57,941 nt of DNA from an uncultured Pelagibacteraceae bacterium. Lineage in GTDB: Bacteria; Pseudomonadota; Alphaproteobacteria; Pelagibacterales; Pelagibacteraceae. The position numbers and the translations under genes were made by a program. The DNA is taken from assembly GCA_902595885.1 (NCBI GenBank), contig CACJRQ010000007.1, forward strand, positions 1 through 57,941, given 5' to 3'. The notes under the pieces were generated by a model. The model did not search any database. It was not told the DNA's origin and saw nothing but the letters and a program-made list of their open reading frames with translations. Below are positions 1 to 57,941 of this stretch, in pieces; positions within the stretch are counted from its first letter, which is position 1; each line of letters begins with the position of its first letter.

Positions 1-576
1 TTCTTAAGGGTATTTTTAGGTTTAGTATTTGGAATTCTTATTGGGGTGCCATTAGGATTGTTTATGGGACTAAATCGATTTGCTAAAGGGTTCTTTGATC
101 CTTTAATCGAATTATACAGACCTGTTCCACCGTTAGCTTGGGCGCCGTTGATTATTTCAGTTCTTGGAATAGATAATACAGGTAAAATATTTTTATTATT
201 CATGGTCTCACTTTCAATTATGATTATTTCTGCAAGAGCTGGTGCATCAGGAACACAGCTTTCAAAAATACATGCCGCACACTCCTTAGGGGCTACTAAA
301 AAACAAATTTTAAGATATGTAATTTTTCCTAATTCACTTCCTGAAATTCTTACAGGAATTAGAGTTGCCGTTGGTATGTGCTGGGGAACACTTGTTGCTG
401 CAGAGTTTCTAGCAGGTACAACTGGTATTGGTTTTGTTGAAAATGTTGCAAAAAAATACTTTCAGTATGAAGTTATTTGGATAACAATTTTCATAATGGG
501 TTTGTTGGGTCTTTTATTTGATATATCCTTAAGAAAAATAATAGATAAGACTATTCCTTGGAGAGGCAAAGGTTAA
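1..576 (+). CDS. tauC: ABC transporter permease, taurine/sulfonate (TauC/SsuC) type, 5' end outside window
   Basis: Inner-membrane permease of a nitrate/sulfonate/taurine-type ABC importer. The reading frame is open from the first base, so the gene starts upstream of the window; a GTG at 46 is only an internal codon. Visible are several hydrophobic segments, the PVPPLAWAPL segment typical of TauC/SsuC, and the cytoplasmic EAA-like loop (HSLGATKKQILRYVIFP, near bases 274-330) that contacts the ATPase. The end WRGKG is typical of the family. Its binding protein and ATPase are presumably just upstream. Taurine is the best-known substrate of the family in SAR11, but the permease alone does not fix the substrate. 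It converges on the TRAP operon with only 19 bases between the stops. Confidence 0.85.
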   Translation, partial: FLRVFLGLVFGILIGVPLGLFMGLNRFAKGFFDPLIELYRPVPPLAWAPLIISVLGIDNTGKIFLLFMVSLSIMIISARAGASGTQLSKIHAAHSLGATKKQILRYVIFPNSLPEILTGIRVAVGMCWGTLVAAEFLAGTTGIGFVENVAKKYFQYEVIWITIFIMGLLGLLFDISLRKIIDKTIPWRGKG

Positions 577-595
577 GCAAAAACTTTTTAATGAA

Positions 596-1105
596 TTAGA
601 CTTTTTTTATAAAACCAATGGCGGCACCAATGGTAGTCAAAAATCCAGCTAATGGTAGAATAGCAACTGCATATTTTTTTGGCATATAATTCGGTTTAAA
701 CTCAATACCTTGCATACTAATTTCTAAATACCACATTTCCCAATACTTCCCTCGCATACCCTCTACAAGTTCAATTCCATAAATTATTAAGACTACACCA
801 ATTATCATAATCATAATTTTCCAGAACTGGCGTATATATAATGAAACTCTCTCTGGTAATTTTTCATAAATTAAATTTAATGCTACATGTTCATTATCTC
901 TTGCTGTTAGAGAAAGTGCTATAAACATCAACCAAATATTACTTAATACTGTTAGCAAATCTCCCCAAACAGGAGGGTTATTAAAAACATATCGCATTGT
1001 AACATTGTAAAGAGTAAAACCAACCATAGCAGCCAACAAGAGTGAGCACATAGCTTCCAACGTACGATGAATAAAACGATCAATACTGTTTAAAAATTTT
1101 ATCAT
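596..1105 (-). CDS. dctQ: TRAP transporter small membrane subunit (DctQ)
   Basis: Small membrane component of a tripartite ATP-independent periplasmic transporter, which imports organic acids or related solutes using the sodium or proton gradient. The protein has 169 residues with four predicted membrane segments and the family-typical phrase near residues 33-55 (LYNVTMRYVFNNPPVWGDLL). The start codon overlaps the stop of the large subunit by one base (TAATG), implying translational coupling. It is the last gene of the operon, so the order is P-M-Q rather than the usual P-Q-M. Substrate unknown. Confidence 0.88.
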   Translation of the reverse strand: MIKFLNSIDRFIHRTLEAMCSLLLAAMVGFTLYNVTMRYVFNNPPVWGDLLTVLSNIWLMFIALSLTARDNEHVALNLIYEKLPERVSLYIRQFWKIMIMIIGVVLIIYGIELVEGMRGKYWEMWYLEISMQGIEFKPNYMPKKYAVAILPLAGFLTTIGAAIGFIKKV

Positions 1106-2388
1106 TAATTACTCAATAAGTTTGGAAGAAACATTGTTAGTTCTGGCACAATAAGAATAAAAAATAAAAGTAAAAATAATCCTATCAAATAAGGAATTAA
1201 CGCAATAGCAACCTTTTCAAGACGCACTTGCGCTATTGTTGCAGAAGTAAAGTAGGCAACACCAACAGGTGGTGTTACTGATCCTATTAAGAAGCCAACT
1301 ATTACAACCATAGCTGCTTGCACCTCAGGAAAGCCTGCTTGAGACATAACATTTACAAGCACTGGACCAACAATGATAATGTTAACTGCTGAGTCCATTA
1401 CAGTTCCAAGAAGAAAAATGAATAATATTAAAGCTAAAATAAATAATATAGGAGAATCTGCTAAGCCTAAAAGCCAAGCTTCAAGATCACCAATTGCTCC
1501 AAGAGAAGTAAGTAACCAACTAAAAGGTCCTGAAGCAGCTATTATAATAAAAACCATTGCTGAATTACGGAATGCTCGTCGAAAAGCTCCTGTACAATCT
1601 TTCCATTTGATAGTTCGATAAACAAATACACCTGTAAACAATGCAACCAAAGCAGTGATGGCTCCTGCCTCAACAACAGATGCGACACCTCCCATTACAG
1701 AACCCACTAAAACTAAAGGTATTAAAAGAGCAAATGAAGAACGATATAATTCTTTACCAGCTCGACGTACTGAGAATGGTTCATCACTACGCTCGAAGTT
1801 ATATTTAACTGCAAAGTAATGGTTGATTACCATTATCACAACACCAATCAAAATCCCTGGTATAATTCCAGCTGCAAATAATGCTGCAATCGAAATCTCA
1901 GTTGCATTAGCAAGAACAATCATCATGATGCTAGGTGGAATAATCCCTCCTATAGTGGAACTTACTCCTGTAACAGCAGCTGAAAATGCAGCGGGATAAC
2001 CTGCTTTTTTCATTGCTGGTAAAACTAATGCTCCGACTGTTGCGGTATCTGCTACAACAGAACCATTCATTCCTGCAAAAAACATACTCACTAAAACATT
2101 AACTTGGGCCAACCCTCCTCGTATACGTCCAATTAATGCCCTACTTAACGCTACTAAACGATCTGTAATTGTTGCACTTGTCATTAATTCACCTGTCAGC
2201 ATAAAGAATGCAATGGCAGTCAATGGAACTGAGTCAATTGCTGTAAACATTTGACTAGGAATCAAAACAAGAGGAACAGCATCTGTGAGAAGAATATAAA
2301 CAAATGGAATCAGTATTAATATAAAGCCAATTGGAGCTCCTAATAAAATTAGAAAAAGGAGCACTACAAGTAAAATAATACTTTCCAT
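1105..2388 (-). CDS. dctM: TRAP transporter large membrane subunit (DctM)
   Basis: Large membrane subunit of the same TRAP transporter, forming the translocation path with DctQ. Its 427 residues and about a dozen hydrophobic segments fit the DctM family. Recognisable are the GAPIGFIL start segment and the conserved glycine/proline-rich stretches TIGGIIPPSIMMIV (around residue 145) and GSVTPPVGVAYF (around residue 370). It lies 88 bases after the binding-protein gene, with a stem-loop between them, and is translationally coupled to dctQ. Confidence 0.92.
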   Translation of the reverse strand: MESIILLVVLLFLILLGAPIGFILILIPFVYILLTDAVPLVLIPSQMFTAIDSVPLTAIAFFMLTGELMTSATITDRLVALSRALIGRIRGGLAQVNVLVSMFFAGMNGSVVADTATVGALVLPAMKKAGYPAAFSAAVTGVSSTIGGIIPPSIMMIVLANATEISIAALFAAGIIPGILIGVVIMVINHYFAVKYNFERSDEPFSVRRAGKELYRSSFALLIPLVLVGSVMGGVASVVEAGAITALVALFTGVFVYRTIKWKDCTGAFRRAFRNSAMVFIIIAASGPFSWLLTSLGAIGDLEAWLLGLADSPILFILALILFIFLLGTVMDSAVNIIIVGPVLVNVMSQAGFPEVQAAMVVIVGFLIGSVTPPVGVAYFTSATIAQVRLEKVAIALIPYLIGLFLLLFFILIVPELTMFLPNLLSN

Positions 2389-2420
2389 GAATACTTATAA
2401 GTTATGATTTATTTTAGGCA

Positions 2421-2454
2421 AAGACCACTTAATTCTATAGAATTAAGTAGTCTT
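2421..2454 (-). promoter_or_regulatory. Intercistronic hairpin between dctP and dctM
   Basis: Arms 2421-2435 and 2440-2454 form a 15-pair stem with the loop TATA. The single imperfect position is C opposite A on the + strand but a G-U wobble in the minus-strand transcript, so the structure fits RNA made from the minus strand. There is no clear U-tract after it, so mRNA protection or processing that favours dctP over dctM is more likely than termination. Confidence 0.7.
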
Positions 2455-2476
2455 TACACAATTTTTGTTGAACGAA

Positions 2477-3517
2477 TTATAGAGCGCCAGCTGCTTCTAA
2501 CTGAGCTACAAATCCATCCATACCTTGTTCTAGAAGTACTCTTTTAGCTACTTCTGGTTCAAAAGTACCCTTAGCGTCTAACCAAGCACCAATTGCACCT
2601 GCTCTCCACTTAGTCATTTCCGCTTCTGTTGGTACATACCACTCTTTAGCAGATGCTTTAATTGCATCTTCACCATTTTTAATCCAAGCGTTATCCAACT
2701 CGTTTACTTTTTCTCCATAGGCATCAGCTGCTTCGTGTAACCATTTTCTTTGTTGATCAGACAAAGCATTATACTGTTTAGCATCCATTGCTAAAATATT
2801 TCCAGACCACATTCCTCCGATCTCAGTAAAATACTTTGCAACTTCATGAAGTTTTGCTACATGCTGCCATGGGCTAGCAACATATTGACCTTCAACTACA
2901 CCTGATTGAAGACCTTGATATAATTGACTCCAGTCATAAGGTGTTGGTGTTGCACCCCAATTTTTAACTAGCATGAACTCAACTGGACTTTTAGTAGTTC
3001 TCCATTTAAGTCCTTTCATATCATCTGGTTCATGAACAGGCTTAGTTGCATTTCCAAGTTGTCTAAATCCTCCACTTGAATATACAGAAAGGCAAATGTG
3101 ACCAGCATTCTCAAGAGCTAGTTTACACTGTCTTTCAGCTAACCATTCATCTGATATTCTTTTAGCATCCTCTAATGATTTGAAAATAAAAGGCAAATCG
3201 AAGATTGCTAGCTCAGGTCCAAAATTACCATAGTTTGCAGTAGAGCTAGTCCACAAAGCTATAAGTCCTTGGTTAGCTTGTTCTCCACATTTTTGTTCTG
3301 CACATAAGCTTCTTTGATAGTGAGGTTCAATTTTCATTTTACCTCCAGATGCTTTCTCCATAGCTGGTATCAACGCCTGATCTATTGCGTCACCAATTGG
3401 CATACCCAATCTACCAGTAGTTCCAAGCTTAAGAGTTATTTCTGCATAAGCAGCTTGTGCAAAGAAAATAATCGCAACCACTTTGATAAGTGTTTTGCTA
3501 ATTGTTTTAATAAACAT
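2477..3517 (-). CDS. dctP: TRAP transporter periplasmic solute-binding protein (DctP)
   Basis: Binding subunit of the TRAP transporter encoded downstream. An N-terminal signal peptide ends near residue 25 (AQAAYA|EITLKLG). The mature part shows the DctP fold signatures, including GLKWRTTKSP near residue 170 with the arginine that usually clamps a substrate carboxylate, and the QSGVVEGQYVAS segment near 212. Length (346) is normal. The start is supported by the purine-rich site AGGAGAGAAG just upstream. A cysteine pair (SLCAEQKC) near residue 70 is less usual. The substrate cannot be named from sequence. Confidence 0.92.
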   Translation of the reverse strand: MFIKTISKTLIKVVAIIFFAQAAYAEITLKLGTTGRLGMPIGDAIDQALIPAMEKASGGKMKIEPHYQRSLCAEQKCGEQANQGLIALWTSSTANYGNFGPELAIFDLPFIFKSLEDAKRISDEWLAERQCKLALENAGHICLSVYSSGGFRQLGNATKPVHEPDDMKGLKWRTTKSPVEFMLVKNWGATPTPYDWSQLYQGLQSGVVEGQYVASPWQHVAKLHEVAKYFTEIGGMWSGNILAMDAKQYNALSDQQRKWLHEAADAYGEKVNELDNAWIKNGEDAIKASAKEWYVPTEAEMTKWRAGAIGAWLDAKGTFEPEVAKRVLLEQGMDGFVAQLEAAGAL

Positions 3518-3744
3518 TTTACTTCTCTCCTCTTAGTTAGTTTAAAGTATCAATTTAAATTAATTTAAGCCTAATTAAGTTTCCAACGGAAGTACACACA
3601 AAAAAAAACTTCTCTAATCAAAATGGGATTGCAATTAAAAGTTGTATTAATAATTTAATAGTTAATCTATTTATTTTAGTCTCAAGGTGTCTTAGATTAA
3701 AATTATAAAAAATAAAATAAATTACAATTTATAGAAAGAAATTT
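3518..3744. promoter_or_regulatory. Divergent intergenic region
   Basis: This 227-base AT-rich gap separates the divergent dctP and aldehyde dehydrogenase starts, so it must carry promoters for both directions. Long for this genome. I see the dctP ribosome-binding site at its left edge but no convincing operator, riboswitch or strong -35/-10 pair. It also contains A-runs near 3600-3610. Confidence 0.4.
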
Positions 3745-5232
3745 ATGAGTTCAGGTAACAAATATAAATTAATAGCCAGTAAACTTAAATTTGAAGGAAG
3801 AGCATTTATTAATGGGAAATATGTAAATGCTATTGATGGCAATAAATTTGAAACAATCAATCCGGCAACTGGTAAGAAACTATGTGCTGTGGCAAAATGT
3901 AATCACAAAGATGTTAACTTAGCAGTTAAAGTTTCAAGAAAAGCTTTTAATAGTGGAGTTTGGTCTAAAAGCTCACCTGAACATAGAAAAGAAGTTTTAT
4001 TAAAATTTGCTGAATTACTTAGAAAACATGGTGATGAAAATTCAGTTTTAGAAAGTGTTGATACAGGTAAACTTATCACAGATTGTATTAATGAAGTTGC
4101 AAACGATGCCCCAATGCACTTTCAGTGGTATGGAGAATTAATTGATAAAGTATTTGGAAAAGTTGGTCCAACAGAACCTTCCATTACTAGTTTAATTGTT
4201 AAAGAACCAATTGGAGTTGTTGCTGGAATTGTTCCTTGGAACTTTCCTTTAATGATGGCGGTATGGAAAATGGCACCAGCTCTTGCAGCAGGCTGTTCGG
4301 TAATAATTAAACCAGCAGAAGACACGCCTCTTACTGCAATTAGAGTTGCTCAAATTGGAAAAGAAGCTGGGATACCAGATGGAGTTTTAAATGTACTTCC
4401 AGGTTATGGTGATGTTGGTGAAGCTTTAGGTCGACACAAAGATGTTGATGCAGTTTCGTTTACAGGTTCAACTGAAGTAGGTGGTTATTTTTTAAAATAC
4501 GCAAGTGAAAGTAATTTAAAACCTGTTGCATTGGAGATGGGAGGAAAAAGTCCATTCATAGTTTTAGAGGATGCTAAAATCACTGACGATTTAATTGATA
4601 ATGCTATGAATTCTGCATTTTGGAACGGTGGACAGAACTGTTCAGCAAATATGAGACAGATAGTTCATAAAAAAGTAAAAGATGAATTTTTAGATAAAAT
4701 TTTTAAAAAAGTTAAAAAATTAAAAGTGGGAGATCCATTAGATCTAAAATCGAATATGGGATCTATGATTTCAAAAGGACATTTACAAACTGTTGATGGA
4801 TATATCCAAAAAGGAATCGATGAAGGGGCAAAACTTTTATCTGGAGGAGTTTCAGATAATAAGCAAAAAGGTTTTTATGCAAAACCAACTTTATTTGATG
4901 GATTAAAAGAAAATATGACCATCGCTCAAGAAGAAATATTTGGACCAGTACTCGGTGTTTTAACAGTTAAAAATGATGAGGAAGCTTTAAAAATTGCTAG
5001 TAATTCTAAATATGGGTTACATGCAAGTGTATTTACTCAAGATATAAATAGAGCATTCCATTTAGCTAAAAGTTTACCTTGTGGAACTGTGTCAGTGAAT
5101 ACTTTTTCTGAAGGAGACATCAAAACTCCTTTTGGTGGATATAAACAATCTGGTTCTCTAAGTAGAGATCAAGGGACTGAAGCTTTAAATTCATTTCTTC
5201 AAACAAAAACAATCTGGATAAGTCATAATTAA
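3745..5232 (+). CDS. NAD(P)+-dependent aldehyde dehydrogenase
   Basis: Oxidises an aldehyde to the carboxylate; cytoplasmic, 495 residues, full length for the ALDH superfamily. Visible are the NPATGKKL start segment, the VVAGIVPWNFPL cofactor segment, the SFTGSTEVGG nucleotide-binding loop, the catalytic-base glutamate in LEMGGKSP (E264) and the nucleophile cysteine in GGQNCSANM (C299), then EEIFGPVL and TPFGGYKQSG near the C-terminus. The sequence style is closest to gamma-aminobutyraldehyde/betaine-aldehyde-type enzymes, but the substrate is not certain. First gene of an operon with an epoxide hydrolase and an Ldh2-family oxidoreductase. Confidence 0.93.
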   Translation: MSSGNKYKLIASKLKFEGRAFINGKYVNAIDGNKFETINPATGKKLCAVAKCNHKDVNLAVKVSRKAFNSGVWSKSSPEHRKEVLLKFAELLRKHGDENSVLESVDTGKLITDCINEVANDAPMHFQWYGELIDKVFGKVGPTEPSITSLIVKEPIGVVAGIVPWNFPLMMAVWKMAPALAAGCSVIIKPAEDTPLTAIRVAQIGKEAGIPDGVLNVLPGYGDVGEALGRHKDVDAVSFTGSTEVGGYFLKYASESNLKPVALEMGGKSPFIVLEDAKITDDLIDNAMNSAFWNGGQNCSANMRQIVHKKVKDEFLDKIFKKVKKLKVGDPLDLKSNMGSMISKGHLQTVDGYIQKGIDEGAKLLSGGVSDNKQKGFYAKPTLFDGLKENMTIAQEEIFGPVLGVLTVKNDEEALKIASNSKYGLHASVFTQDINRAFHLAKSLPCGTVSVNTFSEGDIKTPFGGYKQSGSLSRDQGTEALNSFLQTKTIWISHN

Positions 5233-5235
5233 TTG

Positions 5236-6390
5236 ATGATCAAACCTTACAAGATAAGTGTACCTAAAAGTACACTTAACAATATATATAAAAAAGTAAG
5301 ATCCTATCCATGGAAGATGATGCAAAATGTAAATGGATGGGAGTATGGAACTAATTATAATTATCTAAAAAAAATATCTAAGTATTGGGTTTCAAAATAT
5401 AATTGGAAGAAATTTGAAAACAAAATTAATTCTTATAAAAATTATAAGACCAATGTGGATGGTATAAATCTGCATTTTATTATTGAAAAAAGTAAAAATC
5501 CTAAATCAAGACCATTATTACTTTTGCACGGTTGGCCTGGGAGTGTAATTGAATTTTTTGATATCATTCCAAGGCTTGCTCACCCTGAACAATTTGGTGG
5601 AAAAATTGAAGATGGTTTTGATGTCATTGTGCCCTCTTTACCAGGATTTGGTTTTTCAACACCTATTAAAAAAGCTTTAGGTCCAAGAAGGATTGGAAAA
5701 ATTTTAAATAAATTTATGGTCAAAAATTTAGGTCATAAAAATTATATTGTACAAGGTGGGGATTGGGGAGCTACTATTGCTGCATGGATTGGTCTTGATA
5801 GTGCAAAAAATTGTAAAGGAATTCATATTAATTGCTTACCAATCAGACATCCAAAGGGGCCAAAAAATAATAAAGAAAAAAAATGGGAAAAAAAATTCAA
5901 TTTTGATCAAATAATGCAGGAAGGATACAGGACGCAACAAGCTACAAAACCACAAAGTTTATCTTATGCAATGATAGACAGTCCAGTAGGAACTGCAGCA
6001 TGGATTTTAGAAAAATTTCACGGTTGGTCTGACCTTAACAAAGGCAAAATCGAAAAAACATTTTCAAAAGACGAATTAATTTCAAATATAATGATCTATA
6101 TAATTACTAATAGTTTTAATACTGCTGCTTGGATATATTTTGGAAGAAGAAAAGAAGGTGGTCGATCTTTTCCAAAAAATTTCAAAAAAATAAAAGTTCC
6201 TACTGCAATAGCAGAATTTCCAAAAGAAATGCTTGAATGGCCACCAAAATCTTATGTGAACAGAATTTTTAATATTAAAAGATGGAAAAAATTCTCTAAA
6301 GGCGGTCATTTTGCAGCTTTAGAGGTTCCAAATTTATTAATAAATGATATTAAGAATTTTTTTAATAAAGACATAAAAATATTCAAATAA
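5236..6390 (+). CDS. Epoxide hydrolase, microsomal type (EHN domain plus alpha/beta hydrolase)
   Basis: Predicted to open an epoxide to a diol through an ester intermediate. The N-terminal about 110 residues match the epoxide-hydrolase N-terminal domain (PWKMMQNVNGWEYG, WKKFENKINSY). The hydrolase core follows, with the HGWPGS oxyanion loop, nucleophile aspartate in GGDWGA (D176) and C-terminal catalytic histidine in GGHFAALE (H358). I take the ATG at 5236; the frame also allows a TTG one codon earlier, directly after the preceding stop. It sits immediately behind the aldehyde dehydrogenase and directly against the next gene. True substrate unknown; some members of the family act on juvenile hormone or lipid epoxides. 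Confidence 0.85.
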   Translation: MIKPYKISVPKSTLNNIYKKVRSYPWKMMQNVNGWEYGTNYNYLKKISKYWVSKYNWKKFENKINSYKNYKTNVDGINLHFIIEKSKNPKSRPLLLLHGWPGSVIEFFDIIPRLAHPEQFGGKIEDGFDVIVPSLPGFGFSTPIKKALGPRRIGKILNKFMVKNLGHKNYIVQGGDWGATIAAWIGLDSAKNCKGIHINCLPIRHPKGPKNNKEKKWEKKFNFDQIMQEGYRTQQATKPQSLSYAMIDSPVGTAAWILEKFHGWSDLNKGKIEKTFSKDELISNIMIYIITNSFNTAAWIYFGRRKEGGRSFPKNFKKIKVPTAIAEFPKEMLEWPPKSYVNRIFNIKRWKKFSKGGHFAALEVPNLLINDIKNFFNKDIKIFK

Positions 6391-7395
6391 GTGAAAACAC
6401 CTCTACTTAAAAAACAAATTGTTAAGATTTTTCAAAAATATGGTTTAAGTAAAGATCATGCTATAATTTCTACTAATGCATTAATTAATGCAGAATTAGT
6501 TGGTGCATATGGACATGGTTTATCAAGACTTAAAATGTACTGTGATCGAATTTCCAAAAAAGTGATTAATCCAAAACCAAAAATTAAAATTAAAAAAATA
6601 TCTTCATCTATTTCGCATATAGATGCAAAAAATAGTATTGGTTTTGTAGCAGCTGATCTGGGTATTAAAACTGCAATTAAGCATGCACAAAAAACTGGTA
6701 TAGGAATGGTAGCGGTTAAAAACAGTGGTCACTATGGTTTATCTGGTTATTACGCAGAACAAGCGGTAAAGAAAAATTTAATTACAATGATCTATACAAA
6801 TGCTCCACCTGCAGTTGCTCCCCATGGTGCTTTAAAATCTTTATTTGGAACAAATCCAATTTGTTTTGGATCCCCTACCGGTTCTAAAATTCCTTTTATT
6901 TTAGATACATCGATTTCAGTAATTAATAGAGGCAAAATTAGAGTTGCAGCAAGAAACAATCAATCTATTCCTGCGGGAGTTGCTTTAGATAAATTTGGCA
7001 AACCAACTATTAATGCAAAAAAAGCGTTGGCGGGTGTACAATTACCAATTGCAGGTTTTAGGGGTTCAGGGCTTGCTTGGATGGTAGATATTTTAAGTGG
7101 AGTTTTAACTGGAGGAAATCATGCAGGAAGAGTTAAAGATCCATTTGATGATTTTTCAGGTCCTCAAAATATTGGACATTTATTTATTACTTTTAAAGCA
7201 AATTTATTTCAAAAAAATTATAACCAACGAATAAAAGATAATATTAAAACAATAAAAAAACTTCCTAAAATAAAAGGTATTAAGGAAATAATGTATCCAG
7301 GACAAAATAAATACGCCCGGTATAAAAAAAACTCAAAAAAAGAAATTTCTATACCGGATATAATAAAGAAAGATTTGGAAACCTTAATAAGTTAA
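6391..7395 (+). CDS. Malate/L-lactate dehydrogenase family oxidoreductase (Ldh2/YlbC type)
   Basis: NAD(P)-dependent oxidoreductase of the family that includes malate, L-lactate, ureidoglycolate and 2,3-diketogulonate dehydrogenases; 334 residues. Family hallmarks visible are GAYGHGLSRLKMYC near residue 34, the catalytic-type histidine in NSGHYGLSGYYAEQA (H114), PHGALKSLFGTNPICFG near 148, and GFRGSGLAWMVDILSGVLTG near 227. It starts with GTG immediately after the preceding TAA, so it is probably translated by coupling. Its last 12 bases overlap the end of the convergent small gene. Together with the ALDH and epoxide hydrolase it suggests oxidative breakdown of a diol or hydroxy acid. Confidence 0.85.
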   Translation: MKTPLLKKQIVKIFQKYGLSKDHAIISTNALINAELVGAYGHGLSRLKMYCDRISKKVINPKPKIKIKKISSSISHIDAKNSIGFVAADLGIKTAIKHAQKTGIGMVAVKNSGHYGLSGYYAEQAVKKNLITMIYTNAPPAVAPHGALKSLFGTNPICFGSPTGSKIPFILDTSISVINRGKIRVAARNNQSIPAGVALDKFGKPTINAKKALAGVQLPIAGFRGSGLAWMVDILSGVLTGGNHAGRVKDPFDDFSGPQNIGHLFITFKANLFQKNYNQRIKDNIKTIKKLPKIKGIKEIMYPGQNKYARYKKNSKKEISIPDIIKKDLETLIS

Positions 7396-7581
7396 CATCG
7401 TTAGAGCACCCAAAGAAACGATAACAGATGATAAAATTATTGTTCGTTTAACTTTTTCTTTCTTCTTTTCTTCTAGAAGTCTTTGCTTTAGAACATCCAC
7501 GTTAACCCTTTTTGGAGTTACGACATATTGAGAGGGGGTCTCTACAATCTCGGATGTTCTATTTAAGCTTTCTGTACTCAT
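7384..7581 (-). CDS. Small single-pass membrane protein, unknown function
   Basis: 65 residues: a polar, lysine-rich N-terminal half (LLEEKKKEKVKR) followed by one hydrophobic segment near residues 47-63, so an N-in tail-anchored topology is likely. The last 12 bases overlap the convergent Ldh2-family gene. It is divergent from the two-winged-helix regulator, which may control it. No family recognised. The clean start, amphipathic plan and position argue for a real gene, but it is short. Confidence 0.6.
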   Translation of the reverse strand: MSTESLNRTSEIVETPSQYVVTPKRVNVDVLKQRLLEEKKKEKVKRTIILSSVIVSLGALTMLTY

Positions 7582-7651
7582 ATTTCGTTTATAAGTTTAA
7601 TTTTAATCATTATTAGTCTAGTTTTTACATACTAGGGTTGTCCAAAATGGG

Positions 7652-7680
7652 TTGACTCTTATTTTACTATTGTTCATATT
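7652..7680 (+). promoter_or_regulatory. Candidate sigma-70 promoter and direct repeats before the regulator gene
   Basis: TTGACT at 7652-7657 and CATATT at 7675-7680 are separated by 17 bases, a plausible -35/-10 pair for the gene starting at 7698. The repeat GGGTTG occurs at 7635-7640 and 7649-7654, the second overlapping the -35, so autoregulation by the regulator is possible. This is pattern recognition only. Confidence 0.35.
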
Positions 7681-7697
7681 GGGTTTTTTTTAAAAAC

Positions 7698-8657
7698 ATG
7701 AGTACTTTACCTAGTATATCCGAGCACATTGATGAGAAGATTATTAATAAAGTAATTCAAGATAATTTTGCCGCACTAGCACCCTGTTATTTTACTTTAA
7801 CAAGTAATTGGTTTGTAAGAGCCTATGATCATTGGAAAGACATAGATAAGTTCGTCATCATTATATATTTAATACATCAAGACCTTATATATTTCAGGCA
7901 AAATGGACTAAAAATTAATTACGAAACGTTTTACGAAAAAAAATCAATTGAAATTGATAAAATTAACATTTCAGACATCTCAAAAGATCTAGGAGTTCCT
8001 AAAGAAAGTGTTAGAAGAAAAGTTTTAGAACTGGAAAAACAAAAAGTAATTAAAAAAACTGGTAAAAAAATATTTGTTGTTAGAGATACCCTTTACTCAG
8101 CTAAAGCAGTCGAAACTCTTACAGAGGTTGCAACTCTATTACATGAATTTAGTAAAATTTTAAAAAAAGAAAAACTAGTAACTGAAGTTTATACTGTTAA
8201 AGAAATAATATTAGCAATAAAAGAAAATTTTTCCTACTGCATGTATCAGTTTAATAAATTTTGGTTTATTTATATCAATAGATGGAGAAATGAGCTTAAA
8301 GATTTAGAAACTTTGGGTATTGGTATGGTTGTATTAATAAACGCAGTTAAAAATAAAGATTTTGTTCCAAAAAAAAATATGCGTTCCTACCATAAAGAAC
8401 TTATGGACTCTGATAATAGAGGTGTAAATGCCATGTCAATTTCTGAGATAACTGGTATTCCAAGACCTACTGTTGTGAGAAAACTAAAATATTTAATTAA
8501 TAAAAAGTATCTTCATATAAATGAAAAAAAATTAATTACATTCAATGCTAAAGATAGTGCTTTTATAACAACTGAGGGGATGGTGAATAAAAATATGATT
8601 AGCTTAAGCCATTTTATCTATAAAGTTTTTAATCAGATAAGAATTATAAATTCTTAA
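7698..8657 (+). CDS. Transcriptional regulator-like protein with two winged-helix motifs
   Basis: 319 residues, probably cytoplasmic. Two separate helix-turn-helix/wing units are visible: ISDISKDLGVPKESVRRKV with the wing KKTGKKIFVV (about residues 92-131), and SISEITGIPRPTVVRKLKYL (about residues 247-275). Each has the recognition-helix pattern of MarR/IclR/Crp-type domains (P-x-x-[ST]-V-x-R-K). The linker of about 110 residues is rich in aromatic residues and shows no ligand-binding domain I can name. It is divergent from the 65-residue membrane protein. Its 3' end overlaps the convergent transporter gene by four bases. DNA binding is inferred. Confidence 0.65.
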   Translation: MSTLPSISEHIDEKIINKVIQDNFAALAPCYFTLTSNWFVRAYDHWKDIDKFVIIIYLIHQDLIYFRQNGLKINYETFYEKKSIEIDKINISDISKDLGVPKESVRRKVLELEKQKVIKKTGKKIFVVRDTLYSAKAVETLTEVATLLHEFSKILKKEKLVTEVYTVKEIILAIKENFSYCMYQFNKFWFIYINRWRNELKDLETLGIGMVVLINAVKNKDFVPKKNMRSYHKELMDSDNRGVNAMSISEITGIPRPTVVRKLKYLINKKYLHINEKKLITFNAKDSAFITTEGMVNKNMISLSHFIYKVFNQIRIINS

Positions 8658-9505
8658 TTAGACTTTCTTAAAATAAAAATAAAAATAAATCCTGTTATAT
8701 ACATGATTAATGCATAAGCAGCTGTCGGTATTGCGTATAATATATCAGTGCCAAAAATTTGTGTAGAAACGAATATAGCTAAAGTACCATTTTGTAATCC
8801 ACATTCTAAGGCAATACACCTCATTTGCTTAATCCCTGTGGTAAAAACTTTCGCGATGTAGTATGCAATAACCATCATCGATAAGTTTAATATTAAAGTA
8901 ATTAAACCAGCTTGCATTATAAAGCTAACTAAATTGTCTTTTTCTTCGTAAAACGCTGCGAAGAAGAAAATTACAAATAAAACAATATTAAGCTTGTTAA
9001 ATATTCCAACTTTAGATGCTATAAAATTTTCAGCAACTTTTCTGATAATCATTCCTAAAATTACAGGCACTGTTACAACTAAAAACATTTTTAGTGCTAT
9101 TCCTGTCATTGAAATATTTTGTGACATTTCTGTTATTCCAAGAAAATCTGCAGATGTAAAAATTATCAACGGAACTGTAATAATACTTAATAAACTAATT
9201 ACAGCTGTTAAAGATATTGATAACGCAACATCTCCGTCAGCAAATTTTGTCATAATATTAGACGTAACTCCACCTGGAGCTGCAGCTATGATCATAACCC
9301 CTATTGCTATTTCTGGCGGTGCTCTAAAAATTAAAATTAATATGTATGCTACAATTGGAAGAATTATTAATTGAGAAATAAAACCAACAATAAAATCTTT
9401 TGGTGTTTTTAATACTCTACCAAAATCTTCTAGTTTTAATCCTAGACCTAAGCCTAACATTATCAAAGCCAATATAATTGGCGCTATCTTAGTTACAACT
9501 TCCAA
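8654..9505 (-). CDS. Bile acid:sodium symporter family (BASS) transporter
   Basis: Secondary transporter of about 283 residues with nine or ten hydrophobic segments. Family signatures are GLGLKLEDF near the start, MIIAAAPGGVTSNIMTKFADGD (around residues 77-98) and ECGLQNGTLAIFV (around residues 233-245), which form the crossover and sodium-site regions. I choose the TTG at 9505 because the purine stretch AGGGGGGAGGGA ends six bases before it; an upstream TTG at 9526 would put that ribosome-binding site inside the gene. Transports organic anions in known cases; substrate here unknown. Single-gene unit. Confidence 0.88.
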   Translation of the reverse strand: MEVVTKIAPIILALIMLGLGLGLKLEDFGRVLKTPKDFIVGFISQLIILPIVAYILILIFRAPPEIAIGVMIIAAAPGGVTSNIMTKFADGDVALSISLTAVISLLSIITVPLIIFTSADFLGITEMSQNISMTGIALKMFLVVTVPVILGMIIRKVAENFIASKVGIFNKLNIVLFVIFFFAAFYEEKDNLVSFIMQAGLITLILNLSMMVIAYYIAKVFTTGIKQMRCIALECGLQNGTLAIFVSTQIFGTDILYAIPTAAYALIMYITGFIFIFILRKSN

Positions 9506-9511
9506 ATCTTT

Positions 9512-9523
9512 TCCCTCCCCCCT
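9512..9523 (-). promoter_or_regulatory. Ribosome-binding site deciding the BASS start
   Basis: The minus strand reads AGGGGGGAGGGA here, followed by AAAGAT and TTG. Spacing to the TTG at 9505 is right for initiation, which argues against the longer frame beginning at 9526. Confidence 0.6.
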
Positions 9524-9665
9524 CAAGAAAGAACAATTAACTATATATCATTTAATAAGATAAATAAATTTTAAACCTATAAGTGAATATCCAAATAAAA
9601 TAGTAACATTTTCCTGTATTTCATAATAAGTTTTTTAGAATAAATATAAACTTAGAGAGGAAATA

Positions 9666-10703
9666 ATGAAAAATCTTATTAAGATAGCATCTATTGTCCT
9701 TCTTTTTTCAATTACATTGTTTGGTCTTACAAACAAAGCTTCTGCTGCAAAATTAACTTTATATTGCAGTGTAGAAATCGATGTTTGTGAAATGCTTGAA
9801 CAAGCTTATGAAAAAGAGACAGGCACAAAAGTTGCAATGACAAGAGCAAGTAGTGGTGAAACTTTTGCGAAAATTAAAGCAGAAGGGTCTAATCCAAAAG
9901 GAGATGTTTGGTTTGGTGGAACAGGTGATCCACACTTAACAGCTGCTCAGGAAAATTTAACAGAAAAATATAAATCAAAACATTTCGATGATTTATTACC
10001 TGCAGCACAAAACCAAGCAAAAAATGCTGACTATAAATCTGTAGGGATTTATGTTGGTGCATTAGGTTTTGGATACAATAAAGATCTTTTAGCTAAAAAA
10101 GGTCTTCCAGCTCCAAAATCATGGATGGACTTAACAAAACCTATTTATAAAGGTGAAATCCAAGTAGCAAATCCTAATTCATCTGGAACTGCTTACACAA
10201 CTTTGGCTACAATTCTTCAAATTTTTGGAGAAGACAAAGGTTGGGATTACATGAAAAAACTTCATGCAAATATCAATACATACACAAAATCTGGTTCTGC
10301 TCCAATTAAAGCAACTGGAAGAGGTGAAAACTTAATTGGTATTTGTTTCCAACACGATGGTGTTAAACAAACAAAAAAAGGTTTGCCTGTTGTAACGGTA
10401 TCTCCTGCTGAGGGAACTGGTTATGAAGTTGGATCAATGAGTATTATTGCTGGTGCAAGAAATATGAAGGAAGCTAAAAAGTTTTATGACTGGGCATTAA
10501 GTCCTGCAATACAAACTATGGTTTTCACTTCAGGAAAATCTTTGCAAGTACCATCAAATACTAAAGCAAAAGCTGATCCTGATGCTCCAGATTTATCTAC
10601 AATTAACTTGATTGATTACAATTTTAAAGTTTATGGAGATAAAGCTACTAGAGCGAGCCTGTTATCCAAGTGGGATAACGATGTATCTGTAATTCCTAGA
10701 TAA
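9666..10703 (+). CDS. ABC transporter substrate-binding protein (AfuA/PhnS-like, ferric-family fold)
   Basis: Periplasmic binding protein of 345 residues with a signal peptide ending near residue 28 (NKASAA|KLTLYC). The start is supported by an AGAGAGGAAATA site. Motifs TRASSGETFAKI, GDVWFGGTGDPHL (near residue 79) and VANPNSSGTAYTTLA place it in the family that includes FbpA-type iron, AfuA sugar-phosphate and aminoethylphosphonate binders. I do not see the paired C-terminal-lobe tyrosines that chelate Fe3+, so iron is doubtful. First gene of an operon with a fused permease, ATPase, phosphate acyltransferase and HpsN-like dehydrogenase, which favours an organic substrate. Confidence 0.82.
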   Translation: MKNLIKIASIVLLFSITLFGLTNKASAAKLTLYCSVEIDVCEMLEQAYEKETGTKVAMTRASSGETFAKIKAEGSNPKGDVWFGGTGDPHLTAAQENLTEKYKSKHFDDLLPAAQNQAKNADYKSVGIYVGALGFGYNKDLLAKKGLPAPKSWMDLTKPIYKGEIQVANPNSSGTAYTTLATILQIFGEDKGWDYMKKLHANINTYTKSGSAPIKATGRGENLIGICFQHDGVKQTKKGLPVVTVSPAEGTGYEVGSMSIIAGARNMKEAKKFYDWALSPAIQTMVFTSGKSLQVPSNTKAKADPDAPDLSTINLIDYNFKVYGDKATRASLLSKWDNDVSVIPR

Positions 10704-10715
10704 TTTTAGGAATTA
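10690..10715 (+). promoter_or_regulatory. Hairpin enclosing the stop codon and the permease ribosome-binding site
   Basis: TAATTCCTA (10690-10698) pairs perfectly with TAGGAATTA (10707-10715), loop GATAATTT. The loop contains the binding-protein stop (10701-10703) and the right arm contains the only purine-rich site (TAGGA) in front of the ATG at 10716. A second small stem (GTTATCC/GGATAAC, 10661-10679) lies just upstream. Translation through the stop would be expected to melt the hairpin and expose the site; free RNA would hide it. Confidence 0.65.
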
Positions 10716-12914
10716 ATGAGAGGACTCGTTATCTGTTGGATGCTCATAGGAGGATTGGGCTTCCTAGTCTTTCCATGGTATGTGACAGGTGACGGGTTTT
10801 TCTCAATAAACTGGATACTAGAATATTCTTTAGAGGATTATGGTTCTGTATTACCTCAAGTATTTATAAATAAAAAATATTGGCTTTTACCAATATTACT
10901 TCCTCTAATTTTTCCTTTAGCAACATTTAAATTAAATCAGAACAATCCGATATATTCTAAAATTTTTTTATACTCAGGGTTAATTGGTTTTTTTTACTTT
11001 TTTCTGCAGGGATTTTCTATTGGTATAAGAGGATGGAATTTTGAAATTTTACAATCTATTTTTGGTGATGTAGAAAATCAATTTGGTGTTGGTTCAGGTG
11101 CAGTTTTAACTTGTTGTACATTTGTATTTTATATCACTCATGGTCTATCAGCACGTGGGTGGTTGAATGGGGATAATTTTATAGTTGGAAGTATAGGTAG
11201 TATTATAATTTTAGTTTCAACTTTTGTATTTTTTCCAATTTTCAGAATGTTTGCAGTTGCTTTTAAAGGTACCGAAGGTGGATATGAAATAAGTAATTTT
11301 TCAGACAAAATATTTAATAAAGGAATTTGGGGGCTAGATTGCCTTTACAGTGATTATGCTTGTGGTGTTTTTTGGAATACAGTTACTATGGGTACACTTA
11401 CTGCATTTTCATCAACAATTTTGGGGTTAGCTTTTGCTTTATTAGTTGCAAGAACTAGTTTCAGATTTAAAAGAACGATTAGAATATTATCGGTATTACC
11501 AATAATTACTCCACCATTTGTAATTGGATTAGCGATAATAATTTTATTTGGAAGAACCGGTGTTGTAAGTTCGTTTCTTGAATGGGGATTTGATATTGAA
11601 CCTTCTAGATGGATTTATGGTTTACCTGGAATATGGTTTGCCCAAACACTTGCTTTTACCCCTATTGCATTTTTAGTTTTAATTGGTGTTGTTGAAAGTG
11701 TTAGTCCATCTATGGAAGAGGCATCTCAAACCTTGAGGGCTTCTAAATGGCAAGTTTTTAAAACAGTTACCTTACCATTAATGAGACCTGGAATAGCAAA
11801 TGCGTTTCTACTTGGTTTTATAGAAAGTTTAGCAGACTTTGGTAACCCTTTAGTACTAGGAGCAGAATACGATGTATTATCTACTGAAATATTTTTTGCA
11901 ATTGTTGGCGCACAGTATGATGAAACTAAAGCAGCAATATTAGCTATGATTTTATTATCTGTTGTTCTAGTAGTATTTTATTTACAAAACCAATGGTTAG
12001 GAAAAAAATCCTATATTTCAATTTCAGGTAAAGGAGATAGTGGTGTTCATCCAGAACTTCCAAATAAAACAAAATGGGTAATTTATTCAACTGTGCTTCC
12101 GTGGGCTTTATTGACATTTATAATTTATGTAATGATCATGTTCGGTGGATTTGTAGAAATGTGGGGTGTTGATCATAGTTTTACGTTAAGACATTATATT
12201 GAAGCTTTTAGTGTTGATTGGGTAAAAGAGAGAGGTTTCTTATGGACAGGAACTGCTTGGAATTCCTTTAATACTACATTTACGATTGCTTTAATTTCCT
12301 CTTTACCGACTGCTGCAATAGGAATTTTAACTGCATATCTTCTAACAAGACACAAATTCAAAGGAAAAAATGCTTTTGAATTTGGTACGATGTTGAGCTT
12401 TGCAATACCTGGTAGTGTTATCGGTGTAAGTTACGTTTTTGCTTTTAATGTTCCTCCTCTTGAAATAACAGGAACTGGAATAATCTTAGTGATCGCATTT
12501 GTATTTAGAAATATGCCTGTTGGAGTTAGAGCAGGAATAGCTGCTATGAACCAGCTTGATCCACACTTAGATGAAGCTTCATCTACTTTAAACGCCTCTA
12601 GCGCCCAAACATTTAGGAATATAATACTTCCTTTGCTTAAGCCTGCAATTACAGCATCTTTAGTTTTTAGTTTTGTAAGAGCTATGACAGCAATTAGTGC
12701 TGTTATCTTCTTGGTAAGTGCAAATTATGACTTAGCTGTTTCATACATACTTGGTAGATTAGAAAATAATGACTATGGACTTGCAATAGTGTATTCATCT
12801 GCATTAATTGTAGTAATGTTGATTACAATTACTTTGATGCAATTAATAATAGGAAAACGTAAATTAGGAAGAAGAGATCAGGCAGCTGGAATTTTACAAG
12901 GAAATTTAGGATAA
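10716..12914 (+). CDS. ABC transporter permease, two fused membrane domains (FbpB type)
   Basis: 732 residues carrying two copies of the ABC permease domain, as in FbpB/AfuB. The first half has extra membrane segments (residues 1-170), then the first transport domain with EAA loop MEEASQTLRASKWQVFKTVTL (near residues 331-351). The second domain has EAA loop LDEASSTLNASSAQTFRNIIL (near 622-642). About a dozen or more membrane spans in total. One chain therefore supplies both halves of the channel. Overlaps the ATPase gene by one base (TAATG). Substrate depends on the binding protein upstream. Confidence 0.88.
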   Translation: MRGLVICWMLIGGLGFLVFPWYVTGDGFFSINWILEYSLEDYGSVLPQVFINKKYWLLPILLPLIFPLATFKLNQNNPIYSKIFLYSGLIGFFYFFLQGFSIGIRGWNFEILQSIFGDVENQFGVGSGAVLTCCTFVFYITHGLSARGWLNGDNFIVGSIGSIIILVSTFVFFPIFRMFAVAFKGTEGGYEISNFSDKIFNKGIWGLDCLYSDYACGVFWNTVTMGTLTAFSSTILGLAFALLVARTSFRFKRTIRILSVLPIITPPFVIGLAIIILFGRTGVVSSFLEWGFDIEPSRWIYGLPGIWFAQTLAFTPIAFLVLIGVVESVSPSMEEASQTLRASKWQVFKTVTLPLMRPGIANAFLLGFIESLADFGNPLVLGAEYDVLSTEIFFAIVGAQYDETKAAILAMILLSVVLVVFYLQNQWLGKKSYISISGKGDSGVHPELPNKTKWVIYSTVLPWALLTFIIYVMIMFGGFVEMWGVDHSFTLRHYIEAFSVDWVKERGFLWTGTAWNSFNTTFTIALISSLPTAAIGILTAYLLTRHKFKGKNAFEFGTMLSFAIPGSVIGVSYVFAFNVPPLEITGTGIILVIAFVFRNMPVGVRAGIAAMNQLDPHLDEASSTLNASSAQTFRNIILPLLKPAITASLVFSFVRAMTAISAVIFLVSANYDLAVSYILGRLENNDYGLAIVYSSALIVVMLITITLMQLIIGKRKLGRRDQAAGILQGNLG

Positions 12915-13969
12915 TGAAAAAAGCAGAAGTAAAGTTTGAAAATATAACAAAAAAATTTAATGAAACTACAGCGGTAGATAATGTTAGCTGTAAATTTGAA
13001 GCTGGAACTTTAACTACTTTACTTGGTCCATCTGGTTGTGGAAAAACTACTTCACTAAGAATTATTGCAGGTCTAGAAAGAGCTACAAGTGGTAAAATAT
13101 TAGTAGATGATGAAGACGTAACATTATTGCCTGCAACTGACAGAGATGTATCAATGGTATTTCAATCTTATGCTTTGTTTCCACACATGAGTGTAATTGA
13201 AAATGTTTCGTATGGCTTAAAAATGGTCAATGTAAATAAGGAAGAATATATTCAAAAATCTTTAGAAACTCTAAAATTGGTAAATTTAGAGGGGTATGAA
13301 AACAGGATGCCATCAGAACTATCTGGTGGACAGCAGCAAAGGGTTGCAGTTGCAAGAGCAATTGTGTTGGAGCCAAAAGTACTGCTTTTTGATGAACCTC
13401 TTTCTAACTTAGATGCAAAATTAAGAAGACAAGTAAGAGAAGATATTAGAGAAATTCAACAAAAATTAGGAGTTACAACTATTTATGTAACCCATGATCA
13501 AGAAGAAGCGTTAGCTATTTCTGATAAAGTTATTGTGATGAATAATGCAGTCATCGCCCAAGAAGGTAGTCCAAAAGATCTTTATAATTTTCCACAAAAT
13601 AAATTTGTAGCTAATTTTATTGGTGATGCGAATGTTGTAAAAGCAGAAATATTAAATAAACAATCAAACTCTTATGATTTAAAAATAGCTGAAATGAAAA
13701 TTAAAGTTCAGAGCGATAAAGAATTAGGAGAAACTGTCTCTGTAGCACTTAGACCTGAAAAAATTTCAATAAACAAAGATAAAAAAGAAAATTCTATTCA
13801 TGCAACTGTAAATAATGCATCATTTGTTGGAAACAGCTATCAATACATATTAAATTCAAACGCTGGGAAACTTTTTGTAATTTCTGGAGAAACAAATGAC
13901 ACATTTAAAGTTGGAGAAGAGGTCTTTTTGAGTATAAATGACAAAGAAGTAAAAATTCTTAACGATTAA
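12914..13969 (+). CDS. ABC transporter ATP-binding protein (PotA/FbpC type)
   Basis: 351-residue ATPase energising the fused permease. Walker A GPSGCGKTTS (near residue 38), Q-loop VFQSYALFPHM, signature LSGGQQQRVAVARA (near 134), Walker B VLLFDEPLSNLDAKL and switch histidine YVTHDQEEALAIS are all intact. The C-terminal about 110 residues form a TOBE-type regulatory domain (SVALRPEKISI). Translationally coupled to the permease; five bases separate it from the next gene. Confidence 0.93.
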   Translation: MKKAEVKFENITKKFNETTAVDNVSCKFEAGTLTTLLGPSGCGKTTSLRIIAGLERATSGKILVDDEDVTLLPATDRDVSMVFQSYALFPHMSVIENVSYGLKMVNVNKEEYIQKSLETLKLVNLEGYENRMPSELSGGQQQRVAVARAIVLEPKVLLFDEPLSNLDAKLRRQVREDIREIQQKLGVTTIYVTHDQEEALAISDKVIVMNNAVIAQEGSPKDLYNFPQNKFVANFIGDANVVKAEILNKQSNSYDLKIAEMKIKVQSDKELGETVSVALRPEKISINKDKKENSIHATVNNASFVGNSYQYILNSNAGKLFVISGETNDTFKVGEEVFLSINDKEVKILND

Positions 13970-13974
13970 ATATT

Positions 13975-14886
13975 ATGCTCTCAAGTAAAGAAATTGTATG
14001 CCCAAATAACCTTCTAGATTTAGCTCACAAAAAAAAAGGTGTTAAAGTAGCTGTTGTTAATGCTGGAAAACCACTTCCAATGCTATCTATTCAAGATGCA
14101 GTAAATGAAAATTTAATTGAACCAATTTTTATTGGTCATGACGTAGAAATACAAAAATGTGCTGAAGATATTGGTTGGGATATTTCTAAATATGAACTTA
14201 TTCATGAACCAGTAGAAAATGATACTGCTAAAATTGCTGCTAAACTTGCAAGTGAAGATAAAGTTAAAATAATTGTTAAAGGACACATTCATACAGATAT
14301 TTTAATGAAAGAGGTTTTAAAACGTGAATATAATTTGTTAGGTAAAACAAGACTAAGTCATATTTGGCATATGAGCATTGGCAAAGATGACAAACCTTTA
14401 ATAATTACTGATGGAGCATTAAATGTTTTACCTAATATAAAAACTAAAATGCATATCTTGAAAAATGTAATAAATTTTTCACACAGGATAGGAATTGAAA
14501 GACCAAAAATATCTGTATTATCGGCTACAGAGGAAGTTTTAGAGAGTGTTCCAAGTTCCGTTGAAGCTGCAGAGATTACAAAATTAGCGAAAAAAGAAAA
14601 TTTAAATGCTGATGTATTTGGACCTTTAGCATTTGATAATAGTATTTCAAAAAAATCTGCTGGAATAAAAGGTATTAAAAATACAGTTGCAGGTGAGGCA
14701 GATGTATTATTAGTGCCAAGTGTTGAGGCAGGTAATGCCTTGGTTAAAATGCTTATATACTTTAGTGGCGCATGTGCTGCAGGAGTAGTAGTGGGTGGAA
14801 AAGTGCCAGTCGTAATAACTAGTAGATCTGATGAGGCTCAAGCACGGTTAGCTTCAATTGCAGCTGCAGTAGTCGCTTTAGACTAA
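13975..14886 (+). CDS. Phosphate acetyl/butyryltransferase-family enzyme
   Basis: 303 residues, cytoplasmic. It belongs to the Pta/Ptb family, which exchanges CoA and phosphate on short acyl groups (acyl-CoA + Pi to acyl-phosphate + CoA). Features supporting this are the start region ICPNNLL-type segment, IKGHIHTDILMKEVL (near residues 102-115), and the C-terminal glycine-rich GACAAGVVVGGKVPVVITSRSDEA region typical of the active site. Length matches the short Pta/Ptb form. In sulfonate and aminoethylphosphonate pathways a Pta captures acetyl phosphate, which may explain its place beside an importer and an HpsN-like dehydrogenase; that link is inferred. Confidence 0.8.
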   Translation: MLSSKEIVCPNNLLDLAHKKKGVKVAVVNAGKPLPMLSIQDAVNENLIEPIFIGHDVEIQKCAEDIGWDISKYELIHEPVENDTAKIAAKLASEDKVKIIVKGHIHTDILMKEVLKREYNLLGKTRLSHIWHMSIGKDDKPLIITDGALNVLPNIKTKMHILKNVINFSHRIGIERPKISVLSATEEVLESVPSSVEAAEITKLAKKENLNADVFGPLAFDNSISKKSAGIKGIKNTVAGEADVLLVPSVEAGNALVKMLIYFSGACAAGVVVGGKVPVVITSRSDEAQARLASIAAAVVALD

Positions 14887-14896
14887 ATGTTTCATT

Positions 14897-14914
14897 GAAT
14901 TTCAAAAGAAATTC
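14897..14914 (+). promoter_or_regulatory. Small hairpin before the HpsN-like gene
   Basis: GAATTTC and GAAATTC form a perfect 7-pair stem with an AAAA loop in the 60-base gap between the acyltransferase and the dehydrogenase. No U-tract follows, so it is more likely an mRNA processing or stability element than a terminator. Confidence 0.4.
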
Positions 14915-14946
14915 ATTTAAATAAAGTGAAATTTTAAAGGAGAGAA

Positions 14947-16233
14947 ATGGCAATTACATACCTAAAAAAATCACCAAAAACATCATCAACTGACGACACA
15001 AAAACAAGAGAAATAGTAGAAAATATTCTCAAAGATATTGAAACTAGTAAAGAAGAAGGATGTAAGGAGCTTTCGAAAAAATTTGATAAATATGAAGGTG
15101 ATGTAATTGTTTCAAAAGAAAAAATTGAAGAAATAAAAAAAAATTTAGATCAAAAAACTAAAGATGATATTCAGTTCTCTCATGAAAGAGTTAGAAAATT
15201 TGCTGAAGCACAATTAAAAAATTATGGTCAAGACTTTGAAGTTGAGTTATCTGACGGTTTATTTGCTGGTCAAAAACTTATTCCTGTAAACACAGCAGGT
15301 TGTTATGTGCCTGCAGGAAGATATGCTCATATAGCTTCAGCCGTGATGAGTGTAACAACAGCAAAAGTAGCTGGTGTTAAAAATATTTTAGTTTGTAGTT
15401 CACCTAAACCTGGAGTTGGAGTACATCCATCAATTGTTTATACAGCTGACTTATGTGGGGCTGATGTAATAATGAATTTAGGTGGTGTGCAAGCCATTGC
15501 GGCAATGACCAATGGTTTATTTGGAAATGCTCCTGCAGATATTTTGGTTGGACCTGGAAACCAATTCGTTGCTGAAGCAAAAAGAATTTTATTTGGAAAA
15601 GTTGGTATAGATTTATTTGCTGGTCCAACAGAAATTGCAGTTATTGCAGACGAGACAGCAGATCCTGAAATGGTTGCATATGATTTGGTTGGACAAGCAG
15701 AACACGGTTACAATTCTCCAGCATGGTTATTTACTAAAAGCAAAAAAGTTGCGGACTATGTTATGCAAAGGGTTCCAGAATTAATTGCAGATTTACCAGA
15801 TCTTCCAAGAGAAAATTCAGGTGCTGCATGGAGAGATTATGGTGAAGTTATTCTTTGTGATACGGATGAAGAGATCGCTAAAGTTAGTGATGAATACGCT
15901 CCAGAACATTTGGAGGTTCAAACTAAAAATTTACAATGGTACCACGACAGATTAAAAAATTATGGATCTTTATTTATTGGTGAAGAAACAACAGTTGCTT
16001 ATGGTGACAAATGTTCAGGAACTAACCACATTTTACCAACAAAAGGCGCTGGTAGATACACGGGTGGTTTGTTTGTTGGAAAATTTATTAAAACATTAAG
16101 TTTTCAAAGAATGAGTAAGGCAGCTACAAAAGAAGTTGGTGCTGCTTGTGCAAGAATTTCTAGATACGAAGGAATGGAAGCACATGCCAGAACAGGTGAT
16201 GTAAGATTAAGAAAATACGGTTTTTCTAATTAG
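14947..16233 (+). CDS. hpsN: Sulfopropanediol dehydrogenase-like (HpsN) member of the histidinol dehydrogenase family
   Basis: 428 residues, NAD- and zinc-dependent four-electron alcohol dehydrogenase fold. HisD-type zinc ligands are conserved: Gln and His in VGQAEHG, Asp in YGDKCSGTNHILPT and His in EAHARTGDVR. The phrases AGCYVPAGRYAHIASAVMS and TGGLFVGKFIKTLS resemble HpsN (2,3-dihydroxypropane-1-sulfonate to sulfolactate) more than true HisD. No other histidine gene is nearby and the upstream genes are an importer and a Pta, so a catabolic role is favoured. Start supported by AAAGGAGAGAA. The stop overlaps the convergent hydrolase gene by four bases. Substrate is not proven. Confidence 0.72.
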   Translation: MAITYLKKSPKTSSTDDTKTREIVENILKDIETSKEEGCKELSKKFDKYEGDVIVSKEKIEEIKKNLDQKTKDDIQFSHERVRKFAEAQLKNYGQDFEVELSDGLFAGQKLIPVNTAGCYVPAGRYAHIASAVMSVTTAKVAGVKNILVCSSPKPGVGVHPSIVYTADLCGADVIMNLGGVQAIAAMTNGLFGNAPADILVGPGNQFVAEAKRILFGKVGIDLFAGPTEIAVIADETADPEMVAYDLVGQAEHGYNSPAWLFTKSKKVADYVMQRVPELIADLPDLPRENSGAAWRDYGEVILCDTDEEIAKVSDEYAPEHLEVQTKNLQWYHDRLKNYGSLFIGEETTVAYGDKCSGTNHILPTKGAGRYTGGLFVGKFIKTLSFQRMSKAATKEVGAACARISRYEGMEAHARTGDVRLRKYGFSN

Positions 16234-17492
16234 TAATTACTTAATTTTAAATCTAAATAAAGAGCTGCTGACCAAGAAAAGTTTTTTGCTCCCATAGGTT
16301 GACCATTCTTACAACTGAAATATTCAAAAAAACCTTTTTTTTCTAACATTTGGATAGTTTTATTTTTTATTTTATCAGAAAATAACTTATCTTTGCTTTT
16401 TAGTCCTTTATAAATAAACCAATTACAATTAATCCACACAGGACCTCTCCAGTATCTTTTCTCCTCAAAACTTTTATGATTTGGTTTAATTGATGAAAAA
16501 AAATATTTTTCTTTTGAATTATGTTTTTTTAGATTTTGAATTAATTTTTTGTTAACTTTGTCATTATTTAAATCAGCAAATAAAACAAAATAATTAGTTA
16601 TTGATGGAATGTAAATTTTTTTATTATTTTTTAAATCTTTTGAAAAAAAAGTTTTTCTTTTTTTGTCATATAATTTGAGAAAATTTTTTTCTGTAAGTTT
16701 TATATAATTATCTATTTTAGTTTTATTAAAACCAAAGGTATCTAATAAAGAAACGAGATCTTTATTTGCTTTTAGAAATATAGAATTAAAACCTACATCT
16801 ACTACATTAAAAAAAGATGATTTATAAACTTTTTTTGGATTATATTTTATTTTTCTTAAATTATTTTTTATTGTAACATACCTATCATAATCTACATCAA
16901 GTGGTCTAAAATCCGGATTTACAACCTTATTATCAGCTCTTTTATATTTTATATTTTTTTCAATTTTTACTTTATTCATAGGTTCATCCCATATAGGAGA
17001 ATTATCGTATCCACTTTCCCAAGGATGTAAAATAGACACTAAACCAGTTTTTTTTGGATCTCTAAATTTAATAAACCATTCATGAAATTTTTTAATTTTT
17101 TTAATTATTTTTTTAATATTTAACAATTGGGTTTTATTGATTTTATTTTTATTGAAAATTTCTTTTAAAATTGTTGCTAATATTGGTGGTTGAGTTATTC
17201 CAGATGAGTGGATCTTATTACCACAATTCCATGCTGTATAATTTGGGTAGTAATTTGTTTTTGTGTTATGAAATAAAATATGAGGGACCATTCCATCCTT
17301 CCATTGTCCATCTAACAATGTATTTATTTCTTTTAATGCAAAGTTTAAATTAAAATAAGAATATCCTAAAGCTATAAAGCCAGAGTCCCAATTCCACTGA
17401 GCAGGATAAAGTTTGTTGTTAGTTGGTAAAGTATAACCCTTTCTTCTATTACCAAGTAAAGTTTTTTTTGCTCTATTAATTGAAACTTTCAT
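16230..17492 (-). CDS. GH63-like glycoside hydrolase (mannosylglycerate/glucosylglycerate hydrolase type)
   Basis: 420 residues with the (alpha/alpha)6-barrel sequence pattern of GH63/GH37-like hydrolases: YPAQWNWDSGFIALGYSYF (residues 29-47), DGQWKDGMVPHILFH, HPWESGYDNSPIWDEP (156-171) and RYWRGPVWINCNWFIY. By analogy with bacterial mannosylglycerate hydrolase, D163 in SGYDNSP is the likely acid and E390 in FFEYFSCKNGQPMG the likely base. No signal peptide, so it acts in the cytoplasm after uptake. It is the last gene of a sugar ABC-transporter operon and overlaps the permease by one base (TAATG). The substrate is probably a small alpha-glycoside such as glucosylglycerate, mannosylglycerate, glucosylglycerol or trehalose. 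Confidence 0.75.
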   Translation of the reverse strand: MKVSINRAKKTLLGNRRKGYTLPTNNKLYPAQWNWDSGFIALGYSYFNLNFALKEINTLLDGQWKDGMVPHILFHNTKTNYYPNYTAWNCGNKIHSSGITQPPILATILKEIFNKNKINKTQLLNIKKIIKKIKKFHEWFIKFRDPKKTGLVSILHPWESGYDNSPIWDEPMNKVKIEKNIKYKRADNKVVNPDFRPLDVDYDRYVTIKNNLRKIKYNPKKVYKSSFFNVVDVGFNSIFLKANKDLVSLLDTFGFNKTKIDNYIKLTEKNFLKLYDKKRKTFFSKDLKNNKKIYIPSITNYFVLFADLNNDKVNKKLIQNLKKHNSKEKYFFSSIKPNHKSFEEKRYWRGPVWINCNWFIYKGLKSKDKLFSDKIKNKTIQMLEKKGFFEYFSCKNGQPMGAKNFSWSAALYLDLKLSNY

Positions 17493-18685
17493 TAACCTTT
17501 TACACTCCCTGCTGTTAAACCACTCACTAAATATTTTTCAAAATAAACAAATATAAACAGTACAGGCAATGTTACTACAACTGATCCTGCCATTAAATAT
17601 TGCCTTGGGGTTTCGGCATCACCACTTAGATATTGAATTGCTCTTGATAATGTAAATGAATTTGGATTATCCAAAAACATCAAAGAAAACAAAAACTCAT
17701 TCCAGGCAATCATAAAAACATACAAAGCAACAGACGAAATCGCGGGAATGCTTAAAGGTATTATAATTTTTGTTATAATTCCAAACCAACTTAATTTGTC
17801 TAAAATTGCAGCTTCCTCTAATTCTTTTGGTATACTTTTGAAGTATCCTTGTAACATATAAATAGCTACCGGGAGTGTTGTTGCCGTATAAACAATTAAT
17901 AAACCCTCTATTGAATTACGTAAACCTAATTGACTAAATATTGTATACAACGGAATAACAAGAACGATTGCAGGAAACATATATATTATAAGTATAGATG
18001 TAGATAAAAATGTTTTTCCAAAGAAATTTAATCTTGCAACTGCATAAGCAGCAGGTATTGCAAAAAGAAGAGTGATAATAACAGTGCCGACAGAAACAAT
18101 ACTGCTAATCACAATATATTTTCCAAATTTATAAGATTTAAAAATTACAAAATAAGATTTAAATAAATCTTTTATATCTTGGCCAAAATTTATACTAAAA
18201 TCTAAAGGATTTACTAATAATGCTATTTGTGTTTTAAAACTTGTTACTAACATCATGTAAAATGGAAAAAGTATTACAAATGAAAAAAATAAAATTCCAA
18301 ATAAAGTTAAAAAATCAAATAAAATTATTTGAGTAGAGTGCTCTTCTTTTAAACCTATAAAAGTATATTTACTAATTTTATTGGTGAAAAAATATAATAT
18401 TAAAAATACCCCTACATTATACCAAATTGGTAATTTTTGTATTAAGTAGCCATCACAAAAAACGAATATGGAAGAAAAAATGATAGATTTATAAATTGAT
18501 TTAATTCTATCACCTATTAGTAAGTGAGCTAATGATATTAAAAAACCAAATATAAAAATTATTTCTATATTTAAACTATTAATACTTAAACCTTGCAATG
18601 TTGCTAATATTTTCCAAATCGAAATTAAAAAAATTAAGAAAAAAGTAGATATCAATGAAAATAATATTGTATTTTTAGTTCTCAT
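17492..18685 (-). CDS. Sugar ABC transporter permease, MalG/AglG type with extra N-terminal membrane segments
   Basis: Inner-membrane permease. The C-terminal about 280 residues are a normal MalG-type domain with the EAA loop LEEAAILDKLSWFGIITKII (near residues 299-318) and the end GLTAGSVKG. The first about 110 residues add three or four hydrophobic segments not usual in MalG, making it 397 residues long. It overlaps the other permease by 11 bases and the hydrolase by one base, so all three are co-translated. Confidence 0.85.
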   Translation of the reverse strand: MRTKNTILFSLISTFFLIFLISIWKILATLQGLSINSLNIEIIFIFGFLISLAHLLIGDRIKSIYKSIIFSSIFVFCDGYLIQKLPIWYNVGVFLILYFFTNKISKYTFIGLKEEHSTQIILFDFLTLFGILFFSFVILFPFYMMLVTSFKTQIALLVNPLDFSINFGQDIKDLFKSYFVIFKSYKFGKYIVISSIVSVGTVIITLLFAIPAAYAVARLNFFGKTFLSTSILIIYMFPAIVLVIPLYTIFSQLGLRNSIEGLLIVYTATTLPVAIYMLQGYFKSIPKELEEAAILDKLSWFGIITKIIIPLSIPAISSVALYVFMIAWNEFLFSLMFLDNPNSFTLSRAIQYLSGDAETPRQYLMAGSVVVTLPVLFIFVYFEKYLVSGLTAGSVKG

Positions 18686-19934
18686 CTACTCTCTTTCCTA
18701 AAAGTTTAAAATAAAAAAACATAAACATTAAAAGCAATACAACGATCACTATTGAAACAGCTGAGCCCATTCCAATGTCTGATATTGCAAAACCTTGTTG
18801 ATAAACATTTATTGGTAAAGTTCTTGTTCCTGATGCACCTCCAGTTAATAAAAAGACGTCCTCAAATTTATTAAAATTCCATATAAATCTAATCATGAAT
18901 AAAATCGAAATTACTGCAGTTATTTGAGGGAGTGTAATATTAAAAAATTTTTGAAAGGGACTAGCACCATCAACATCAGCTGCCTCATATAATTCTTTTG
19001 GAATAGCTTGAAGTCTTGCAAGAATAAATAAAAAAGCTAGAGGGAAATACCTCCAAATTTCAAACATTATAACCGTTGTAAGAGCTAACCTTAATTTAAA
19101 ATCAAAACCTAAAATACTAATTTCAATATATTTTTGTCCAAGAAGGTTTATTGGAGTTTCAATAATTTGATAATTTAATAATAAACTGTTTAATGTCCCA
19201 CTATTAGGGTCAAGTAGAAGCTCCCAAGTATAAGCTAAAGCAACAACTGGAGCAACATAAGGGAAAAGTAGAACACTCCTCATAAATGTTCTTCCATAAA
19301 ATTTTTGATTAACCATTTGAGCAGTTAAAATACCAAATACTATTGAACCAACAGTTCCAAAAAATGTGTAATAAAACGTTGTTAGTAGTAAATCTATAAA
19401 TTCATTTTCAAATAAAACTTTTTTAAAGTTTTTGAGAGTAAAGTTAGTATTAAGTAATATGTTATTAGATTTCCCATCTAATTTTGGTTTAATTGTTTTA
19501 AGATTTTTTTTATCTATTTTTGATCCATCATTTGTTTCAAATATTACCTGAAAATTTTCCCTATATTTAGCTGGCCAATTTCCAAATTCACATTTTAAGT
19601 TATACTTTTTGTAAGAGCATCTTGGATCTAAATTTTCAATTTCAAAATTTTTTGGAAAATTATCTTGAAAAGAAACATCTCTAATTTCTTGTATTAATGA
19701 ACTATTTCTTAACTTATATAATATTTTTATTTTGGTAGGTTCGTCAGAAATAGATTTTACAATTTTTTTTGCTCTTGGTTCTGGAATTCGTATATCTTTT
19801 AATTCAACTTCCTTAAAACTAATCCAAATGTTTGCAAAAATTGGGAATAAAATTATTGAAAAAACTAAAAGAACTGCAGGTAAAGTTAGTATGTATGCAG
19901 TTTTTTTTTCTGTATTTGCTAGAGTGTCATTCAT
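18675..19934 (-). CDS. Sugar ABC transporter permease, MalF/AglF type with periplasmic insert
   Basis: 419 residues. TM1 lies near residues 12-33 and is followed by a polar insert of about 130 residues before the next membrane segment, presumably periplasmic as in long MalF proteins. The transport domain carries the EAA loop LYEAADVDGASPFQKFFNIT (near residues 315-334). The ATG sits immediately after the T-run of a perfect hairpin, and I see no Shine-Dalgarno sequence outside that structure. Partner of the downstream MalG-type subunit. Confidence 0.87.
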   Translation of the reverse strand: MNDTLANTEKKTAYILTLPAVLLVFSIILFPIFANIWISFKEVELKDIRIPEPRAKKIVKSISDEPTKIKILYKLRNSSLIQEIRDVSFQDNFPKNFEIENLDPRCSYKKYNLKCEFGNWPAKYRENFQVIFETNDGSKIDKKNLKTIKPKLDGKSNNILLNTNFTLKNFKKVLFENEFIDLLLTTFYYTFFGTVGSIVFGILTAQMVNQKFYGRTFMRSVLLFPYVAPVVALAYTWELLLDPNSGTLNSLLLNYQIIETPINLLGQKYIEISILGFDFKLRLALTTVIMFEIWRYFPLAFLFILARLQAIPKELYEAADVDGASPFQKFFNITLPQITAVISILFMIRFIWNFNKFEDVFLLTGGASGTRTLPINVYQQGFAISDIGMGSAVSIVIVVLLLMFMFFYFKLLGKRVDEN

Positions 19935-19969
19935 AAAAAAAGCGGATAATTTATATTATCCGCTTTTTT
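19935..19969 (-). terminator. Strong stem-loop between sugar-binding protein and permease genes (partial terminator)
   Basis: AGCGGATAAT (19941-19950) pairs perfectly with ATTATCCGCT (19955-19964), loop of four, extended by A-run/T-run pairs. In the minus-strand transcript the stem is followed by a U-run, giving textbook intrinsic-terminator form. The permease ATG begins at the next base. It probably stops most transcripts after the binding-protein gene. Confidence 0.85.
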
Positions 19970-19981
19970 ATAAAATTAAAA

Positions 19982-21313
19982 TTATTTGAATTTAGCTAAT
20001 GATTTGTTAATCATATCAACAGCTTCATCGACATCAATTTGATCATCAATATAAAGTCTAGTAATTCTATTTATAAATTGAGAATTTATGACTTTTGATG
20101 CTCTTGATAGTTCGCCTTCTTTAACACCCCATCTATTTGCAGTATCTAAACCAGCTACAATGTTATTAATAACATCTGGGTCATATAGATCTGACAAAGG
20201 AGCTTTTCTATCGACTCCAACAGGTAGTTTGCTCCAAGCTTTTGTGAAAGCTGCAGGGTCACTTGAATTTCCTCTTCTTACTGGAAATTTACCTTCTGGA
20301 GCTATCGATAATGTGCTTGTGTAACCTTCATCCATTGAGTACATGATAAATTGTTTAGCTTCATCAGTATCAGCGTCAGCAGTTATACCAAAATATCTAA
20401 CATCTGCCCATGCAGCACCTTTTTTATTACTAGGTCCACTAAAATTAGTTATGAAACCAGTTTTAGAAGCTAGTTCAGGTGATGTTGGATCGCTGTTAAT
20501 TGTTGGTGGAGCCGAGTCTCTTAAACCAGCAAGCTCATCCATAATGAATGGAGACCAAATAATCATTGGAGTTTTTCCTGCAAAGTACAATGCTCTAGAT
20601 TGTTTCCAGTACAATTCACCTGGAGGACTTGCTTTTGCAATTACTTTATAAAACTCTAATGCTTCTTTTAGTTTTTTACCTTGTTTCTTGATACCACCCT
20701 TTTTAACAATATTAACCCCATTTGCTAAAAGAACGTGCTCTAAAACTTGACTCATGAAATTTTCATCAGTCTTGGTAGCAGCTACAAACCCAAACATTCC
20801 ATTTTGTTTTGAAAGCTTCTCAACTGCGGCTACAATATTCGCATAACTTGTAGGTGGCGCTAAGTCAGCATTTTCAAAAAGATCTTTCCTATAAACAACC
20901 ATTTGTGTCCATCCATCAACTGGAACGGCTGCAATTTTTGAACCTTTTTTTGCCATGTTAAGTGCGCCTGGTGCAAATGTATCTTTACCAAGTTCTTTAA
21001 CAACATCATTGTTAGCATCCACATCTAATATTCCTGCTTCAGCCCATGGTAATACATATTGTAAAGTATGATAAATTACGTCCGGTAAATCACCTGCAGC
21101 AGCTGCTGCTGTAGCTCTTGTACCTAGATCTTTTTCTTCAATCGGAATTACATCAACCTTGATTCCAGTTTTTGCTTCAAAAGCTTTGGCCATTTCCTCC
21201 TGTTTCGCCATTCGAGCAGGCTGAACTTCTGTAGTCCAAAACTTTATATCTGCGTAAACAACATTAGTTATAAAAAAACTAATCACGCAGAATAACTTAA
21301 TTATATTTTTCAT
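19982..21313 (-). CDS. Sugar ABC transporter substrate-binding protein (family 1, MalE/AglE-like)
   Basis: 443 residues with a signal peptide ending near residue 21 (NVVYA|DIKFWT). Family-1 features include FEAKTGIKVDVIPIEE (near 48), AAAAGDLPDVIYHTLQYVLPWAEAG and PVDGWTQMVVYRKDLF (near 137). The start is supported by AAGGAGGGTCA. Length and layout match binders of di- and oligosaccharides or polyols. It is the first gene of the transport/hydrolase unit and is followed directly by a strong stem-loop, suggesting higher expression than the permeases. Confidence 0.88.
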   Translation of the reverse strand: MKNIIKLFCVISFFITNVVYADIKFWTTEVQPARMAKQEEMAKAFEAKTGIKVDVIPIEEKDLGTRATAAAAAGDLPDVIYHTLQYVLPWAEAGILDVDANNDVVKELGKDTFAPGALNMAKKGSKIAAVPVDGWTQMVVYRKDLFENADLAPPTSYANIVAAVEKLSKQNGMFGFVAATKTDENFMSQVLEHVLLANGVNIVKKGGIKKQGKKLKEALEFYKVIAKASPPGELYWKQSRALYFAGKTPMIIWSPFIMDELAGLRDSAPPTINSDPTSPELASKTGFITNFSGPSNKKGAAWADVRYFGITADADTDEAKQFIMYSMDEGYTSTLSIAPEGKFPVRRGNSSDPAAFTKAWSKLPVGVDRKAPLSDLYDPDVINNIVAGLDTANRWGVKEGELSRASKVINSQFINRITRLYIDDQIDVDEAVDMINKSLAKFK

Positions 21314-21476
21314 TGACCCTCCTTAAACGATCTAATCAATATTATTCTAAGGATACCTTATTGTAATGATTCTAAGTAGCATACCTCTTACTTTTAAATA
21401 ACAGTTATGCAAAAACCTCATAAGAAAAAAGGCCTAAAATTCTCTATAATTCTAAATTAGTCAATTTTGAGTTGTA

Positions 21477-22532
21477 TCAAGATTGTATTCTTTTGCCATT
21501 TTGATCAAACACAAAAACATCTTTTACATCAAATCCTATTGAATTACTTATTTGTAGATTGCTAGAAATTTTGGCACTCAGTTGGTATTCATCTTGTTTT
21601 AAGTAAATAATTTTTTCATTACCCAAATTTTCTATTAATTCTATTTTGGGATTAAAAGAATATTGAGTTTTTTGATTAGATTTTAAATGTTCAGGCCTTA
21701 TTCCCACAAAATGTTTAGATTTATTAAATTTTAGCTTATCAAATTGAATTTCATTACCAAGCAGTTTAATAGAACTTTCTGAAATTACATTTTTTTCATT
21801 AATTTCTAAAACATTCATTTTAGGTGTGCCAATAAATTGAGCTACAAAAATATTTGCTGGATCATTATATATTTCTTCAGGCGTACCAACTTGTTCTATA
21901 TTTCCTTGATTTAAAATAACAATTCTATCTGCTAGCGTCATGGCCTCTACTTGATCATGAGTAACATAAATCATATTTGTTTTGATTTGATTGTGTAATT
22001 TTGAAATTTCAACTCTCATTTCTGCTCTTAAAGCTGCATCTAAGTTTGATAAAGGCTCATCAAATAAGAATATTTTTGGATTTCTGGTTATAGCTCTTCC
22101 TATTGCCACTCTTTGTCTTTGACCACCTGATAATTGTTTTGGTTTTCGCTCTAAAAGCTCTTCAATTTTTAAAATTTTTGCGGCTTGCATAACTTTTGTA
22201 TCAATTTCTTCTTTAGGTCTTTTTTCAATTTTTAAACCAAAAGACATATTCTCATAAACGTTCATATGAGGATAAAGAGCATAAGATTGAAAAACCATCG
22301 CAGTTTGACGTTTTGAAGGATGAAGTTCATTAATTTTTTGATCATTAATAAAAATTTCACCTTCATCAATTTTTTCTAATCCTGCAATCATTCTTAGAAG
22401 GGTTGATTTTCCACACCCTGATGGTCCTACCAAAACAAGAAATTCATCTTCTTTACCTAAAAGATTAAAATTTTTAATTATTTTATTAGCACCAAATGAT
22501 TTATGAACACCAGTAAATTTTATGTTTGCCAT
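21477..22532 (-). CDS. Sugar ABC transporter ATP-binding protein (UgpC/MalK/MsmK type)
   Basis: 351-residue ATPase. Walker A GPSGCGKSTLL (near residue 37), Q-loop VFQSYALYPHM, signature LSGGQRQRVAIGRA (near 134), Walker B IFLFDEPLSNLDA and switch MIYVTHDQVEAMTLAD are intact. The C-terminal TOBE-type domain contains VGIRPEHL. It lies upstream of the binding protein and permeases on the same strand, with a 163-base gap, so it most likely energises that sugar importer though it may be transcribed with the genes before it. Confidence 0.9.
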   Translation of the reverse strand: MANIKFTGVHKSFGANKIIKNFNLLGKEDEFLVLVGPSGCGKSTLLRMIAGLEKIDEGEIFINDQKINELHPSKRQTAMVFQSYALYPHMNVYENMSFGLKIEKRPKEEIDTKVMQAAKILKIEELLERKPKQLSGGQRQRVAIGRAITRNPKIFLFDEPLSNLDAALRAEMRVEISKLHNQIKTNMIYVTHDQVEAMTLADRIVILNQGNIEQVGTPEEIYNDPANIFVAQFIGTPKMNVLEINEKNVISESSIKLLGNEIQFDKLKFNKSKHFVGIRPEHLKSNQKTQYSFNPKIELIENLGNEKIIYLKQDEYQLSAKISSNLQISNSIGFDVKDVFVFDQNGKRIQS

Positions 22533-22557
22533 TTAATTCTTTATCTTTTTAAGAATA

Positions 22558-23310
22558 TTAGTCTAAAAAATTTTTTATTAAAATATTAAAATTATCCGGT
22601 TGTTCTAAATGAACATTATGACAACATCCTTTAAAGATTTCTAAACGGCTATTTTTAATATATTTACTCAATGTATCAACCTGATCATAATTATAAGAAA
22701 TATCTTTATCTCCCCAAACAATTAAAGTTTCATTTTTGATATTTTTTAAATTATCAATTCCTTTCCAATTTTTCATAGCAAGCAAAGCATTATCAGCTGT
22801 TTCTAATGAAACATTTTTAACAGCATTTTCACATAAAAAATAATTCTTATCTTTATTCCCTTTTACAAACCATTTTGGAGGAACTCTTGAAAATGAAATT
22901 TTTGTTCCATCTTTTTTTAATTTTTCTCTTGTTTCATCCATCGTTTCAAATCTACCAGGAATATCTCCTATTGATCCTGTAGCAAAACAAATTAATTTAT
23001 TAACTCTATCACCAACGATTTTTGTTATTTCTTGAACAATCATTCCTCCCATGGAATGACCAATCAAATTAAATTTATCAATTTTTTTTTGATTTAGAAT
23101 TTCTATTATTTTATTCGCCATATCATTAATAGAGTTTAAAGATTTTGCTTTATAACTTTCACCAAATCCAGGTAAAGCAGGTGCAATGACTCTGTAATAT
23201 TTTGAGAAATAATTTTTTTGAAAACACCACATTTCAGATGAACCAAGATATCCATGGACAAAAACAAATGGAAAACCTGTTCCTAAATCGTCTACATAAA
23301 TTTCACTCAT
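22558..23310 (-). CDS. Alpha/beta-fold hydrolase
   Basis: 250 residues, cytoplasmic. The nucleophile elbow GHSMGGMIVQE lies near residues 93-103, the oxyanion segment HGYLGSSEMW near 19-28, an acid in VWGDKDISYN and a C-terminal histidine in CCHNVHLEQP near 230. This completes a Ser-Asp-His triad. No specific substrate can be assigned. It overlaps the LysE-family gene by four bases and precedes the sugar ATPase gene. Confidence 0.85.
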   Translation of the reverse strand: MSEIYVDDLGTGFPFVFVHGYLGSSEMWCFQKNYFSKYYRVIAPALPGFGESYKAKSLNSINDMANKIIEILNQKKIDKFNLIGHSMGGMIVQEITKIVGDRVNKLICFATGSIGDIPGRFETMDETREKLKKDGTKISFSRVPPKWFVKGNKDKNYFLCENAVKNVSLETADNALLAMKNWKGIDNLKNIKNETLIVWGDKDISYNYDQVDTLSKYIKNSRLEIFKGCCHNVHLEQPDNFNILIKNFLD

Positions 23311-23912
23311 AATATTTCCTTTACTATATATAAAACCAAGATACTCATAAAAGTTATAATAAATATATTAATAACTCGCCAAACTGTTTTATTTTTAGCA
23401 TATTTGGATAAATAGTTTGATAAGTAACCTAAAGCAAAAAAAAATAAAAATGAAGCTATAGCTGCGCCAATCCCAAAAGCTACTTTTTGGTTTAATAAAT
23501 AATTTTTAGAAAAATTCCCAAGAAAAAAAACTGTGTCTGAGTAGACGTGTGGATTTAGGTATGTAAATCCAAGAGTTTTTATAAATATATTTGTTTTTGA
23601 AATATTTATTAGATCATTACTAAAATTAATTTCTGAATAATGAGCTTTTAGTTTTGTATAAATGAAGTGCAATAAAAATAATATAAGAAGTATATTTAAT
23701 ATTAATTCCACCGTTTTATTAAAGATTTGATTAAAATAATGAAAAAGAAAGATGCCTAAAAATATTAATATTAAATCAGATATTGAACATATTAAACAAA
23801 CAAGAAATACATGTTGTTTTTTTAAACCTTGTTCAATTACAAAAATATTTTGTGCACCTATAGCTAAAATTAAACTTAATCCTGTAAAAAATCCTAATAA
23901 AGCATATTCCAT
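23307..23912 (-). CDS. LysE/ArgO-family amino acid exporter
   Basis: 201 residues with about six membrane segments and the family signatures LSLILAIGAQNIFVIEQGLK (near residues 13-32), CSISDLILIFLGI and TYLNPHVYSDTVFFLG (near 116-131). Known members export basic amino acids or are otherwise amino-acid effluxers. Its position between betaine transport and a hydrolase gives no firm substrate. Confidence 0.85.
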   Translation of the reverse strand: MEYALLGFFTGLSLILAIGAQNIFVIEQGLKKQHVFLVCLICSISDLILIFLGIFLFHYFNQIFNKTVELILNILLILFLLHFIYTKLKAHYSEINFSNDLINISKTNIFIKTLGFTYLNPHVYSDTVFFLGNFSKNYLLNQKVAFGIGAAIASFLFFFALGYLSNYLSKYAKNKTVWRVINIFIITFMSILVLYIVKEIL

Positions 23913-23921
23913 TAGGAATAA

Positions 23922-25433
23922 TTAAACTCTTTTCTTACCTTGAACAACCCTATCAAGAATTAACGCAACAAATAAAATTGCAACACCTGCTAAAATACCT
24001 TGTCCAACATTTGCATACTGAAGTGCTTCTAAAACATCTTGTCCTAGTCCTTTTGCACCTATTAGAGATGCAACTACTACCATTGCTAAGCTTAACATTA
24101 CTGTTTGGTTTACACCTGCTAAGATGGATGGTGTTGCTAAGGGTAAATCAACTTTTCTTAAAAGATACCATTTAGAAGCTCCATAAGCGATTGCGGCTTC
24201 TCTAATTGTTTCAGGCACACCTCTTAATCCAAGAACTGTTAATCTAACTACAGGTGTCCCTCCAAAAATCATTGTAATTATAACCGCAGCGACCTTCCCT
24301 GTTCCAAAGAATGCAATTACTGGGATCATGAAGACAAAGGCTGGCATTGTTTGCATAAAATCCATTATTGGTCTTATCATTGAATAAAATCTTTGACGTC
24401 TTGCGCAAAAAATTCCAAGTGGAATTCCAATAACAATACTTAATACAGCAGCAGTTCCAAGAAGAGCTAAGGTAGTCATGGCTTTTACCCAAAAACCTAA
24501 AAATCCCATGTAACATAAAAATCCTGCTGAATAAATTGCAGCTCTTGGGCCTGCAGCTAGTCCTGTTAAAGTTACTATGGTAGTAATGATTACTATCCAT
24601 GGAGTTTTAACAAATAGCAATTCTAAAAAATCTAATACCGATCTAATACCAATAGTGATTGCTGTAAATAAAGCATCTCCTTTTAAAACAGCATAGTCAA
24701 AAATAGTTTCTACCCATTTTATTGAAGTAAGTCTTATGTCTGGATGAGTTGGAAAATCATCCATTATAGTAATAACACCTGGAAAACTATAATGCACAAC
24801 TGAGAAAAACATAATCACTGCTGCAAAAATTGTACTAGAGATAAAGTTCTTAGTTTGCATTCCTGGTCTTATTGTTTTGTCAGATAACCATTCTGAATAT
24901 CTTTTTTCTAATACAGAATTAGCAAGAATCCCTTGAACTATTTTAATCGAAATTAATAAAGCAATACCAAATATTGTGATCCAAATTGCAGATGCTTCAA
25001 TTCTTACAACTTCATCAATGTATCCCTGCATTGCATCTTCTAAGGATTTAATGTTACGTTTATAGACATCAACTTTATCTGGATTGTTAGTAATAGCTGC
25101 TTCTAACTGTTTGTTTCTAAATGCAATTGTAGATTCAACCTGTTTTATTTTTTCAACAGCATCTTTGGTAATATTCCCAAATAAACCTCTTATAATTTGA
25201 ACAACTGAGAATGTTTCAATTATCAAAAATGCTAATGCCCAATTCCATATATTTCTCATTCCAAACCAAATTGGACCTAGAATTCCTGCATATAAATTAA
25301 ATGAAAAAGAAAATGAAGGTTTGCTTCCAATTTTTTGAAACTCCTTAATGTAATATTCTGGATTTGATTTAACAAAGTCAGTTATTAACTCAGATCTAGT
25401 AGGGTTATTAATTTGTTTATTCTCCATCACCAC
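23922..25433 (-). CDS. proW: Glycine betaine/proline-type ABC permease (ProW) with long N-terminal extension
   Basis: 503 residues, about 150 longer than E. coli ProW. The C-terminal domain is standard, including KAMTTLALLGTAAVLSIVIG, RPIMDFMQTMPAFVFMIP and the EAA-like IREAAIAYGASKWYLLRKVD (near residues 408-427). The N-terminal part has membrane segments around a polar, charged stretch (residues about 95-140) that could form a short coiled coil. It overlaps proV by 17 bases. Part of an osmolyte importer. Confidence 0.9.
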   Translation of the reverse strand: MVMENKQINNPTRSELITDFVKSNPEYYIKEFQKIGSKPSFSFSFNLYAGILGPIWFGMRNIWNWALAFLIIETFSVVQIIRGLFGNITKDAVEKIKQVESTIAFRNKQLEAAITNNPDKVDVYKRNIKSLEDAMQGYIDEVVRIEASAIWITIFGIALLISIKIVQGILANSVLEKRYSEWLSDKTIRPGMQTKNFISSTIFAAVIMFFSVVHYSFPGVITIMDDFPTHPDIRLTSIKWVETIFDYAVLKGDALFTAITIGIRSVLDFLELLFVKTPWIVIITTIVTLTGLAAGPRAAIYSAGFLCYMGFLGFWVKAMTTLALLGTAAVLSIVIGIPLGIFCARRQRFYSMIRPIMDFMQTMPAFVFMIPVIAFFGTGKVAAVIITMIFGGTPVVRLTVLGLRGVPETIREAAIAYGASKWYLLRKVDLPLATPSILAGVNQTVMLSLAMVVVASLIGAKGLGQDVLEALQYANVGQGILAGVAILFVALILDRVVQGKKRV

Positions 25434-26478
25434 CCTCTATCACTGCTTTTAAAAGATCTGATTGTGTAATTACTCCAATGTTTTTTTGCTCATTATTTTT
25501 AACAACTAATGGCTTATCTTTCGATTTTGAAACTTCAATTAATTTACTTAGCAATTCATGCTCATCTACACTTTGTAAATTTCCTTCCAACTTACCATTT
25601 TTACTTTCATAACTTTCAACTGTTTGCATGATTGTTTTTGCCTGAACAACTTTAAGTCTAGAAATTCCTTTAACAAAGTCTGCAACATATTCGTCAGCTG
25701 GATTAACTACAATTTGTTCTGGAGTTCCAATTTGAATAACTTTTCCATCTCTCATGATTGCAATTCTATGCCCTACTCTTACTGCCTCATCTAAATCGTG
25801 AGTTATAAAAACTGTTGTTTTTTTCATCTGTTTTGAAAGTTTGATAAATTCTGATTGAAGCTGTCTTCTAATTAGTGGGTCTAATGCACTAAAAGGTTCA
25901 TCCATTAAAAGAAATTCTGGGTCTGCAGCTAATGCTCTTGCAAGCCCTACTCTTTGCTGCATACCTCCTGATAATTCATGAGCAAATTTGTTGCCCCAAC
26001 CTTGTAATTCAACTATTTCTAAAATTTTATTTGCTGCATCTAAACGATCATTCTTACTTACTCCTCTTATTTCAAGAGGCATTGCAATATTATCTACAAC
26101 TGATCTGTGAGGCATAAGTGCAAAGTTTTGAAAAACCATGCCTATCTTTTTATTTCTTAGTTCTTGCAAATGATCACGATCAAGCTGCATTACATCTTGG
26201 CCGTTTATCAAAATCTTTCCTGATGTAGGTTCTAATAGTCTATTTATATGTCTTACTAATGTAGATTTTCCACTACCAGAAAGACCCATTACACAAAATA
26301 TTTCTCCTTGGTTAACATCAAATGAAACGTCAGATACACCAATCACTGAGTTATATTCTTCTAAAGCTTCAGTTTTTGAAATTCCTTTATTTTGAATTGC
26401 ATCTAATGCTTCAGTTGAAGTATTACCAAATACTTTCCAAACATTTTCAATTTTTATAGCTGAACTCGATGAATCCAT
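25417..26478 (-). CDS. proV: Glycine betaine/proline-type ABC ATPase (ProV) with CBS region
   Basis: 353 residues. Walker A GLSGSGKSTLV (near residue 69), signature LSGGMQQRVGLARA, Walker B FLLMDEPFSALDPL and switch FITHDLDEAVRVG are intact. The N-terminal segment before the ABC core is typical of ProV/OpuAA. The C-terminal about 80 residues contain a CBS-like segment (IGVITQSDLLKAVI), the usual osmosensory module, here seemingly a short form. Downstream of proX and overlapping proW. Confidence 0.93.
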   Translation of the reverse strand: MDSSSSAIKIENVWKVFGNTSTEALDAIQNKGISKTEALEEYNSVIGVSDVSFDVNQGEIFCVMGLSGSGKSTLVRHINRLLEPTSGKILINGQDVMQLDRDHLQELRNKKIGMVFQNFALMPHRSVVDNIAMPLEIRGVSKNDRLDAANKILEIVELQGWGNKFAHELSGGMQQRVGLARALAADPEFLLMDEPFSALDPLIRRQLQSEFIKLSKQMKKTTVFITHDLDEAVRVGHRIAIMRDGKVIQIGTPEQIVVNPADEYVADFVKGISRLKVVQAKTIMQTVESYESKNGKLEGNLQSVDEHELLSKLIEVSKSKDKPLVVKNNEQKNIGVITQSDLLKAVIEGGDGE

Positions 26479-26500
26479 TTTGTCTTTTATTATAGGAAAA

Positions 26501-26531
26501 TATACTCGGCAATCTTAAATTGCCGAGTATA
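26501..26531 (-). promoter_or_regulatory. Intercistronic hairpin between proX and proV
   Basis: TATACTCGGCAA (26501-26512) and TTGCCGAGTATA (26520-26531) form a perfect 12-pair stem with a 7-base loop. In the minus transcript it is followed by a weak U-rich stretch (ATTTTCC), so it may be a partial terminator or a 3'-end stabiliser raising proX over proVW. Confidence 0.75.
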
Positions 26532-26545
26532 AAATTTAATTTAGA

Positions 26546-27508
26546 TTATAATCCTAACCAACCGTCTACAGTTGATTTATTTGCTTCCATCCAAGCTCTT
26601 GCGACATCAGCAGGATCTTTTTTCTCAACTGAAACTGCATAAGCCATTGCAGAAACATCATCAGCTGTTAATTGAAAATTCTTAAAGAACTCTACAATCG
26701 CTGGTGATTGACTCTCTAATGAAGTTGCCCAACCGATTTGAATTTGCTTAAGAGCATCTTTTGATGCAACATAAGATTTCTTGTACCAGTCAGCATCTGC
26801 TTTAGGTTGAATCATTTTATATTTTGCAGGATCATATTTTGGTTCTGTTAACATCACTACGTCAGCCATTCCCCAAATTGCATGAGGTTTGTAACAATAG
26901 AATGCATAACCTTCACCTTTTTTGATTGAGTCTAGTACTCTAGCATTTTTAACTGCTTCAGCAGCTCTAACTGCTTCGATACCAGCATCATATAAACCAT
27001 AGTCTCTTAATTTAACTTGGTTCACATTTGCAGAAGCCCAACCATCAGCACCAATCCAAAACTCACCTTTTCCATTGCCATCGCTATCCATAGCTTTAAC
27101 AACTTCAGGTCTTGCTAAGTCTTCAATTGCTGTGATGTTCATTTTTTTAGCAAACTGTTGAGAAACGCAATAACCTTGGTTTCCTTCATAAGGTTTGCTA
27201 CTTAATTTTAAAGTTCCTTTTGGAACTAAATCATTTGTATAAGCTTCTTGGTTTGGTAACCAAATATCAGGATGAACATCGATTTCACCCTTGCCTCTAT
27301 CAATTGCCGCGTAAATTGCTGTGTTGTTTCCAGGAACAAGTTCTGCTTCTCCACCCATTTTATCTGTAACAACTGCTGCTAATAAATTTGCAATAGCTGT
27401 AGCACCTGTCCAGCCTGGATCTCCAATTTTAACTTTTTCCGCTTGTGCAGAGAACATTGCTAAAATTGAGATTAATCCAGCTACAAGTGTAGTCTTAATT
27501 ATTTTCAT
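26546..27508 (-). CDS. proX: Glycine betaine/osmolyte-binding protein (ProX)
   Basis: 320 residues with a signal peptide ending near residue 23 (FSAQA|EKVKIG). Mature motifs DPGWTGATAIANLLAAVV (near 30), GEIDVHPDIWLPNQ (near 79) and AFYCYKPHAIWG (near 206) supply the aromatic and tryptophan residues that cage a quaternary ammonium or sulfonium group. Likely ligands are glycine betaine, proline betaine, DMSP or related osmolytes. The start is preceded by AAAAGGAGATA. First gene of the proXVW operon and separated from proV by a strong hairpin. Confidence 0.92.
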   Translation of the reverse strand: MKIIKTTLVAGLISILAMFSAQAEKVKIGDPGWTGATAIANLLAAVVTDKMGGEAELVPGNNTAIYAAIDRGKGEIDVHPDIWLPNQEAYTNDLVPKGTLKLSSKPYEGNQGYCVSQQFAKKMNITAIEDLARPEVVKAMDSDGNGKGEFWIGADGWASANVNQVKLRDYGLYDAGIEAVRAAEAVKNARVLDSIKKGEGYAFYCYKPHAIWGMADVVMLTEPKYDPAKYKMIQPKADADWYKKSYVASKDALKQIQIGWATSLESQSPAIVEFFKNFQLTADDVSAMAYAVSVEKKDPADVARAWMEANKSTVDGWLGL

Positions 27509-27616
27509 ATTATCTCCTTTTAAATTTATAAATTAAGCTTAACGCGAATTGAGATGGCGAGTCAAAGAAAATTGATGTGTGATTATTACAGTGTATATTA
27601 GAATTATTATAAAGAA

Positions 27617-28027
27617 CTAGTCTGGGTTTGAAGTAAGAGTTTTTATTTCTAAAATATTTTCGTTTGGATCTTTTACAAAAAATGTTTCTTGTTCGTATTT
27701 AGTGCCTTTAAATCTTAGATAAGGCTCATCATAATATTTAGTACCACTATCCTTTAATCTTTGTTTAAGAGCGTCAAAATCCTTTCTAGATAGATGAACT
27801 CCAAAATGAGGAACTGATACATTACCCATATCTACATCATGTCTTTCATTGTCTAGTTTGTGTTCACTTTTGTGAAGTGTTAGTTCATTACCCCAAAAAT
27901 CTACGTCAGCCCATTCTTGTGCAGAATTATCTAATCTACATCCTAGAGTTTCGCTATAAAATTTCTTTGCTATTTCTAAATCACCACAAGGTATTGCTAA
28001 ATGAAAACAATTAGTATTTTTGTACAT
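27617..28027 (-). CDS. VOC superfamily (glyoxalase/dioxygenase) protein
   Basis: 136 residues with the paired beta-alpha-beta-beta-beta pattern of vicinal-oxygen-chelate proteins: FHLAIPCGDLEIAKKFYSETLGC at the N-terminus, PHFGVHLSRKDFDAL in the middle and ETFFVKDPNENILEIK at the end. Candidate metal ligands are H9, H73-H77 and the last glutamate. The substrate is unknown. Upstream of proX on the same strand, but the gap of more than 100 bases suggests a separate unit. Confidence 0.82.
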   Translation of the reverse strand: MYKNTNCFHLAIPCGDLEIAKKFYSETLGCRLDNSAQEWADVDFWGNELTLHKSEHKLDNERHDVDMGNVSVPHFGVHLSRKDFDALKQRLKDSGTKYYDEPYLRFKGTKYEQETFFVKDPNENILEIKTLTSNPD

Positions 28028-28103
28028 AATAAAACCTTTAATATAATAAATTAATCACTATATAAAGCCTGTTTTTTAACACAAAATCAAAAAAAGAATA
28101 ATA

Positions 28104-28688
28104 ATGAGCGATTTTTTACAATCAATAATTGATAGAGATCCTGCGGCAAAATCAAAATTAAGTTTAATATTAACTTACCCAGGAGTGAAAGCAGTATTCT
28201 TTCATAGAATAGCTAATTTTTTTAGTACAGCAAAATTTCATTTAATTGCAAGAATCATTTCCCAATTTTCAAGATTCTTGACAGGAATTGAAATTCATCC
28301 AAATGCAAAAATTGGAAAAAATTTATTTATCGATCATGGAATGGGAGTTGTGATTGGAGAAACGTCTGACATTGGTGATAATGTAACTATTTACCATATG
28401 GTTACATTAGGTGGAATTGCACCTAGTATAAATTCAAATGATCAACGTAATATTAAAAGACATCCTACAATAAAAGAAGATGTAGTAATTGGTTCAGGTG
28501 CACAAGTATTAGGTCCAGTAGTAGTTGGTAAAGGTGCAAGAATTGGAGCTAATGCAGTTATAACTAAAGACGTTGAAGAAAATGCTGTGATGGTTGGAAT
28601 TCCTGCAAGAAGTGTTGGAATAGCTGATAGTGAATTTAAACCTTATGGAATTACACCTGACAGTGATAAAAAATCAGATAATGAATAA
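28104..28688 (+). CDS. cysE: Serine O-acetyltransferase
   Basis: Makes O-acetylserine from serine and acetyl-CoA, the first step of cysteine synthesis. 194 residues. The N-terminal [19 protein letters not shown] (residues 11-29) and the left-handed beta-helix hexapeptides ([53 protein letters not shown]) are diagnostic. H74 in FIDHGMG and H93 in IYHMVTLGG are active-site residues. It overlaps cysK by eight bases, so synthesis of the two partners of the cysteine synthase complex is coupled. Confidence 0.93.
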
Positions 28689-29682
28689 CACACAAAACGA
28701 TTTTATTTCAGGAATAGGAAATACCCCACTAATTAAATTAAGAGCAGCATCCGAAATTACTGGATGCAATATTTATGGAAAAGCAGAATTTTTAAATCCA
28801 GGAGGATCAGTCAAAGATAGAGCTGCACTTGCTTTAATTAAAGATGCTCAGGAAAAAAAATTAATAACAAAAGGTGGAACTGTTGTAGAGGGAACAGCGG
28901 GTAACACTGGAATTGGTTTAGGCCTTTTAGGAAATTCTTTAGGTTATAAAACAATCATCGTCATGAATGATAATCAAACCCAAGAGAAAAAAGATCTACT
29001 TAGAAATCTTGGAGCTGAATTAAGATTAGTGCCACCTAAACCTTACAAAGATGATAACAATTTTGTTAAAGTGGCAGCTAGACTTGCAGATGAATTAAGA
29101 CCAACAAATAATAACGGTGTGATTTGGGCTAACCAGTTTGATAATACTGCAAATGCCAAAGGTCACTATGAGGGCACTGGCCAAGAAATTTGGGAACAAA
29201 CTCAAGGTAAAGTTGATGGATTTGTGTGTTCCTCAGGGACGGGGGGAACTATTTCTGGTGTAAGTAATGCACTTAAAGAAAAGAATAAAGATGTAAAAAT
29301 TTATTTATCTGACCCAAAAGGGTCTGCACTTTATAATTATATAAAGAATGGTGAACTAAAATCTGAAGGTGGATCAATTACTGAAGGAATTGGTTCAAGT
29401 AGAGTAACAGCAAACTTTGGTGAAGCCAAAATTGACGATGCCTATTCAATAGATGATCATGAGGCATTACCTATACTTTATGATTTAATTCAAAATGAAG
29501 GTTTAAGTTTAGGAACTAGCTGTGGAATAAATATAGCAGGTGCAATAAGGATGGGTAAAGAATTGGGTCCTGATAAAACTATTGTAACCATTCTTTGTGA
29601 TAGAAGTGATAAATACGCAACCAAAATGTTCAATAAAAAGTTCTTAGAGGAAAAAGGTCTACCAGTACCTAATTGGTTTTAG
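28681..29682 (+). CDS. cysK: Cysteine synthase (O-acetylserine sulfhydrylase), PLP enzyme
   Basis: Converts O-acetylserine and sulfide to cysteine. I start at the ATG at 28681 because the protein then begins just before the [12 protein letters not shown] segment; the upstream in-frame start lies deep inside cysE. The PLP lysine is in [12 protein letters not shown] (about residue 43), followed by the substrate loop [10 protein letters not shown] and the phosphate loop [11 protein letters not shown]. The C-terminal [12 protein letters not shown] segment matches CysK-type enzymes. Overlaps cysE upstream and the convergent membrane-protein gene by four bases. Confidence 0.93.
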
Positions 29683-30095
29683 ATATAAATTTTATCTGCT
29701 AATCCGAAACAAAGTATTGCACTTAACAAAGTTAAAATACCTGGTGCAATAATTCCTTCATTAGATGTTTGTGGAGTATGACCTAACTTATTTATTTTAA
29801 TTGTATAAATACCCACACAAAAAGCTGAAAGGTTTTGTAAAAATACTAAATTAAAAAATGCCCATGTTCCTTGAAGCCCATCAGGTCTTATAAATCCAAC
29901 CCAAATAGCCATTACTACAGCTCCAATAAATAATGATCCAAAAAATCTAGTCATTCCGGCACCAGTATCATCGATACCAAATTTATCTAAAAATTTCTTT
30001 GTAGCAAAAACTGTTTGATAAGCGTATGCAGCAAAAATTATAAAGTGAACTAAAAATACAACTAAATAGAATATTCCATTAAATTTTTCGATCAT
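29679..30095 (-). CDS. Membrane protein of unknown function, four predicted segments
   Basis: 138 residues with hydrophobic stretches near 7-28, 50-68, 80-98 and 115-135. A mitochondrial-carrier or enzyme motif is absent. Residues KFGIDDTGAGMTRFFGS between segments 1 and 2 are the most distinctive polar part. Convergent with cysK, overlapping its stop by four bases. I do not recognise the family with confidence. Confidence 0.7.
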   Translation of the reverse strand: MIEKFNGIFYLVVFLVHFIIFAAYAYQTVFATKKFLDKFGIDDTGAGMTRFFGSLFIGAVVMAIWVGFIRPDGLQGTWAFFNLVFLQNLSAFCVGIYTIKINKLGHTPQTSNEGIIAPGILTLLSAILCFGLADKIYI

Positions 30096-30200
30096 ATTAA
30101 AACGTTATCAAAAATTTAAATTGAATTAAATAGCTAAAAACTGCATTTCTAGCCCATAATAAATGCATATCTGTCGCGCAGTATGAACACGAGAAGTGTA

Positions 30201-30206
30201 TATAAT
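30201..30206 (+). promoter_or_regulatory. Candidate -10 element upstream of the small-gene run
   Basis: A perfect TATAAT lies 50 bases before the ATG at 30256 in a 160-base gap between divergent genes. No good -35 is seen at 17 bases. The gap also contains small inverted repeats (for example ACACGAGAAGTGT near 30188-30200). Weak call. Confidence 0.35.
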
Positions 30207-30255
30207 AAATTAATACAGTCTGGCCCTATAGTTAAAATATAACAATAGGAGTGAA

Positions 30256-30738
30256 ATGAAAAAAATAATTCTAACATTAATTTTTACTTTAATGTCATCT
30301 CTTTCATTTGCAGATGGTCATAGTGGTAAAATAGATCTTAAAGGTTTTTTTGTTGGTGACGCTAAAGTAATTGTTGATGATAAAGGTAATCCAATGACTT
30401 TTGCTTATGATGGTTTGGTAGGTATGATGGCAGTAGGTGGTACTACATTTGGAGATAATTCGTCTCATTATTGTATTGGTGCAGGATCAATTCCCGGAAA
30501 AGGATTTGAGATGGGTCACTGCATAATAAAATTTATTAATGGAGATACTGCAATAACCTATTATGAGATTAAATTAGGTTACTCTATGGAAGGTACATTT
30601 AAATGTATCAGTGGAACTGGCAGATACGAAGGTATCGAATGTAGTGGAACTACCGGCTATACCCAAATTAAAACAGCCCAAGAAGGTAAAGTTCATTCAA
30701 CGAATTATCTACAAGGAACTTATACTTTAAAAAAATAA
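30256..30738 (+). CDS. Exported small beta-rich protein, unknown function
   Basis: 160 residues with a clear signal peptide ending near residue 19 (LSFA|DGHSG), so periplasmic or secreted. The mature part is glycine-rich and predicted all-beta. The ending GTFKCISGTGRYEGIECSGTTGY resembles the pattern of small beta-barrel proteins of the allene-oxide-cyclase/DUF3224 type. Four cysteines may form disulfides. First of a run of five or six small same-strand genes. Start supported by AATAGGAGTGAA. Confidence 0.75.
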   Translation: MKKIILTLIFTLMSSLSFADGHSGKIDLKGFFVGDAKVIVDDKGNPMTFAYDGLVGMMAVGGTTFGDNSSHYCIGAGSIPGKGFEMGHCIIKFINGDTAITYYEIKLGYSMEGTFKCISGTGRYEGIECSGTTGYTQIKTAQEGKVHSTNYLQGTYTLKK

Positions 30739-30756
30739 ATTAAAAGGAGATAACAA

Positions 30757-31131
30757 ATGAAAAAAGTAACAATATTAATAAGTACTTTATTTCTTTTTAC
30801 CTCAGCATACGCAGGTATGTCTGATAGTGATAAAAATAGAGCTTGGGAATGTAGTGGTATCTACATGGCTAACTATTTCTTACCTTCAGGGGAAACATTT
30901 GAATATAGTATGAAAGAAAAATCTATGGCATCTGTAAAAGTTTTAAAAGCTTATGCTTTAGAAGTAGGAATTCCTGAAAAGGAATGGGACGAAGGCGTAA
31001 ACAAAGCTGTTGATAAGCATTATGGGTCTAAATTTGACGAGGCTAAAACTAATGCATGTCATGACTTTGTAAATTCAACAATACCTAACGGAGAAGATAG
31101 AGTTAAAAAGGTAGCTCAAACTCTATATTAA
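30757..31131 (+). CDS. Exported small alpha-helical protein, unknown function
   Basis: 124 residues with a signal peptide ending near residue 19 (TSAYA|GMSDSD). The mature part is mostly charged and helical, with two cysteines (near residues 31 and 107) that could form a disulfide. Strong ribosome-binding site (AAAAGGAGATAACAA). Follows the beta-rich exported protein by 18 bases, probably co-transcribed. No family recognised. Confidence 0.72.
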   Translation: MKKVTILISTLFLFTSAYAGMSDSDKNRAWECSGIYMANYFLPSGETFEYSMKEKSMASVKVLKAYALEVGIPEKEWDEGVNKAVDKHYGSKFDEAKTNACHDFVNSTIPNGEDRVKKVAQTLY

Positions 31132-31151
31132 TAAAAAAAAAGGAGGAAAAA

Positions 31152-31433
31152 ATGAAAGATATATTGGTAGTAGGAAAACTAAAAGAAGGAGCCTTTGAAA
31201 AGTTTATGGGCTTTATGCAATCAGATGAGGGTATGGCTGAAAGAAAAAAAGTTGCAGATGTTTCAAAAACAATAGCTAGTGTCTCACCTGATAAATCAAC
31301 AATAATGTTTAAAATTGCAGTTCATGACATGGCAGCACTTCATTCATTTTTGGATGGATCAAATCCAGTCTCAAAACCTGTATTTGATGAGGTAATGACT
31401 GGTTATGAAATTTACGAATTAGCTAAAGTATAG
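31152..31433 (+). CDS. Small alpha/beta-barrel-like protein, unknown function
   Basis: 93 residues without signal peptide. Predicted pattern beta-alpha-beta-beta-alpha-beta (ILVVGKLKEGAFEKFMGFM, STIMFKIAVHDMAALHSFL) resembles the ferredoxin-like dimeric alpha/beta-barrel class of small monooxygenase-like or ligand-binding proteins. Excellent ribosome-binding site (AGGAGG, seven bases before ATG). No specific function. Confidence 0.7.
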   Translation: MKDILVVGKLKEGAFEKFMGFMQSDEGMAERKKVADVSKTIASVSPDKSTIMFKIAVHDMAALHSFLDGSNPVSKPVFDEVMTGYEIYELAKV

Positions 31434-31509
31434 TAGAAGACTGAGTCTACACATACTGACTATTCTCTGCTAAACTTCGTAACTAAATTATTAGAAACAA
31501 GGAGGAAAA

Positions 31510-31860
31510 ATGGCTGGAATAGAAGTAAAAAGTTTTGATAAAGCAGATGAAGTAAATGATAATTTTAAAAATGCTAAAATTGAAGCTGTCAAAGTTGGAA
31601 ATCAAAGATTGATGAAACTTACTTTACAACCTGGTTGGCAATGGTCAAAAGATATAAAGCCAACAGTTGGTGGCGATAGCTGTCAAGCTACACATCTTGG
31701 TATAATTATCTCAGGTGCTGTTTGTGCAAAACATAATGATGGAACTGAACTAACTTATAAAGCTGGTGATGCATATTCAATACAACCAGGTCATGATGGA
31801 TGGGTTGTTGGAGATAAACCAGCAGTAGTATATGAATTTCACGGAATGTGGGGTGAATAA
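31510..31860 (+). CDS. Cupin-domain protein
   Basis: 116 residues forming a single small cupin barrel: QPGWQWSKDIKPTVGGDSC, ATHLGIIISGAVCAKHNDGTE and YKAGDAYSIQPGHDGWVVGD. Histidine H61 and the PGHDGW motif could be metal or ligand contacts, but the classical GX5HXH pair is incomplete. Preceded by a strong AAGGAGG site and a 76-base gap. Could be a small-molecule binding or isomerase-type cupin. Confidence 0.78.
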   Translation: MAGIEVKSFDKADEVNDNFKNAKIEAVKVGNQRLMKLTLQPGWQWSKDIKPTVGGDSCQATHLGIIISGAVCAKHNDGTELTYKAGDAYSIQPGHDGWVVGDKPAVVYEFHGMWGE

Positions 31861-31875
31861 ATAGAAAGGAACAAC

Positions 31876-32196
31876 ATGTCTATATTAGAAAAATATAGTG
31901 CTGCATTAAAAAATAAAGATGAAGCCGCTATGAATGAACTTTTGCATGATGATTTTAAATTCACAATGCACAAGTCAGGAAATGTTTTAACCAAAAGTGA
32001 TGTTATCAAATGGGCGATGAGTGGCGATATTAATCAAGATAAGGTTAGAATTGTTTATGAAAATGACGAAGTTGGTATTCATCATGCGTTTGTAACTTTT
32101 AATGATGGAAATGTTGAGGCGGTAATGGCAGTTTATAAATATGACAATGGAAAAATTGTTAGTTTAGAAACTGGTGCTACACCAATGCCAAAATAA
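31876..32196 (+). CDS. SnoaL/NTF2-like small protein
   Basis: 106 residues with the NTF2-like start SILEKYSAALKNKDEAAMNELLHDDFKF (read as two short helices and a strand), a middle strand pair and the ending VMAVYKYDNGKIVSLETG. This fold is used by small isomerases, hydrolases and ligand-binding proteins. Co-directional with the cupin, 15 bases apart, and adjoining the DsbA-family gene with no gap. Confidence 0.78.
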   Translation: MSILEKYSAALKNKDEAAMNELLHDDFKFTMHKSGNVLTKSDVIKWAMSGDINQDKVRIVYENDEVGIHHAFVTFNDGNVEAVMAVYKYDNGKIVSLETGATPMPK

Positions 32197-32787
32197 GTGA
32201 GTGAAATTGATTTTTATTTTTCGATAGGAAGCACATATACCTATCTATCCGTAACTAGAATACTTGATGTTGAAAAACAACATCAAGTAAAATTTAACTG
32301 GAAACCTTTTTCAGTAAGAGCAATCATGAAAGAGATGAACAATATCCCATTTCCAAAGGATAAAATGAATAAAGTTAATTACATGTGGAGAGATATTGAA
32401 AGAAGAGCTGAAGGTTATGGTTTTTTTGCTAAAACGCCAGCTCCCTATCCATTATCTAAATTTGATTTAGCGAACCAAATTGCAATCCTTGGTTTTGAAA
32501 AAGGTTGGGGAGAAAAGTTTGTTATTCTCACTTATAAAAAATGGTTTCAAGAAGGTAAAGAACCAGCCATCGAACCAAGCATTACTGAAGTTTGCTCAGA
32601 ATTAAGCTTAGATAAAGATAAAATAATCTCTGAAGCAAATTCCTCAAATATAGAAACAAAGTATAACGAAAATACAAACTCGGCTCGTGAAAACAAAATA
32701 TTTGGTAGCCCATCTTTTATTGTAAAAAATGAACTCTTTTGGGGAGATGATAGAATGGAAGATGCTATTAAATGGTCTCTTAAATAA
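32197..32787 (+). CDS. DsbA-family 2-hydroxychromene-2-carboxylate isomerase-like protein
   Basis: 196 residues, thioredoxin-like fold of the HCCA-isomerase/GST-kappa group. The active-site segment SIGSTYTYLS replaces CXXC by a serine, as in HCCA isomerase. The cis-proline loop IFGSPSFIVKNELFWGDDR near the C-terminus is conserved. Start is GTG directly after the preceding TAA, implying coupling. Likely a glutathione-dependent isomerase or related enzyme. Confidence 0.85.
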   Translation: MSEIDFYFSIGSTYTYLSVTRILDVEKQHQVKFNWKPFSVRAIMKEMNNIPFPKDKMNKVNYMWRDIERRAEGYGFFAKTPAPYPLSKFDLANQIAILGFEKGWGEKFVILTYKKWFQEGKEPAIEPSITEVCSELSLDKDKIISEANSSNIETKYNENTNSARENKIFGSPSFIVKNELFWGDDRMEDAIKWSLK

Positions 32788-32825
32788 TTCTATATATTCT
32801 CCTTAAATTCATTTAAAGTCTTAAC

Positions 32826-33158
32826 ATGAGTCTCGCTACTTCATATTTATTTTTAGGCATTGCAGTTTTTTTGGGTGTTACCTCAAATAGTTTTGCTAAA
32901 AGTGCCGAAGGCTTTACTCTTCTTTTTCCTAGCATAATTACCGCAATCACAATTGTATTATGTATGTACGCACTTTCATTGGTAATGAAAAATATTCCCA
33001 TGGGAATTACTTATGCTTCCTTTGCAGGCTTGACAATTATAGCAACTGTTGTTGTGGGTATAATTAGATTTAATCAAGTACCCAATTTATATTCATTAAT
33101 TGGTTTAGCTTTTATTATTGTTGGTGTTTTAATGGTTAACCTGTTAGGTAATAATTAA
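32826..33158 (+). CDS. Small multidrug resistance (SMR) family protein, first of a pair
   Basis: 110 residues, four membrane segments. It aligns with EmrE without gaps through the first 66 residues, including AEGFTLLFPS and IPMGITYA. The essential proton/substrate glutamate (EmrE Glu14) is glycine here (G17), and Trp63 is phenylalanine (F66), while Tyr60 is kept. It is therefore unlikely to work as a normal proton-coupled cation exporter. It precedes a DUF2798 gene and a second SMR gene with the same replacement. Confidence 0.8.
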   Translation: MSLATSYLFLGIAVFLGVTSNSFAKSAEGFTLLFPSIITAITIVLCMYALSLVMKNIPMGITYASFAGLTIIATVVVGIIRFNQVPNLYSLIGLAFIIVGVLMVNLLGNN

Positions 33159-33159
33159 T

Positions 33160-33387
33160 ATGATTAATAAAAAATACGCTCAACCTTTATTTATGATTTT
33201 AATGTCTTTAGGTATGAGTGTTATTATGAGTGGTGTTGTCGTTGCTGTAAACACAGGTATTTCAGATGGTTTCTTTTTTAGATGGGGATATTCTCTAATG
33301 TTTGCATATCCAATTGCTTTAATTGCTGCATTTACTTTAGCACCTTTAATAAGACCTTTAGTTAATAAAATTGCATCAAAAGAATAA
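33160..33387 (+). CDS. DUF2798 family small membrane protein
   Basis: 75 residues with two membrane segments, pattern MSLGMSVIMSGVVVAVNTG and WGYSLMFAYPIALIAAF typical of DUF2798. It starts one base after the first SMR stop and ends three bases before the second SMR start, so the three are a single translated unit. Function unknown; the position suggests a partner or accessory subunit. Confidence 0.8.
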   Translation: MINKKYAQPLFMILMSLGMSVIMSGVVVAVNTGISDGFFFRWGYSLMFAYPIALIAAFTLAPLIRPLVNKIASKE

Positions 33388-33389
33388 TC

Positions 33390-33725
33390 ATGAAACCATT
33401 GTTAGGATATTTATTTTTAGCTAATGGAATAATTTTTGGTATCGCATCAAATAGTTTTGCTAAAATTTCCGAAGGATTTACAAAACTAACTCCTTCTGTT
33501 TTATGCATTTTGTTTATGTGTATTACAATGTTTTCTATTGCAAAAGCCATGTCAGCACTTCCAGTTGGATTTGCCTACTCTACTTATAGTGGTTTGACAG
33601 TTACAGGTGTTGTACTTTTCGCTGTTTTAAAGTTTAACCAAGTGCCTAATATTTATGGAACTATTGGAATTATTTTAATTATAATTGGCGTAGTAATGGT
33701 TAATTACCTTGGTCGACTAAACTGA
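33390..33725 (+). CDS. Small multidrug resistance (SMR) family protein, second of a pair
   Basis: 111 residues, four membrane segments, about half identical in pattern to the first SMR protein (SNSFAKISEGFTKLTPS, FNQVPNIYGTIGI). Again the Glu14 position is glycine (G17), and the Trp63 position is tyrosine (Y66). Paired SMR genes usually encode heterodimers such as EbrAB or MdtIJ. The 3' end overlaps the convergent DUF952 gene by 22 bases. Confidence 0.8.
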   Translation: MKPLLGYLFLANGIIFGIASNSFAKISEGFTKLTPSVLCILFMCITMFSIAKAMSALPVGFAYSTYSGLTVTGVVLFAVLKFNQVPNIYGTIGIILIIIGVVMVNYLGRLN

Positions 33726-34075
33726 TATTTTTTTAATATCTCTGGAAGCTCATGACTTCCATCCTCATTTAATGTTAACTCATATTCGTTTACAACCGTG
33801 CTGGTATCTAAAGGTGAATATAAATGAGGATACATGTCTCCATTTGATGCTTGTTCCCATAATAAATGTTCAAGCTTAAAAGCATTTACTCTTAATAAAA
33901 CTAAATTTTCCTTTTTAGGGTAATGTTTGTTTAAAGTTTCCTTTACTTGATCCTCTTCTGAAAAATGAATATATCCGTCTTTAAGATCTTTTTCTGACCC
34001 ACCATATTCACCTGATTTTTTGGCTTTCTGCCATTCATCTTTGTCAATAACTTTAAAAATAAATTCTAAATTCAT
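33704..34075 (-). CDS. DUF952 family protein
   Basis: 123 residues with the DUF952 landmarks FKVIDKDEWQKAKKSGEYGGSE-type start (the family W and G residues), DGYIHFSEEDQVKETLNKHY and PHLYSPL. Predicted cytoplasmic and glutathione-transferase- or ADP-ribosyl-fold-like; function unknown. It is downstream of the DUF924 gene by one base. Confidence 0.82.
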   Translation of the reverse strand: MNLEFIFKVIDKDEWQKAKKSGEYGGSEKDLKDGYIHFSEEDQVKETLNKHYPKKENLVLLRVNAFKLEHLLWEQASNGDMYPHLYSPLDTSTVVNEYELTLNEDGSHELPEILKKYQFSRPR

Positions 34076-34076
34076 T

Positions 34077-34640
34077 TTACCAAGATGAATTTGGACCTTT
34101 TAAAAATTCTATTTCTTCCTCTGTAGACTCTCTTCCTAAGATTTCATTTCTATGAGGATATCTATGAAATTGTCTAACTACTTTTGTATGATCTTGCCAA
34201 AATTTTTTTATTTCGTTGTAACCTTCGTGCTCTCTTAAATATTTATTTAATAAGTAATAAGCCATTTCATGATCACTAATTTCCTCACTGTGAATAAGTG
34301 GTAACAACATAAACAATCTTTGATTTACATTCATAGCTTCTAAATAACCAGAATAGACCGCATCATTTACAATTAATCTAGTTTTTTGATCTTGAGCAAA
34401 AGATTTTTTATCATTTCTGAACATATTACGAGAGAACTGGTCAAAAAGTATAACTAAAGCTAAACAGCTCATTGGGTTATCCTGCCAATCATCATATTCA
34501 TTTTGACAAGCAAGTTCATAATCTTTTAAAAAATTAACTTTAATTTTTTGATCAAACTTTTCATCTTTTTTGAAACGCATCTCAGAAGGAGTTTCTTTAA
34601 ACCAGAAATCTAAAATTACTTGTGCTCTTTCAGATATCAT
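34077..34640 (-). CDS. DUF924 (TPR-like) family protein
   Basis: 187 residues. Family motifs are ILDFWFKETPSEMRFKKDEK at the start, LVILFDQFSRNMFRND (near residues 62-77) and FHRYPHRNEILGRESTEEE near the end. All helical, tetratricopeptide-like; function unknown. Overlaps the phosphatase gene upstream by four bases. Confidence 0.88.
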   Translation of the reverse strand: MISERAQVILDFWFKETPSEMRFKKDEKFDQKIKVNFLKDYELACQNEYDDWQDNPMSCLALVILFDQFSRNMFRNDKKSFAQDQKTRLIVNDAVYSGYLEAMNVNQRLFMLLPLIHSEEISDHEMAYYLLNKYLREHEGYNEIKKFWQDHTKVVRQFHRYPHRNEILGRESTEEEIEFLKGPNSSW

Positions 34641-35443
34641 TCAGCTAATGGTTTTAATAATTTTAAAATCTTTTTATGATTACTAATATTATTTGAAACA
34701 ATAATATTTCCTCCAACCACAGGATTTTTATTTCCCCATGTCGTTACTATTGCACCACTTGCTCGTACTATAGGCATAATTGGATGAATATCCCAAATTT
34801 TATTTGCACATTGTGAAACCATTTCAAGTCTTCCTTCTGCTAATTGGCAATATGTCAATGCATCAAAACAAGGAAATTGCATTCGTTTAATAAACTTTTT
34901 AATTTTTGATTGTTGTTTCAAAGTTAATTGATTATGAAAAGCAGCAGCTAATTTTGCATTAGCAAAATTTAATTTGCTGTTAACTTTAAGTTTTCTTTTT
35001 TTATTTTTTTCAAAAACATATGCTGTATTTTTATTTACATTTAAATAATATTTTCTCATTTTAGGAAAATTAGCTAATCCTAAAACTGGCTCTCCATTGT
35101 AATTTAGTGAGATTAAATTGCTCCAACTAGGATTACCTACTACATATGATCTAGTTCCATCAATTGGGTCAATTACCCATGAAAACTCACTTTTGGTATT
35201 TTTATGACCATACTCCTCACCTATAATTTGGTGATTTGGAAATTTTTTTGAAATTTTAGACCTAATAAATTTTTCAAATGCTTTGTCAGATGTAGTTACT
35301 GGGTCATAACCTTTACCTTTCATCTTATTAGTTATCTTGAATGGTTTATCTAACTTGGCGTAGTAAAATCTTGTTAAATCTTTAGCAAGTTGATTTAAAA
35401 AGCTTGCATATATTGGATATTTTTTTGTATCAAATTTTTTCAC
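34637..35443 (-). CDS. hisN: Inositol monophosphatase-family phosphatase, probably histidinol-phosphatase (HisN)
   Basis: 268 residues, Mg2+-dependent phosphatase. Metal-site motifs are GEEYG (near residue 74), WVIDPIDGTRSYVVG (near 88-102) and IWDIHPIMPIVRASGAIVTTWG (near 216-237). The last motif matches HisN-type histidinol-phosphatases, which many alphaproteobacteria use in place of HisB. An inositol or other sugar phosphatase cannot be excluded because no other his gene is nearby. Confidence 0.8.
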   Translation of the reverse strand: MKKFDTKKYPIYASFLNQLAKDLTRFYYAKLDKPFKITNKMKGKGYDPVTTSDKAFEKFIRSKISKKFPNHQIIGEEYGHKNTKSEFSWVIDPIDGTRSYVVGNPSWSNLISLNYNGEPVLGLANFPKMRKYYLNVNKNTAYVFEKNKKRKLKVNSKLNFANAKLAAAFHNQLTLKQQSKIKKFIKRMQFPCFDALTYCQLAEGRLEMVSQCANKIWDIHPIMPIVRASGAIVTTWGNKNPVVGGNIIVSNNISNHKKILKLLKPLAE

Positions 35444-35510
35444 AGAGAACTCTTACTATTTAATTTATGTTGATTAAAGTTAAATTTTAAATAATCCTTG
35501 GCTATGTAGT

Positions 35511-36614
35511 ATGAAAATTGAGCTGATTAAAAACAAGGTTTATTTTAATAATGGGTCTGAAAAAAAAGAAATTCACCCATTCTGGTTACGTGAAAGGGCA
35601 AATGGTGAAGAATATTTAGATAAAGGAACTCAGCAAAGACTTTTTGATCCTACCTTTCTAAGTAATGATGTATCAATAAATAAAGCTAATATTAATGAAA
35701 AATATTTAGAAGTTGATTTTAATGACGGTGTTAATTCAAAACTAGAAATAGATAAAATTGCTTCTGAGTTTTCTAAAGAAGATATTGTAATTAGGTCTAT
35801 AGAAAAAACTAAATGGGACTCCACTCTAAAAAATATTAAAAATTTCGAATACCAGGAAAATTTTTATGAGAGTAAAGAAATGCATGATTTGCTTGTTTCA
35901 TTTTATAAATATGGATTTATTGTAGTAAAAAATATTCCAACATCAAAAAATTACATCGTAGAATTTGCAAATTCTATAGGAAGTGTTCGAAGAACAAATT
36001 TTGGTGAATATTTTGACGTAAAATCTAAACCTGATCCTAACGATCTTGCTTATACGTCTTTAGCTTTAGCGCCTCATACAGATAATCCTTATAGAAATCC
36101 TGTCCCATGTATTCAGCTTTTACATTGTATTGAAAGTAAAGTTTCTGGTGGGTTATCAACACTAGTAGATGGTTATACAGTTACTGAGGATTTAAAAAAT
36201 GAATATCCAGAATTTTATAAAATTTTAACTAAAGTAAAAGTTAGATTTAGATTTATAGATAAAGAAGTGATTTTAGAAACCATCTCTCCTTTGATTGAAC
36301 TAAATGAAGATAAAAGTTTCAAACAGGTAAGATTTAGTCCTAGATTAGACTATGTCCCAATTTTAGAAAAAGAAGAATTAGATCTTTACTATCAAGCGAG
36401 AAAAAAAATATCCGAAATGTATAATTCAGACAAATATAGAATTGAGTTTAAACTTGAGCCAAAAGACTTAATGATGATGGATAATCACAGACTTCTTCAT
36501 GGAAGAACAGCCTATGAAACAAAAGAAGGTGAAAGATTTTTACAGGGTTGTTACATTGATTACGATAGTACTGAAGGAAAACTCAGGCATCTGAAAAGGA
36601 AGTTTAATCTTTAA
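35511..36614 (+). CDS. Gamma-butyrobetaine/trimethyllysine dioxygenase-like Fe(II)/2-oxoglutarate oxygenase
   Basis: 367 residues. N-terminal DUF971 domain (HPFWLRERANGEE) followed by a TauD-type double-stranded beta-helix. Iron ligands are visible as HTD in LAPHTDNPYRNP (near residue 188) and the distal histidine in HRLLHGRTAYE (near 330), with the arginine two residues later binding 2-oxoglutarate. The N-terminal zinc cysteines of eukaryotic BBOX1 are absent. Likely hydroxylates a betaine or similar osmolyte, but carnitine-related activity is unproven. Monocistronic; converges on the reductase gene with an 11-base overlap. Confidence 0.82.
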   Translation: MKIELIKNKVYFNNGSEKKEIHPFWLRERANGEEYLDKGTQQRLFDPTFLSNDVSINKANINEKYLEVDFNDGVNSKLEIDKIASEFSKEDIVIRSIEKTKWDSTLKNIKNFEYQENFYESKEMHDLLVSFYKYGFIVVKNIPTSKNYIVEFANSIGSVRRTNFGEYFDVKSKPDPNDLAYTSLALAPHTDNPYRNPVPCIQLLHCIESKVSGGLSTLVDGYTVTEDLKNEYPEFYKILTKVKVRFRFIDKEVILETISPLIELNEDKSFKQVRFSPRLDYVPILEKEELDLYYQARKKISEMYNSDKYRIEFKLEPKDLMMMDNHRLLHGRTAYETKEGERFLQGCYIDYDSTEGKLRHLKRKFNL

Positions 36615-37191
36615 ATAAATTTTCTATTTGTGCTTCAGCTTCTTTGATTGATTTTTCATAGTCTAGTGCCATTTGGTCTGCACTGATTATATCTACTTTT
36701 TCTATACCAAAGAAGTTAAGAATAAATTTTAGCCAAGGAGTTAAAAAATCCTCTGAACTATTTAGTTTTGTTCCTCCAGAAGTGATAACTAAATAAGCAT
36801 GTTTATTTTTTAATAGCCCTTCTCTTCTACCATTTGGTTTAAATCTAAAAGTCTCACCTATTCTAGCAGCTAAATCTGACCAAGCTTTAAGAGTTGCGGG
36901 AGGACCATAATTATAAATTGGAGCTGAAATTATTATGACATCGCTCTCTTTCAATTCTTTTACAAGTTTGTCAGAGAGTTCAAACATTTTTTTTTGTTCT
37001 TCTGTTTGATCTTTTTCATCTATGTTCATTCCAGATTCTGTAAGCCCACTTACAAAAAGCATCTCATCATCTAGATCTCTATAAATTATCTCATCTCCTG
37101 GTTTTTTAATTTTATCCAAGAGTTTTTTTGCTAAAGCTCTAGAGGTTGAGCCTTTTTTCCTAGCACTGGAGTCTATTTGATAAATCTTCAT
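36604..37191 (-). CDS. Flavodoxin-fold NAD(P)H-dependent oxidoreductase (AzoR/AcpD type)
   Basis: 195 residues. FMN-binding pattern IDSSARKKGSTSRALAKKLL at the N-terminus, SDVIIISAPIYNYGPPATLKAWSD (near residues 83-106) with the family P-x-Y-N-x-x-x-P motif, and LVITSGGTKL. Reduces quinones, azo or nitro compounds with FMN. Downstream of ccdA by nine bases. Confidence 0.85.
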   Translation of the reverse strand: MKIYQIDSSARKKGSTSRALAKKLLDKIKKPGDEIIYRDLDDEMLFVSGLTESGMNIDEKDQTEEQKKMFELSDKLVKELKESDVIIISAPIYNYGPPATLKAWSDLAARIGETFRFKPNGRREGLLKNKHAYLVITSGGTKLNSSEDFLTPWLKFILNFFGIEKVDIISADQMALDYEKSIKEAEAQIENLFKD

Positions 37192-37200
37192 TAATACCTT

Positions 37201-37908
37201 TTATCCGAATTTTTGCATAAAAGGAAAGATTTCAATTATATAAAATCCTATAGCTTGTAATTGATTAGTTAAAATTAAAATACCTGTTAATAATAGAGTT
37301 ATTCCACCAATTTTTGAGATTAAATTAATATTTCTCTTAAAATTTTTAGAAAATAATAAAAATTTTTGAATTAGATATCCAGATAAAACAAATGGAATAG
37401 CAAGACCTAATGAATAAGAAATTAATAATATTATAGCTCTGGATAAAGTTTCTTCAATAGATGCTAAAGCTAAAATCGAGCCTAAAATTGGACCAATACA
37501 TGGTGTCCAACCAAAACCAAAAGCAACACCAATCACATATGGAAAAAAAATATTGCTTGATTTTTTTGCATCAAATCTTTTTTCTAAGTTTAAATATGGA
37601 ATATTAATTATTCCAATTAATTGAAGAGAAAAAATTATTATAATTATTCCAGCTGAAATTCTTAACACTTCTGAATTTTGTAAAAGTGCCTGTCCTAAAA
37701 AAGAAGCTGATGCTCCTAAAGCTACAAATACAGTTGAGAACCCAAAGCAAAATAAAATTAAAGGAAGAAAGTTTATTTTTTTTTTATTTAAAATTTCTTG
37801 CAATGATTGACCTGAAATATAAGAAATATATCCAGGAATTAGAGGTAGAACACATGGAGATAAAAAACTTATAAGTCCTGCTCCAAAAGCAATTAAATAT
37901 TCAAACAT
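37201..37908 (-). CDS. ccdA: Cytochrome c biogenesis protein CcdA (thiol-disulfide membrane shuttle)
   Basis: 235 residues with six membrane segments. The redox cysteines are in FLSPCVLPLIPGYISY (near residue 18) and GWTPCIGPILG (near 136), the two-cysteine arrangement that passes electrons from thioredoxin to periplasmic partners for cytochrome c maturation. The start directly follows the ppc stop (TAAATG). The periplasmic partner is not in the window. Confidence 0.9.
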   Translation of the reverse strand: MFEYLIAFGAGLISFLSPCVLPLIPGYISYISGQSLQEILNKKKINFLPLILFCFGFSTVFVALGASASFLGQALLQNSEVLRISAGIIIIIFSLQLIGIINIPYLNLEKRFDAKKSSNIFFPYVIGVAFGFGWTPCIGPILGSILALASIEETLSRAIILLISYSLGLAIPFVLSGYLIQKFLLFSKNFKRNINLISKIGGITLLLTGILILTNQLQAIGFYIIEIFPFMQKFG

Positions 37909-40599
37909 TTATCCAGTATTTTTCATCGCTGCGGAAATACCTGCGATTGATGTCATTAAAGCATCTTCAAGAAATTTTTTATCTAAATTTTTATATTTTT
38001 TATTTGTTAATTTATTCATTACATTTGCCTGTAGTATATTTAGCATCTCAGTATAATTGTTTCTTATAAATAAAGACTTTCTAAATTCTTTTCTCTCTTT
38101 TACCACTTCTTTAGGAGTAATTTTATTATGCAATTTGACCAATGCTTCAAATTGAAATCTTAATTTCTTACCAATTCTTTTTAATGAGGCATCAGCTAAA
38201 TTATTTTCATAAATAACTGATATTTTTGGATCTACCTTGGAAATAACCATGTCTAAAATATCCATAGTTGACACAAAATAAGGCCAATTTCTTTCCATGT
38301 CAGTCATTGTTCTTTTGAATTTTTTGATAGACCCATATCTCAATGCCTCAGTTGTCCCAAGCCACGCTGGTAGCATTAATCTTATTTGTGTCCAAGCAAA
38401 TACCCAAGGAATAGCTCTTAAACTTTGGATGTTATCAACATTCTTTCTTTTGGTTGGTCTTGATCCAATTGCAAGTTTTCCAAGTGATTTATGAGGTGTA
38501 ACGGTTTTGAAGTAACGAATAAAATCCTCACTTTGATTTAAGTATTTTCTGTATGAGGATGTTGAAATTTCTGACATTTTTTGTATCAAATCACGCCAAT
38601 TTGATTTTGATCTTGGTGGTGGATTTAAAGAAGCATCCATTACAGAGCCGATATAGCTACAAAGGTTATATTCAGCTAAAGGTTTATATCCATACTTTTG
38701 TTGAATTACCTCTCCTTGATCAGTAATTCTTATTTTACCATTAACTGTTCCTGAAGGTTGTGACTTTAAAGTAGCCTGAATAGGTCCACCTCCTCTTCCT
38801 GGAGATCCACCTCTACCATGGAAGAAAACAAGATCTATTTTATATTTTTTAGCTAAACTTCTTAGCTCCTCTTGAAGTTTATATTGATGCCAACTCGCAG
38901 ATAATTTTCCAGCATCTTTACTAGAATCAGAATATCCAATCATTACTTCCTGCTTCGAATTAATCATTTTTCTATACCATGAAAGTTTGAATAAATTTGT
39001 CATTACCCCATTAGCATTTTTTAAATCATCCAAAGTTTCAAAAAGTGGCACAACTCTTAATAAATTATTGTTTTGCGCTTGCATTTGTAAAAAATAAACA
39101 GATAAAATATCAGATGCTGTTGAAGTCATTGATATTACATATGCACCTAGGCACTCAATTGGTGTTTTCGATATCTGTTTGAAAGTATTCCAAACTTCTT
39201 TATTTTCTTTATCTTTTATTTTTATTTTATCTACAAAAAATTTTTTTTCTTTTATAGATTTATTTAATAATTTTACTTTTTCTATTTCAGTTAAAGAAGA
39301 GTATTTTATATTTTTTTTCTTTTTAAAAATTTCATTTAAAAGTTTTTCATGTCTATCTGCCTCTTGTCTTATATCTAATCTTGCTAAATTAATTCCAAAG
39401 CACCTCACTCTTCTCATTAAATCTAATAGGTCTGCGTTTGCAATATACTCTCCTCGATTTGCTTTTAATGAATTTCTTACTTCTCTTAATGGAAGAGTTA
39501 TTTCATTTTTATTTTGAATTAATTTTTTTTCATCTAAATCTACATTGTTATTTAAATGATTTTCAATTAATTGATGAGTTAGTCTAACCTTATCCCTAAT
39601 TGGTCTTAAATAAACTCTATAAGGTTCGTAACTGTTTCCTGTTGCTCTTTTAATTTTTGTAGAGCATTCTTCCATTGATAAATCTTGTATCAATTTAGTC
39701 AGTTCTTTCTCATATAATTTTGCAGCTTGCCATCTAGAAAATAAAATTACTTTCTTTGTAACTTCAGCTGTTACATTAGGATTTCCATCTCTATCTCCAC
39801 CCATCCATGATCCAAATTGAATTGGATTAAAATCACGCGGTAAATCTTTCTTTAAATTTTTTCTGAATATGTCGTTAAGCCTTTTATAAACTTTAGGAAT
39901 GGTGTCCCATAGACTATCCTCTATAACAGCTAAACCCCACCTCGCTTCATCTAATGGAGATGGTTTAGTCCTTTTAAGTTCATCTGTTTTCCATATTATT
40001 GCAATTTCCGAGTAGAGCTTTCTATCTAATTCAATAATCTTAGATGGATATTTTTTATAAAGATGTCTTTGCTCCATAATTTCAATTAAATTGGCATATT
40101 TTTGAATTAAAGTTCTTCTTTTTACTTCAGTAGGATGAGCGGTAAGTACAATGCCTATATCAAGTTTTGTGGCTTGTTCGTAAATTTTTTTATCTGGAAT
40201 TTTTTTATTTTTAAATAAACTTTCTATTATATCTTCAATGAAAAGATTTTGATTTTTGCTTTTAAAATATGGATTTTCAAATTCATTTAACTTTCTAGAT
40301 GCATCTAATGACTCGGCTAAATTCATTAAATTTAAAATATGTGAAAATGCTCTTGTTAATTTAAAAGTATTTTTAGGAGAAAGTTTTTTTACTTCTTTCG
40401 AAATTTTTGAAAAAATTTTACTTTTATTTTTATCTGATAAAGTATTTTTTGATAATAATCTAAATTTTTCAACAATTTCAAAAAAAACTGAACCTTCCTG
40501 ATCTTTAATTACTCTTCCAAGAAAAGTTCCTAATAATCTAATATCTTCTCTTAAAAGCTTTGTTGGTATTCGCTCATAGTAAAGATCTCTTTTTTTCAT
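37909..40599 (-). CDS. ppc: Phosphoenolpyruvate carboxylase
   Basis: Carboxylates PEP with bicarbonate to oxaloacetate, replenishing the TCA cycle. 896 residues, full length. Catalytic histidine in VLTAHPTEVKRRT (near residue 153), SWMGGDRDGNPNVT (near 267), MIGYSDSSKDAGK, and the glycine-rich loop FFHGRGGSPGRGGGPI (near 594-609) are all present, as is the C-terminal TSIAGISAAMKNTG end. The first 26 bases overlap the lactonase-like gene upstream and no strong ribosome-binding site is seen, so it may depend on coupling. Its place directly behind the sugar-acid genes fits pyruvate/PEP metabolism. Confidence 0.95.
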   Translation of the reverse strand: MKKRDLYYERIPTKLLREDIRLLGTFLGRVIKDQEGSVFFEIVEKFRLLSKNTLSDKNKSKIFSKISKEVKKLSPKNTFKLTRAFSHILNLMNLAESLDASRKLNEFENPYFKSKNQNLFIEDIIESLFKNKKIPDKKIYEQATKLDIGIVLTAHPTEVKRRTLIQKYANLIEIMEQRHLYKKYPSKIIELDRKLYSEIAIIWKTDELKRTKPSPLDEARWGLAVIEDSLWDTIPKVYKRLNDIFRKNLKKDLPRDFNPIQFGSWMGGDRDGNPNVTAEVTKKVILFSRWQAAKLYEKELTKLIQDLSMEECSTKIKRATGNSYEPYRVYLRPIRDKVRLTHQLIENHLNNNVDLDEKKLIQNKNEITLPLREVRNSLKANRGEYIANADLLDLMRRVRCFGINLARLDIRQEADRHEKLLNEIFKKKKNIKYSSLTEIEKVKLLNKSIKEKKFFVDKIKIKDKENKEVWNTFKQISKTPIECLGAYVISMTSTASDILSVYFLQMQAQNNNLLRVVPLFETLDDLKNANGVMTNLFKLSWYRKMINSKQEVMIGYSDSSKDAGKLSASWHQYKLQEELRSLAKKYKIDLVFFHGRGGSPGRGGGPIQATLKSQPSGTVNGKIRITDQGEVIQQKYGYKPLAEYNLCSYIGSVMDASLNPPPRSKSNWRDLIQKMSEISTSSYRKYLNQSEDFIRYFKTVTPHKSLGKLAIGSRPTKRKNVDNIQSLRAIPWVFAWTQIRLMLPAWLGTTEALRYGSIKKFKRTMTDMERNWPYFVSTMDILDMVISKVDPKISVIYENNLADASLKRIGKKLRFQFEALVKLHNKITPKEVVKERKEFRKSLFIRNNYTEMLNILQANVMNKLTNKKYKNLDKKFLEDALMTSIAGISAAMKNTG

Positions 40600-41485
40600 T
40601 ACTTATAATAAATTTTTTTTGTAAAACTCCTCTTGCATTTGTTTTTACACTAAAAAAGAAACCAGAATATCTATATTTTCGCAGATCTGCTTTGCTCATC
40701 CCTTTTGTTGCTGTTGAAACATAAAGTTCTTTAGTATTTTTACCTCCAAATGCACAATTAGTTATATTTTTTGCTGGAAACTGTATTCTGTGAATTAATT
40801 TTGCTTTTTTATTAAAAACAGAAATACAAGCACCATGGAAATGAGCTACCCATAAATTTTTATTTTTATCTAATGTCATTCCATCTGGCGAACCTTCATC
40901 AAAAGATAATTTTTTAAATATTTTTTTGCTAACTATTTTACTATTTTTATTTATTTTAATTTTATAGATAGTTTTTTTTGGACTATCTGTATGATAAAAA
41001 TTATACTGATCAATAAACGCTGGTCCATTAGTAATTCTATAATTTTTATCAACTTTTATTAATTTAAAATTTTTATCTAATTTATACAAAGAACCTTTTT
41101 CAATTTTTCTTTCCAAGTTGTCCATGGTACCAAACCAAAGATTTCCAGCAGGATCTGTTTTACCATCATTAATTCTATTTAGTTTCAAGTTTGGTTCTAT
41201 CTTTATTGATTTTAAAATTTTTTTTGATTTCAAATTTTGAATTCTTAATTCTCCCTGGAGACCTAAAATAAAAATATAATCTTTGATATGAGCGATAAAA
41301 CCAATTTCTTTATTTACTTTAAATATTTTCTTTTTTTTATTTTTAATATTAAAAGAACAAATTTTCTTTTTTTTAATATCTACAAAATAAATTGAGTTAT
41401 GTTCACCAACCCATAATGTTCCTTCACCTAAAGTACATCTTATTTTCCAAAGAGGTTTTGGTTCTGCAGTTTTTATTTTATTCAT
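40574..41485 (-). CDS. SMP-30/gluconolactonase-family sugar lactonase
   Basis: 303 residues, six-bladed beta-propeller. Metal ligands of the family are visible: Glu in CTLGEGTLWVG (near residue 20), Asn in RINDGKTDPAGNLWFGT, Asn in RITNGPAF and Asp in GSPDGMTLDKNKNLWVA. It hydrolyses sugar-acid lactones to the open acids, which would feed the dehydratases of the same operon. It overlaps ppc by 26 bases and the enolase-family gene by 8 bases. Lysine-rich, as is common in AT-rich genomes. Confidence 0.88.
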   Translation of the reverse strand: MNKIKTAEPKPLWKIRCTLGEGTLWVGEHNSIYFVDIKKKKICSFNIKNKKKKIFKVNKEIGFIAHIKDYIFILGLQGELRIQNLKSKKILKSIKIEPNLKLNRINDGKTDPAGNLWFGTMDNLERKIEKGSLYKLDKNFKLIKVDKNYRITNGPAFIDQYNFYHTDSPKKTIYKIKINKNSKIVSKKIFKKLSFDEGSPDGMTLDKNKNLWVAHFHGACISVFNKKAKLIHRIQFPAKNITNCAFGGKNTKELYVSTATKGMSKADLRKYRYSGFFFSVKTNARGVLQKKFIISNEKKRSLL

Positions 41486-42650
41486 TTACTTCAAACTCCT
41501 TTATAAACTCTTGATCAGGATTAATTCCAATACCCACATTATCTGTTACTGATGCAAAACCATTATTGTTTTTAACTTGGTCTAAAATTGAAAACTCTTC
41601 CTTTGGTAAATCTGTGATAAAAATATTTTTTTCTGTTGTATCAAACTCAAGCATAGATTTAGATGGAAATAGTCCGCCTGGCATATCTGGTTGTGCTGTC
41701 AACAAATGAAGGTTAACCGCAATACTAACTGCAGAACCCCATACATGATTAATTACTGGTATAAAATTTGCTTGCGCTAATGCTGCAACTTTTAAATACT
41801 CCGTAATTCCGCCAAGTCCACAAACTTCTGGTTGAGCTATATCAATACATTTATTTGATATTAATTTATTCCAGCCATATTTGGTAAATTCAGCTTCTCC
41901 TCCTGCAATGCTAGTAGAGATTTTTTGTTTTAATTCTCTGTAGCCCTCATAATCTTCAGGAGCTACAGGTTCTTCAAACCAATAAATATCTAGATCATCT
42001 AAACCTTTTCCAACATAAAGAGCATCTTTCAGATTATAAGCGTGATTTGCATCAACCATTAATTTAAAATCTTTTCCAACAGAGTCTCTTACAGCTTGAA
42101 CTAACTTTAAATCCTCTTTTGGACCTAATCCAACTTTCATTTTCATAGCTTTAAAATTTTTTGATTTTATTTGCTTAGACTCTTCTTTGAACAAGGTGAT
42201 CAATTCATCAACTGATTTTTTTTGTAACATCATTCCATATCCATACACTGGAACTTCATTATTACATTTACCCCCTACAAGTTGATAAAGAGGAGCATTT
42301 GTTTTCTTTCCAAGAATATCCCATAAAGCAATATCTACACCTGATAATGCTTGAATTGGCATTCCCTTTTGACCACTATCTCTTAAAAGATTGTATACTT
42401 TTTGCCAGATGTATTCTTTGTTTAAAGGGTCTTCACCAATTACTAAAGGCTGTATAACTTTTTCAATAATAAATTTGTTCGCTAAAGCTATATTTCCAGG
42501 ACCAAAACATTCACCCCAACCTGTTATTCCTTCGTCTGTTTGAACTTCAACAAGATGGGCTGTACGATGTTTATAATACTGTTGTGAGTAACCAAGTTCT
42601 TTTTCTAACTCATATCTAAGTACATGACTTTTAATAGAAGTTATTTTCAC
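41478..42650 (-). CDS. Enolase-superfamily acid-sugar dehydratase (mandelate racemase subgroup)
   Basis: 390 residues. Active-site residues match the mandelate racemase subgroup closely: KxK bases K170 and K172, metal ligands D200, E226 and E252, and the H302/D270 dyad. The first half is the capping domain and the C-terminal barrel is complete. Such enzymes dehydrate galactarate, L-talarate, D-galactonate, L-rhamnonate and similar acids to 2-keto-3-deoxy acids. The neighbouring SDR and FAH genes favour a deoxy-sugar acid such as L-fuconate or L-rhamnonate, but the dehydratase alone does not decide. Confidence 0.88.
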   Translation of the reverse strand: MKITSIKSHVLRYELEKELGYSQQYYKHRTAHLVEVQTDEGITGWGECFGPGNIALANKFIIEKVIQPLVIGEDPLNKEYIWQKVYNLLRDSGQKGMPIQALSGVDIALWDILGKKTNAPLYQLVGGKCNNEVPVYGYGMMLQKKSVDELITLFKEESKQIKSKNFKAMKMKVGLGPKEDLKLVQAVRDSVGKDFKLMVDANHAYNLKDALYVGKGLDDLDIYWFEEPVAPEDYEGYRELKQKISTSIAGGEAEFTKYGWNKLISNKCIDIAQPEVCGLGGITEYLKVAALAQANFIPVINHVWGSAVSIAVNLHLLTAQPDMPGGLFPSKSMLEFDTTEKNIFITDLPKEEFSILDQVKNNNGFASVTDNVGIGINPDQEFIKEFEVNE

Positions 42651-42656
42651 AATAAA

Positions 42657-43499
42657 TTATAAAGCAACTACCTTCGAGTTTTGCTCTCCTAGGTTTTCTA
42701 TTGATAATTTCATTGTATCCCCTGCTTTTAAAAACTGTTGAGGTTTCATTCCCATTCCAACACCTGGGGGTGTTCCAGTTGTAATTATATCACCAGCTTG
42801 AAGAGACATATATTTACTCAAATAAGAGACAATAACATCGACGTTAAATATCATTGTACTTGTATTACCTGTTTGCATTCTTTTTCCATTAACATCTAAA
42901 CTCATCTTTAAATTGTTAACGTCTGCAATTTCATCTTTAGTAACAAAGTAAGGGCCGATTGGTCCATAAGTGTCGTGGGATTTTCCTTTAACCCATTGAC
43001 CCATTTTTTCAATTTGCCATTCTCTTTCACTCACATCATTAACCAAGCAATAACCTAATATATGATCTTGAGCCTGATTTTCAGAAATATGTTTTGTTTC
43101 TTTTCCTATAATAATCCCAAGTTCAACTTCCCAGTCTAATTTTTTAGATCCAGAAACTATTTCAACGTCGTCATTAGGTCCAACTATACAACTAGTAGCT
43201 TTCATAAAAACTATTGGTTCAGAAGGAACATCAGCTCCAGTTTCAGCGGCATGATCGGAATAATTTAATCCAATTGCAACAAATTTACCTGGCTTAGTAA
43301 TACAAGATCCAATACGATCATTTGAAGATAATTCTGGTAGAGAAGATAAATCAGCATTTTGTAATTTAGAAATAGTTTCAAAATTTAAATGATCAGGATT
43401 TAAATCTTTAACATGAGAACTTATATCCCTGATTTTGCCATCCTTATCTAAAACAGCTGGCTTTTCGCTTCCTTTTTGTCCTACTCTTAATAATTTCAT
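42657..43499 (-). CDS. Fumarylacetoacetate hydrolase-family enzyme (2,4-diketo-3-deoxy-sugar-acid hydrolase type)
   Basis: 280 residues. Start MKLLRVGQKGSEKPAV and the FAH core FVAIGLNYSDHAAETG (near residue 73), DWEVELGIIIGKETKHI (with acidic metal ligands near 115-120), KSHDTYGPIGPYFVT and GDIITTGTPPGVGMG are all present. This sequence type resembles 2,4-diketo-3-deoxy-L-fuconate/L-rhamnonate hydrolases, which split the diketo acid to pyruvate and lactate. It is often misnamed ureidoglycolate lyase. Sits between the SDR and the dehydratase in the same operon. Confidence 0.85.
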   Translation of the reverse strand: MKLLRVGQKGSEKPAVLDKDGKIRDISSHVKDLNPDHLNFETISKLQNADLSSLPELSSNDRIGSCITKPGKFVAIGLNYSDHAAETGADVPSEPIVFMKATSCIVGPNDDVEIVSGSKKLDWEVELGIIIGKETKHISENQAQDHILGYCLVNDVSEREWQIEKMGQWVKGKSHDTYGPIGPYFVTKDEIADVNNLKMSLDVNGKRMQTGNTSTMIFNVDVIVSYLSKYMSLQAGDIITTGTPPGVGMGMKPQQFLKAGDTMKLSIENLGEQNSKVVAL

Positions 43500-43520
43500 A
43501 ATTATCCTTTTGTTATTTGA

Positions 43521-44264
43521 TTATATTGAAATTCCACCATCAACATGAATTGTACTTCCTGTTGTAAATGTTGCATCATCACTAGCTAAATAAACAGCCA
43601 CAGCTGCTATTTCTTCTGCAGTACCTAATCTTCCCATAGGCTGTCTTGCTATAAAATCTTTTTTTGCTTGAACGGGATCTGGGCTTTGATTGACCCTATC
43701 TTGCCAAGAGGGTGAATAAACTGTACCTGGCGCAATTGAATTACACCTAATATTTTGTTTAACAAAATCTGCAGCGATTGCTTTTGTTAAACCAATAACC
43801 GCTCCTTTTGTTGTTCCATAAACAAATCTATTAGGAAAACCTTTAAAACTAGATGCACATGAAGATATATTAATAATGCTTCCACCATTTTGTTTTATCA
43901 TTAAAGGTAAAATTGCTTTACACATAAAGTACATCGACTTTACGTTTACATTAGAAGAAAAATCCCAGTCTTTTTCATCACATTCTAATATTGTTCCGTG
44001 ATGGACAAATCCAACAGCATTTAACAAAACATCAACTTTATCTAAAGTTTTAGTAAATTCTATAATTGCATTGTTATCTGTTGAGTCTAACTTTTGCACT
44101 TTTATCTCGGGATATTCTTTATTTAAATCAGCTAAAGTTTTATCATTTAAATCAGTCGCAGTGACATGAGCACCTTCTTTATGAAATGCAATTGCTGTTG
44201 CTTTTCCAATACCTTGACCTGCTGCTGTTACGAGAATTTTTTTACTTTCTAACCTTCCACTCAT
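43521..44264 (-). CDS. Short-chain dehydrogenase, 2-keto-3-deoxy-L-fuconate dehydrogenase type
   Basis: 247 residues, NAD(P)-binding Rossmann fold with TAAGQGIGKATA (near residue 13), NAVGFVHHG, the catalytic serine in INISSCASS and YxxxK in VYGTTKGAV (near 149-157). The C-terminal IAPGTVYSPSWQDRV and ARQPMGRLGTAEEIAAVAVY segments follow the pattern of BDH2/DHRS6 and of 2-keto-3-deoxy-L-fuconate dehydrogenases. It would oxidise the product of the dehydratase to the diketo acid cut by the FAH enzyme. Overlaps the preceding gene by four bases. Confidence 0.85.
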   Translation of the reverse strand: MSGRLESKKILVTAAGQGIGKATAIAFHKEGAHVTATDLNDKTLADLNKEYPEIKVQKLDSTDNNAIIEFTKTLDKVDVLLNAVGFVHHGTILECDEKDWDFSSNVNVKSMYFMCKAILPLMIKQNGGSIINISSCASSFKGFPNRFVYGTTKGAVIGLTKAIAADFVKQNIRCNSIAPGTVYSPSWQDRVNQSPDPVQAKKDFIARQPMGRLGTAEEIAAVAVYLASDDATFTTGSTIHVDGGISI

Positions 44265-45130
44265 TTTTTATTTATCCTTTCGATTTCATTATAAAGTGAA
44301 CTATGATCAGTGTTTCCATGACCATTATCGACAAGGGTTTTATACATTTCTTTCACTAAATTTGAAATAGGTAAATGTGTATTATATGAATTTGCACACT
44401 CTAAAATGTTATTCATATCTTTTAAATGGGTAAAAGTTTTACCTTTTGGAGAAAAATCTTTATCTATCATTCTTTTTCCATGAGTTTGTAAAATTTTACT
44501 ATCCGCCCAACCTCCAGAAAGAGCTTTAATTAATTTTACTGGGTCAGCTCCAGCTTTTTCACATAAAGTTATTGCCTCAGCAACCGCTCCTATGGTGACC
44601 CCTACCACAATTTGATTTGCTAACTTTGAAACTTGTCCACTACCAATTGGTCCAACTAAAGTTGGATTTCCCATAGCTTTTAAAATATTTATAGAATTAT
44701 CAAAGACACTTTGCTCTCCTCCAACCATTATAGCTAATGAAGCTTCCTCAGCTCCAATTGTTCCTCCTGATACCGGTGCGTCTAAATAATTTACATTTTT
44801 TGATTTTAGACTATTTCCATATTTTGTTGCTGTCGTTGGTTTAACCGAACTCATATCAATAACAGTTGATCCAGATTTTAAATTTTCTAATAAATCTGAA
44901 TTACTCATTATTGCATCAACAGCACTATCATCTGTTAACATTGTAATAATAAAGTCATTATCTTTAACAACTTCACCTAATGTATTTGATATTTCAGCGC
45001 CAAACTCTTTCAAAGGTTCTGCTTTCTTAATTGAACGATTGAATACTTTTAGTTTAAAATCTGATTTTAATAAATTTTTAGCCATTGGCAGGCCCATAAG
45101 ACCTGTTCCAATAAAGCCTATTTTCATCAT
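44261..45130 (-). CDS. 3-hydroxyisobutyrate dehydrogenase / tartronate semialdehyde reductase family (GarR-like)
   Basis: 289 residues, beta-hydroxyacid dehydrogenase. Rossmann motif IGFIGTGLMGLPMAKNLL at the N-terminus, substrate motif DAPVSGGTIGAEEASLAI (near residue 118), and the catalytic lysine in GQVSKLANQIVVG (near 169). Tartronate semialdehyde reductase is plausible in a sugar-acid island; MmsB is the main alternative. Overlaps DctM and the SDR by four bases each. Confidence 0.88.
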   Translation of the reverse strand: MMKIGFIGTGLMGLPMAKNLLKSDFKLKVFNRSIKKAEPLKEFGAEISNTLGEVVKDNDFIITMLTDDSAVDAIMSNSDLLENLKSGSTVIDMSSVKPTTATKYGNSLKSKNVNYLDAPVSGGTIGAEEASLAIMVGGEQSVFDNSINILKAMGNPTLVGPIGSGQVSKLANQIVVGVTIGAVAEAITLCEKAGADPVKLIKALSGGWADSKILQTHGKRMIDKDFSPKGKTFTHLKDMNNILECANSYNTHLPISNLVKEMYKTLVDNGHGNTDHSSLYNEIERINKK

Positions 45131-46443
45131 GGTTTCGGTTTAAACTCGTGGAAGTTTTGCGTCATTGCTTCTGGGAAAAACATAACACATGCTAATACAA
45201 TTAACTGAATAACTATAAATGGAGCAAAACCTCTAAAAATATCTGTTAACGATATGTGTGGAGGAGCAACAGATTTTAAATAAAAGGCGGCAGGCCCAAA
45301 CGGTGGACTTAAAAATGAAACTTGCATATTTACACAAAATAATATTCCAAACCAAATTGGATCAAATCCAAGAGCTATAACTATTGGTAAAAATACAGGC
45401 ATTGCCAACAATACAATTCCAACCCAATCCATAAATGCTCCCATAATTAAAAACATAATCTGCATCATGAAAATTAAGTACATTGGTTTCAAATCATAAG
45501 CTAAAATAGTTTCTGCTACATATTTTGGACCTCCTGCAAGAGAATAAGCACCTGCTAAAACTGTGGCACCAAAAGTAATAGTTAAAATAGTTCCTGATGC
45601 TTTGAAAGTTCTTGTTAATGCATCTTTAAATAAAAACCACGTAAGTTCTTTTCTCGCAAAAATTATAATTAATGTAGCAACTACTCCCATACCAGCTGCT
45701 TCTGTAATTCCTGTCATTCCAGAATAAATTGAACCTAATACAATTATTACAATACCAATAGGTGGTAAAAGACCTGGAAGGTATGACATTTTTTGTTTTA
45801 ATGTTAAAGCTGGTTCATCACTTAAAGGTGCTAAATGCGGTTGTAATCTTGTGCGAATTAAAATGTATGTAATAATTAAACCTGAAATCATTAAACCAGG
45901 AACAATAGCTTCTTGGAATAACATCGTAATAGAAGTCTCTGTTGTTAATCCATAAATAATTAAAACAATTGAAGGTGGTATCATTGTTCCCAAAGATCCT
46001 GATGCACAAATAATACCGATCGACATATCCTGATCGTATTTTAATCTCAACATTTGAGGCAGTGCAATCAAACCTAATAAAACTATTTCTCCACCAATAA
46101 TTCCGCTCATCGCCGCCATAATTGTTGCCATGATGGCAGTAACCACTCCTACTCCACCTCTAGTCTTTCTTAACCACGCATTTAAAGCGTCATAAAGATC
46201 TCTTGCGATGTTCGAACGTTCGAGCAAGGAGGCCATAAATATAAATAATGGAACAGATAAAAAGGAATAAGTGACAACAAGAGAATAGTATCTTGAAAGT
46301 AATATGCCTAATGCATGTTCACCTATGTATAAAAATACTAGTACTGCACCCATAAAACCAGATGCAAAACCCATTGGAACACCTATAGATATTAGTAATA
46401 ATAATCCTACTATAAGTATTATAGAAAGTGATCCTATATCCAT
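45127..46443 (-). CDS. dctM: TRAP transporter large membrane subunit (DctM)
   Basis: 438 residues, about twelve membrane segments. Signatures GVPMGFASGFMGAVLVFL, GTMIPPSIVLIIYGLTTETSI (near residue 152) and LSPPFGPAAFYLKSVAPP (near 381-398) identify the large subunit. The ending SPPFGPAAFYLK is the variant seen in the branch that carries larger DctQ proteins. Operon order is P-Q-M. Followed with a four-base overlap by the GarR-like gene. Confidence 0.92.
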   Translation of the reverse strand: MDIGSLSIILIVGLLLLISIGVPMGFASGFMGAVLVFLYIGEHALGILLSRYYSLVVTYSFLSVPLFIFMASLLERSNIARDLYDALNAWLRKTRGGVGVVTAIMATIMAAMSGIIGGEIVLLGLIALPQMLRLKYDQDMSIGIICASGSLGTMIPPSIVLIIYGLTTETSITMLFQEAIVPGLMISGLIITYILIRTRLQPHLAPLSDEPALTLKQKMSYLPGLLPPIGIVIIVLGSIYSGMTGITEAAGMGVVATLIIIFARKELTWFLFKDALTRTFKASGTILTITFGATVLAGAYSLAGGPKYVAETILAYDLKPMYLIFMMQIMFLIMGAFMDWVGIVLLAMPVFLPIVIALGFDPIWFGILFCVNMQVSFLSPPFGPAAFYLKSVAPPHISLTDIFRGFAPFIVIQLIVLACVMFFPEAMTQNFHEFKPKP

Positions 46444-46444
46444 A

Positions 46445-47014
46445 TTATTTTAATTCTTTAGAAGGGTCGTATTGTTTTTCCTTAGGATTTCTCCAATCAA
46501 TAATTAAATTATTTACAGATTGAACAGCAATAAGAAAAACACATAGAAGTGTTAGTGGCTTCATAGTAGCAGGAATTGGTGGATCCCAATAAGTTGCAAA
46601 TCTCTCCCAATTTATAAATGATCTGTATGCATCTTCCATACCCCCATAAATTACAGCTGCTGCAAAAAGAACAATAATTAAAGTACTAATTAGGTCGAAA
46701 ATTCTCTGTGTCGGTCTACTAACCCAATCATACAATAATACTATTCTAATATGGCTTCTTAATCTTGTTGCATATATACCGCCAACTAAATAACAAACAC
46801 CAGCAAGCCATAGACACAGTTCGTTTGCCCACAAAGTTGGTTTAAACAATACATATCTCATAAAAATTTCATACATCATCACAATTACAATTACAGGAAT
46901 TAAATATTTAATTGTGTGACTTAAAAATAAGGAAACTCTATCAATCCAATTTATTGGAAAATCATCTTTACTCGCAACTTTTTGATTTTGTTCTTGTAAT
47001 TCTTTATCTATCAT
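46445..47014 (-). CDS. dctQ: TRAP transporter small membrane subunit (DctQ)
   Basis: 189 residues, four membrane segments; the family phrase EIFMRYVLFKPTLWANELCLWL is split here as MYEIFMRYVLFKPT and WANELCLWLAGV (near residues 48-72). Located one base before dctM and 57 bases after the binding-protein gene, with a hairpin in that gap. Confidence 0.88.
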   Translation of the reverse strand: MIDKELQEQNQKVASKDDFPINWIDRVSLFLSHTIKYLIPVIVIVMMYEIFMRYVLFKPTLWANELCLWLAGVCYLVGGIYATRLRSHIRIVLLYDWVSRPTQRIFDLISTLIIVLFAAAVIYGGMEDAYRSFINWERFATYWDPPIPATMKPLTLLCVFLIAVQSVNNLIIDWRNPKEKQYDPSKELK

Positions 47015-47036
47015 TGAGTAAAAATTTAAATAATTC

Positions 47037-47058
47037 GAAGGGCCTTTGCAGGCCCTTC
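47037..47058 (-). promoter_or_regulatory. Intercistronic hairpin between dctP and dctQ
   Basis: GAAGGGCC (47037-47044) and GGCCCTTC (47051-47058) form an unusually GC-rich 8-pair stem with a 6-base loop, in a region that is otherwise almost all A and T. No U-run directly after it, so it is probably a stabiliser or processing stop after dctP. Confidence 0.72.
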
Positions 47059-47071
47059 AAGATTTTTTTTA

Positions 47072-48088
47072 TTACATGATACCGTTAGCTTTCATATAAG
47101 CTTTGTGTATCTCGATAAGTGCCGCAGCTTCTGGAGACTTAGTCTTCCATTCTTCCCAAGCAGCTAGAGCAGCTTGTCTGAATTTAAGTCTGTCTTCTCT
47201 AGACCAGTCATGAAGAGTAACGCCCATTTCATTTAAAGCTTTAACAGCTTCTGCGTTTTTTCTCTCAACTAAGCTAGTGATAGTTCTTCCAGCAATTTCA
47301 ATACCTGCTTTCATTGCACCTTTTTCATGAGGCTTTAACTTGTTCCATACTTTTGTGTTACAAGCTAAGTGGTCAGCTGGCATAGAGTGGAAACCTGGGT
47401 ATGTAGCATATTTATTTTGCTCATAGTGTCCACCTGCATAGTTAGTAGCTAAAGATGAGTAGTCAGCACCATCAATTAGACCAGTTTGTAAAGCAGTTGG
47501 AACTTCACCAAAGTCCATTACGATTGGCTTAGCACCTAATGCTGTAAAGATCATACTTTCCATCCCTGGAGGTGATCTAAATTTAAAGTCTTTTAATGAA
47601 GCAACATCTGGAATTGGTCTGCTAGATATTAAAGACTCGTGTCCTGGTATCCACCAACCAATTAATGTCATTCCATATTTGTTGTAAAGTGCATCAACAG
47701 CATCTTGAGCTCCTGGGAAATTCAAGAATTCATATTGTTGATATGGGTTATCGTATCCACCCATAACATCACCTGCGAATTGGAATGCTGCATTTTTACC
47801 TGTTTGGTAACCTGCACCAGTCATATCACAATCAATAATTCCAGTTTGTGCAGAGTTAAATACCTCAGCAGATTTACCTGTTACTGATGATGAGTAGAAC
47901 ATTTCTACTTTTAAGCTTCCGCCAGAAAACATTTCAACGTTTTTAGCGAATTGAGCAGCAACTTCACCATTTGGTGAACTAGCTGTAAAGTGTGTTTCAA
48001 TCTTTAAAGTCTTTGCATTTGCAGAGCCAAATAAAGCAACTGAAACAATAGCTACAGCTGCTATAGTTTTAGATATAAGTTTAAACAT
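47072..48088 (-). CDS. dctP: TRAP transporter periplasmic solute-binding protein (DctP)
   Basis: I start at the ATG at 48088, which gives 338 residues with a clean signal peptide ending near residue 25 (LFGSANA|KTLKIE) and has GAGAGGAAG in front; an in-frame ATG 13 codons earlier would add a non-signal tail. Mature features are the family-specific FTASSPNGEVAAQFAKNV start, KDFKFRSPPGMES with the substrate-clamping arginine, and QTGLIDGADYSSLATN. The last segment is characteristic of binders in the large-DctQ branch. The catabolic genes downstream suggest a sugar acid or hydroxy acid ligand. Confidence 0.9.
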   Translation of the reverse strand: MFKLISKTIAAVAIVSVALFGSANAKTLKIETHFTASSPNGEVAAQFAKNVEMFSGGSLKVEMFYSSSVTGKSAEVFNSAQTGIIDCDMTGAGYQTGKNAAFQFAGDVMGGYDNPYQQYEFLNFPGAQDAVDALYNKYGMTLIGWWIPGHESLISSRPIPDVASLKDFKFRSPPGMESMIFTALGAKPIVMDFGEVPTALQTGLIDGADYSSLATNYAGGHYEQNKYATYPGFHSMPADHLACNTKVWNKLKPHEKGAMKAGIEIAGRTITSLVERKNAEAVKALNEMGVTLHDWSREDRLKFRQAALAAWEEWKTKSPEAAALIEIHKAYMKANGIM

Positions 48089-48196
48089 TATCTTCCTCTC
48101 GTTTATGTTTTTTTGAAAGTTAACCATAAATGATTTTTGAGATCAATAATTTCGTTTAACTTTTATATATAGAAATTATATATATTTATTGAACTC

Positions 48197-48211
48197 ACAA
48201 CTTCTAGTTGT
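48197..48211 (-). promoter_or_regulatory. Small hairpin after the D-2-hydroxyacid dehydrogenase gene
   Basis: ACAACT (48197-48202) and AGTTGT (48206-48211) form a perfect stem with a 3-base loop right after the TAG stop. No U-tract. The rest of the 124-base gap to dctP is AT-rich and probably holds the dctP promoter. Confidence 0.4.
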
Positions 48212-48212
48212 T

Positions 48213-49181
48213 CTAAACTACTTCTGAAATAAGAGGTTTTTTATTGAAATAACAATAAATATTATCCACTGCCATCATACTCATGGCCAATCTAGTCTCA
48301 TGAGTCGCACTACCGATATGAGGTAGAACAAAACAGTTATCAAGTTTTAAATATCTTTTATCTAAATTTGGTTCATTATTGAAAACATCTAATCCTGCTG
48401 CATAAATTTTTTTATTTTCTAATGCATCTATCAATGCATCATCATCAATAGTTGATCCTCTTGAAGTATTAATAACTACAGCATGCTTTGGTAGTAAACT
48501 TATTGTTGATGAATTAAGAATATGTTTGGTCTCAGCTGTTGCAGGTGTGTGAATACTTAAAAAATCACACTCTGGTAGCATTGTATTTATATCAGAATAA
48601 TACTTTGCACCATCCTCTAAATCTTCAGAGAGTTTGTTTCTGTTGTAATAAATAATCTTCATGCCAAATGCCTTAGCAGATTTTGCAGCCATTCTACCGA
48701 TACGACCCATGCCAATGATACCTAAAGTTTTCTCTGTAACAGAATTTCCAATCATAAATTTAGTTAAGTCTGGTTTTTGATTTTTCCAATCATCTGCTCT
48801 TACCAAGTTATAAGCTTCACCAATTCTTCTGGATGCAGCTAATATTAAAAGAATTGTAGTTTCGGCTACCGCCTCATTTAATACATTGGGAGTATTAGTT
48901 ACCTTAATTTTTTTTTCTTCAGCAGATTTAATTGAAATATTGTCATAGCCAACACCAACTTGAGCTATTATTTTTAATTTCCCATTTAAATTATTAAAAA
49001 AATTTTCACTAATTTTATCAAAACCTGTTGAAATCATTCCATCATAATCATTAACAATTTTTATTAATTCACTTTCTGGAATGGGTTCGTCTTTTGGATT
49101 AAGTTTTGCTTCAAATTCTTTTTGAAGTTTTTCTTCTGCTAAATCTGAGATTTTTCTAGTAACTAATATTTTTGGCTTCAT
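48213..49181 (-). CDS. D-isomer-specific 2-hydroxyacid dehydrogenase (glyoxylate/hydroxypyruvate reductase type)
   Basis: 322 residues. N-terminal substrate domain ends with KIIAQVGVGYDNI (near residue 75). The NAD-binding motif GIIGMGRIGRMAAKSAKAFG lies near 154-173, the catalytic arginine in NTSRGSTIDDDAL (near 237), a glutamate in FNNEPNL and the histidine in PHIGSATHETR (near 287). Directly behind the IlvD/Edd-family gene with no gap, so it belongs to the sugar-acid island and probably handles a small hydroxy acid or a 2-keto acid product. Confidence 0.9.
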   Translation of the reverse strand: MKPKILVTRKISDLAEEKLQKEFEAKLNPKDEPIPESELIKIVNDYDGMISTGFDKISENFFNNLNGKLKIIAQVGVGYDNISIKSAEEKKIKVTNTPNVLNEAVAETTILLILAASRRIGEAYNLVRADDWKNQKPDLTKFMIGNSVTEKTLGIIGMGRIGRMAAKSAKAFGMKIIYYNRNKLSEDLEDGAKYYSDINTMLPECDFLSIHTPATAETKHILNSSTISLLPKHAVVINTSRGSTIDDDALIDALENKKIYAAGLDVFNNEPNLDKRYLKLDNCFVLPHIGSATHETRLAMSMMAVDNIYCYFNKKPLISEVV

Positions 49182-50966
49182 TTAGTGAGAATCTCTTGGC
49201 AAACCTTTTGTATGTGAAACGTCTAAATATTTACCTCGAGAATTAATGCATGCACCATCATCCAATTGACCAACAGTGTTTCTAAAAATTTCCTGCCAAG
49301 GAGTTTGATTATTTGGTTTAAATACTTTTTTATTTTTTCTTCGTTTTTTAAATTCAGCTTGAGAAATCAACAAATCAACTCTTCTTTTATTTAAGTCTAT
49401 TTTTATTTTGTCGTAAGTTTTAACTATACCTAAATCTCCGCCTACCGCAGACTCTGGTGAAACATGAAGTATTGATGGGCTTTCTGATGTTCCGCTCTGT
49501 CTTCCATCCCCTAAAGTTGGTAGATGTCTTATTCCTTTTTTTAATAATCTGTCTGGTGGTTGCATGTTAACTACTTCGGCTGATCCAGGATAACCTACAG
49601 GTCCACAGCCTCTAATAATTAATAGAGAGTTTTCGTCTATTTTTAGCTTCTTATCATTAAGTCTTTTATGATAATCCTCAGGACCTTCAAAAACTATGGC
49701 TTTACACTCAAAAACATTTGGGTGATTAGGGTTTGATAAATATTGATCTCTAAATTCTTCACTGATTACAGATGTTTTCATGATAGCAGATGAGAAAAAG
49801 TTGCTTTTCAAAACTAAAAAACCAGCTTTTTCAGTCAATGCATCCTTAAATGTTTTAATTACTTTGTTATCTACATCAACTTTCTTTCTTAAATTTTCAC
49901 CTACAGTCTTTCCGGTAACTGTCTTAATCTTTGTATGAATTTTTTTGTTTTTAATTAGTTCTTTCATAACAGCAGGTATTGCTCCAGCTCTATGAAAACT
50001 TTCCATTAAGTATTCTCCTGCAGGTTGGCAATTTACTAATAAAGGAATGTTGTGCCCAAGTTTTTGCCAATCAGAAAGATCAAATTTAATTCCCATGTGT
50101 TTTGCTATAGCACTTAGATGAGCTGTGCAATTACTAGATCCACCAATAGCACTTGCAACAACTACTGCATTTTCAAAAGCTTTACGTGTCATAATTTTTG
50201 ATGGGGTTAAATCTTCATGAACCATTCCAACGATTCTTTTTCCTGTTTCGTAAGAAATTTGTTCTCTTTCTCTATAAGGAGCTGGAATAACAGCACCCCC
50301 TGGTAAAGACATACCTAACGCTTCAGCAACAGAGTTCATTGAAGAAGCTGTTCCCATTGTATTACAATGACCGGCACTTGGTGCAGACGATGCAACCATA
50401 TCCATAAATTCTTCGTATTTAATTTCTCCTTTGGCTAACATCTTTCTTGCTTCCCAAACTACCATTCCTGAACCAGCTAATTTTCCTTTGTAAACTCCAT
50501 CCAACATTGGACCACCTGATAATACTATTGCAGGAATATTTACTGTTGCAGCTGCCATTAAAGCTGCTGGCGTAGTTTTATCACATCCTGTTGTTAGGAT
50601 AACTCCATCAATTGGGTACCCATATAAAACTTCTACTAATGACAAATAAGAAAGATTTCTATCCAACATTGCTGTTGGTCTTTTTCCAGTTTCTTGAATT
50701 GGGTGAGTAGGAAATTCCATTGGAATACCACCTGCTCTTCTAATTCCATCTTTAATTCTTTTGCTTAAAGACATAAAATGCCTATTGCATGGAGAAAGAT
50801 CACTACCGGATTGTGCTATTCCTATAATTGGATTTCCAGATTGTAATTCTTTTCTTGTAAGACCATAATTTAAATATCTTTCCAGATATAAAGCCGTCAT
50901 GTCAGGGTTTTTTGGATTATTGAACCATTGTTGACTTCGGAAACTCTTTTTTCTTTTTTTAGGCAT
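49182..50966 (-). CDS. IlvD/Edd-family sugar-acid dehydratase (L-arabonate/D-xylonate type)
   Basis: 594 residues. [2Fe-2S] cysteines are visible in SDLSPCNRHFM, LTTGCDKTTPAALM and SAGHCNTMGTASSM (near residues 59, 128 and 201). The N-terminal RSQQWFNNPKNPDMTALYLE and the LNYGLTRKELQSG segment match the L-arabonate dehydratase group rather than IlvD. Typical reaction: aldonic acid to 2-keto-3-deoxy acid. It diverges from the UxaA gene across a short gap and precedes the hydroxyacid dehydrogenase. Confidence 0.9.
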   Translation of the reverse strand: MPKKRKKSFRSQQWFNNPKNPDMTALYLERYLNYGLTRKELQSGNPIIGIAQSGSDLSPCNRHFMSLSKRIKDGIRRAGGIPMEFPTHPIQETGKRPTAMLDRNLSYLSLVEVLYGYPIDGVILTTGCDKTTPAALMAAATVNIPAIVLSGGPMLDGVYKGKLAGSGMVVWEARKMLAKGEIKYEEFMDMVASSAPSAGHCNTMGTASSMNSVAEALGMSLPGGAVIPAPYREREQISYETGKRIVGMVHEDLTPSKIMTRKAFENAVVVASAIGGSSNCTAHLSAIAKHMGIKFDLSDWQKLGHNIPLLVNCQPAGEYLMESFHRAGAIPAVMKELIKNKKIHTKIKTVTGKTVGENLRKKVDVDNKVIKTFKDALTEKAGFLVLKSNFFSSAIMKTSVISEEFRDQYLSNPNHPNVFECKAIVFEGPEDYHKRLNDKKLKIDENSLLIIRGCGPVGYPGSAEVVNMQPPDRLLKKGIRHLPTLGDGRQSGTSESPSILHVSPESAVGGDLGIVKTYDKIKIDLNKRRVDLLISQAEFKKRRKNKKVFKPNNQTPWQEIFRNTVGQLDDGACINSRGKYLDVSHTKGLPRDSH

Positions 50967-51012
50967 AATTTAAATAATGGTTTGTTTAAGTTATTGGTTA
51001 TATAATAAATTT

Positions 51013-52518
51013 ATGAATAATCTAATAGTTTTAAACAAGAATGACAATGTGGGCGTTAGCCAATTTATTATTCCTGAAAAAACTAAAATTGAAGGTCATG
51101 AGATCAGCACTATCGATCCAATTCCTTTTGGACACAAAGTTTGTTTAAAAACTATTAAAAAAGGCGATCCGATCATAAAATATGATCAAATTATTGGATT
51201 TGCTTTAGATGATATTAAACCAGGACAACATGTCCATTCACATAATTTAGAATTTAGAGAATTTAAAAGAGATTTTAAAGTTACAAATAAAAAACATGTT
51301 ATTGATGAAAAAGCAGACACCTTCTTTAATGGAATTTTAAGAGATAATGGACAGGTTGCTACTAGAAATTACATTGGAATTGTAAGTACTGTAAATTGCT
51401 CAGCTACTGTTACTAAAATGATAGTTGAGAAGATAAAATATTCTGACATTTTAAAAAATTATCCAAACATTGATGGTATTGTTCCAATTACTCACTCAAC
51501 AGGATGTGGAATGAATACTGAAAGTGAAGGAATGCAAATTTTTCAAAGAACTATAGATGGATTTAAAAATCATCCAAATTTTTCTCATGTATTTGTTATT
51601 GGTTTAGGATGTGAATGTGCACAAGTCAGTTTATTTGATGAGTCTTTAAAGAAACATAACCGTATTCATTTTCTAACAATCCAAGATGAAGGTGGAACAA
51701 AAAAAATAGTCGAAAAAGTGTTATCTCAAATTAAAAATTTGCTTTCAGAAGCTAATAATGTTGAAAGATCTTCACAACCAGTAAGTCATCTAACTTTAGC
51801 TCTTCAATGTGGTGGGTCGGATGGATATTCAGGTATAACAGCAAATCCTGCATTAGGAGTTGCAGCAGATCTTTTGGTTAAAAAAGGTGGAAGTTCAATT
51901 TTATCAGAAACTCCAGAGATTTACGGAGCTGAACATTTATTAATTAATAGAGCGAGCTCACAAGAAACTGCTGATAAACTCATAAAGAGAATTGAATGGT
52001 GGAGACATTATACTTCAATCAATAACAGTTCTATGGATAACAATCCTGCACCAGGAAATAAAAAAGGTGGCCTTACAACTATATTAGAAAAATCCTTAGG
52101 TGCTGTTGCAAAAGGAGGAAACTCTATCCTTCAAGATGTATTGCATTATGCTGAACCTTTAAAAAATAAAGGTTTTAATTTTATGGACTCTCCAGGTTAT
52201 GATCCAGTATCAGTTACAGGTCAAGTTGCATCAGGTGCTAATGTAATTTGTTTTACAACAGGACGGGGATCCTGCTTTGGTTGCAAGCCAGTTCCAAGTT
52301 TAAAACTTTCTACGAACTCAGCGATGTTTGAAAGAATGTCTGAAGACATGGATATTAATTGTGGAACAATTGCTGAAGGAAAAGAAAAAGTTGAAGAAGT
52401 TGGTCAAAAAATATTTGAATTAGTTGTGAATACTGCCTCAGGAAATAAATCAAAAAGCGAAATCAACGGCTACGGTGACGAGGAATTTAATCCTTGGCAA
52501 GTTGGCGTTGTAATGTAA
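51013..52518 (+). CDS. uxaA: Altronate dehydratase family (UxaA) hexonate dehydratase
   Basis: I start at the ATG at 51013 (501 residues); an ATG at 50977 would add a tail of 12 residues and leave only ten bases to the divergent gene. The N-terminal SAF-type domain (residues about 1-90, PFGHKVCLKTI, GFALDDIKPGQHVHSHN) precedes the main UxaA domain: RDNGQVATRNYIGIVSTVNC, THSTGCGMN, LGCECAQVS, GGSDGYSGITANPALG and GYDPVSVTGQVASGANVICF. The FTTGRGSCFGCKPVPSLKL ending matches altronate rather than galactarate dehydratase. Dehydrates altronate-like acids to 2-keto-3-deoxygluconate-type products. Confidence 0.9.
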   Translation: MNNLIVLNKNDNVGVSQFIIPEKTKIEGHEISTIDPIPFGHKVCLKTIKKGDPIIKYDQIIGFALDDIKPGQHVHSHNLEFREFKRDFKVTNKKHVIDEKADTFFNGILRDNGQVATRNYIGIVSTVNCSATVTKMIVEKIKYSDILKNYPNIDGIVPITHSTGCGMNTESEGMQIFQRTIDGFKNHPNFSHVFVIGLGCECAQVSLFDESLKKHNRIHFLTIQDEGGTKKIVEKVLSQIKNLLSEANNVERSSQPVSHLTLALQCGGSDGYSGITANPALGVAADLLVKKGGSSILSETPEIYGAEHLLINRASSQETADKLIKRIEWWRHYTSINNSSMDNNPAPGNKKGGLTTILEKSLGAVAKGGNSILQDVLHYAEPLKNKGFNFMDSPGYDPVSVTGQVASGANVICFTTGRGSCFGCKPVPSLKLSTNSAMFERMSEDMDINCGTIAEGKEKVEEVGQKIFELVVNTASGNKSKSEINGYGDEEFNPWQVGVVM

Positions 52519-52530
52519 TTAACATTTCTT

Positions 52531-53397
52531 GTGCCTCAACAAACATCATTAATTAATGTAATTTTATTAGCTGCTGGCGGTTTTTTCATGTTTGTTTGTA
52601 TGGACTCCATGGCAAAATACCTTGGGACTGTTATGCCAATTACCCAAGCAATTTGGGGAAGATTTTTCTTCCACCTAATTTCTTTAATAATATTTTTTTT
52701 AATTTTTAAACCAAAAGTAAACATAAAAAAAAATTTTAAAGTTCAAATAATAAGATCAACTTTAATGGTTACTGCTACTTCGTTTATGTTTTATTCTTTG
52801 CAGAAATTTGATTTAGTAGATATTTATGTTGTTTTCTTCACAGCTCCTTTAATTGTTTCATTACTTTCTGCATACTTTTTAAAAGATATTTTAACACCTA
52901 AGGGTATAATTTTGATGTTACTTAGTTTTGGATCAATTATTTACTCATTAGGTCCAAGTATGAGGATATTTAGTATTGATTTAATTTTTCCAATAGTTCC
53001 ACCCATTTGTTGGGCTCTATATCAATTTTTTACTAAACTAGTATCAGGTGATAATGATCCTTTTGCCGCTATTTTTTATACTTCTATTCTTGGTGCAATT
53101 ATTTTTAGTATATTTATATTTTTTAATTGGGTTCCATTAGAAAAAAATATCTTCTGGCTATATTTAATATTACTTGGTGCAGCAGGTTTTGTGAGTCATT
53201 CTTTGATTATTTATGCAATCCAGCTGTCTAATTTATCTTTTGTTACAAATTTTCAATATTCTCAATTAGTTTGGTCAACAATTATAAATTTTTTAATATT
53301 TGGTGTACCATTCGATTATAATAAAATTGTTGGTGTGATAGGAATTATAGTTTTTGGTATAATGTTTATTCGAACAGAGGGAACTAAGAAAAGTTAA
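52531..53397 (+). CDS. EamA/DMT-family membrane permease
   Basis: 288 residues, ten predicted membrane segments in two EamA repeats (N-terminal half SMAKYLGTVMPITQAIWGRFF, C-terminal half around PPICWALYQFFTKLVSG). Start is GTG at 52531. It lies 12 bases after uxaA, so it is probably co-expressed; transports an unknown metabolite, perhaps an exporter for a pathway intermediate. Confidence 0.85.
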   Translation: MPQQTSLINVILLAAGGFFMFVCMDSMAKYLGTVMPITQAIWGRFFFHLISLIIFFLIFKPKVNIKKNFKVQIIRSTLMVTATSFMFYSLQKFDLVDIYVVFFTAPLIVSLLSAYFLKDILTPKGIILMLLSFGSIIYSLGPSMRIFSIDLIFPIVPPICWALYQFFTKLVSGDNDPFAAIFYTSILGAIIFSIFIFFNWVPLEKNIFWLYLILLGAAGFVSHSLIIYAIQLSNLSFVTNFQYSQLVWSTIINFLIFGVPFDYNKIVGVIGIIVFGIMFIRTEGTKKS

Positions 53398-53411
53398 TTG
53401 ATGAGATAATT

Positions 53412-54269
53412 ATGAAAAATATTGGATTTATTGGTGTTGGTTATATGGGCTACGGGATAGCCAAAAATATTTTAAAACATAAAAACAATCTTTTTGTGAT
53501 TGCTAATAAAAATAGAAAACCAATTGAGAAAATTATCAGCGATGGAGCTGAAGAATTAAAATCTTTTGAAGATTTTTCTAGTAAAAATTTAGATGCGATG
53601 TTTATGTGTGTTACCAATACACCCATAGCAAAATCTATATCAGAAAAAATTTCTAATATTTTGGATAACAAAACTTTAATTATTGATATCACTACACATA
53701 ATAAAACTGGGTCAATAGAAACAGAAGCAATATTTAAAGCAAAAAATATTAATTATGTTGAATGTCCAGTAATGGGGGGACCCGTTCAAGCAGAGGAAGG
53801 TATACTAGGGGGGATTGTTGGAGCATCAGATGAAAATTTTAAAATTGCTGAGCCATACTTTAATTTTTTCTGTAAAGAATATTTTCACTTTGGACCCGTT
53901 GGTATGGGAGCAAAATCTAAACTTTTAAATAATTTTTTATCCCTTGGAAATGCTGCTTTAGTTAATCATTTAGCTAAAAGTGCTACAGAAATGGGTTTAG
54001 ATTTAAAAAAAGTATTTGATGTTGCAAAACTTGGTTCTGGAAACTCTGCAGCACTTAATAGGGTTTTTGACAATCTGTTAAAAGGAGACTTTACTGGCTT
54101 CAAATTTACAGCAAGTAATTCAGTAAAAGATTTAACTTATATTCAAGATTTATTAAAAGAATTTCCTGAAGCTGAAAAAGTTGCTGAAGTAAATAAAAAT
54201 TATTTCCAAAAAGCTGTTGATGACGGTTATGGTGAAAATTTTATTAGTGAATTGATAAATAAAAAATAA
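53412..54269 (+). CDS. NAD(P)-dependent beta-hydroxyacid dehydrogenase (GarR/HIBADH family), second copy
   Basis: 285 residues. Rossmann motif IGFIGVGYMGYGIAKNIL, substrate motif ECPVMGGPVQAEEGILGG (near residue 117) and catalytic lysine in GAKSKLLNNFLSLG (near 170). Distinct from the copy at 44261 (low similarity outside motifs), so it may act on another hydroxy acid. Last gene of the uxaA unit, before the structured convergent gap. Confidence 0.87.
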   Translation: MKNIGFIGVGYMGYGIAKNILKHKNNLFVIANKNRKPIEKIISDGAEELKSFEDFSSKNLDAMFMCVTNTPIAKSISEKISNILDNKTLIIDITTHNKTGSIETEAIFKAKNINYVECPVMGGPVQAEEGILGGIVGASDENFKIAEPYFNFFCKEYFHFGPVGMGAKSKLLNNFLSLGNAALVNHLAKSATEMGLDLKKVFDVAKLGSGNSAALNRVFDNLLKGDFTGFKFTASNSVKDLTYIQDLLKEFPEAEKVAEVNKNYFQKAVDDGYGENFISELINKK

Positions 54270-54390
54270 TTTTAGGAAGTAATTTAAGTTACCGGGAATC
54301 TACTAAAGCACTAGGTTGTATTCAATAAATATATTTACTCAAAATTAAAATAAATTAATTGAAATTGTGTTAATTATAATTACCCTTTTT

Positions 54391-54548
54391 ATAGAAGGAG
54401 GTTTATGTTAATACTTTCACCACCTGATACTTAGCTGAAAAGCTTTTCACTTGAAAAATATAACGAAAAATAAAATCCTCTCGGATTTAAATGCCAAAGA
54501 GGCGATACAAGGGAGCTCTTTAGGTATACACTTAAAGAGCGAACCCTT
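54391..54548. ncRNA. Candidate structured RNA in a 285-base convergent gap
   Basis: The gap 54270-54554 lies between two convergent genes and holds no credible long gene. On the + strand: AAGGAGGT (54395-54402), a GAAA-loop hairpin AGCT-GAAA-AGCT (54433-54444), AAATCC-TCTC-GGATTT (54473-54488), and an extended stem made of AAGGG/CCCTT (54509-54513 with 54544-54548) enclosing GCTCTTTA/TAAAGAGC (54515-54522 with 54533-54540). On the - strand, CCTCT/AGAGG (54498-54502 with 54477-54481) followed by ATTTTATTTTT could end the transcript of the downstream gene pair. I cannot match it to a named RNA family. The left part (54270-54390) shows nothing clear. Confidence 0.4.
54405..54434 (+). other. Nine-codon ORF behind a full anti-Shine-Dalgarno complement
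   Basis: AAGGAGGT (54395-54402) is the full complement of the 16S tail; two bases later an ATG opens the ORF MLILSPPDT, ending in TAG. Spacing of two bases is shorter than optimal, so translation is doubtful. It may be a leader peptide or simply part of the structured RNA. Confidence 0.2.
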
Positions 54549-54554
54549 TAAAAA

Positions 54555-55082
54555 CTAATTAATAGATTTTAATATTTTTAGTGGAAGTGGAGCTTCTGGG
54601 TATTTTCTTTGACACAACTTTTCATAGTTTTCACAAAAACTCATGATAGTTTTTTGAACTTCTTTTTTATCAATATTTGAAAGATTAAGCTTTTTAATTA
54701 ATTCACTGCAATTTTTTTCTAGTTCTTTTATTTGTTCTCCTGAAAAAAATTCTCCTGTTTCTATTTCCCAATAAGTGTCTTGAATTTCTTCATCGCTTAA
54801 ATCATTAAGTTTTTTCTGTAATAATTTGATAGTCTCGTCCTTAGTTTCCTTATCTCTCATAGGAGAATTCTTAAGTTTTCCAAGGCATTTATCTCTTAAT
54901 CCATCAATGAAATGAAAATAAGGTTTACCTTCTGAAAAATCTCTAAAGTGATTTGTATTAAAATATTTATCAATAGCTGTTTCTGTTGAAACCTTCTCTT
55001 TACCCTTAATTATAGCTACCTGAACATAAACTTCTTGGCTAATATATTCTTCAATATGATCTTTAACTTTTTGAGGTATCAT
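54555..55082 (-). CDS. Protein of unknown function, mostly helical
   Basis: 175 residues, no signal peptide or membrane segment. Highly charged, predicted helical throughout; four cysteines at scattered positions (for example CLGKL, NCSEL, FCENYEKLCQ). No motif I recognise. Thirteen bases downstream of the cytochrome c' gene, so probably co-transcribed with it, which may be a clue to a redox or haem-related role. Start ATG at 55082 has only a weak upstream site. Confidence 0.65.
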   Translation of the reverse strand: MIPQKVKDHIEEYISQEVYVQVAIIKGKEKVSTETAIDKYFNTNHFRDFSEGKPYFHFIDGLRDKCLGKLKNSPMRDKETKDETIKLLQKKLNDLSDEEIQDTYWEIETGEFFSGEQIKELEKNCSELIKKLNLSNIDKKEVQKTIMSFCENYEKLCQRKYPEAPLPLKILKSIN

Positions 55083-55095
55083 TCTTACTTAATAA

Positions 55096-55563
55096 TTAAT
55101 GTTCTTCTCTGTACCTGTTGTGACAAGCCTTACAATTGCTCCACATAAATTTAGTTAGTGTGCCTCGAATATCATCTGCATCCTCGATTACTGATACAAG
55201 TTTTGTCATATCATCTGAGGCTTTTTGCATTAATGCATTGAAGTCATCTTTTTCATCCCAAATTGTTAGTAAAGCTTCAGTATCAAAACCTTCTTGTGTA
55301 TTTTCGGGAAATAAATTTATTAAAACTCTGTAATTTTCACTCATTTCTAGCATAAGTTTTTTTGCTTTTTCAAAATCTCCTTTTGACGAGAAAGCTTGTA
55401 CTCTTTTGGCTGTACTATAGTTTTTACTAAACAATGCTTGCCTACTTTTAATAATTTCTTCAACTGTTAACTCAGCATTACTAGATGAGACGAAAAATAC
55501 GCTTAAAAATAATAATAAAATTATTTTAATATATTTTTTTATGTGGTTAAATAAGAGATGCAT
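55096..55563 (-). CDS. Cytochrome c' family protein
   Basis: 155 residues with a signal peptide ending near residue 30 (FVSSSNA|ELTVEE), so periplasmic. Haem attachment motif CKACH is near the C-terminus (residues about 144-148), as in cytochrome c' and c-556. The four-helix bundle pattern is visible. Likely binds NO or transfers electrons to the neighbouring cytochrome b561. The start ATG shares the hexamer ATGCAT with the divergent b561 gene. Confidence 0.85.
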   Translation of the reverse strand: MHLLFNHIKKYIKIILLLFLSVFFVSSSNAELTVEEIIKSRQALFSKNYSTAKRVQAFSSKGDFEKAKKLMLEMSENYRVLINLFPENTQEGFDTEALLTIWDEKDDFNALMQKASDDMTKLVSVIEDADDIRGTLTKFMWSNCKACHNRYREEH

Positions 55564-56085
55564 GTAACAAATACTTTAGCAGAGTATGGCATTATCTCAA
55601 AGGTGTTACATTGGCTCAGCGCAATCATTCTTTTTATACAAATACCTTTGGGGTTTTATCTGGTGGATTTAGATTTTGGTGAACAACGAATAACAATTGA
55701 GGATATTCACGTCACGCTAGGTTTAACTGTTTTTTATATAATAATAATAAGATTAATAAATAATATACTTAATCCAACTCCAAAATTAGATCCAAGTATT
55801 TTTAAAGGACAAAGGTTTCTTGCAAAGATGAACCATGTTCTTTTATATATTGCTATTTTAGCAATAACAATTTCAGGAATATTAAAAAAATTATTTAACG
55901 GTGAAACACTAACAATATTGTTTAGAGAAATTCAAATTAATGAAAATTTTGATTTAGCAGACCAGTTTTATGAAATTCATATTCTTTCAAATTATACACT
56001 TATCGGTTTAATAGTGCTTCATATAATTGCTGTAATTATTCACAAACTATTTTTTGGGGACAATTTATTAAAAAGAATTCTTTAA
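55558..56085 (+). CDS. Cytochrome b561 family membrane protein
   Basis: 175 residues with four membrane segments. Haem ligand histidines are expected in VLHWLSAIILFIQIPLG (near residue 18), DIHVTLGLTVFY (near 50), YEIHILSNYTLI (near 141) and VLHIIAVIIHKLF (near 157). It is the di-haem prokaryotic b561 type that transfers electrons between quinone or superoxide and a periplasmic partner. Divergent from the cytochrome c' gene with overlapping starts, so each promoter must lie inside the other gene. Confidence 0.88.
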   Translation: MHVTNTLAEYGIISKVLHWLSAIILFIQIPLGFYLVDLDFGEQRITIEDIHVTLGLTVFYIIIIRLINNILNPTPKLDPSIFKGQRFLAKMNHVLLYIAILAITISGILKKLFNGETLTILFREIQINENFDLADQFYEIHILSNYTLIGLIVLHIIAVIIHKLFFGDNLLKRIL

Positions 56086-56087
56086 TC

Positions 56088-56525
56088 TTAGTGACAAGCA
56101 ATTCCAAATTTTTTTAATCTCCAATAATTATAAGGCCAAGGAGTTAAAAAACCTACAATCAGCATAATTGGCACCACCCACCACGTTAAAATTGCACCTC
56201 CGGTTAAAACATAGTCAGTCAAGTTCATCATAATTTCCATACTGATCATTGAAATTAAACTCATTCCGCAAGCAGTTTTGAATGCGTTAATAAAATTAAA
56301 ATTTTGTGTCATTAAAATTATTGTTTCTAAAATAATACTTGTGATCAATCCGTTAATGATTGCTAAAATCATTATTCCTAAAACTGGAAAAGGAATTTGA
56401 GTTAACTGAAAAAATAATATTGTTCCAAAATCACCAATTGCACAACCAAGTACACACCAAGCTGTATTTTTTGCGCTTCTTTTCCAGGTATGTCTACAAG
56501 ACCAATGAAATGTAGAGGTATTCAT
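56088..56525 (-). CDS. DUF4396 family membrane protein
   Basis: 145 residues with four membrane segments. The N-terminal CRHTWKRSAKNTAWCVLGCAIGDFG and GLITSIILETIILM match DUF4396. Cysteines and histidines near the N-terminus (HWSCRHTWK) could bind a metal. Function unknown. Divergent from the persulfide-dioxygenase-like gene and convergent with b561, from which it is separated by two bases. Confidence 0.8.
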   Translation of the reverse strand: MNTSTFHWSCRHTWKRSAKNTAWCVLGCAIGDFGTILFFQLTQIPFPVLGIMILAIINGLITSIILETIILMTQNFNFINAFKTACGMSLISMISMEIMMNLTDYVLTGGAILTWWVVPIMLIVGFLTPWPYNYWRLKKFGIACH

Positions 56526-56547
56526 TATAATTTGATATTAATGATAA

Positions 56548-57231
56548 ATGATTTTTAGACAAGTTTTCGATAATAAATCATCGACTTATACTTATTTAAT
56601 TGCGTCGGCAAAAGGTCGCGAAGCGGTCATAATTGATCCAGTAATTGAAAATGTTGAAAACTACATTAAGTTACTTCAAGAATTAGATTTAAAATTAGTT
56701 AAGGTAATAGATACCCATATTCATGCTGACCATGTAACTGGTGCAAGTAAACTTAAGCAAGCAACAAATTGTTCTACACTTATGGGTGAACACACACCTG
56801 CTGATACTGTAGAAATTAAAGTAAAAGATGATGAAATAATAAAAATTGACCAAATAGAAATTAAAGCGATGTACACACCTGGTCATACTTCTGATAGCTA
56901 TAGTTTCTTGATGAATAACTATTTATTTTCAGGAGATACTCTTTTAATTAATGGCACTGGTAGAACTGATTTTCAAAATGGCAGTTCAAAAGATGCCTAT
57001 AATTCCATCTTTAATAGATTATTAAAATTACCTGAGAGTACTATTTTGTATCCTGGTCATGATTATAACGGCAAAGAATCTAGTACAATTGGTAATGAAA
57101 AAAAATTTAATCCAAGATTACAGGTTAAAAATGTTGATGAGTATGTCGAACTTATGTCAAATCTTAATTTAGCAAAACCAAAATTAATAGATATTAATGT
57201 AAGCAGAAATATAAATTTAGGTGCTAATTAA
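56548..57231 (+). CDS. Metallo-beta-lactamase fold persulfide dioxygenase-like enzyme (ETHE1/Blh type)
   Basis: 227 residues. Metal motif THIHADHVTGASKL (near residues 56-69), further histidines in YTPGHTSDSYSF (near 110) and YPGHDYNG (near 170), plus the ETHE1 hallmark GTGRTDFQNGSS (near 135-146). In ETHE1 this fold uses mononuclear iron to oxidise glutathione persulfide to sulfite. No rhodanese domain is fused. Its link to sulfur metabolism fits nearby sulfonate and cysteine genes. Confidence 0.88.
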   Translation: MIFRQVFDNKSSTYTYLIASAKGREAVIIDPVIENVENYIKLLQELDLKLVKVIDTHIHADHVTGASKLKQATNCSTLMGEHTPADTVEIKVKDDEIIKIDQIEIKAMYTPGHTSDSYSFLMNNYLFSGDTLLINGTGRTDFQNGSSKDAYNSIFNRLLKLPESTILYPGHDYNGKESSTIGNEKKFNPRLQVKNVDEYVELMSNLNLAKPKLIDINVSRNINLGAN

Positions 57232-57541
57232 ATACTACAAATATTAAAAACCAATAAGAAACCAATCCAGCTAAAATTGTTGCTATAATATTTTTGGAAA
57301 AATAACCTACAATTACCGCAACTAATGCACCAAAAATTTTAGGATCATTTATTTCTATAAAAGTTCCAAAATCATTTATAAATATTCCTGGAAATATTAT
57401 CGCTGGGAATACTGCGGAAGGAACATATTCTAAAACAGCTTTGATTTTATCTCCCAACATATCTCTGCTAATTAAAGCGATCATAGTCATTCTAGTAAAA
57501 TAAGTTAATATTCCAGCAAAAATAATTGATGTAAGTGTCAT
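57224..57541 (-). CDS. azlD: AzlD-family branched-chain amino acid exporter subunit
   Basis: 105 residues, about four membrane segments, with the AzlD pattern FAGILTYFTRMTMIALIS at the start and ALVAVIVGYFSKNIIATILAG near the end. Small partner of AzlC in the export of branched-chain amino acids. Overlaps the end of azlC by four bases and the convergent hydrolase gene by eight bases. Confidence 0.88.
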   Translation of the reverse strand: MTLTSIIFAGILTYFTRMTMIALISRDMLGDKIKAVLEYVPSAVFPAIIFPGIFINDFGTFIEINDPKIFGALVAVIVGYFSKNIIATILAGLVSYWFLIFVVFN

Positions 57542-57941
57542 TTTTTTAACCTCAACAATAGTGCAGCTACAAACAAAGCAATTAATGGTGAAATAATTAT
57601 GTAAGATTTAAATGGAGCATCAAAAAATAATAGTGAACTTAACCCACAGGTAATCATAACAATTACATGATCTAATTTTTTTAAATCTTGAACAACAATT
57701 GCTATAAACGTTAGAGGAATTGCAAATTTTAAACCAAGTTCTTCAGGAACAAATGATCCTAAAACAATACCTGATAAGGTTGCAATTTGCCAACAAACCC
57801 ACATTGTACAACCTGTTCCAATTAAATGATAATGTAAAAATTCTTCACCTCTATTTTTTTTAAAAAATTTATTAGATTCAGCAAAGCCTTGATCTACAAC
57901 AATATAAGAAATTAATAATTTTTTTATAAAAGATAATTTTT
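57538..57941 (-). CDS. azlC: AzlC-family branched-chain amino acid exporter subunit, 5' end outside window
   Basis: The reading frame stays open to the window edge; the ATG at 57804 is internal. The visible C-terminal part includes VVDQGFAESNKFF, HLIGTGCTMWVCWQIATLSG and several membrane segments, characteristic of AzlC proteins of about 230 residues. Its remaining N-terminal half lies beyond 57941. Translationally coupled to azlD. Confidence 0.85.
   Translation of the reverse strand, partial: KLSFIKKLLISYIVVDQGFAESNKFFKKNRGEEFLHYHLIGTGCTMWVCWQIATLSGIVLGSFVPEELGLKFAIPLTFIAIVVQDLKKLDHVIVMITCGLSSLLFFDAPFKSYIIISPLIALFVAALLLRLKK

Follow-up and report, generated by a model that had tools for sequence, protein, structure and literature searches.

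The intergenic region at positions 54270-54554 of the window (the whole analysed stretch of 57,941 nucleotides, which comes from an AT-rich, 84%-complete genome of 1.12 Mb assigned to an uncultured member of the Pelagibacteraceae) is 285 bases long. It is flanked on the left by a gene for a dehydrogenase-like protein of 285 aa, with its stop at 54269, and on the right by a convergent gene for a 175-aa protein, with its stop codon at 54555. The initial annotation of this DNA described the region as the longest gap in the window, located between gene ends, and both statements hold: the two flanking stops border the gap, and the only longer candidate, 7396-7697 (302 bases), counts as a gap only under an 80-aa ORF cut-off. 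Most of that candidate is filled by an easily overlooked 65-aa ORF (MSTESLNRTSEIVETPSQ..., 7384-7581, minus strand). The plus strand of the gap folds better than its shuffles (z -2.86, with 3 of 200 shuffles equally good), and the minus strand folds less distinctly (z -1.44). The features recognised in the region are collected in Table 1.

Table 1. Parts of the element and of its upstream region in the window
Feature	Position	Strand	Remarks
Upstream box AGGTTGTATTCAA	54313-54325	+	Nearly invariant in the genus (alignments)
TTGAAA, promoter-like -35 box	54359-54364	+	Putative; 38 bases 5' of GGAGG
Shine-Dalgarno sequence AAGGAGG	54395-54401	+	At or adjoining the inferred RNA 5' end
Mini-ORF ATG TTA ATA CTT TCA CCA CCT GAT ACT TAG (MLILSPPDT*)	54405-54434	+	Coding signature in relatives
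H0, stop-codon hairpin AGCU-GAAA-AGCU	54433-54444	+	Sequence varies; weakest helix within the genus
A-rich linker of variable length	54445-54472	+	Predicted mostly unpaired in relatives (alignments)
H1, hairpin AAATCC-TCTC-GGATTT	54473-54488	+	Covariation
H2, hairpin GCC-AAAGA-GGC	54493-54503	+	Helix 3 of the covariation test; also present in both other genera
H3, two-part hairpin AAGGG-a-GCUCUUU ... AAAGAGC-gaa-CCCUU	54509-54548	+	Covariation
Whole inferred RNA, about 155 nt	54395-54549	+	Covariance models R1 and R2 match the same extent

The assumption in the initial annotation that no promoter is needed between gene ends is wrong, given that a conserved promoter-like upstream region sits within the gap. 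In many relatives, AGGTTGTATTCAA is the left arm of an inverted repeat of about 23 bp, the right arm of which (TTGAATACAACC) contains TTGA; in the window's clade (54313-54382), only the left arm of this long repeat is kept. The distance from TTGA to the Shine-Dalgarno sequence is constrained, with 36-40 bases in nearly all relatives and 44 in the HTCC1062 group. This spacing is only suggestive of a transcript of the element's own; if TTGA belongs to a -35 box, the RNA would start at about the Shine-Dalgarno sequence. The upstream box may be a binding site for some regulatory protein. In the 8 genomes searched, AGGTTGTATTCAA with a nearby AAATA was found at the element only, and the box was therefore rejected as the mark of a regulon.

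A short ORF with a conserved end

The complement of the anti-Shine-Dalgarno sequence pointed out in the initial annotation is present and appears to be the ribosome-binding site of a conserved ORF of nine codons, so that the original reading of the gap as a structured RNA is right but incomplete: the RNA has a coding part as well. All 139 loci first examined possess an ATG that shares the frame of the conserved tail, with a variable separation of 18 to 21 bases between the Shine-Dalgarno sequence and the tail, and among 132 distinct sequences, 168 of the 169 ATGs located between these two landmarks are in frame. The peptides encoded by the 132 sequences consist of 6-10 residues, MSPPEI and MSPPET being at one end of the range and MLILSPPDT and MIMNLSPPDT at the other (the HTCC1062 peptide is MNLSPPDT, with the stop TAA). 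Length and N-terminus vary freely, and only the last four residues are kept, as P-P-[D/E]-[T/I]-stop: Pro-Pro followed by D or E is found in 131 of the 132 distinct sequences (one member has LPDT in place of PPDT), and the final residue is T in 130 and I in two.

Within the last five codons of the same 132 sequences, 96 of 105 departures fall at third positions, and five of the remaining nine replace one stop codon with another. The codon changes seen are CCA/CCG, CCT/CCA, GAT/GAC/GAA, ACT/ACA and TAG/TAA/TGA, and the main amino acid exchanges in the tail are D/E and T/I. As judged from this substitution pattern, the ORF is under coding constraint, with the qualification that base pairing could account for some of the conservation at Pro-Pro, the proline codons (CCACCU) also pairing, imperfectly, with the Shine-Dalgarno sequence (helix 1). 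Apart from H1-H3, no stretch other than the Shine-Dalgarno sequence with the ORF is conserved in every one of the three genera in which the element was detected. Stop-codon readthrough was considered and rejected given that three stop codons are in use and the frame that follows is not kept.

Hairpins and compensatory changes

Covariation was assessed in alignment A2 (45 sequences, aligned without structure), using 500 shuffles and a second control with the pairing partners slid by 1-3 columns. In A2, 96.2% of the cells are paired, 12 of 25 pairs are double-changed, and the number of double-changed cells is 64; the shuffles yielded 91.6% paired cells, 6.1 pairs and 16.7 cells, and none reached the A2 value, a comparison inflated by the relatedness of the sequences. 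With slid partners, pairing falls to 31-62%, and the double-changed pairs and cells number no more than 5 and 12, respectively, although this control is flattered because the structure was derived from the same sequences. The predicted structure finds stronger support in the double changes of H1 and H3 than in either control. In H1 (helix 2), 99.3% of the cells are paired and 4 of 6 pairs have changed on both sides (AU/GC/UA), and in H3 (helices 4 and 5), 94.2% and 99.4% are paired and 6 of 12 pairs have changed on both sides (GC/AU). The other two genera have the same hairpins with new sequences, including H2 with GNRA loops, and a clear hairpin of differing sequence right after the stop codon, in the place of H0. 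The GNRA hairpin of the initial annotation exists in the window, but relatives do not retain a GNRA loop in this position. The same annotation described the two-part stem at 54509-54548, which is real and among the best-supported helices.

An Rfam scan and a search for compensatory base changes had been proposed as checks on the unknown RNA. The compensatory changes are those described above; the scan (Rfam 15) identified no family above the gathering cut-off in the window or in the loci of 12 relatives, the best sub-threshold match being gltS on the minus strand (21.4 bits against a cut-off of 47.5 bits). ARAGORN detected no tRNA or tmRNA here, and a scan of the gap for intrinsic terminators found none, there being no U-run after H3.

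Distribution and genomic context

When 150 relatives were searched at the DNA level, about 35 genomes of the genus matched the gap over most of its length, each at a single site, with 66-94% identity. Two covariance models were used, R1, built from 42 sequences, and R2, built with divergent members added; the element in the window scores 155.7 bits with R1 and 151.8 bits with R2. The R1 model matches 169 of 399 genomes of the genus, including 38 of 57 near-complete ones; about one third of the latter lack a match, so the element is either not essential or has diverged there. The R2 model matches all six genomes of a second genus and two genomes of a third, with no match outside the family Pelagibacteraceae among 190 genomes spread over the class. 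The scores in the genus (66-173 bits) are far above background and those in the third genus are weaker (48-52 bits), despite which the ORF and the hairpins are visible there by eye; the E-values are rough because the calibration was short. The core pattern, Shine-Dalgarno sequence-gap-CCACCTGAYACTTAG, occurs in at least 118 contigs of a species-level genome collection, all from SAR11, and has no match in 2.9 million virus contigs. All named relatives that carry the element also belong to SAR11 (Pelagibacteraceae/Pelagibacterales). Some of the genomes are incomplete, and the sequences are related, so that none of these counts represents independent events.

The element is essentially single-copy. 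The one exception is genome G370, where a single contig (C11) carries two full-score copies in opposite orientation (1279-1435 and 25136-25292), perhaps through an assembly duplication; the other second hits are weak and antisense. A weak match in G458 (at 69007) was discarded as coding-like and devoid of the ORF and the hairpins, the better model placing the true copy at 162059.

The neighbours of the element are clade-specific (by gene names that are our reading of the sequences): a dehydrogenase and the 175-aa gene, a TauD-like protein and a methyltransferase, a photolyase and an aminotransferase, or a symporter and a cytochrome-like protein. The position is stable inside clades and differs between them, and genomes that keep the dehydrogenase gene without the element have an unrelated neighbour at that site. 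Of 106 distinct loci, 105 have a convergent downstream gene, the stop of which is a median of 124 bases away from the ORF stop, just beyond H3; in the single remaining locus, no gene could be recognised within the following 400 bases. Upstream genes occur in either orientation. Although several unrelated gene families fill the downstream place, the element is confined almost wholly to tail-to-tail sites. At the same dehydrogenase site in another genome (L221, G171:C6:24000-27500), an element is recognisable that has an altered Shine-Dalgarno sequence and lacks an in-frame ATG; it is apparently decayed, which suggests a recent loss in the G171 lineage.

Genome G462, which we take to be HTCC1062, carries the element at 762690-762859 (in a genome of 1,308,759 bases), and G012, presumably HIMB5, carries it at 794991-795148. 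The HTCC1062 copy falls inside an intergenic region, 762678-763012, listed in Table 1 of Meyer 2009 (PMC2704228), and this match of coordinates supports the identification of G462. Meyer 2009 assigned no RNA to the region, which was left unstudied (PMC2704228) because its 76 BLAST hits were under the threshold of 200. The SAR11_0636 element from the same work (HTCC1062 622388-622552, a three-stem junction) is a different one, as the present element lies at 762690-762859. The survey of HIMB5 in Stav 2019 reports at least three sORFs together with HRC-1 and HRC-2 (PMC6429828), and one of these candidates, detailed in the supplements, may be the present element (PMC6429828). No published function for the element was found, the Stav 2019 candidates being taken as they appear outside those supplements.

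Conservation, compensatory changes, the absence of an Rfam match and the changing neighbours all support the unknown structured RNA of the initial annotation. Two outcomes that the annotation had named as counting against it, a gap not conserved in close relatives and a simple bidirectional terminator and nothing else, were looked for and not found.

Possible function and comparison with known systems

The comparisons described above make it very probable that the element is a conserved RNA gene that is both coding and structured. Usefulness is to be expected of it because SAR11 genomes are streamlined (the median intergenic spacer in P. ubique is 3 bases; PMC5069961), and a single-copy, non-protein gene of about 280 bases that is kept across three genera should be useful. 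The best explanation for the observations as a whole, to which we attach appreciable but less than even confidence, is a free-standing, structured and translated Pelagibacteraceae RNA of about 155 nt with a pause-dependent fold and an output in trans. A fold that depends on a paused ribosome is proposed because PPD and PPE recur among the strongest pauses dependent on elongation factor P (EF-P) in E. coli (PMC4140641, Table 1), although most PPX motifs cause no strong pause in vivo (PMC4140641). The ORF carries such a motif, Pro-Pro-X with X being D or E, in all but one of the distinct sequences. EF-P is encoded in 10 of 10 genomes checked, whether the element is present or absent, and therefore provides no support from co-occurrence.

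The pause-gated mechanism, suggested by these motifs, is itself tentative. The transcript would begin with the Shine-Dalgarno sequence or immediately 5' of it, and pairing with the Pro-Pro codons would mask part of this sequence. A ribosome that starts on the mini-ORF would open this hairpin and would tend to pause where the ORF ends, at Pro-Pro-Asp/Glu, a motif of the class that needs EF-P. With the second proline in the P site and the usual size of the footprint, the paused ribosome would cover about 54408-54437, so that the Shine-Dalgarno hairpin and H0 would be opened while H1-H3 stayed folded, and ribosome-occupied and free forms of the RNA would result. As there is no target gene in cis, H1-H3 would be expected to give their output in trans, through protein binding or RNA stability. 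In short, this would be an autonomous RNA that reports the state of translation or of EF-P. The full version of this proposal, a trans-acting regulator and translation-state sensor, the folds of which are set by an EF-P-sensitive pause in its own ORF of 6-10 codons, is rather doubtful.

A role inside the ribosome is favoured over a released signal peptide because only the residues by the peptidyl-transferase centre are kept. Nevertheless, the element might be a micropeptide gene, with a functional peptide of 6-10 residues that, for example, binds the ribosome or a protein via PP[D/E]T and with hairpins that only stabilise or end the mRNA. The coding constraint on the C-terminal residues, the perfect Shine-Dalgarno sequence and the free-standing position agree with this possibility, which still appears rather unlikely: conservation limited to the last four residues is what would be expected of a motif acting in the ribosome, and the detailed covariation of the hairpins over three genera exceeds the needs of a mere 3' end. 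The free-standing position is also compatible with a base-pairing small RNA that incidentally contains an ORF, a dual-function molecule in the manner of SgrS, as are the length of about 155 nt, the structured 3' half and the A-rich linker, which could bind Hfq. However, the genera share no conserved unpaired stretch other than within the ORF, so that no common seed is visible, and this explanation is unlikely.

The remaining explanations account for fewer of the features. An orphaned leader peptide or attenuator, persisting as a relic or for the use of its hairpins after the loss of its gene, would explain why a Shine-Dalgarno sequence and a short ORF with a pause motif are followed by hairpins, all parts of an attenuator, but the next gene lies on the other strand in nearly all loci, next to many unrelated neighbours, and the conservation is too strong for a relic; we consider it quite improbable. 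A bidirectional terminator or 3' end of convergent genes would fit the nearly constant convergence of the downstream gene and the short distance to its stop, but H3 is not followed by a U-run, and a terminator accounts for neither the upstream box nor the Shine-Dalgarno sequence, the ORF and its reading frame, which makes this reading very unlikely. Finally, the differing positions between clades and the upstream inverted repeat might point to a small mobile or repeat element, the least probable of all these possibilities in view of the one copy per genome, with its single exception, and the stable position inside clades.

If the RNA does have a fold gated by translation of its own ORF, a mini-ORF of the stalling type without a gene in cis would uncouple ribosome arrest from the cis role that it usually has, and an EF-P-sensitive sensor of the translation state would exist in the most abundant marine bacteria. 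The EF-P prediction is open to a direct in vitro test. TnaC, ErmCL and MgtL, which are leader peptides or uORF attenuators with ribosome arrest, resemble the element in that a short ORF, preceded by a Shine-Dalgarno sequence of its own and conserved in the C-terminal residues next to the stop, is followed by hairpins. For the element, the comparative coding signature indicates that such an ORF is translated and that the residues ahead of its stop are conserved; the regulated same-strand gene that follows a leader peptide is missing, given the convergence in 105 of 106 distinct loci, and the element, unlike these attenuators, moves between neighbours as a unit. The tmRNA, with its tRNA-like domain and a resume codon that has no start site of its own, is likewise a structured RNA with a short ORF. 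Unlike tmRNA, the element has its own AUG and Shine-Dalgarno sequence and no tRNA-like part; the tmRNA of P. ubique is located elsewhere, near thyX (PMC2704228). With the dual-function small RNAs SgrS/SgrT and VcdRP (PMC8672173), the element shares a free-standing position, small size and the combination of coding and structure; in contrast to them, its ORF of 6-10 codons is located at the extreme 5' end, the conserved core is the ORF itself, and no conserved base-pairing seed is visible outside the Shine-Dalgarno sequence and the ORF across the genera.

Follow-up and report, generated by a model that had tools for sequence, protein, structure and literature searches.

Results

Two Divergent Cytochrome Genes Share One Start-Codon Hexamer

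The stretch of DNA analyzed (the window, 57,941 nucleotides) is a single complete contig of a SAR11 genome of the Pelagibacteraceae, which comprises 1.12 Mb over 39 contigs. Near one end of the window, a single hexamer, ATGCAT (55558-55563), provides the start codons of two divergent genes: the ATG of the plus strand (55558-55560) opens a gene for a cytochrome b561, and the ATG of the minus strand (55563-55561) opens one for a cytochrome c' (Table 1). The c' product was matched by the PF01322 profile with 73.2 bits (cut-off 26.5) and carries a C-terminal CxxCH motif, CKACH, the motif of c-type heme attachment, whereas a search of NCBIfam with the same protein gave no match. Its N terminus, judged by eye, is a hydrophobic segment resembling a signal peptide. 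The b561 product was matched by the PF01292 profile with 78 bits (cut-off 30.1), and its score against NCBIfam PRK11513 was 46.5, under the cut-off of 170. These are two protein genes on opposite strands whose coding sequences genuinely overlap at their 5' ends, as judged from the frames and from homologues, that is, a divergent overlapping pair.

Table 1. Features of the c'/b561 junction in the window.
Feature	Position	Strand	Basis
Double start codon, ATGCAT	55558..55563	.	Sequence; kept in 72 of 112 distinct junctions
Cytochrome b561 (PF01292), 175 aa	55558..56085	+	E 1e-21; start backed by homologue conservation
Cytochrome c' (PF01322), 155 aa	55096..55563	-	E 4.6e-20; single ATG/GTG/TTG start in reach
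CKACH (CxxCH) near c' C terminus	55120..55134	-	Read from sequence
Candidate c' promoter, TTGAGA-16 nt-TAAAGT, TG before TAAAGT	55573..55600	-	Consensus match only
Candidate b561 -10, TATATT (55530-55535) or TATGTG (55540-55545)	55530..55545	+	Sequence, consensus match

c' is followed, 13 nt further downstream and in the same orientation, by a gene (54555-55082) encoding a 175-aa protein that matched no Pfam or NCBIfam family; this protein was recovered entire and without gaps in 67 near-identical loci.

The preliminary description of this DNA had held that no other start codon could serve c', and indeed no second ATG, GTG or TTG occurs in its frame between the preceding stop codon and a point some 20 codons into the gene. 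For b561, an in-frame TAA lies two codons 5' of the start, and the sole alternative within 20 codons is a GTG at codon 16. A misassigned start, with b561 beginning at this GTG or beyond and hence no overlap at all, was considered. Apart from the presence of the GTG in the window, such a later start is favored by a crude coding-score gene finder, which set it at 55663; homology was given precedence over this contrary result. The aligned codon 16 is ATG, GTG or TTG in 48 of 149 entries (a count in which the window figures three times) and none of these in the other 101. Furthermore, Tyr10 is present in 139 of 141 distinct loci and Gly11 in 128, the Pfam match begins at residue 10, and among 57 near relatives the pN/pS ratio is 0.14 for codons 2-15 and 0.11 for the remainder, which denotes purifying selection. 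The conservation of Tyr10 and the selection on codons 2-15 indicated that codon 16 is not the conserved start, and a later b561 start is very improbable. Both start codons thus lie where they had first been read, on the grounds of the Pfam matches, the frames and the conservation in homologues.

As a word, ATGCAT is not enriched in the window (21 copies, 25.8 expected). What is unusual is its placement on two real starts, kept across a clade, and not the word itself. In one locus (L249; G217:C1:777216), b561 apparently begins with GTG (GTGCAT), which occupies the same place, no ATG for this gene being found nearby; the 6-bp geometry is retained there and the palindrome is lost.

Conservation of the Pair and of Its Geometry

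The two genes were divergent in all 149 entries compared (148 loci and the window), and again in 66 of 66 loci carrying both genes in a second, overlapping set of 69, in which L248, L295 and L296 each lack one of the genes. Of 201 genomes of the genus, 68 gave a match to b561 and 71 to c', and every one of the 68 with b561 also has c'. Two of the three additional c' matches lie 389 and 542 nt from a contig end and the third is weak (28% identity). In a sample of 247 genomes of the order, both genes were present in 134, b561 alone in five, c' alone in two and neither in 106; this tally was obtained by comparing the lists by eye, and one of the c'-alone cases is a weak match.

To describe the junctions, the entry of the window and that of L031, whose junction DNA is identical, were excluded and the remaining 147 loci reduced to 112 distinct junctions, the shared junction of L148 and L126 being counted once. 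ATGCAT (spacing -6) accounted for 72 of them, CATATG (0) for 14 and CATG (-2) for 13. A DUF411-like gene lay between the two genes in seven, one showed a 21-nt overlap, and gaps of 18 nt (two junctions), 14 nt (two) and 3 nt (one) made up the rest. Elsewhere in the order (other families, other genera), the starts were separated by 16-20 nt, or by about 500 nt with a DUF411-like gene in between; G212, which belongs to another genus, and the distantly related G400 also show overlaps of 6 bp. L290 (157 nt, without a DUF411-like gene) and L284 (638 nt) belong to genomes in which stops break the c' frame. Whether homologues keep the hexamer, a check proposed in the preliminary description, can thus be answered in the affirmative within one clade and in the negative outside it.

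The intervening DUF411-like gene, transcribed in the direction of c', was observed in L105, L106, L108, L114, L121, L122, L126 and L148, and further in L242, L252, L274 and L282-L287. The protein of L108 was identified as DUF411 (PF04214, E 4e-25) and the others were assigned by sequence similarity; in L106 the frame is split into two pieces. In several of these separated loci, the DNA upstream of b561 resembles TATGTTATATTT, and the likeness of this DNA in distant loci hints at transfer of the whole as a cassette.

History of the Overlap

A tree of b561 without its first 20 residues was built for 55 representatives, thinned from 205 rows in which some genomes appear twice; L249, whose b561 has no ATG, was omitted, and L284 and L290 (genomes G244 and G472, with stops in the c' frame) are likewise absent. 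On this tree all geometry states together require 13 changes and the ATGCAT state only two, a number as low as this being obtained in none of 500 label shuffles. The ATGCAT rows form one supported group (98/92, 18 rows), which includes one lineage separated by a DUF411-like gene, and the outgroup rows have gaps of 16-18 nt. The 6-bp overlap thus looks like the product of one gain by compaction and one loss by insertion in the sampled tree.

Accordingly to such a course, the starts of the ancestor were probably 14-20 nt apart and would have moved, in Pelagibacter, to the abutting or overlapping positions of CATATG, CATG and ATGCAT. The separated state, on the other hand, changes seven times on the tree and is scattered over its lineages, and several distant lineages, the genus g4 among them, also have the DUF411-like gene between c' and b561, so that a simple gap is a less secure picture of the ancestor. 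Once formed, ATGCAT is locked, since its first three bases serve as the b561 start codon and its last three as that of c', with no substitute nearby. Ordinary selection on two start codons is sufficient to account for the conservation of the hexamer, and an extra function is unnecessary.

Leaders and Ribosome-Binding Sites

The first reading had placed the promoter and any ribosome-binding site of each gene inside its partner, with no ordinary upstream leader for either. As geometry this is right: any leader is antisense to the 5' coding sequence of the other gene. An mRNA carrying the b561 start must begin at or before 55558, and one carrying the c' start at or beyond 55563 on the opposite strand. 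From these limits it follows that the 5' ends of the two RNAs would share 6 nt or more and that the promoters would face each other within the codons of the partner.

Shine-Dalgarno motifs were sought as the 4-mers GGAG, GAGG, AGGA or AAGG at -18 to -4. None was found before b561 in any of the 112 distinct junctions, including the seven in which the DNA upstream is free. Before c', a 4-mer was present in 22 of 105 junctions, always AAGG at -14 to -11 and inside b561, and in none of the seven junctions with a DUF411-like insert. The same motifs were then counted in SAR11 genes with a single unambiguous start, near-copies and multi-start genes being removed. Among divergent genes they occurred in 0/20 with start spacings of up to 10 nt, 2/57 at 11-45 nt, 3/63 at 46-90 nt and 23/97 above 90 nt; in the co-directional classes the counts were 15/91, 16/62, 20/71 and 93/467. 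The difference between divergent genes spaced by up to 90 nt (5/140) and those spaced more widely (23/97) gave a Fisher p of 2.8e-6, in which genes of related genomes are not fully independent. As a class, divergent SAR11 genes with close starts would therefore mostly initiate without a Shine-Dalgarno motif, and a very short or near-leaderless mRNA devoid of this motif is plausible, at least for b561. A leader of a few to about 16 nt, with little use of Shine-Dalgarno pairing, is the most likely arrangement for each gene of the pair.

Nevertheless, leaderless initiation is not forced by the geometry, since a ribosome-binding site could sit in the coding sequence of the partner: this is illustrated by the AAGG before c' and, at another SAR11 junction described below, by the AGGA that precedes yggS in 3 of 30 loci. 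Long ordinary leaders, with transcripts that begin tens of nucleotides within the other gene and overlap extensively in antisense, would bring the locus close to the form of regulation known by the name of excludon. They would be in keeping with these embedded AAGG and AGGA motifs and with low synonymous variation in c' that reaches codon 25, some 70 nt ahead of b561 (see below). The complete lack of the 4-mers before b561 and their scarcity in the closely spaced divergent class, with the incomplete independence already noted, argue against them, and we consider long leaders unlikely.

Candidate Promoters

With short leaders, each gene most likely has its own promoter in the first codons of its partner. 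The candidate c' promoter spans codons 6-15 of b561, and RNA would start about 3 nt before the c' ATG; its TAAAGT and the accompanying -35 agree with the consensus at 9 of 12 positions. In nine of 12 nonredundant ATGCAT junctions the best -10 hexamer of c' lies at -15, a regularity that the conserved b561 codons also explain. The candidate -10 region of b561 lies within codons 7-12 of c', and would place the beginning of the RNA some 6-16 nt ahead of the ATG. The best -10 of b561 was found at -16 in 3 of 10 separated junctions (a nonredundant set), 8 of 12 CATATG junctions and 5 of 15 ATGCAT junctions, a position from which a leader of roughly 4 nt is predicted. The whole region holds four promoter-like sites, and 2.0 were expected from shuffles. 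These candidates are consensus matches in AT-rich DNA, in which -10-like hexamers abound, and they do not amount to proof.

Selection on the codons was examined through synonymous variation normalized by amino acid. It is low in c' codons 2-25, none of 105 windows being as low (permutation p 0.0008); of the five lengths compared, this one gave the strongest signal, with p 0.26 for codons 2-10 and p 0.09 for codons 2-15. The first codons of b561 showed no reduction. As controls, the gene downstream of c' showed a dip in codons 2-15 (p 0.009) and none in 2-25 (p 0.69), and DUF4396 gave p 0.14 for codons 2-15 and 0.10 for 2-25. Since the controls partly match the dip, the constraint on the c' codons may in part reflect translation and not a promoter, and it lends moderate support to a b561 promoter inside c'.

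In a broader sample of 32 divergent SAR11 genes with close starts, 28 plain -10-like hexamers were counted at -30 to -16, with about 11 expected from shuffles. A larger set of 57 genes gave 37 in the same bins and 18 in the next ten positions, counts that stand without a shuffle control. When a strict extended -10 pattern was sought near SAR11 starts, the first sample showed no enrichment. Separately, an EM motif search in 175 upstream regions of SAR11 yielded nothing usable, as it drifted towards GC-rich patterns of low frequency, and its output was set aside.

Proposed Mutual Exclusion and Possible Joint Function

It had also been proposed that the arrangement might impose mutual exclusion of expression. 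The hexamer would then be a device by which one start, when occupied by a polymerase or ribosome, shuts off the other. Opposed promoters whose RNAs begin at or outside the two ends of the hexamer, as required above, would have overlapping polymerase footprints, and the retention of ATGCAT in one clade is consistent with such a role. The proposal nevertheless found no support. The exact geometry varies outside the clade, and the near-exceptionless co-occurrence of the two genes in the order suits their joint use. In the available part of a study of E. coli bidirectional promoters, the five tested are described as showing no competition at basal activity, in a geometry different from the present one, and as competing once one direction is strongly activated (PMC12825309). 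Altogether, a hexamer acting to enforce mutual exclusion appears quite improbable.

The adjacency of a gene for a membrane b-type cytochrome to one for a periplasmic c-type cytochrome suggests instead that electrons may pass from b561 to c', and that the two products could have a joint function. Cytochrome c' often binds nitric oxide.

Recurrence of the Architecture in SAR11

The screen for similar junctions took in 210 divergent pairs among 1,648 called genes, in 1.66 Mb made up of 80 SAR11 stretches and the window. It revealed one more junction at which ATGCAT serves both starts, in an unrelated pair composed of a gene for a YggS-family protein (TIGR00044, E 9e-50) and a gene whose thiE-like product scored under the model cut-off (E 1.4e-8), at L162:16413-16418. 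yggS was matched in 87 of 101 genomes of the genus, and the 30 best-scoring loci (L298-L327) were compared. Among these best 30, 25 have ATGCAT together with an opposite frame of at least 100 codons beginning at the CAT, including a locus in the genome of the window itself (L308; G000:C3:12765). In six of the 25, L308 among them, another possible start of the partner lies nearby. The remaining five comprise one ATGCAC with an upstream partner start, one 9-bp overlap, one CATATG and two loci in which no partner frame was found, one of which still has ATGCAT. The AGGA upstream of yggS on such hexamers, mentioned above, lies 9-12 nt from the start, within the partner.

The arrangement belongs to a wider SAR11 habit. 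The spacing of -6 showed no clear excess: in the 80 stretches and the window, 85 raw head-to-head pairs with starts between -60 and +60 nt apart fell into 64 families, in which spacings of -6, 0 and +4 were each found twice and +2 once. A head-to-head spacing of 2 nt was also observed in four stretches, at L153:13785, L176:14359, L201:13989 and L208:16374, in a pair composed of a uracil-DNA-glycosylase-like and a secreted-protein-like gene.

It can be asked whether face-to-face, near-leaderless ATGCAT starts, with each promoter contained in the first codons of the other gene, are a recurring SAR11 architecture that arose independently in at least two pairs (c'/b561 and yggS/thiE-like), and whether occlusion between polymerases sets the ratio or the noise of the two proteins. 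This idea is tentative and, on balance, we hold it to be rather unlikely.

Discussion

The evidence from reading frames, homologues and the tree describes a real short divergent overlap, which probably arose by genome compaction and in which each gene most likely has its own promoter embedded in the partner and a short leader. In 'Ca. P. ubique', the median intergenic spacer is 3 nt (PMC2704228, PMC5069961).

Divergent overlaps are the rarest kind in prokaryotes. In the parts of the surveys available, they amount to 457 of 42,055 overlaps (PMC2478687), or to 331 set against 12,737 codirectional ones (PMC2174442), and the rarity of the short ones is ascribed to the room required by regulatory signals (PMC2478687, PMC2174442). 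All divergent overlaps longer than 60 bp examined in one study are described there as annotation errors (PMC2478687; also PMC2174442, PMC4161906). In common with the known short divergent overlaps, the present one joins protein genes of opposite strands at their 5' ends. Unlike them, it is filled by two entire start codons, and it has been checked against homologues and is not derived from annotation, so that its gain, drift and loss can be traced across SAR11.

A second comparison is offered by the bidirectional promoters with a shared -10 (Warman et al., PMC12825309), which likewise involve transcription in both directions and clashing polymerase sites. As these promoters are defined in the available part of that report, their RNA starts flank or fall within one shared -10. 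At the c'/b561 junction the start codons cross, and the RNAs would run towards and past each other; since the positions of the starts require the reverse order of RNA starts, a promoter of that type was excluded by deduction.

In a search of the literature by titles and the beginnings of abstracts, neither a c'/b561 overlap, nor ATGCAT double starts, nor a mapping of transcription starts in Pelagibacter was found described. Adjacent cytochrome c' and cytochrome b561 genes occur in other proteobacteria. The pair described here resembles these neighbors in consisting of standard PF01322 and PF01292 proteins encoded side by side, and only the geometry of its starts is notable.

The relatives of the pair provide a natural series of intermediates, from a gap through abutting starts and overlaps of 2 and 6 bp to separation by a whole gene. 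With this series one can ask how little DNA is needed between two bacterial starts, and whether translation in SAR11 begins on very short leaders. In our best reading, the c'/b561 pair is a well-documented addition to the rare class of divergent gene overlaps and an instance of extreme genome compaction.
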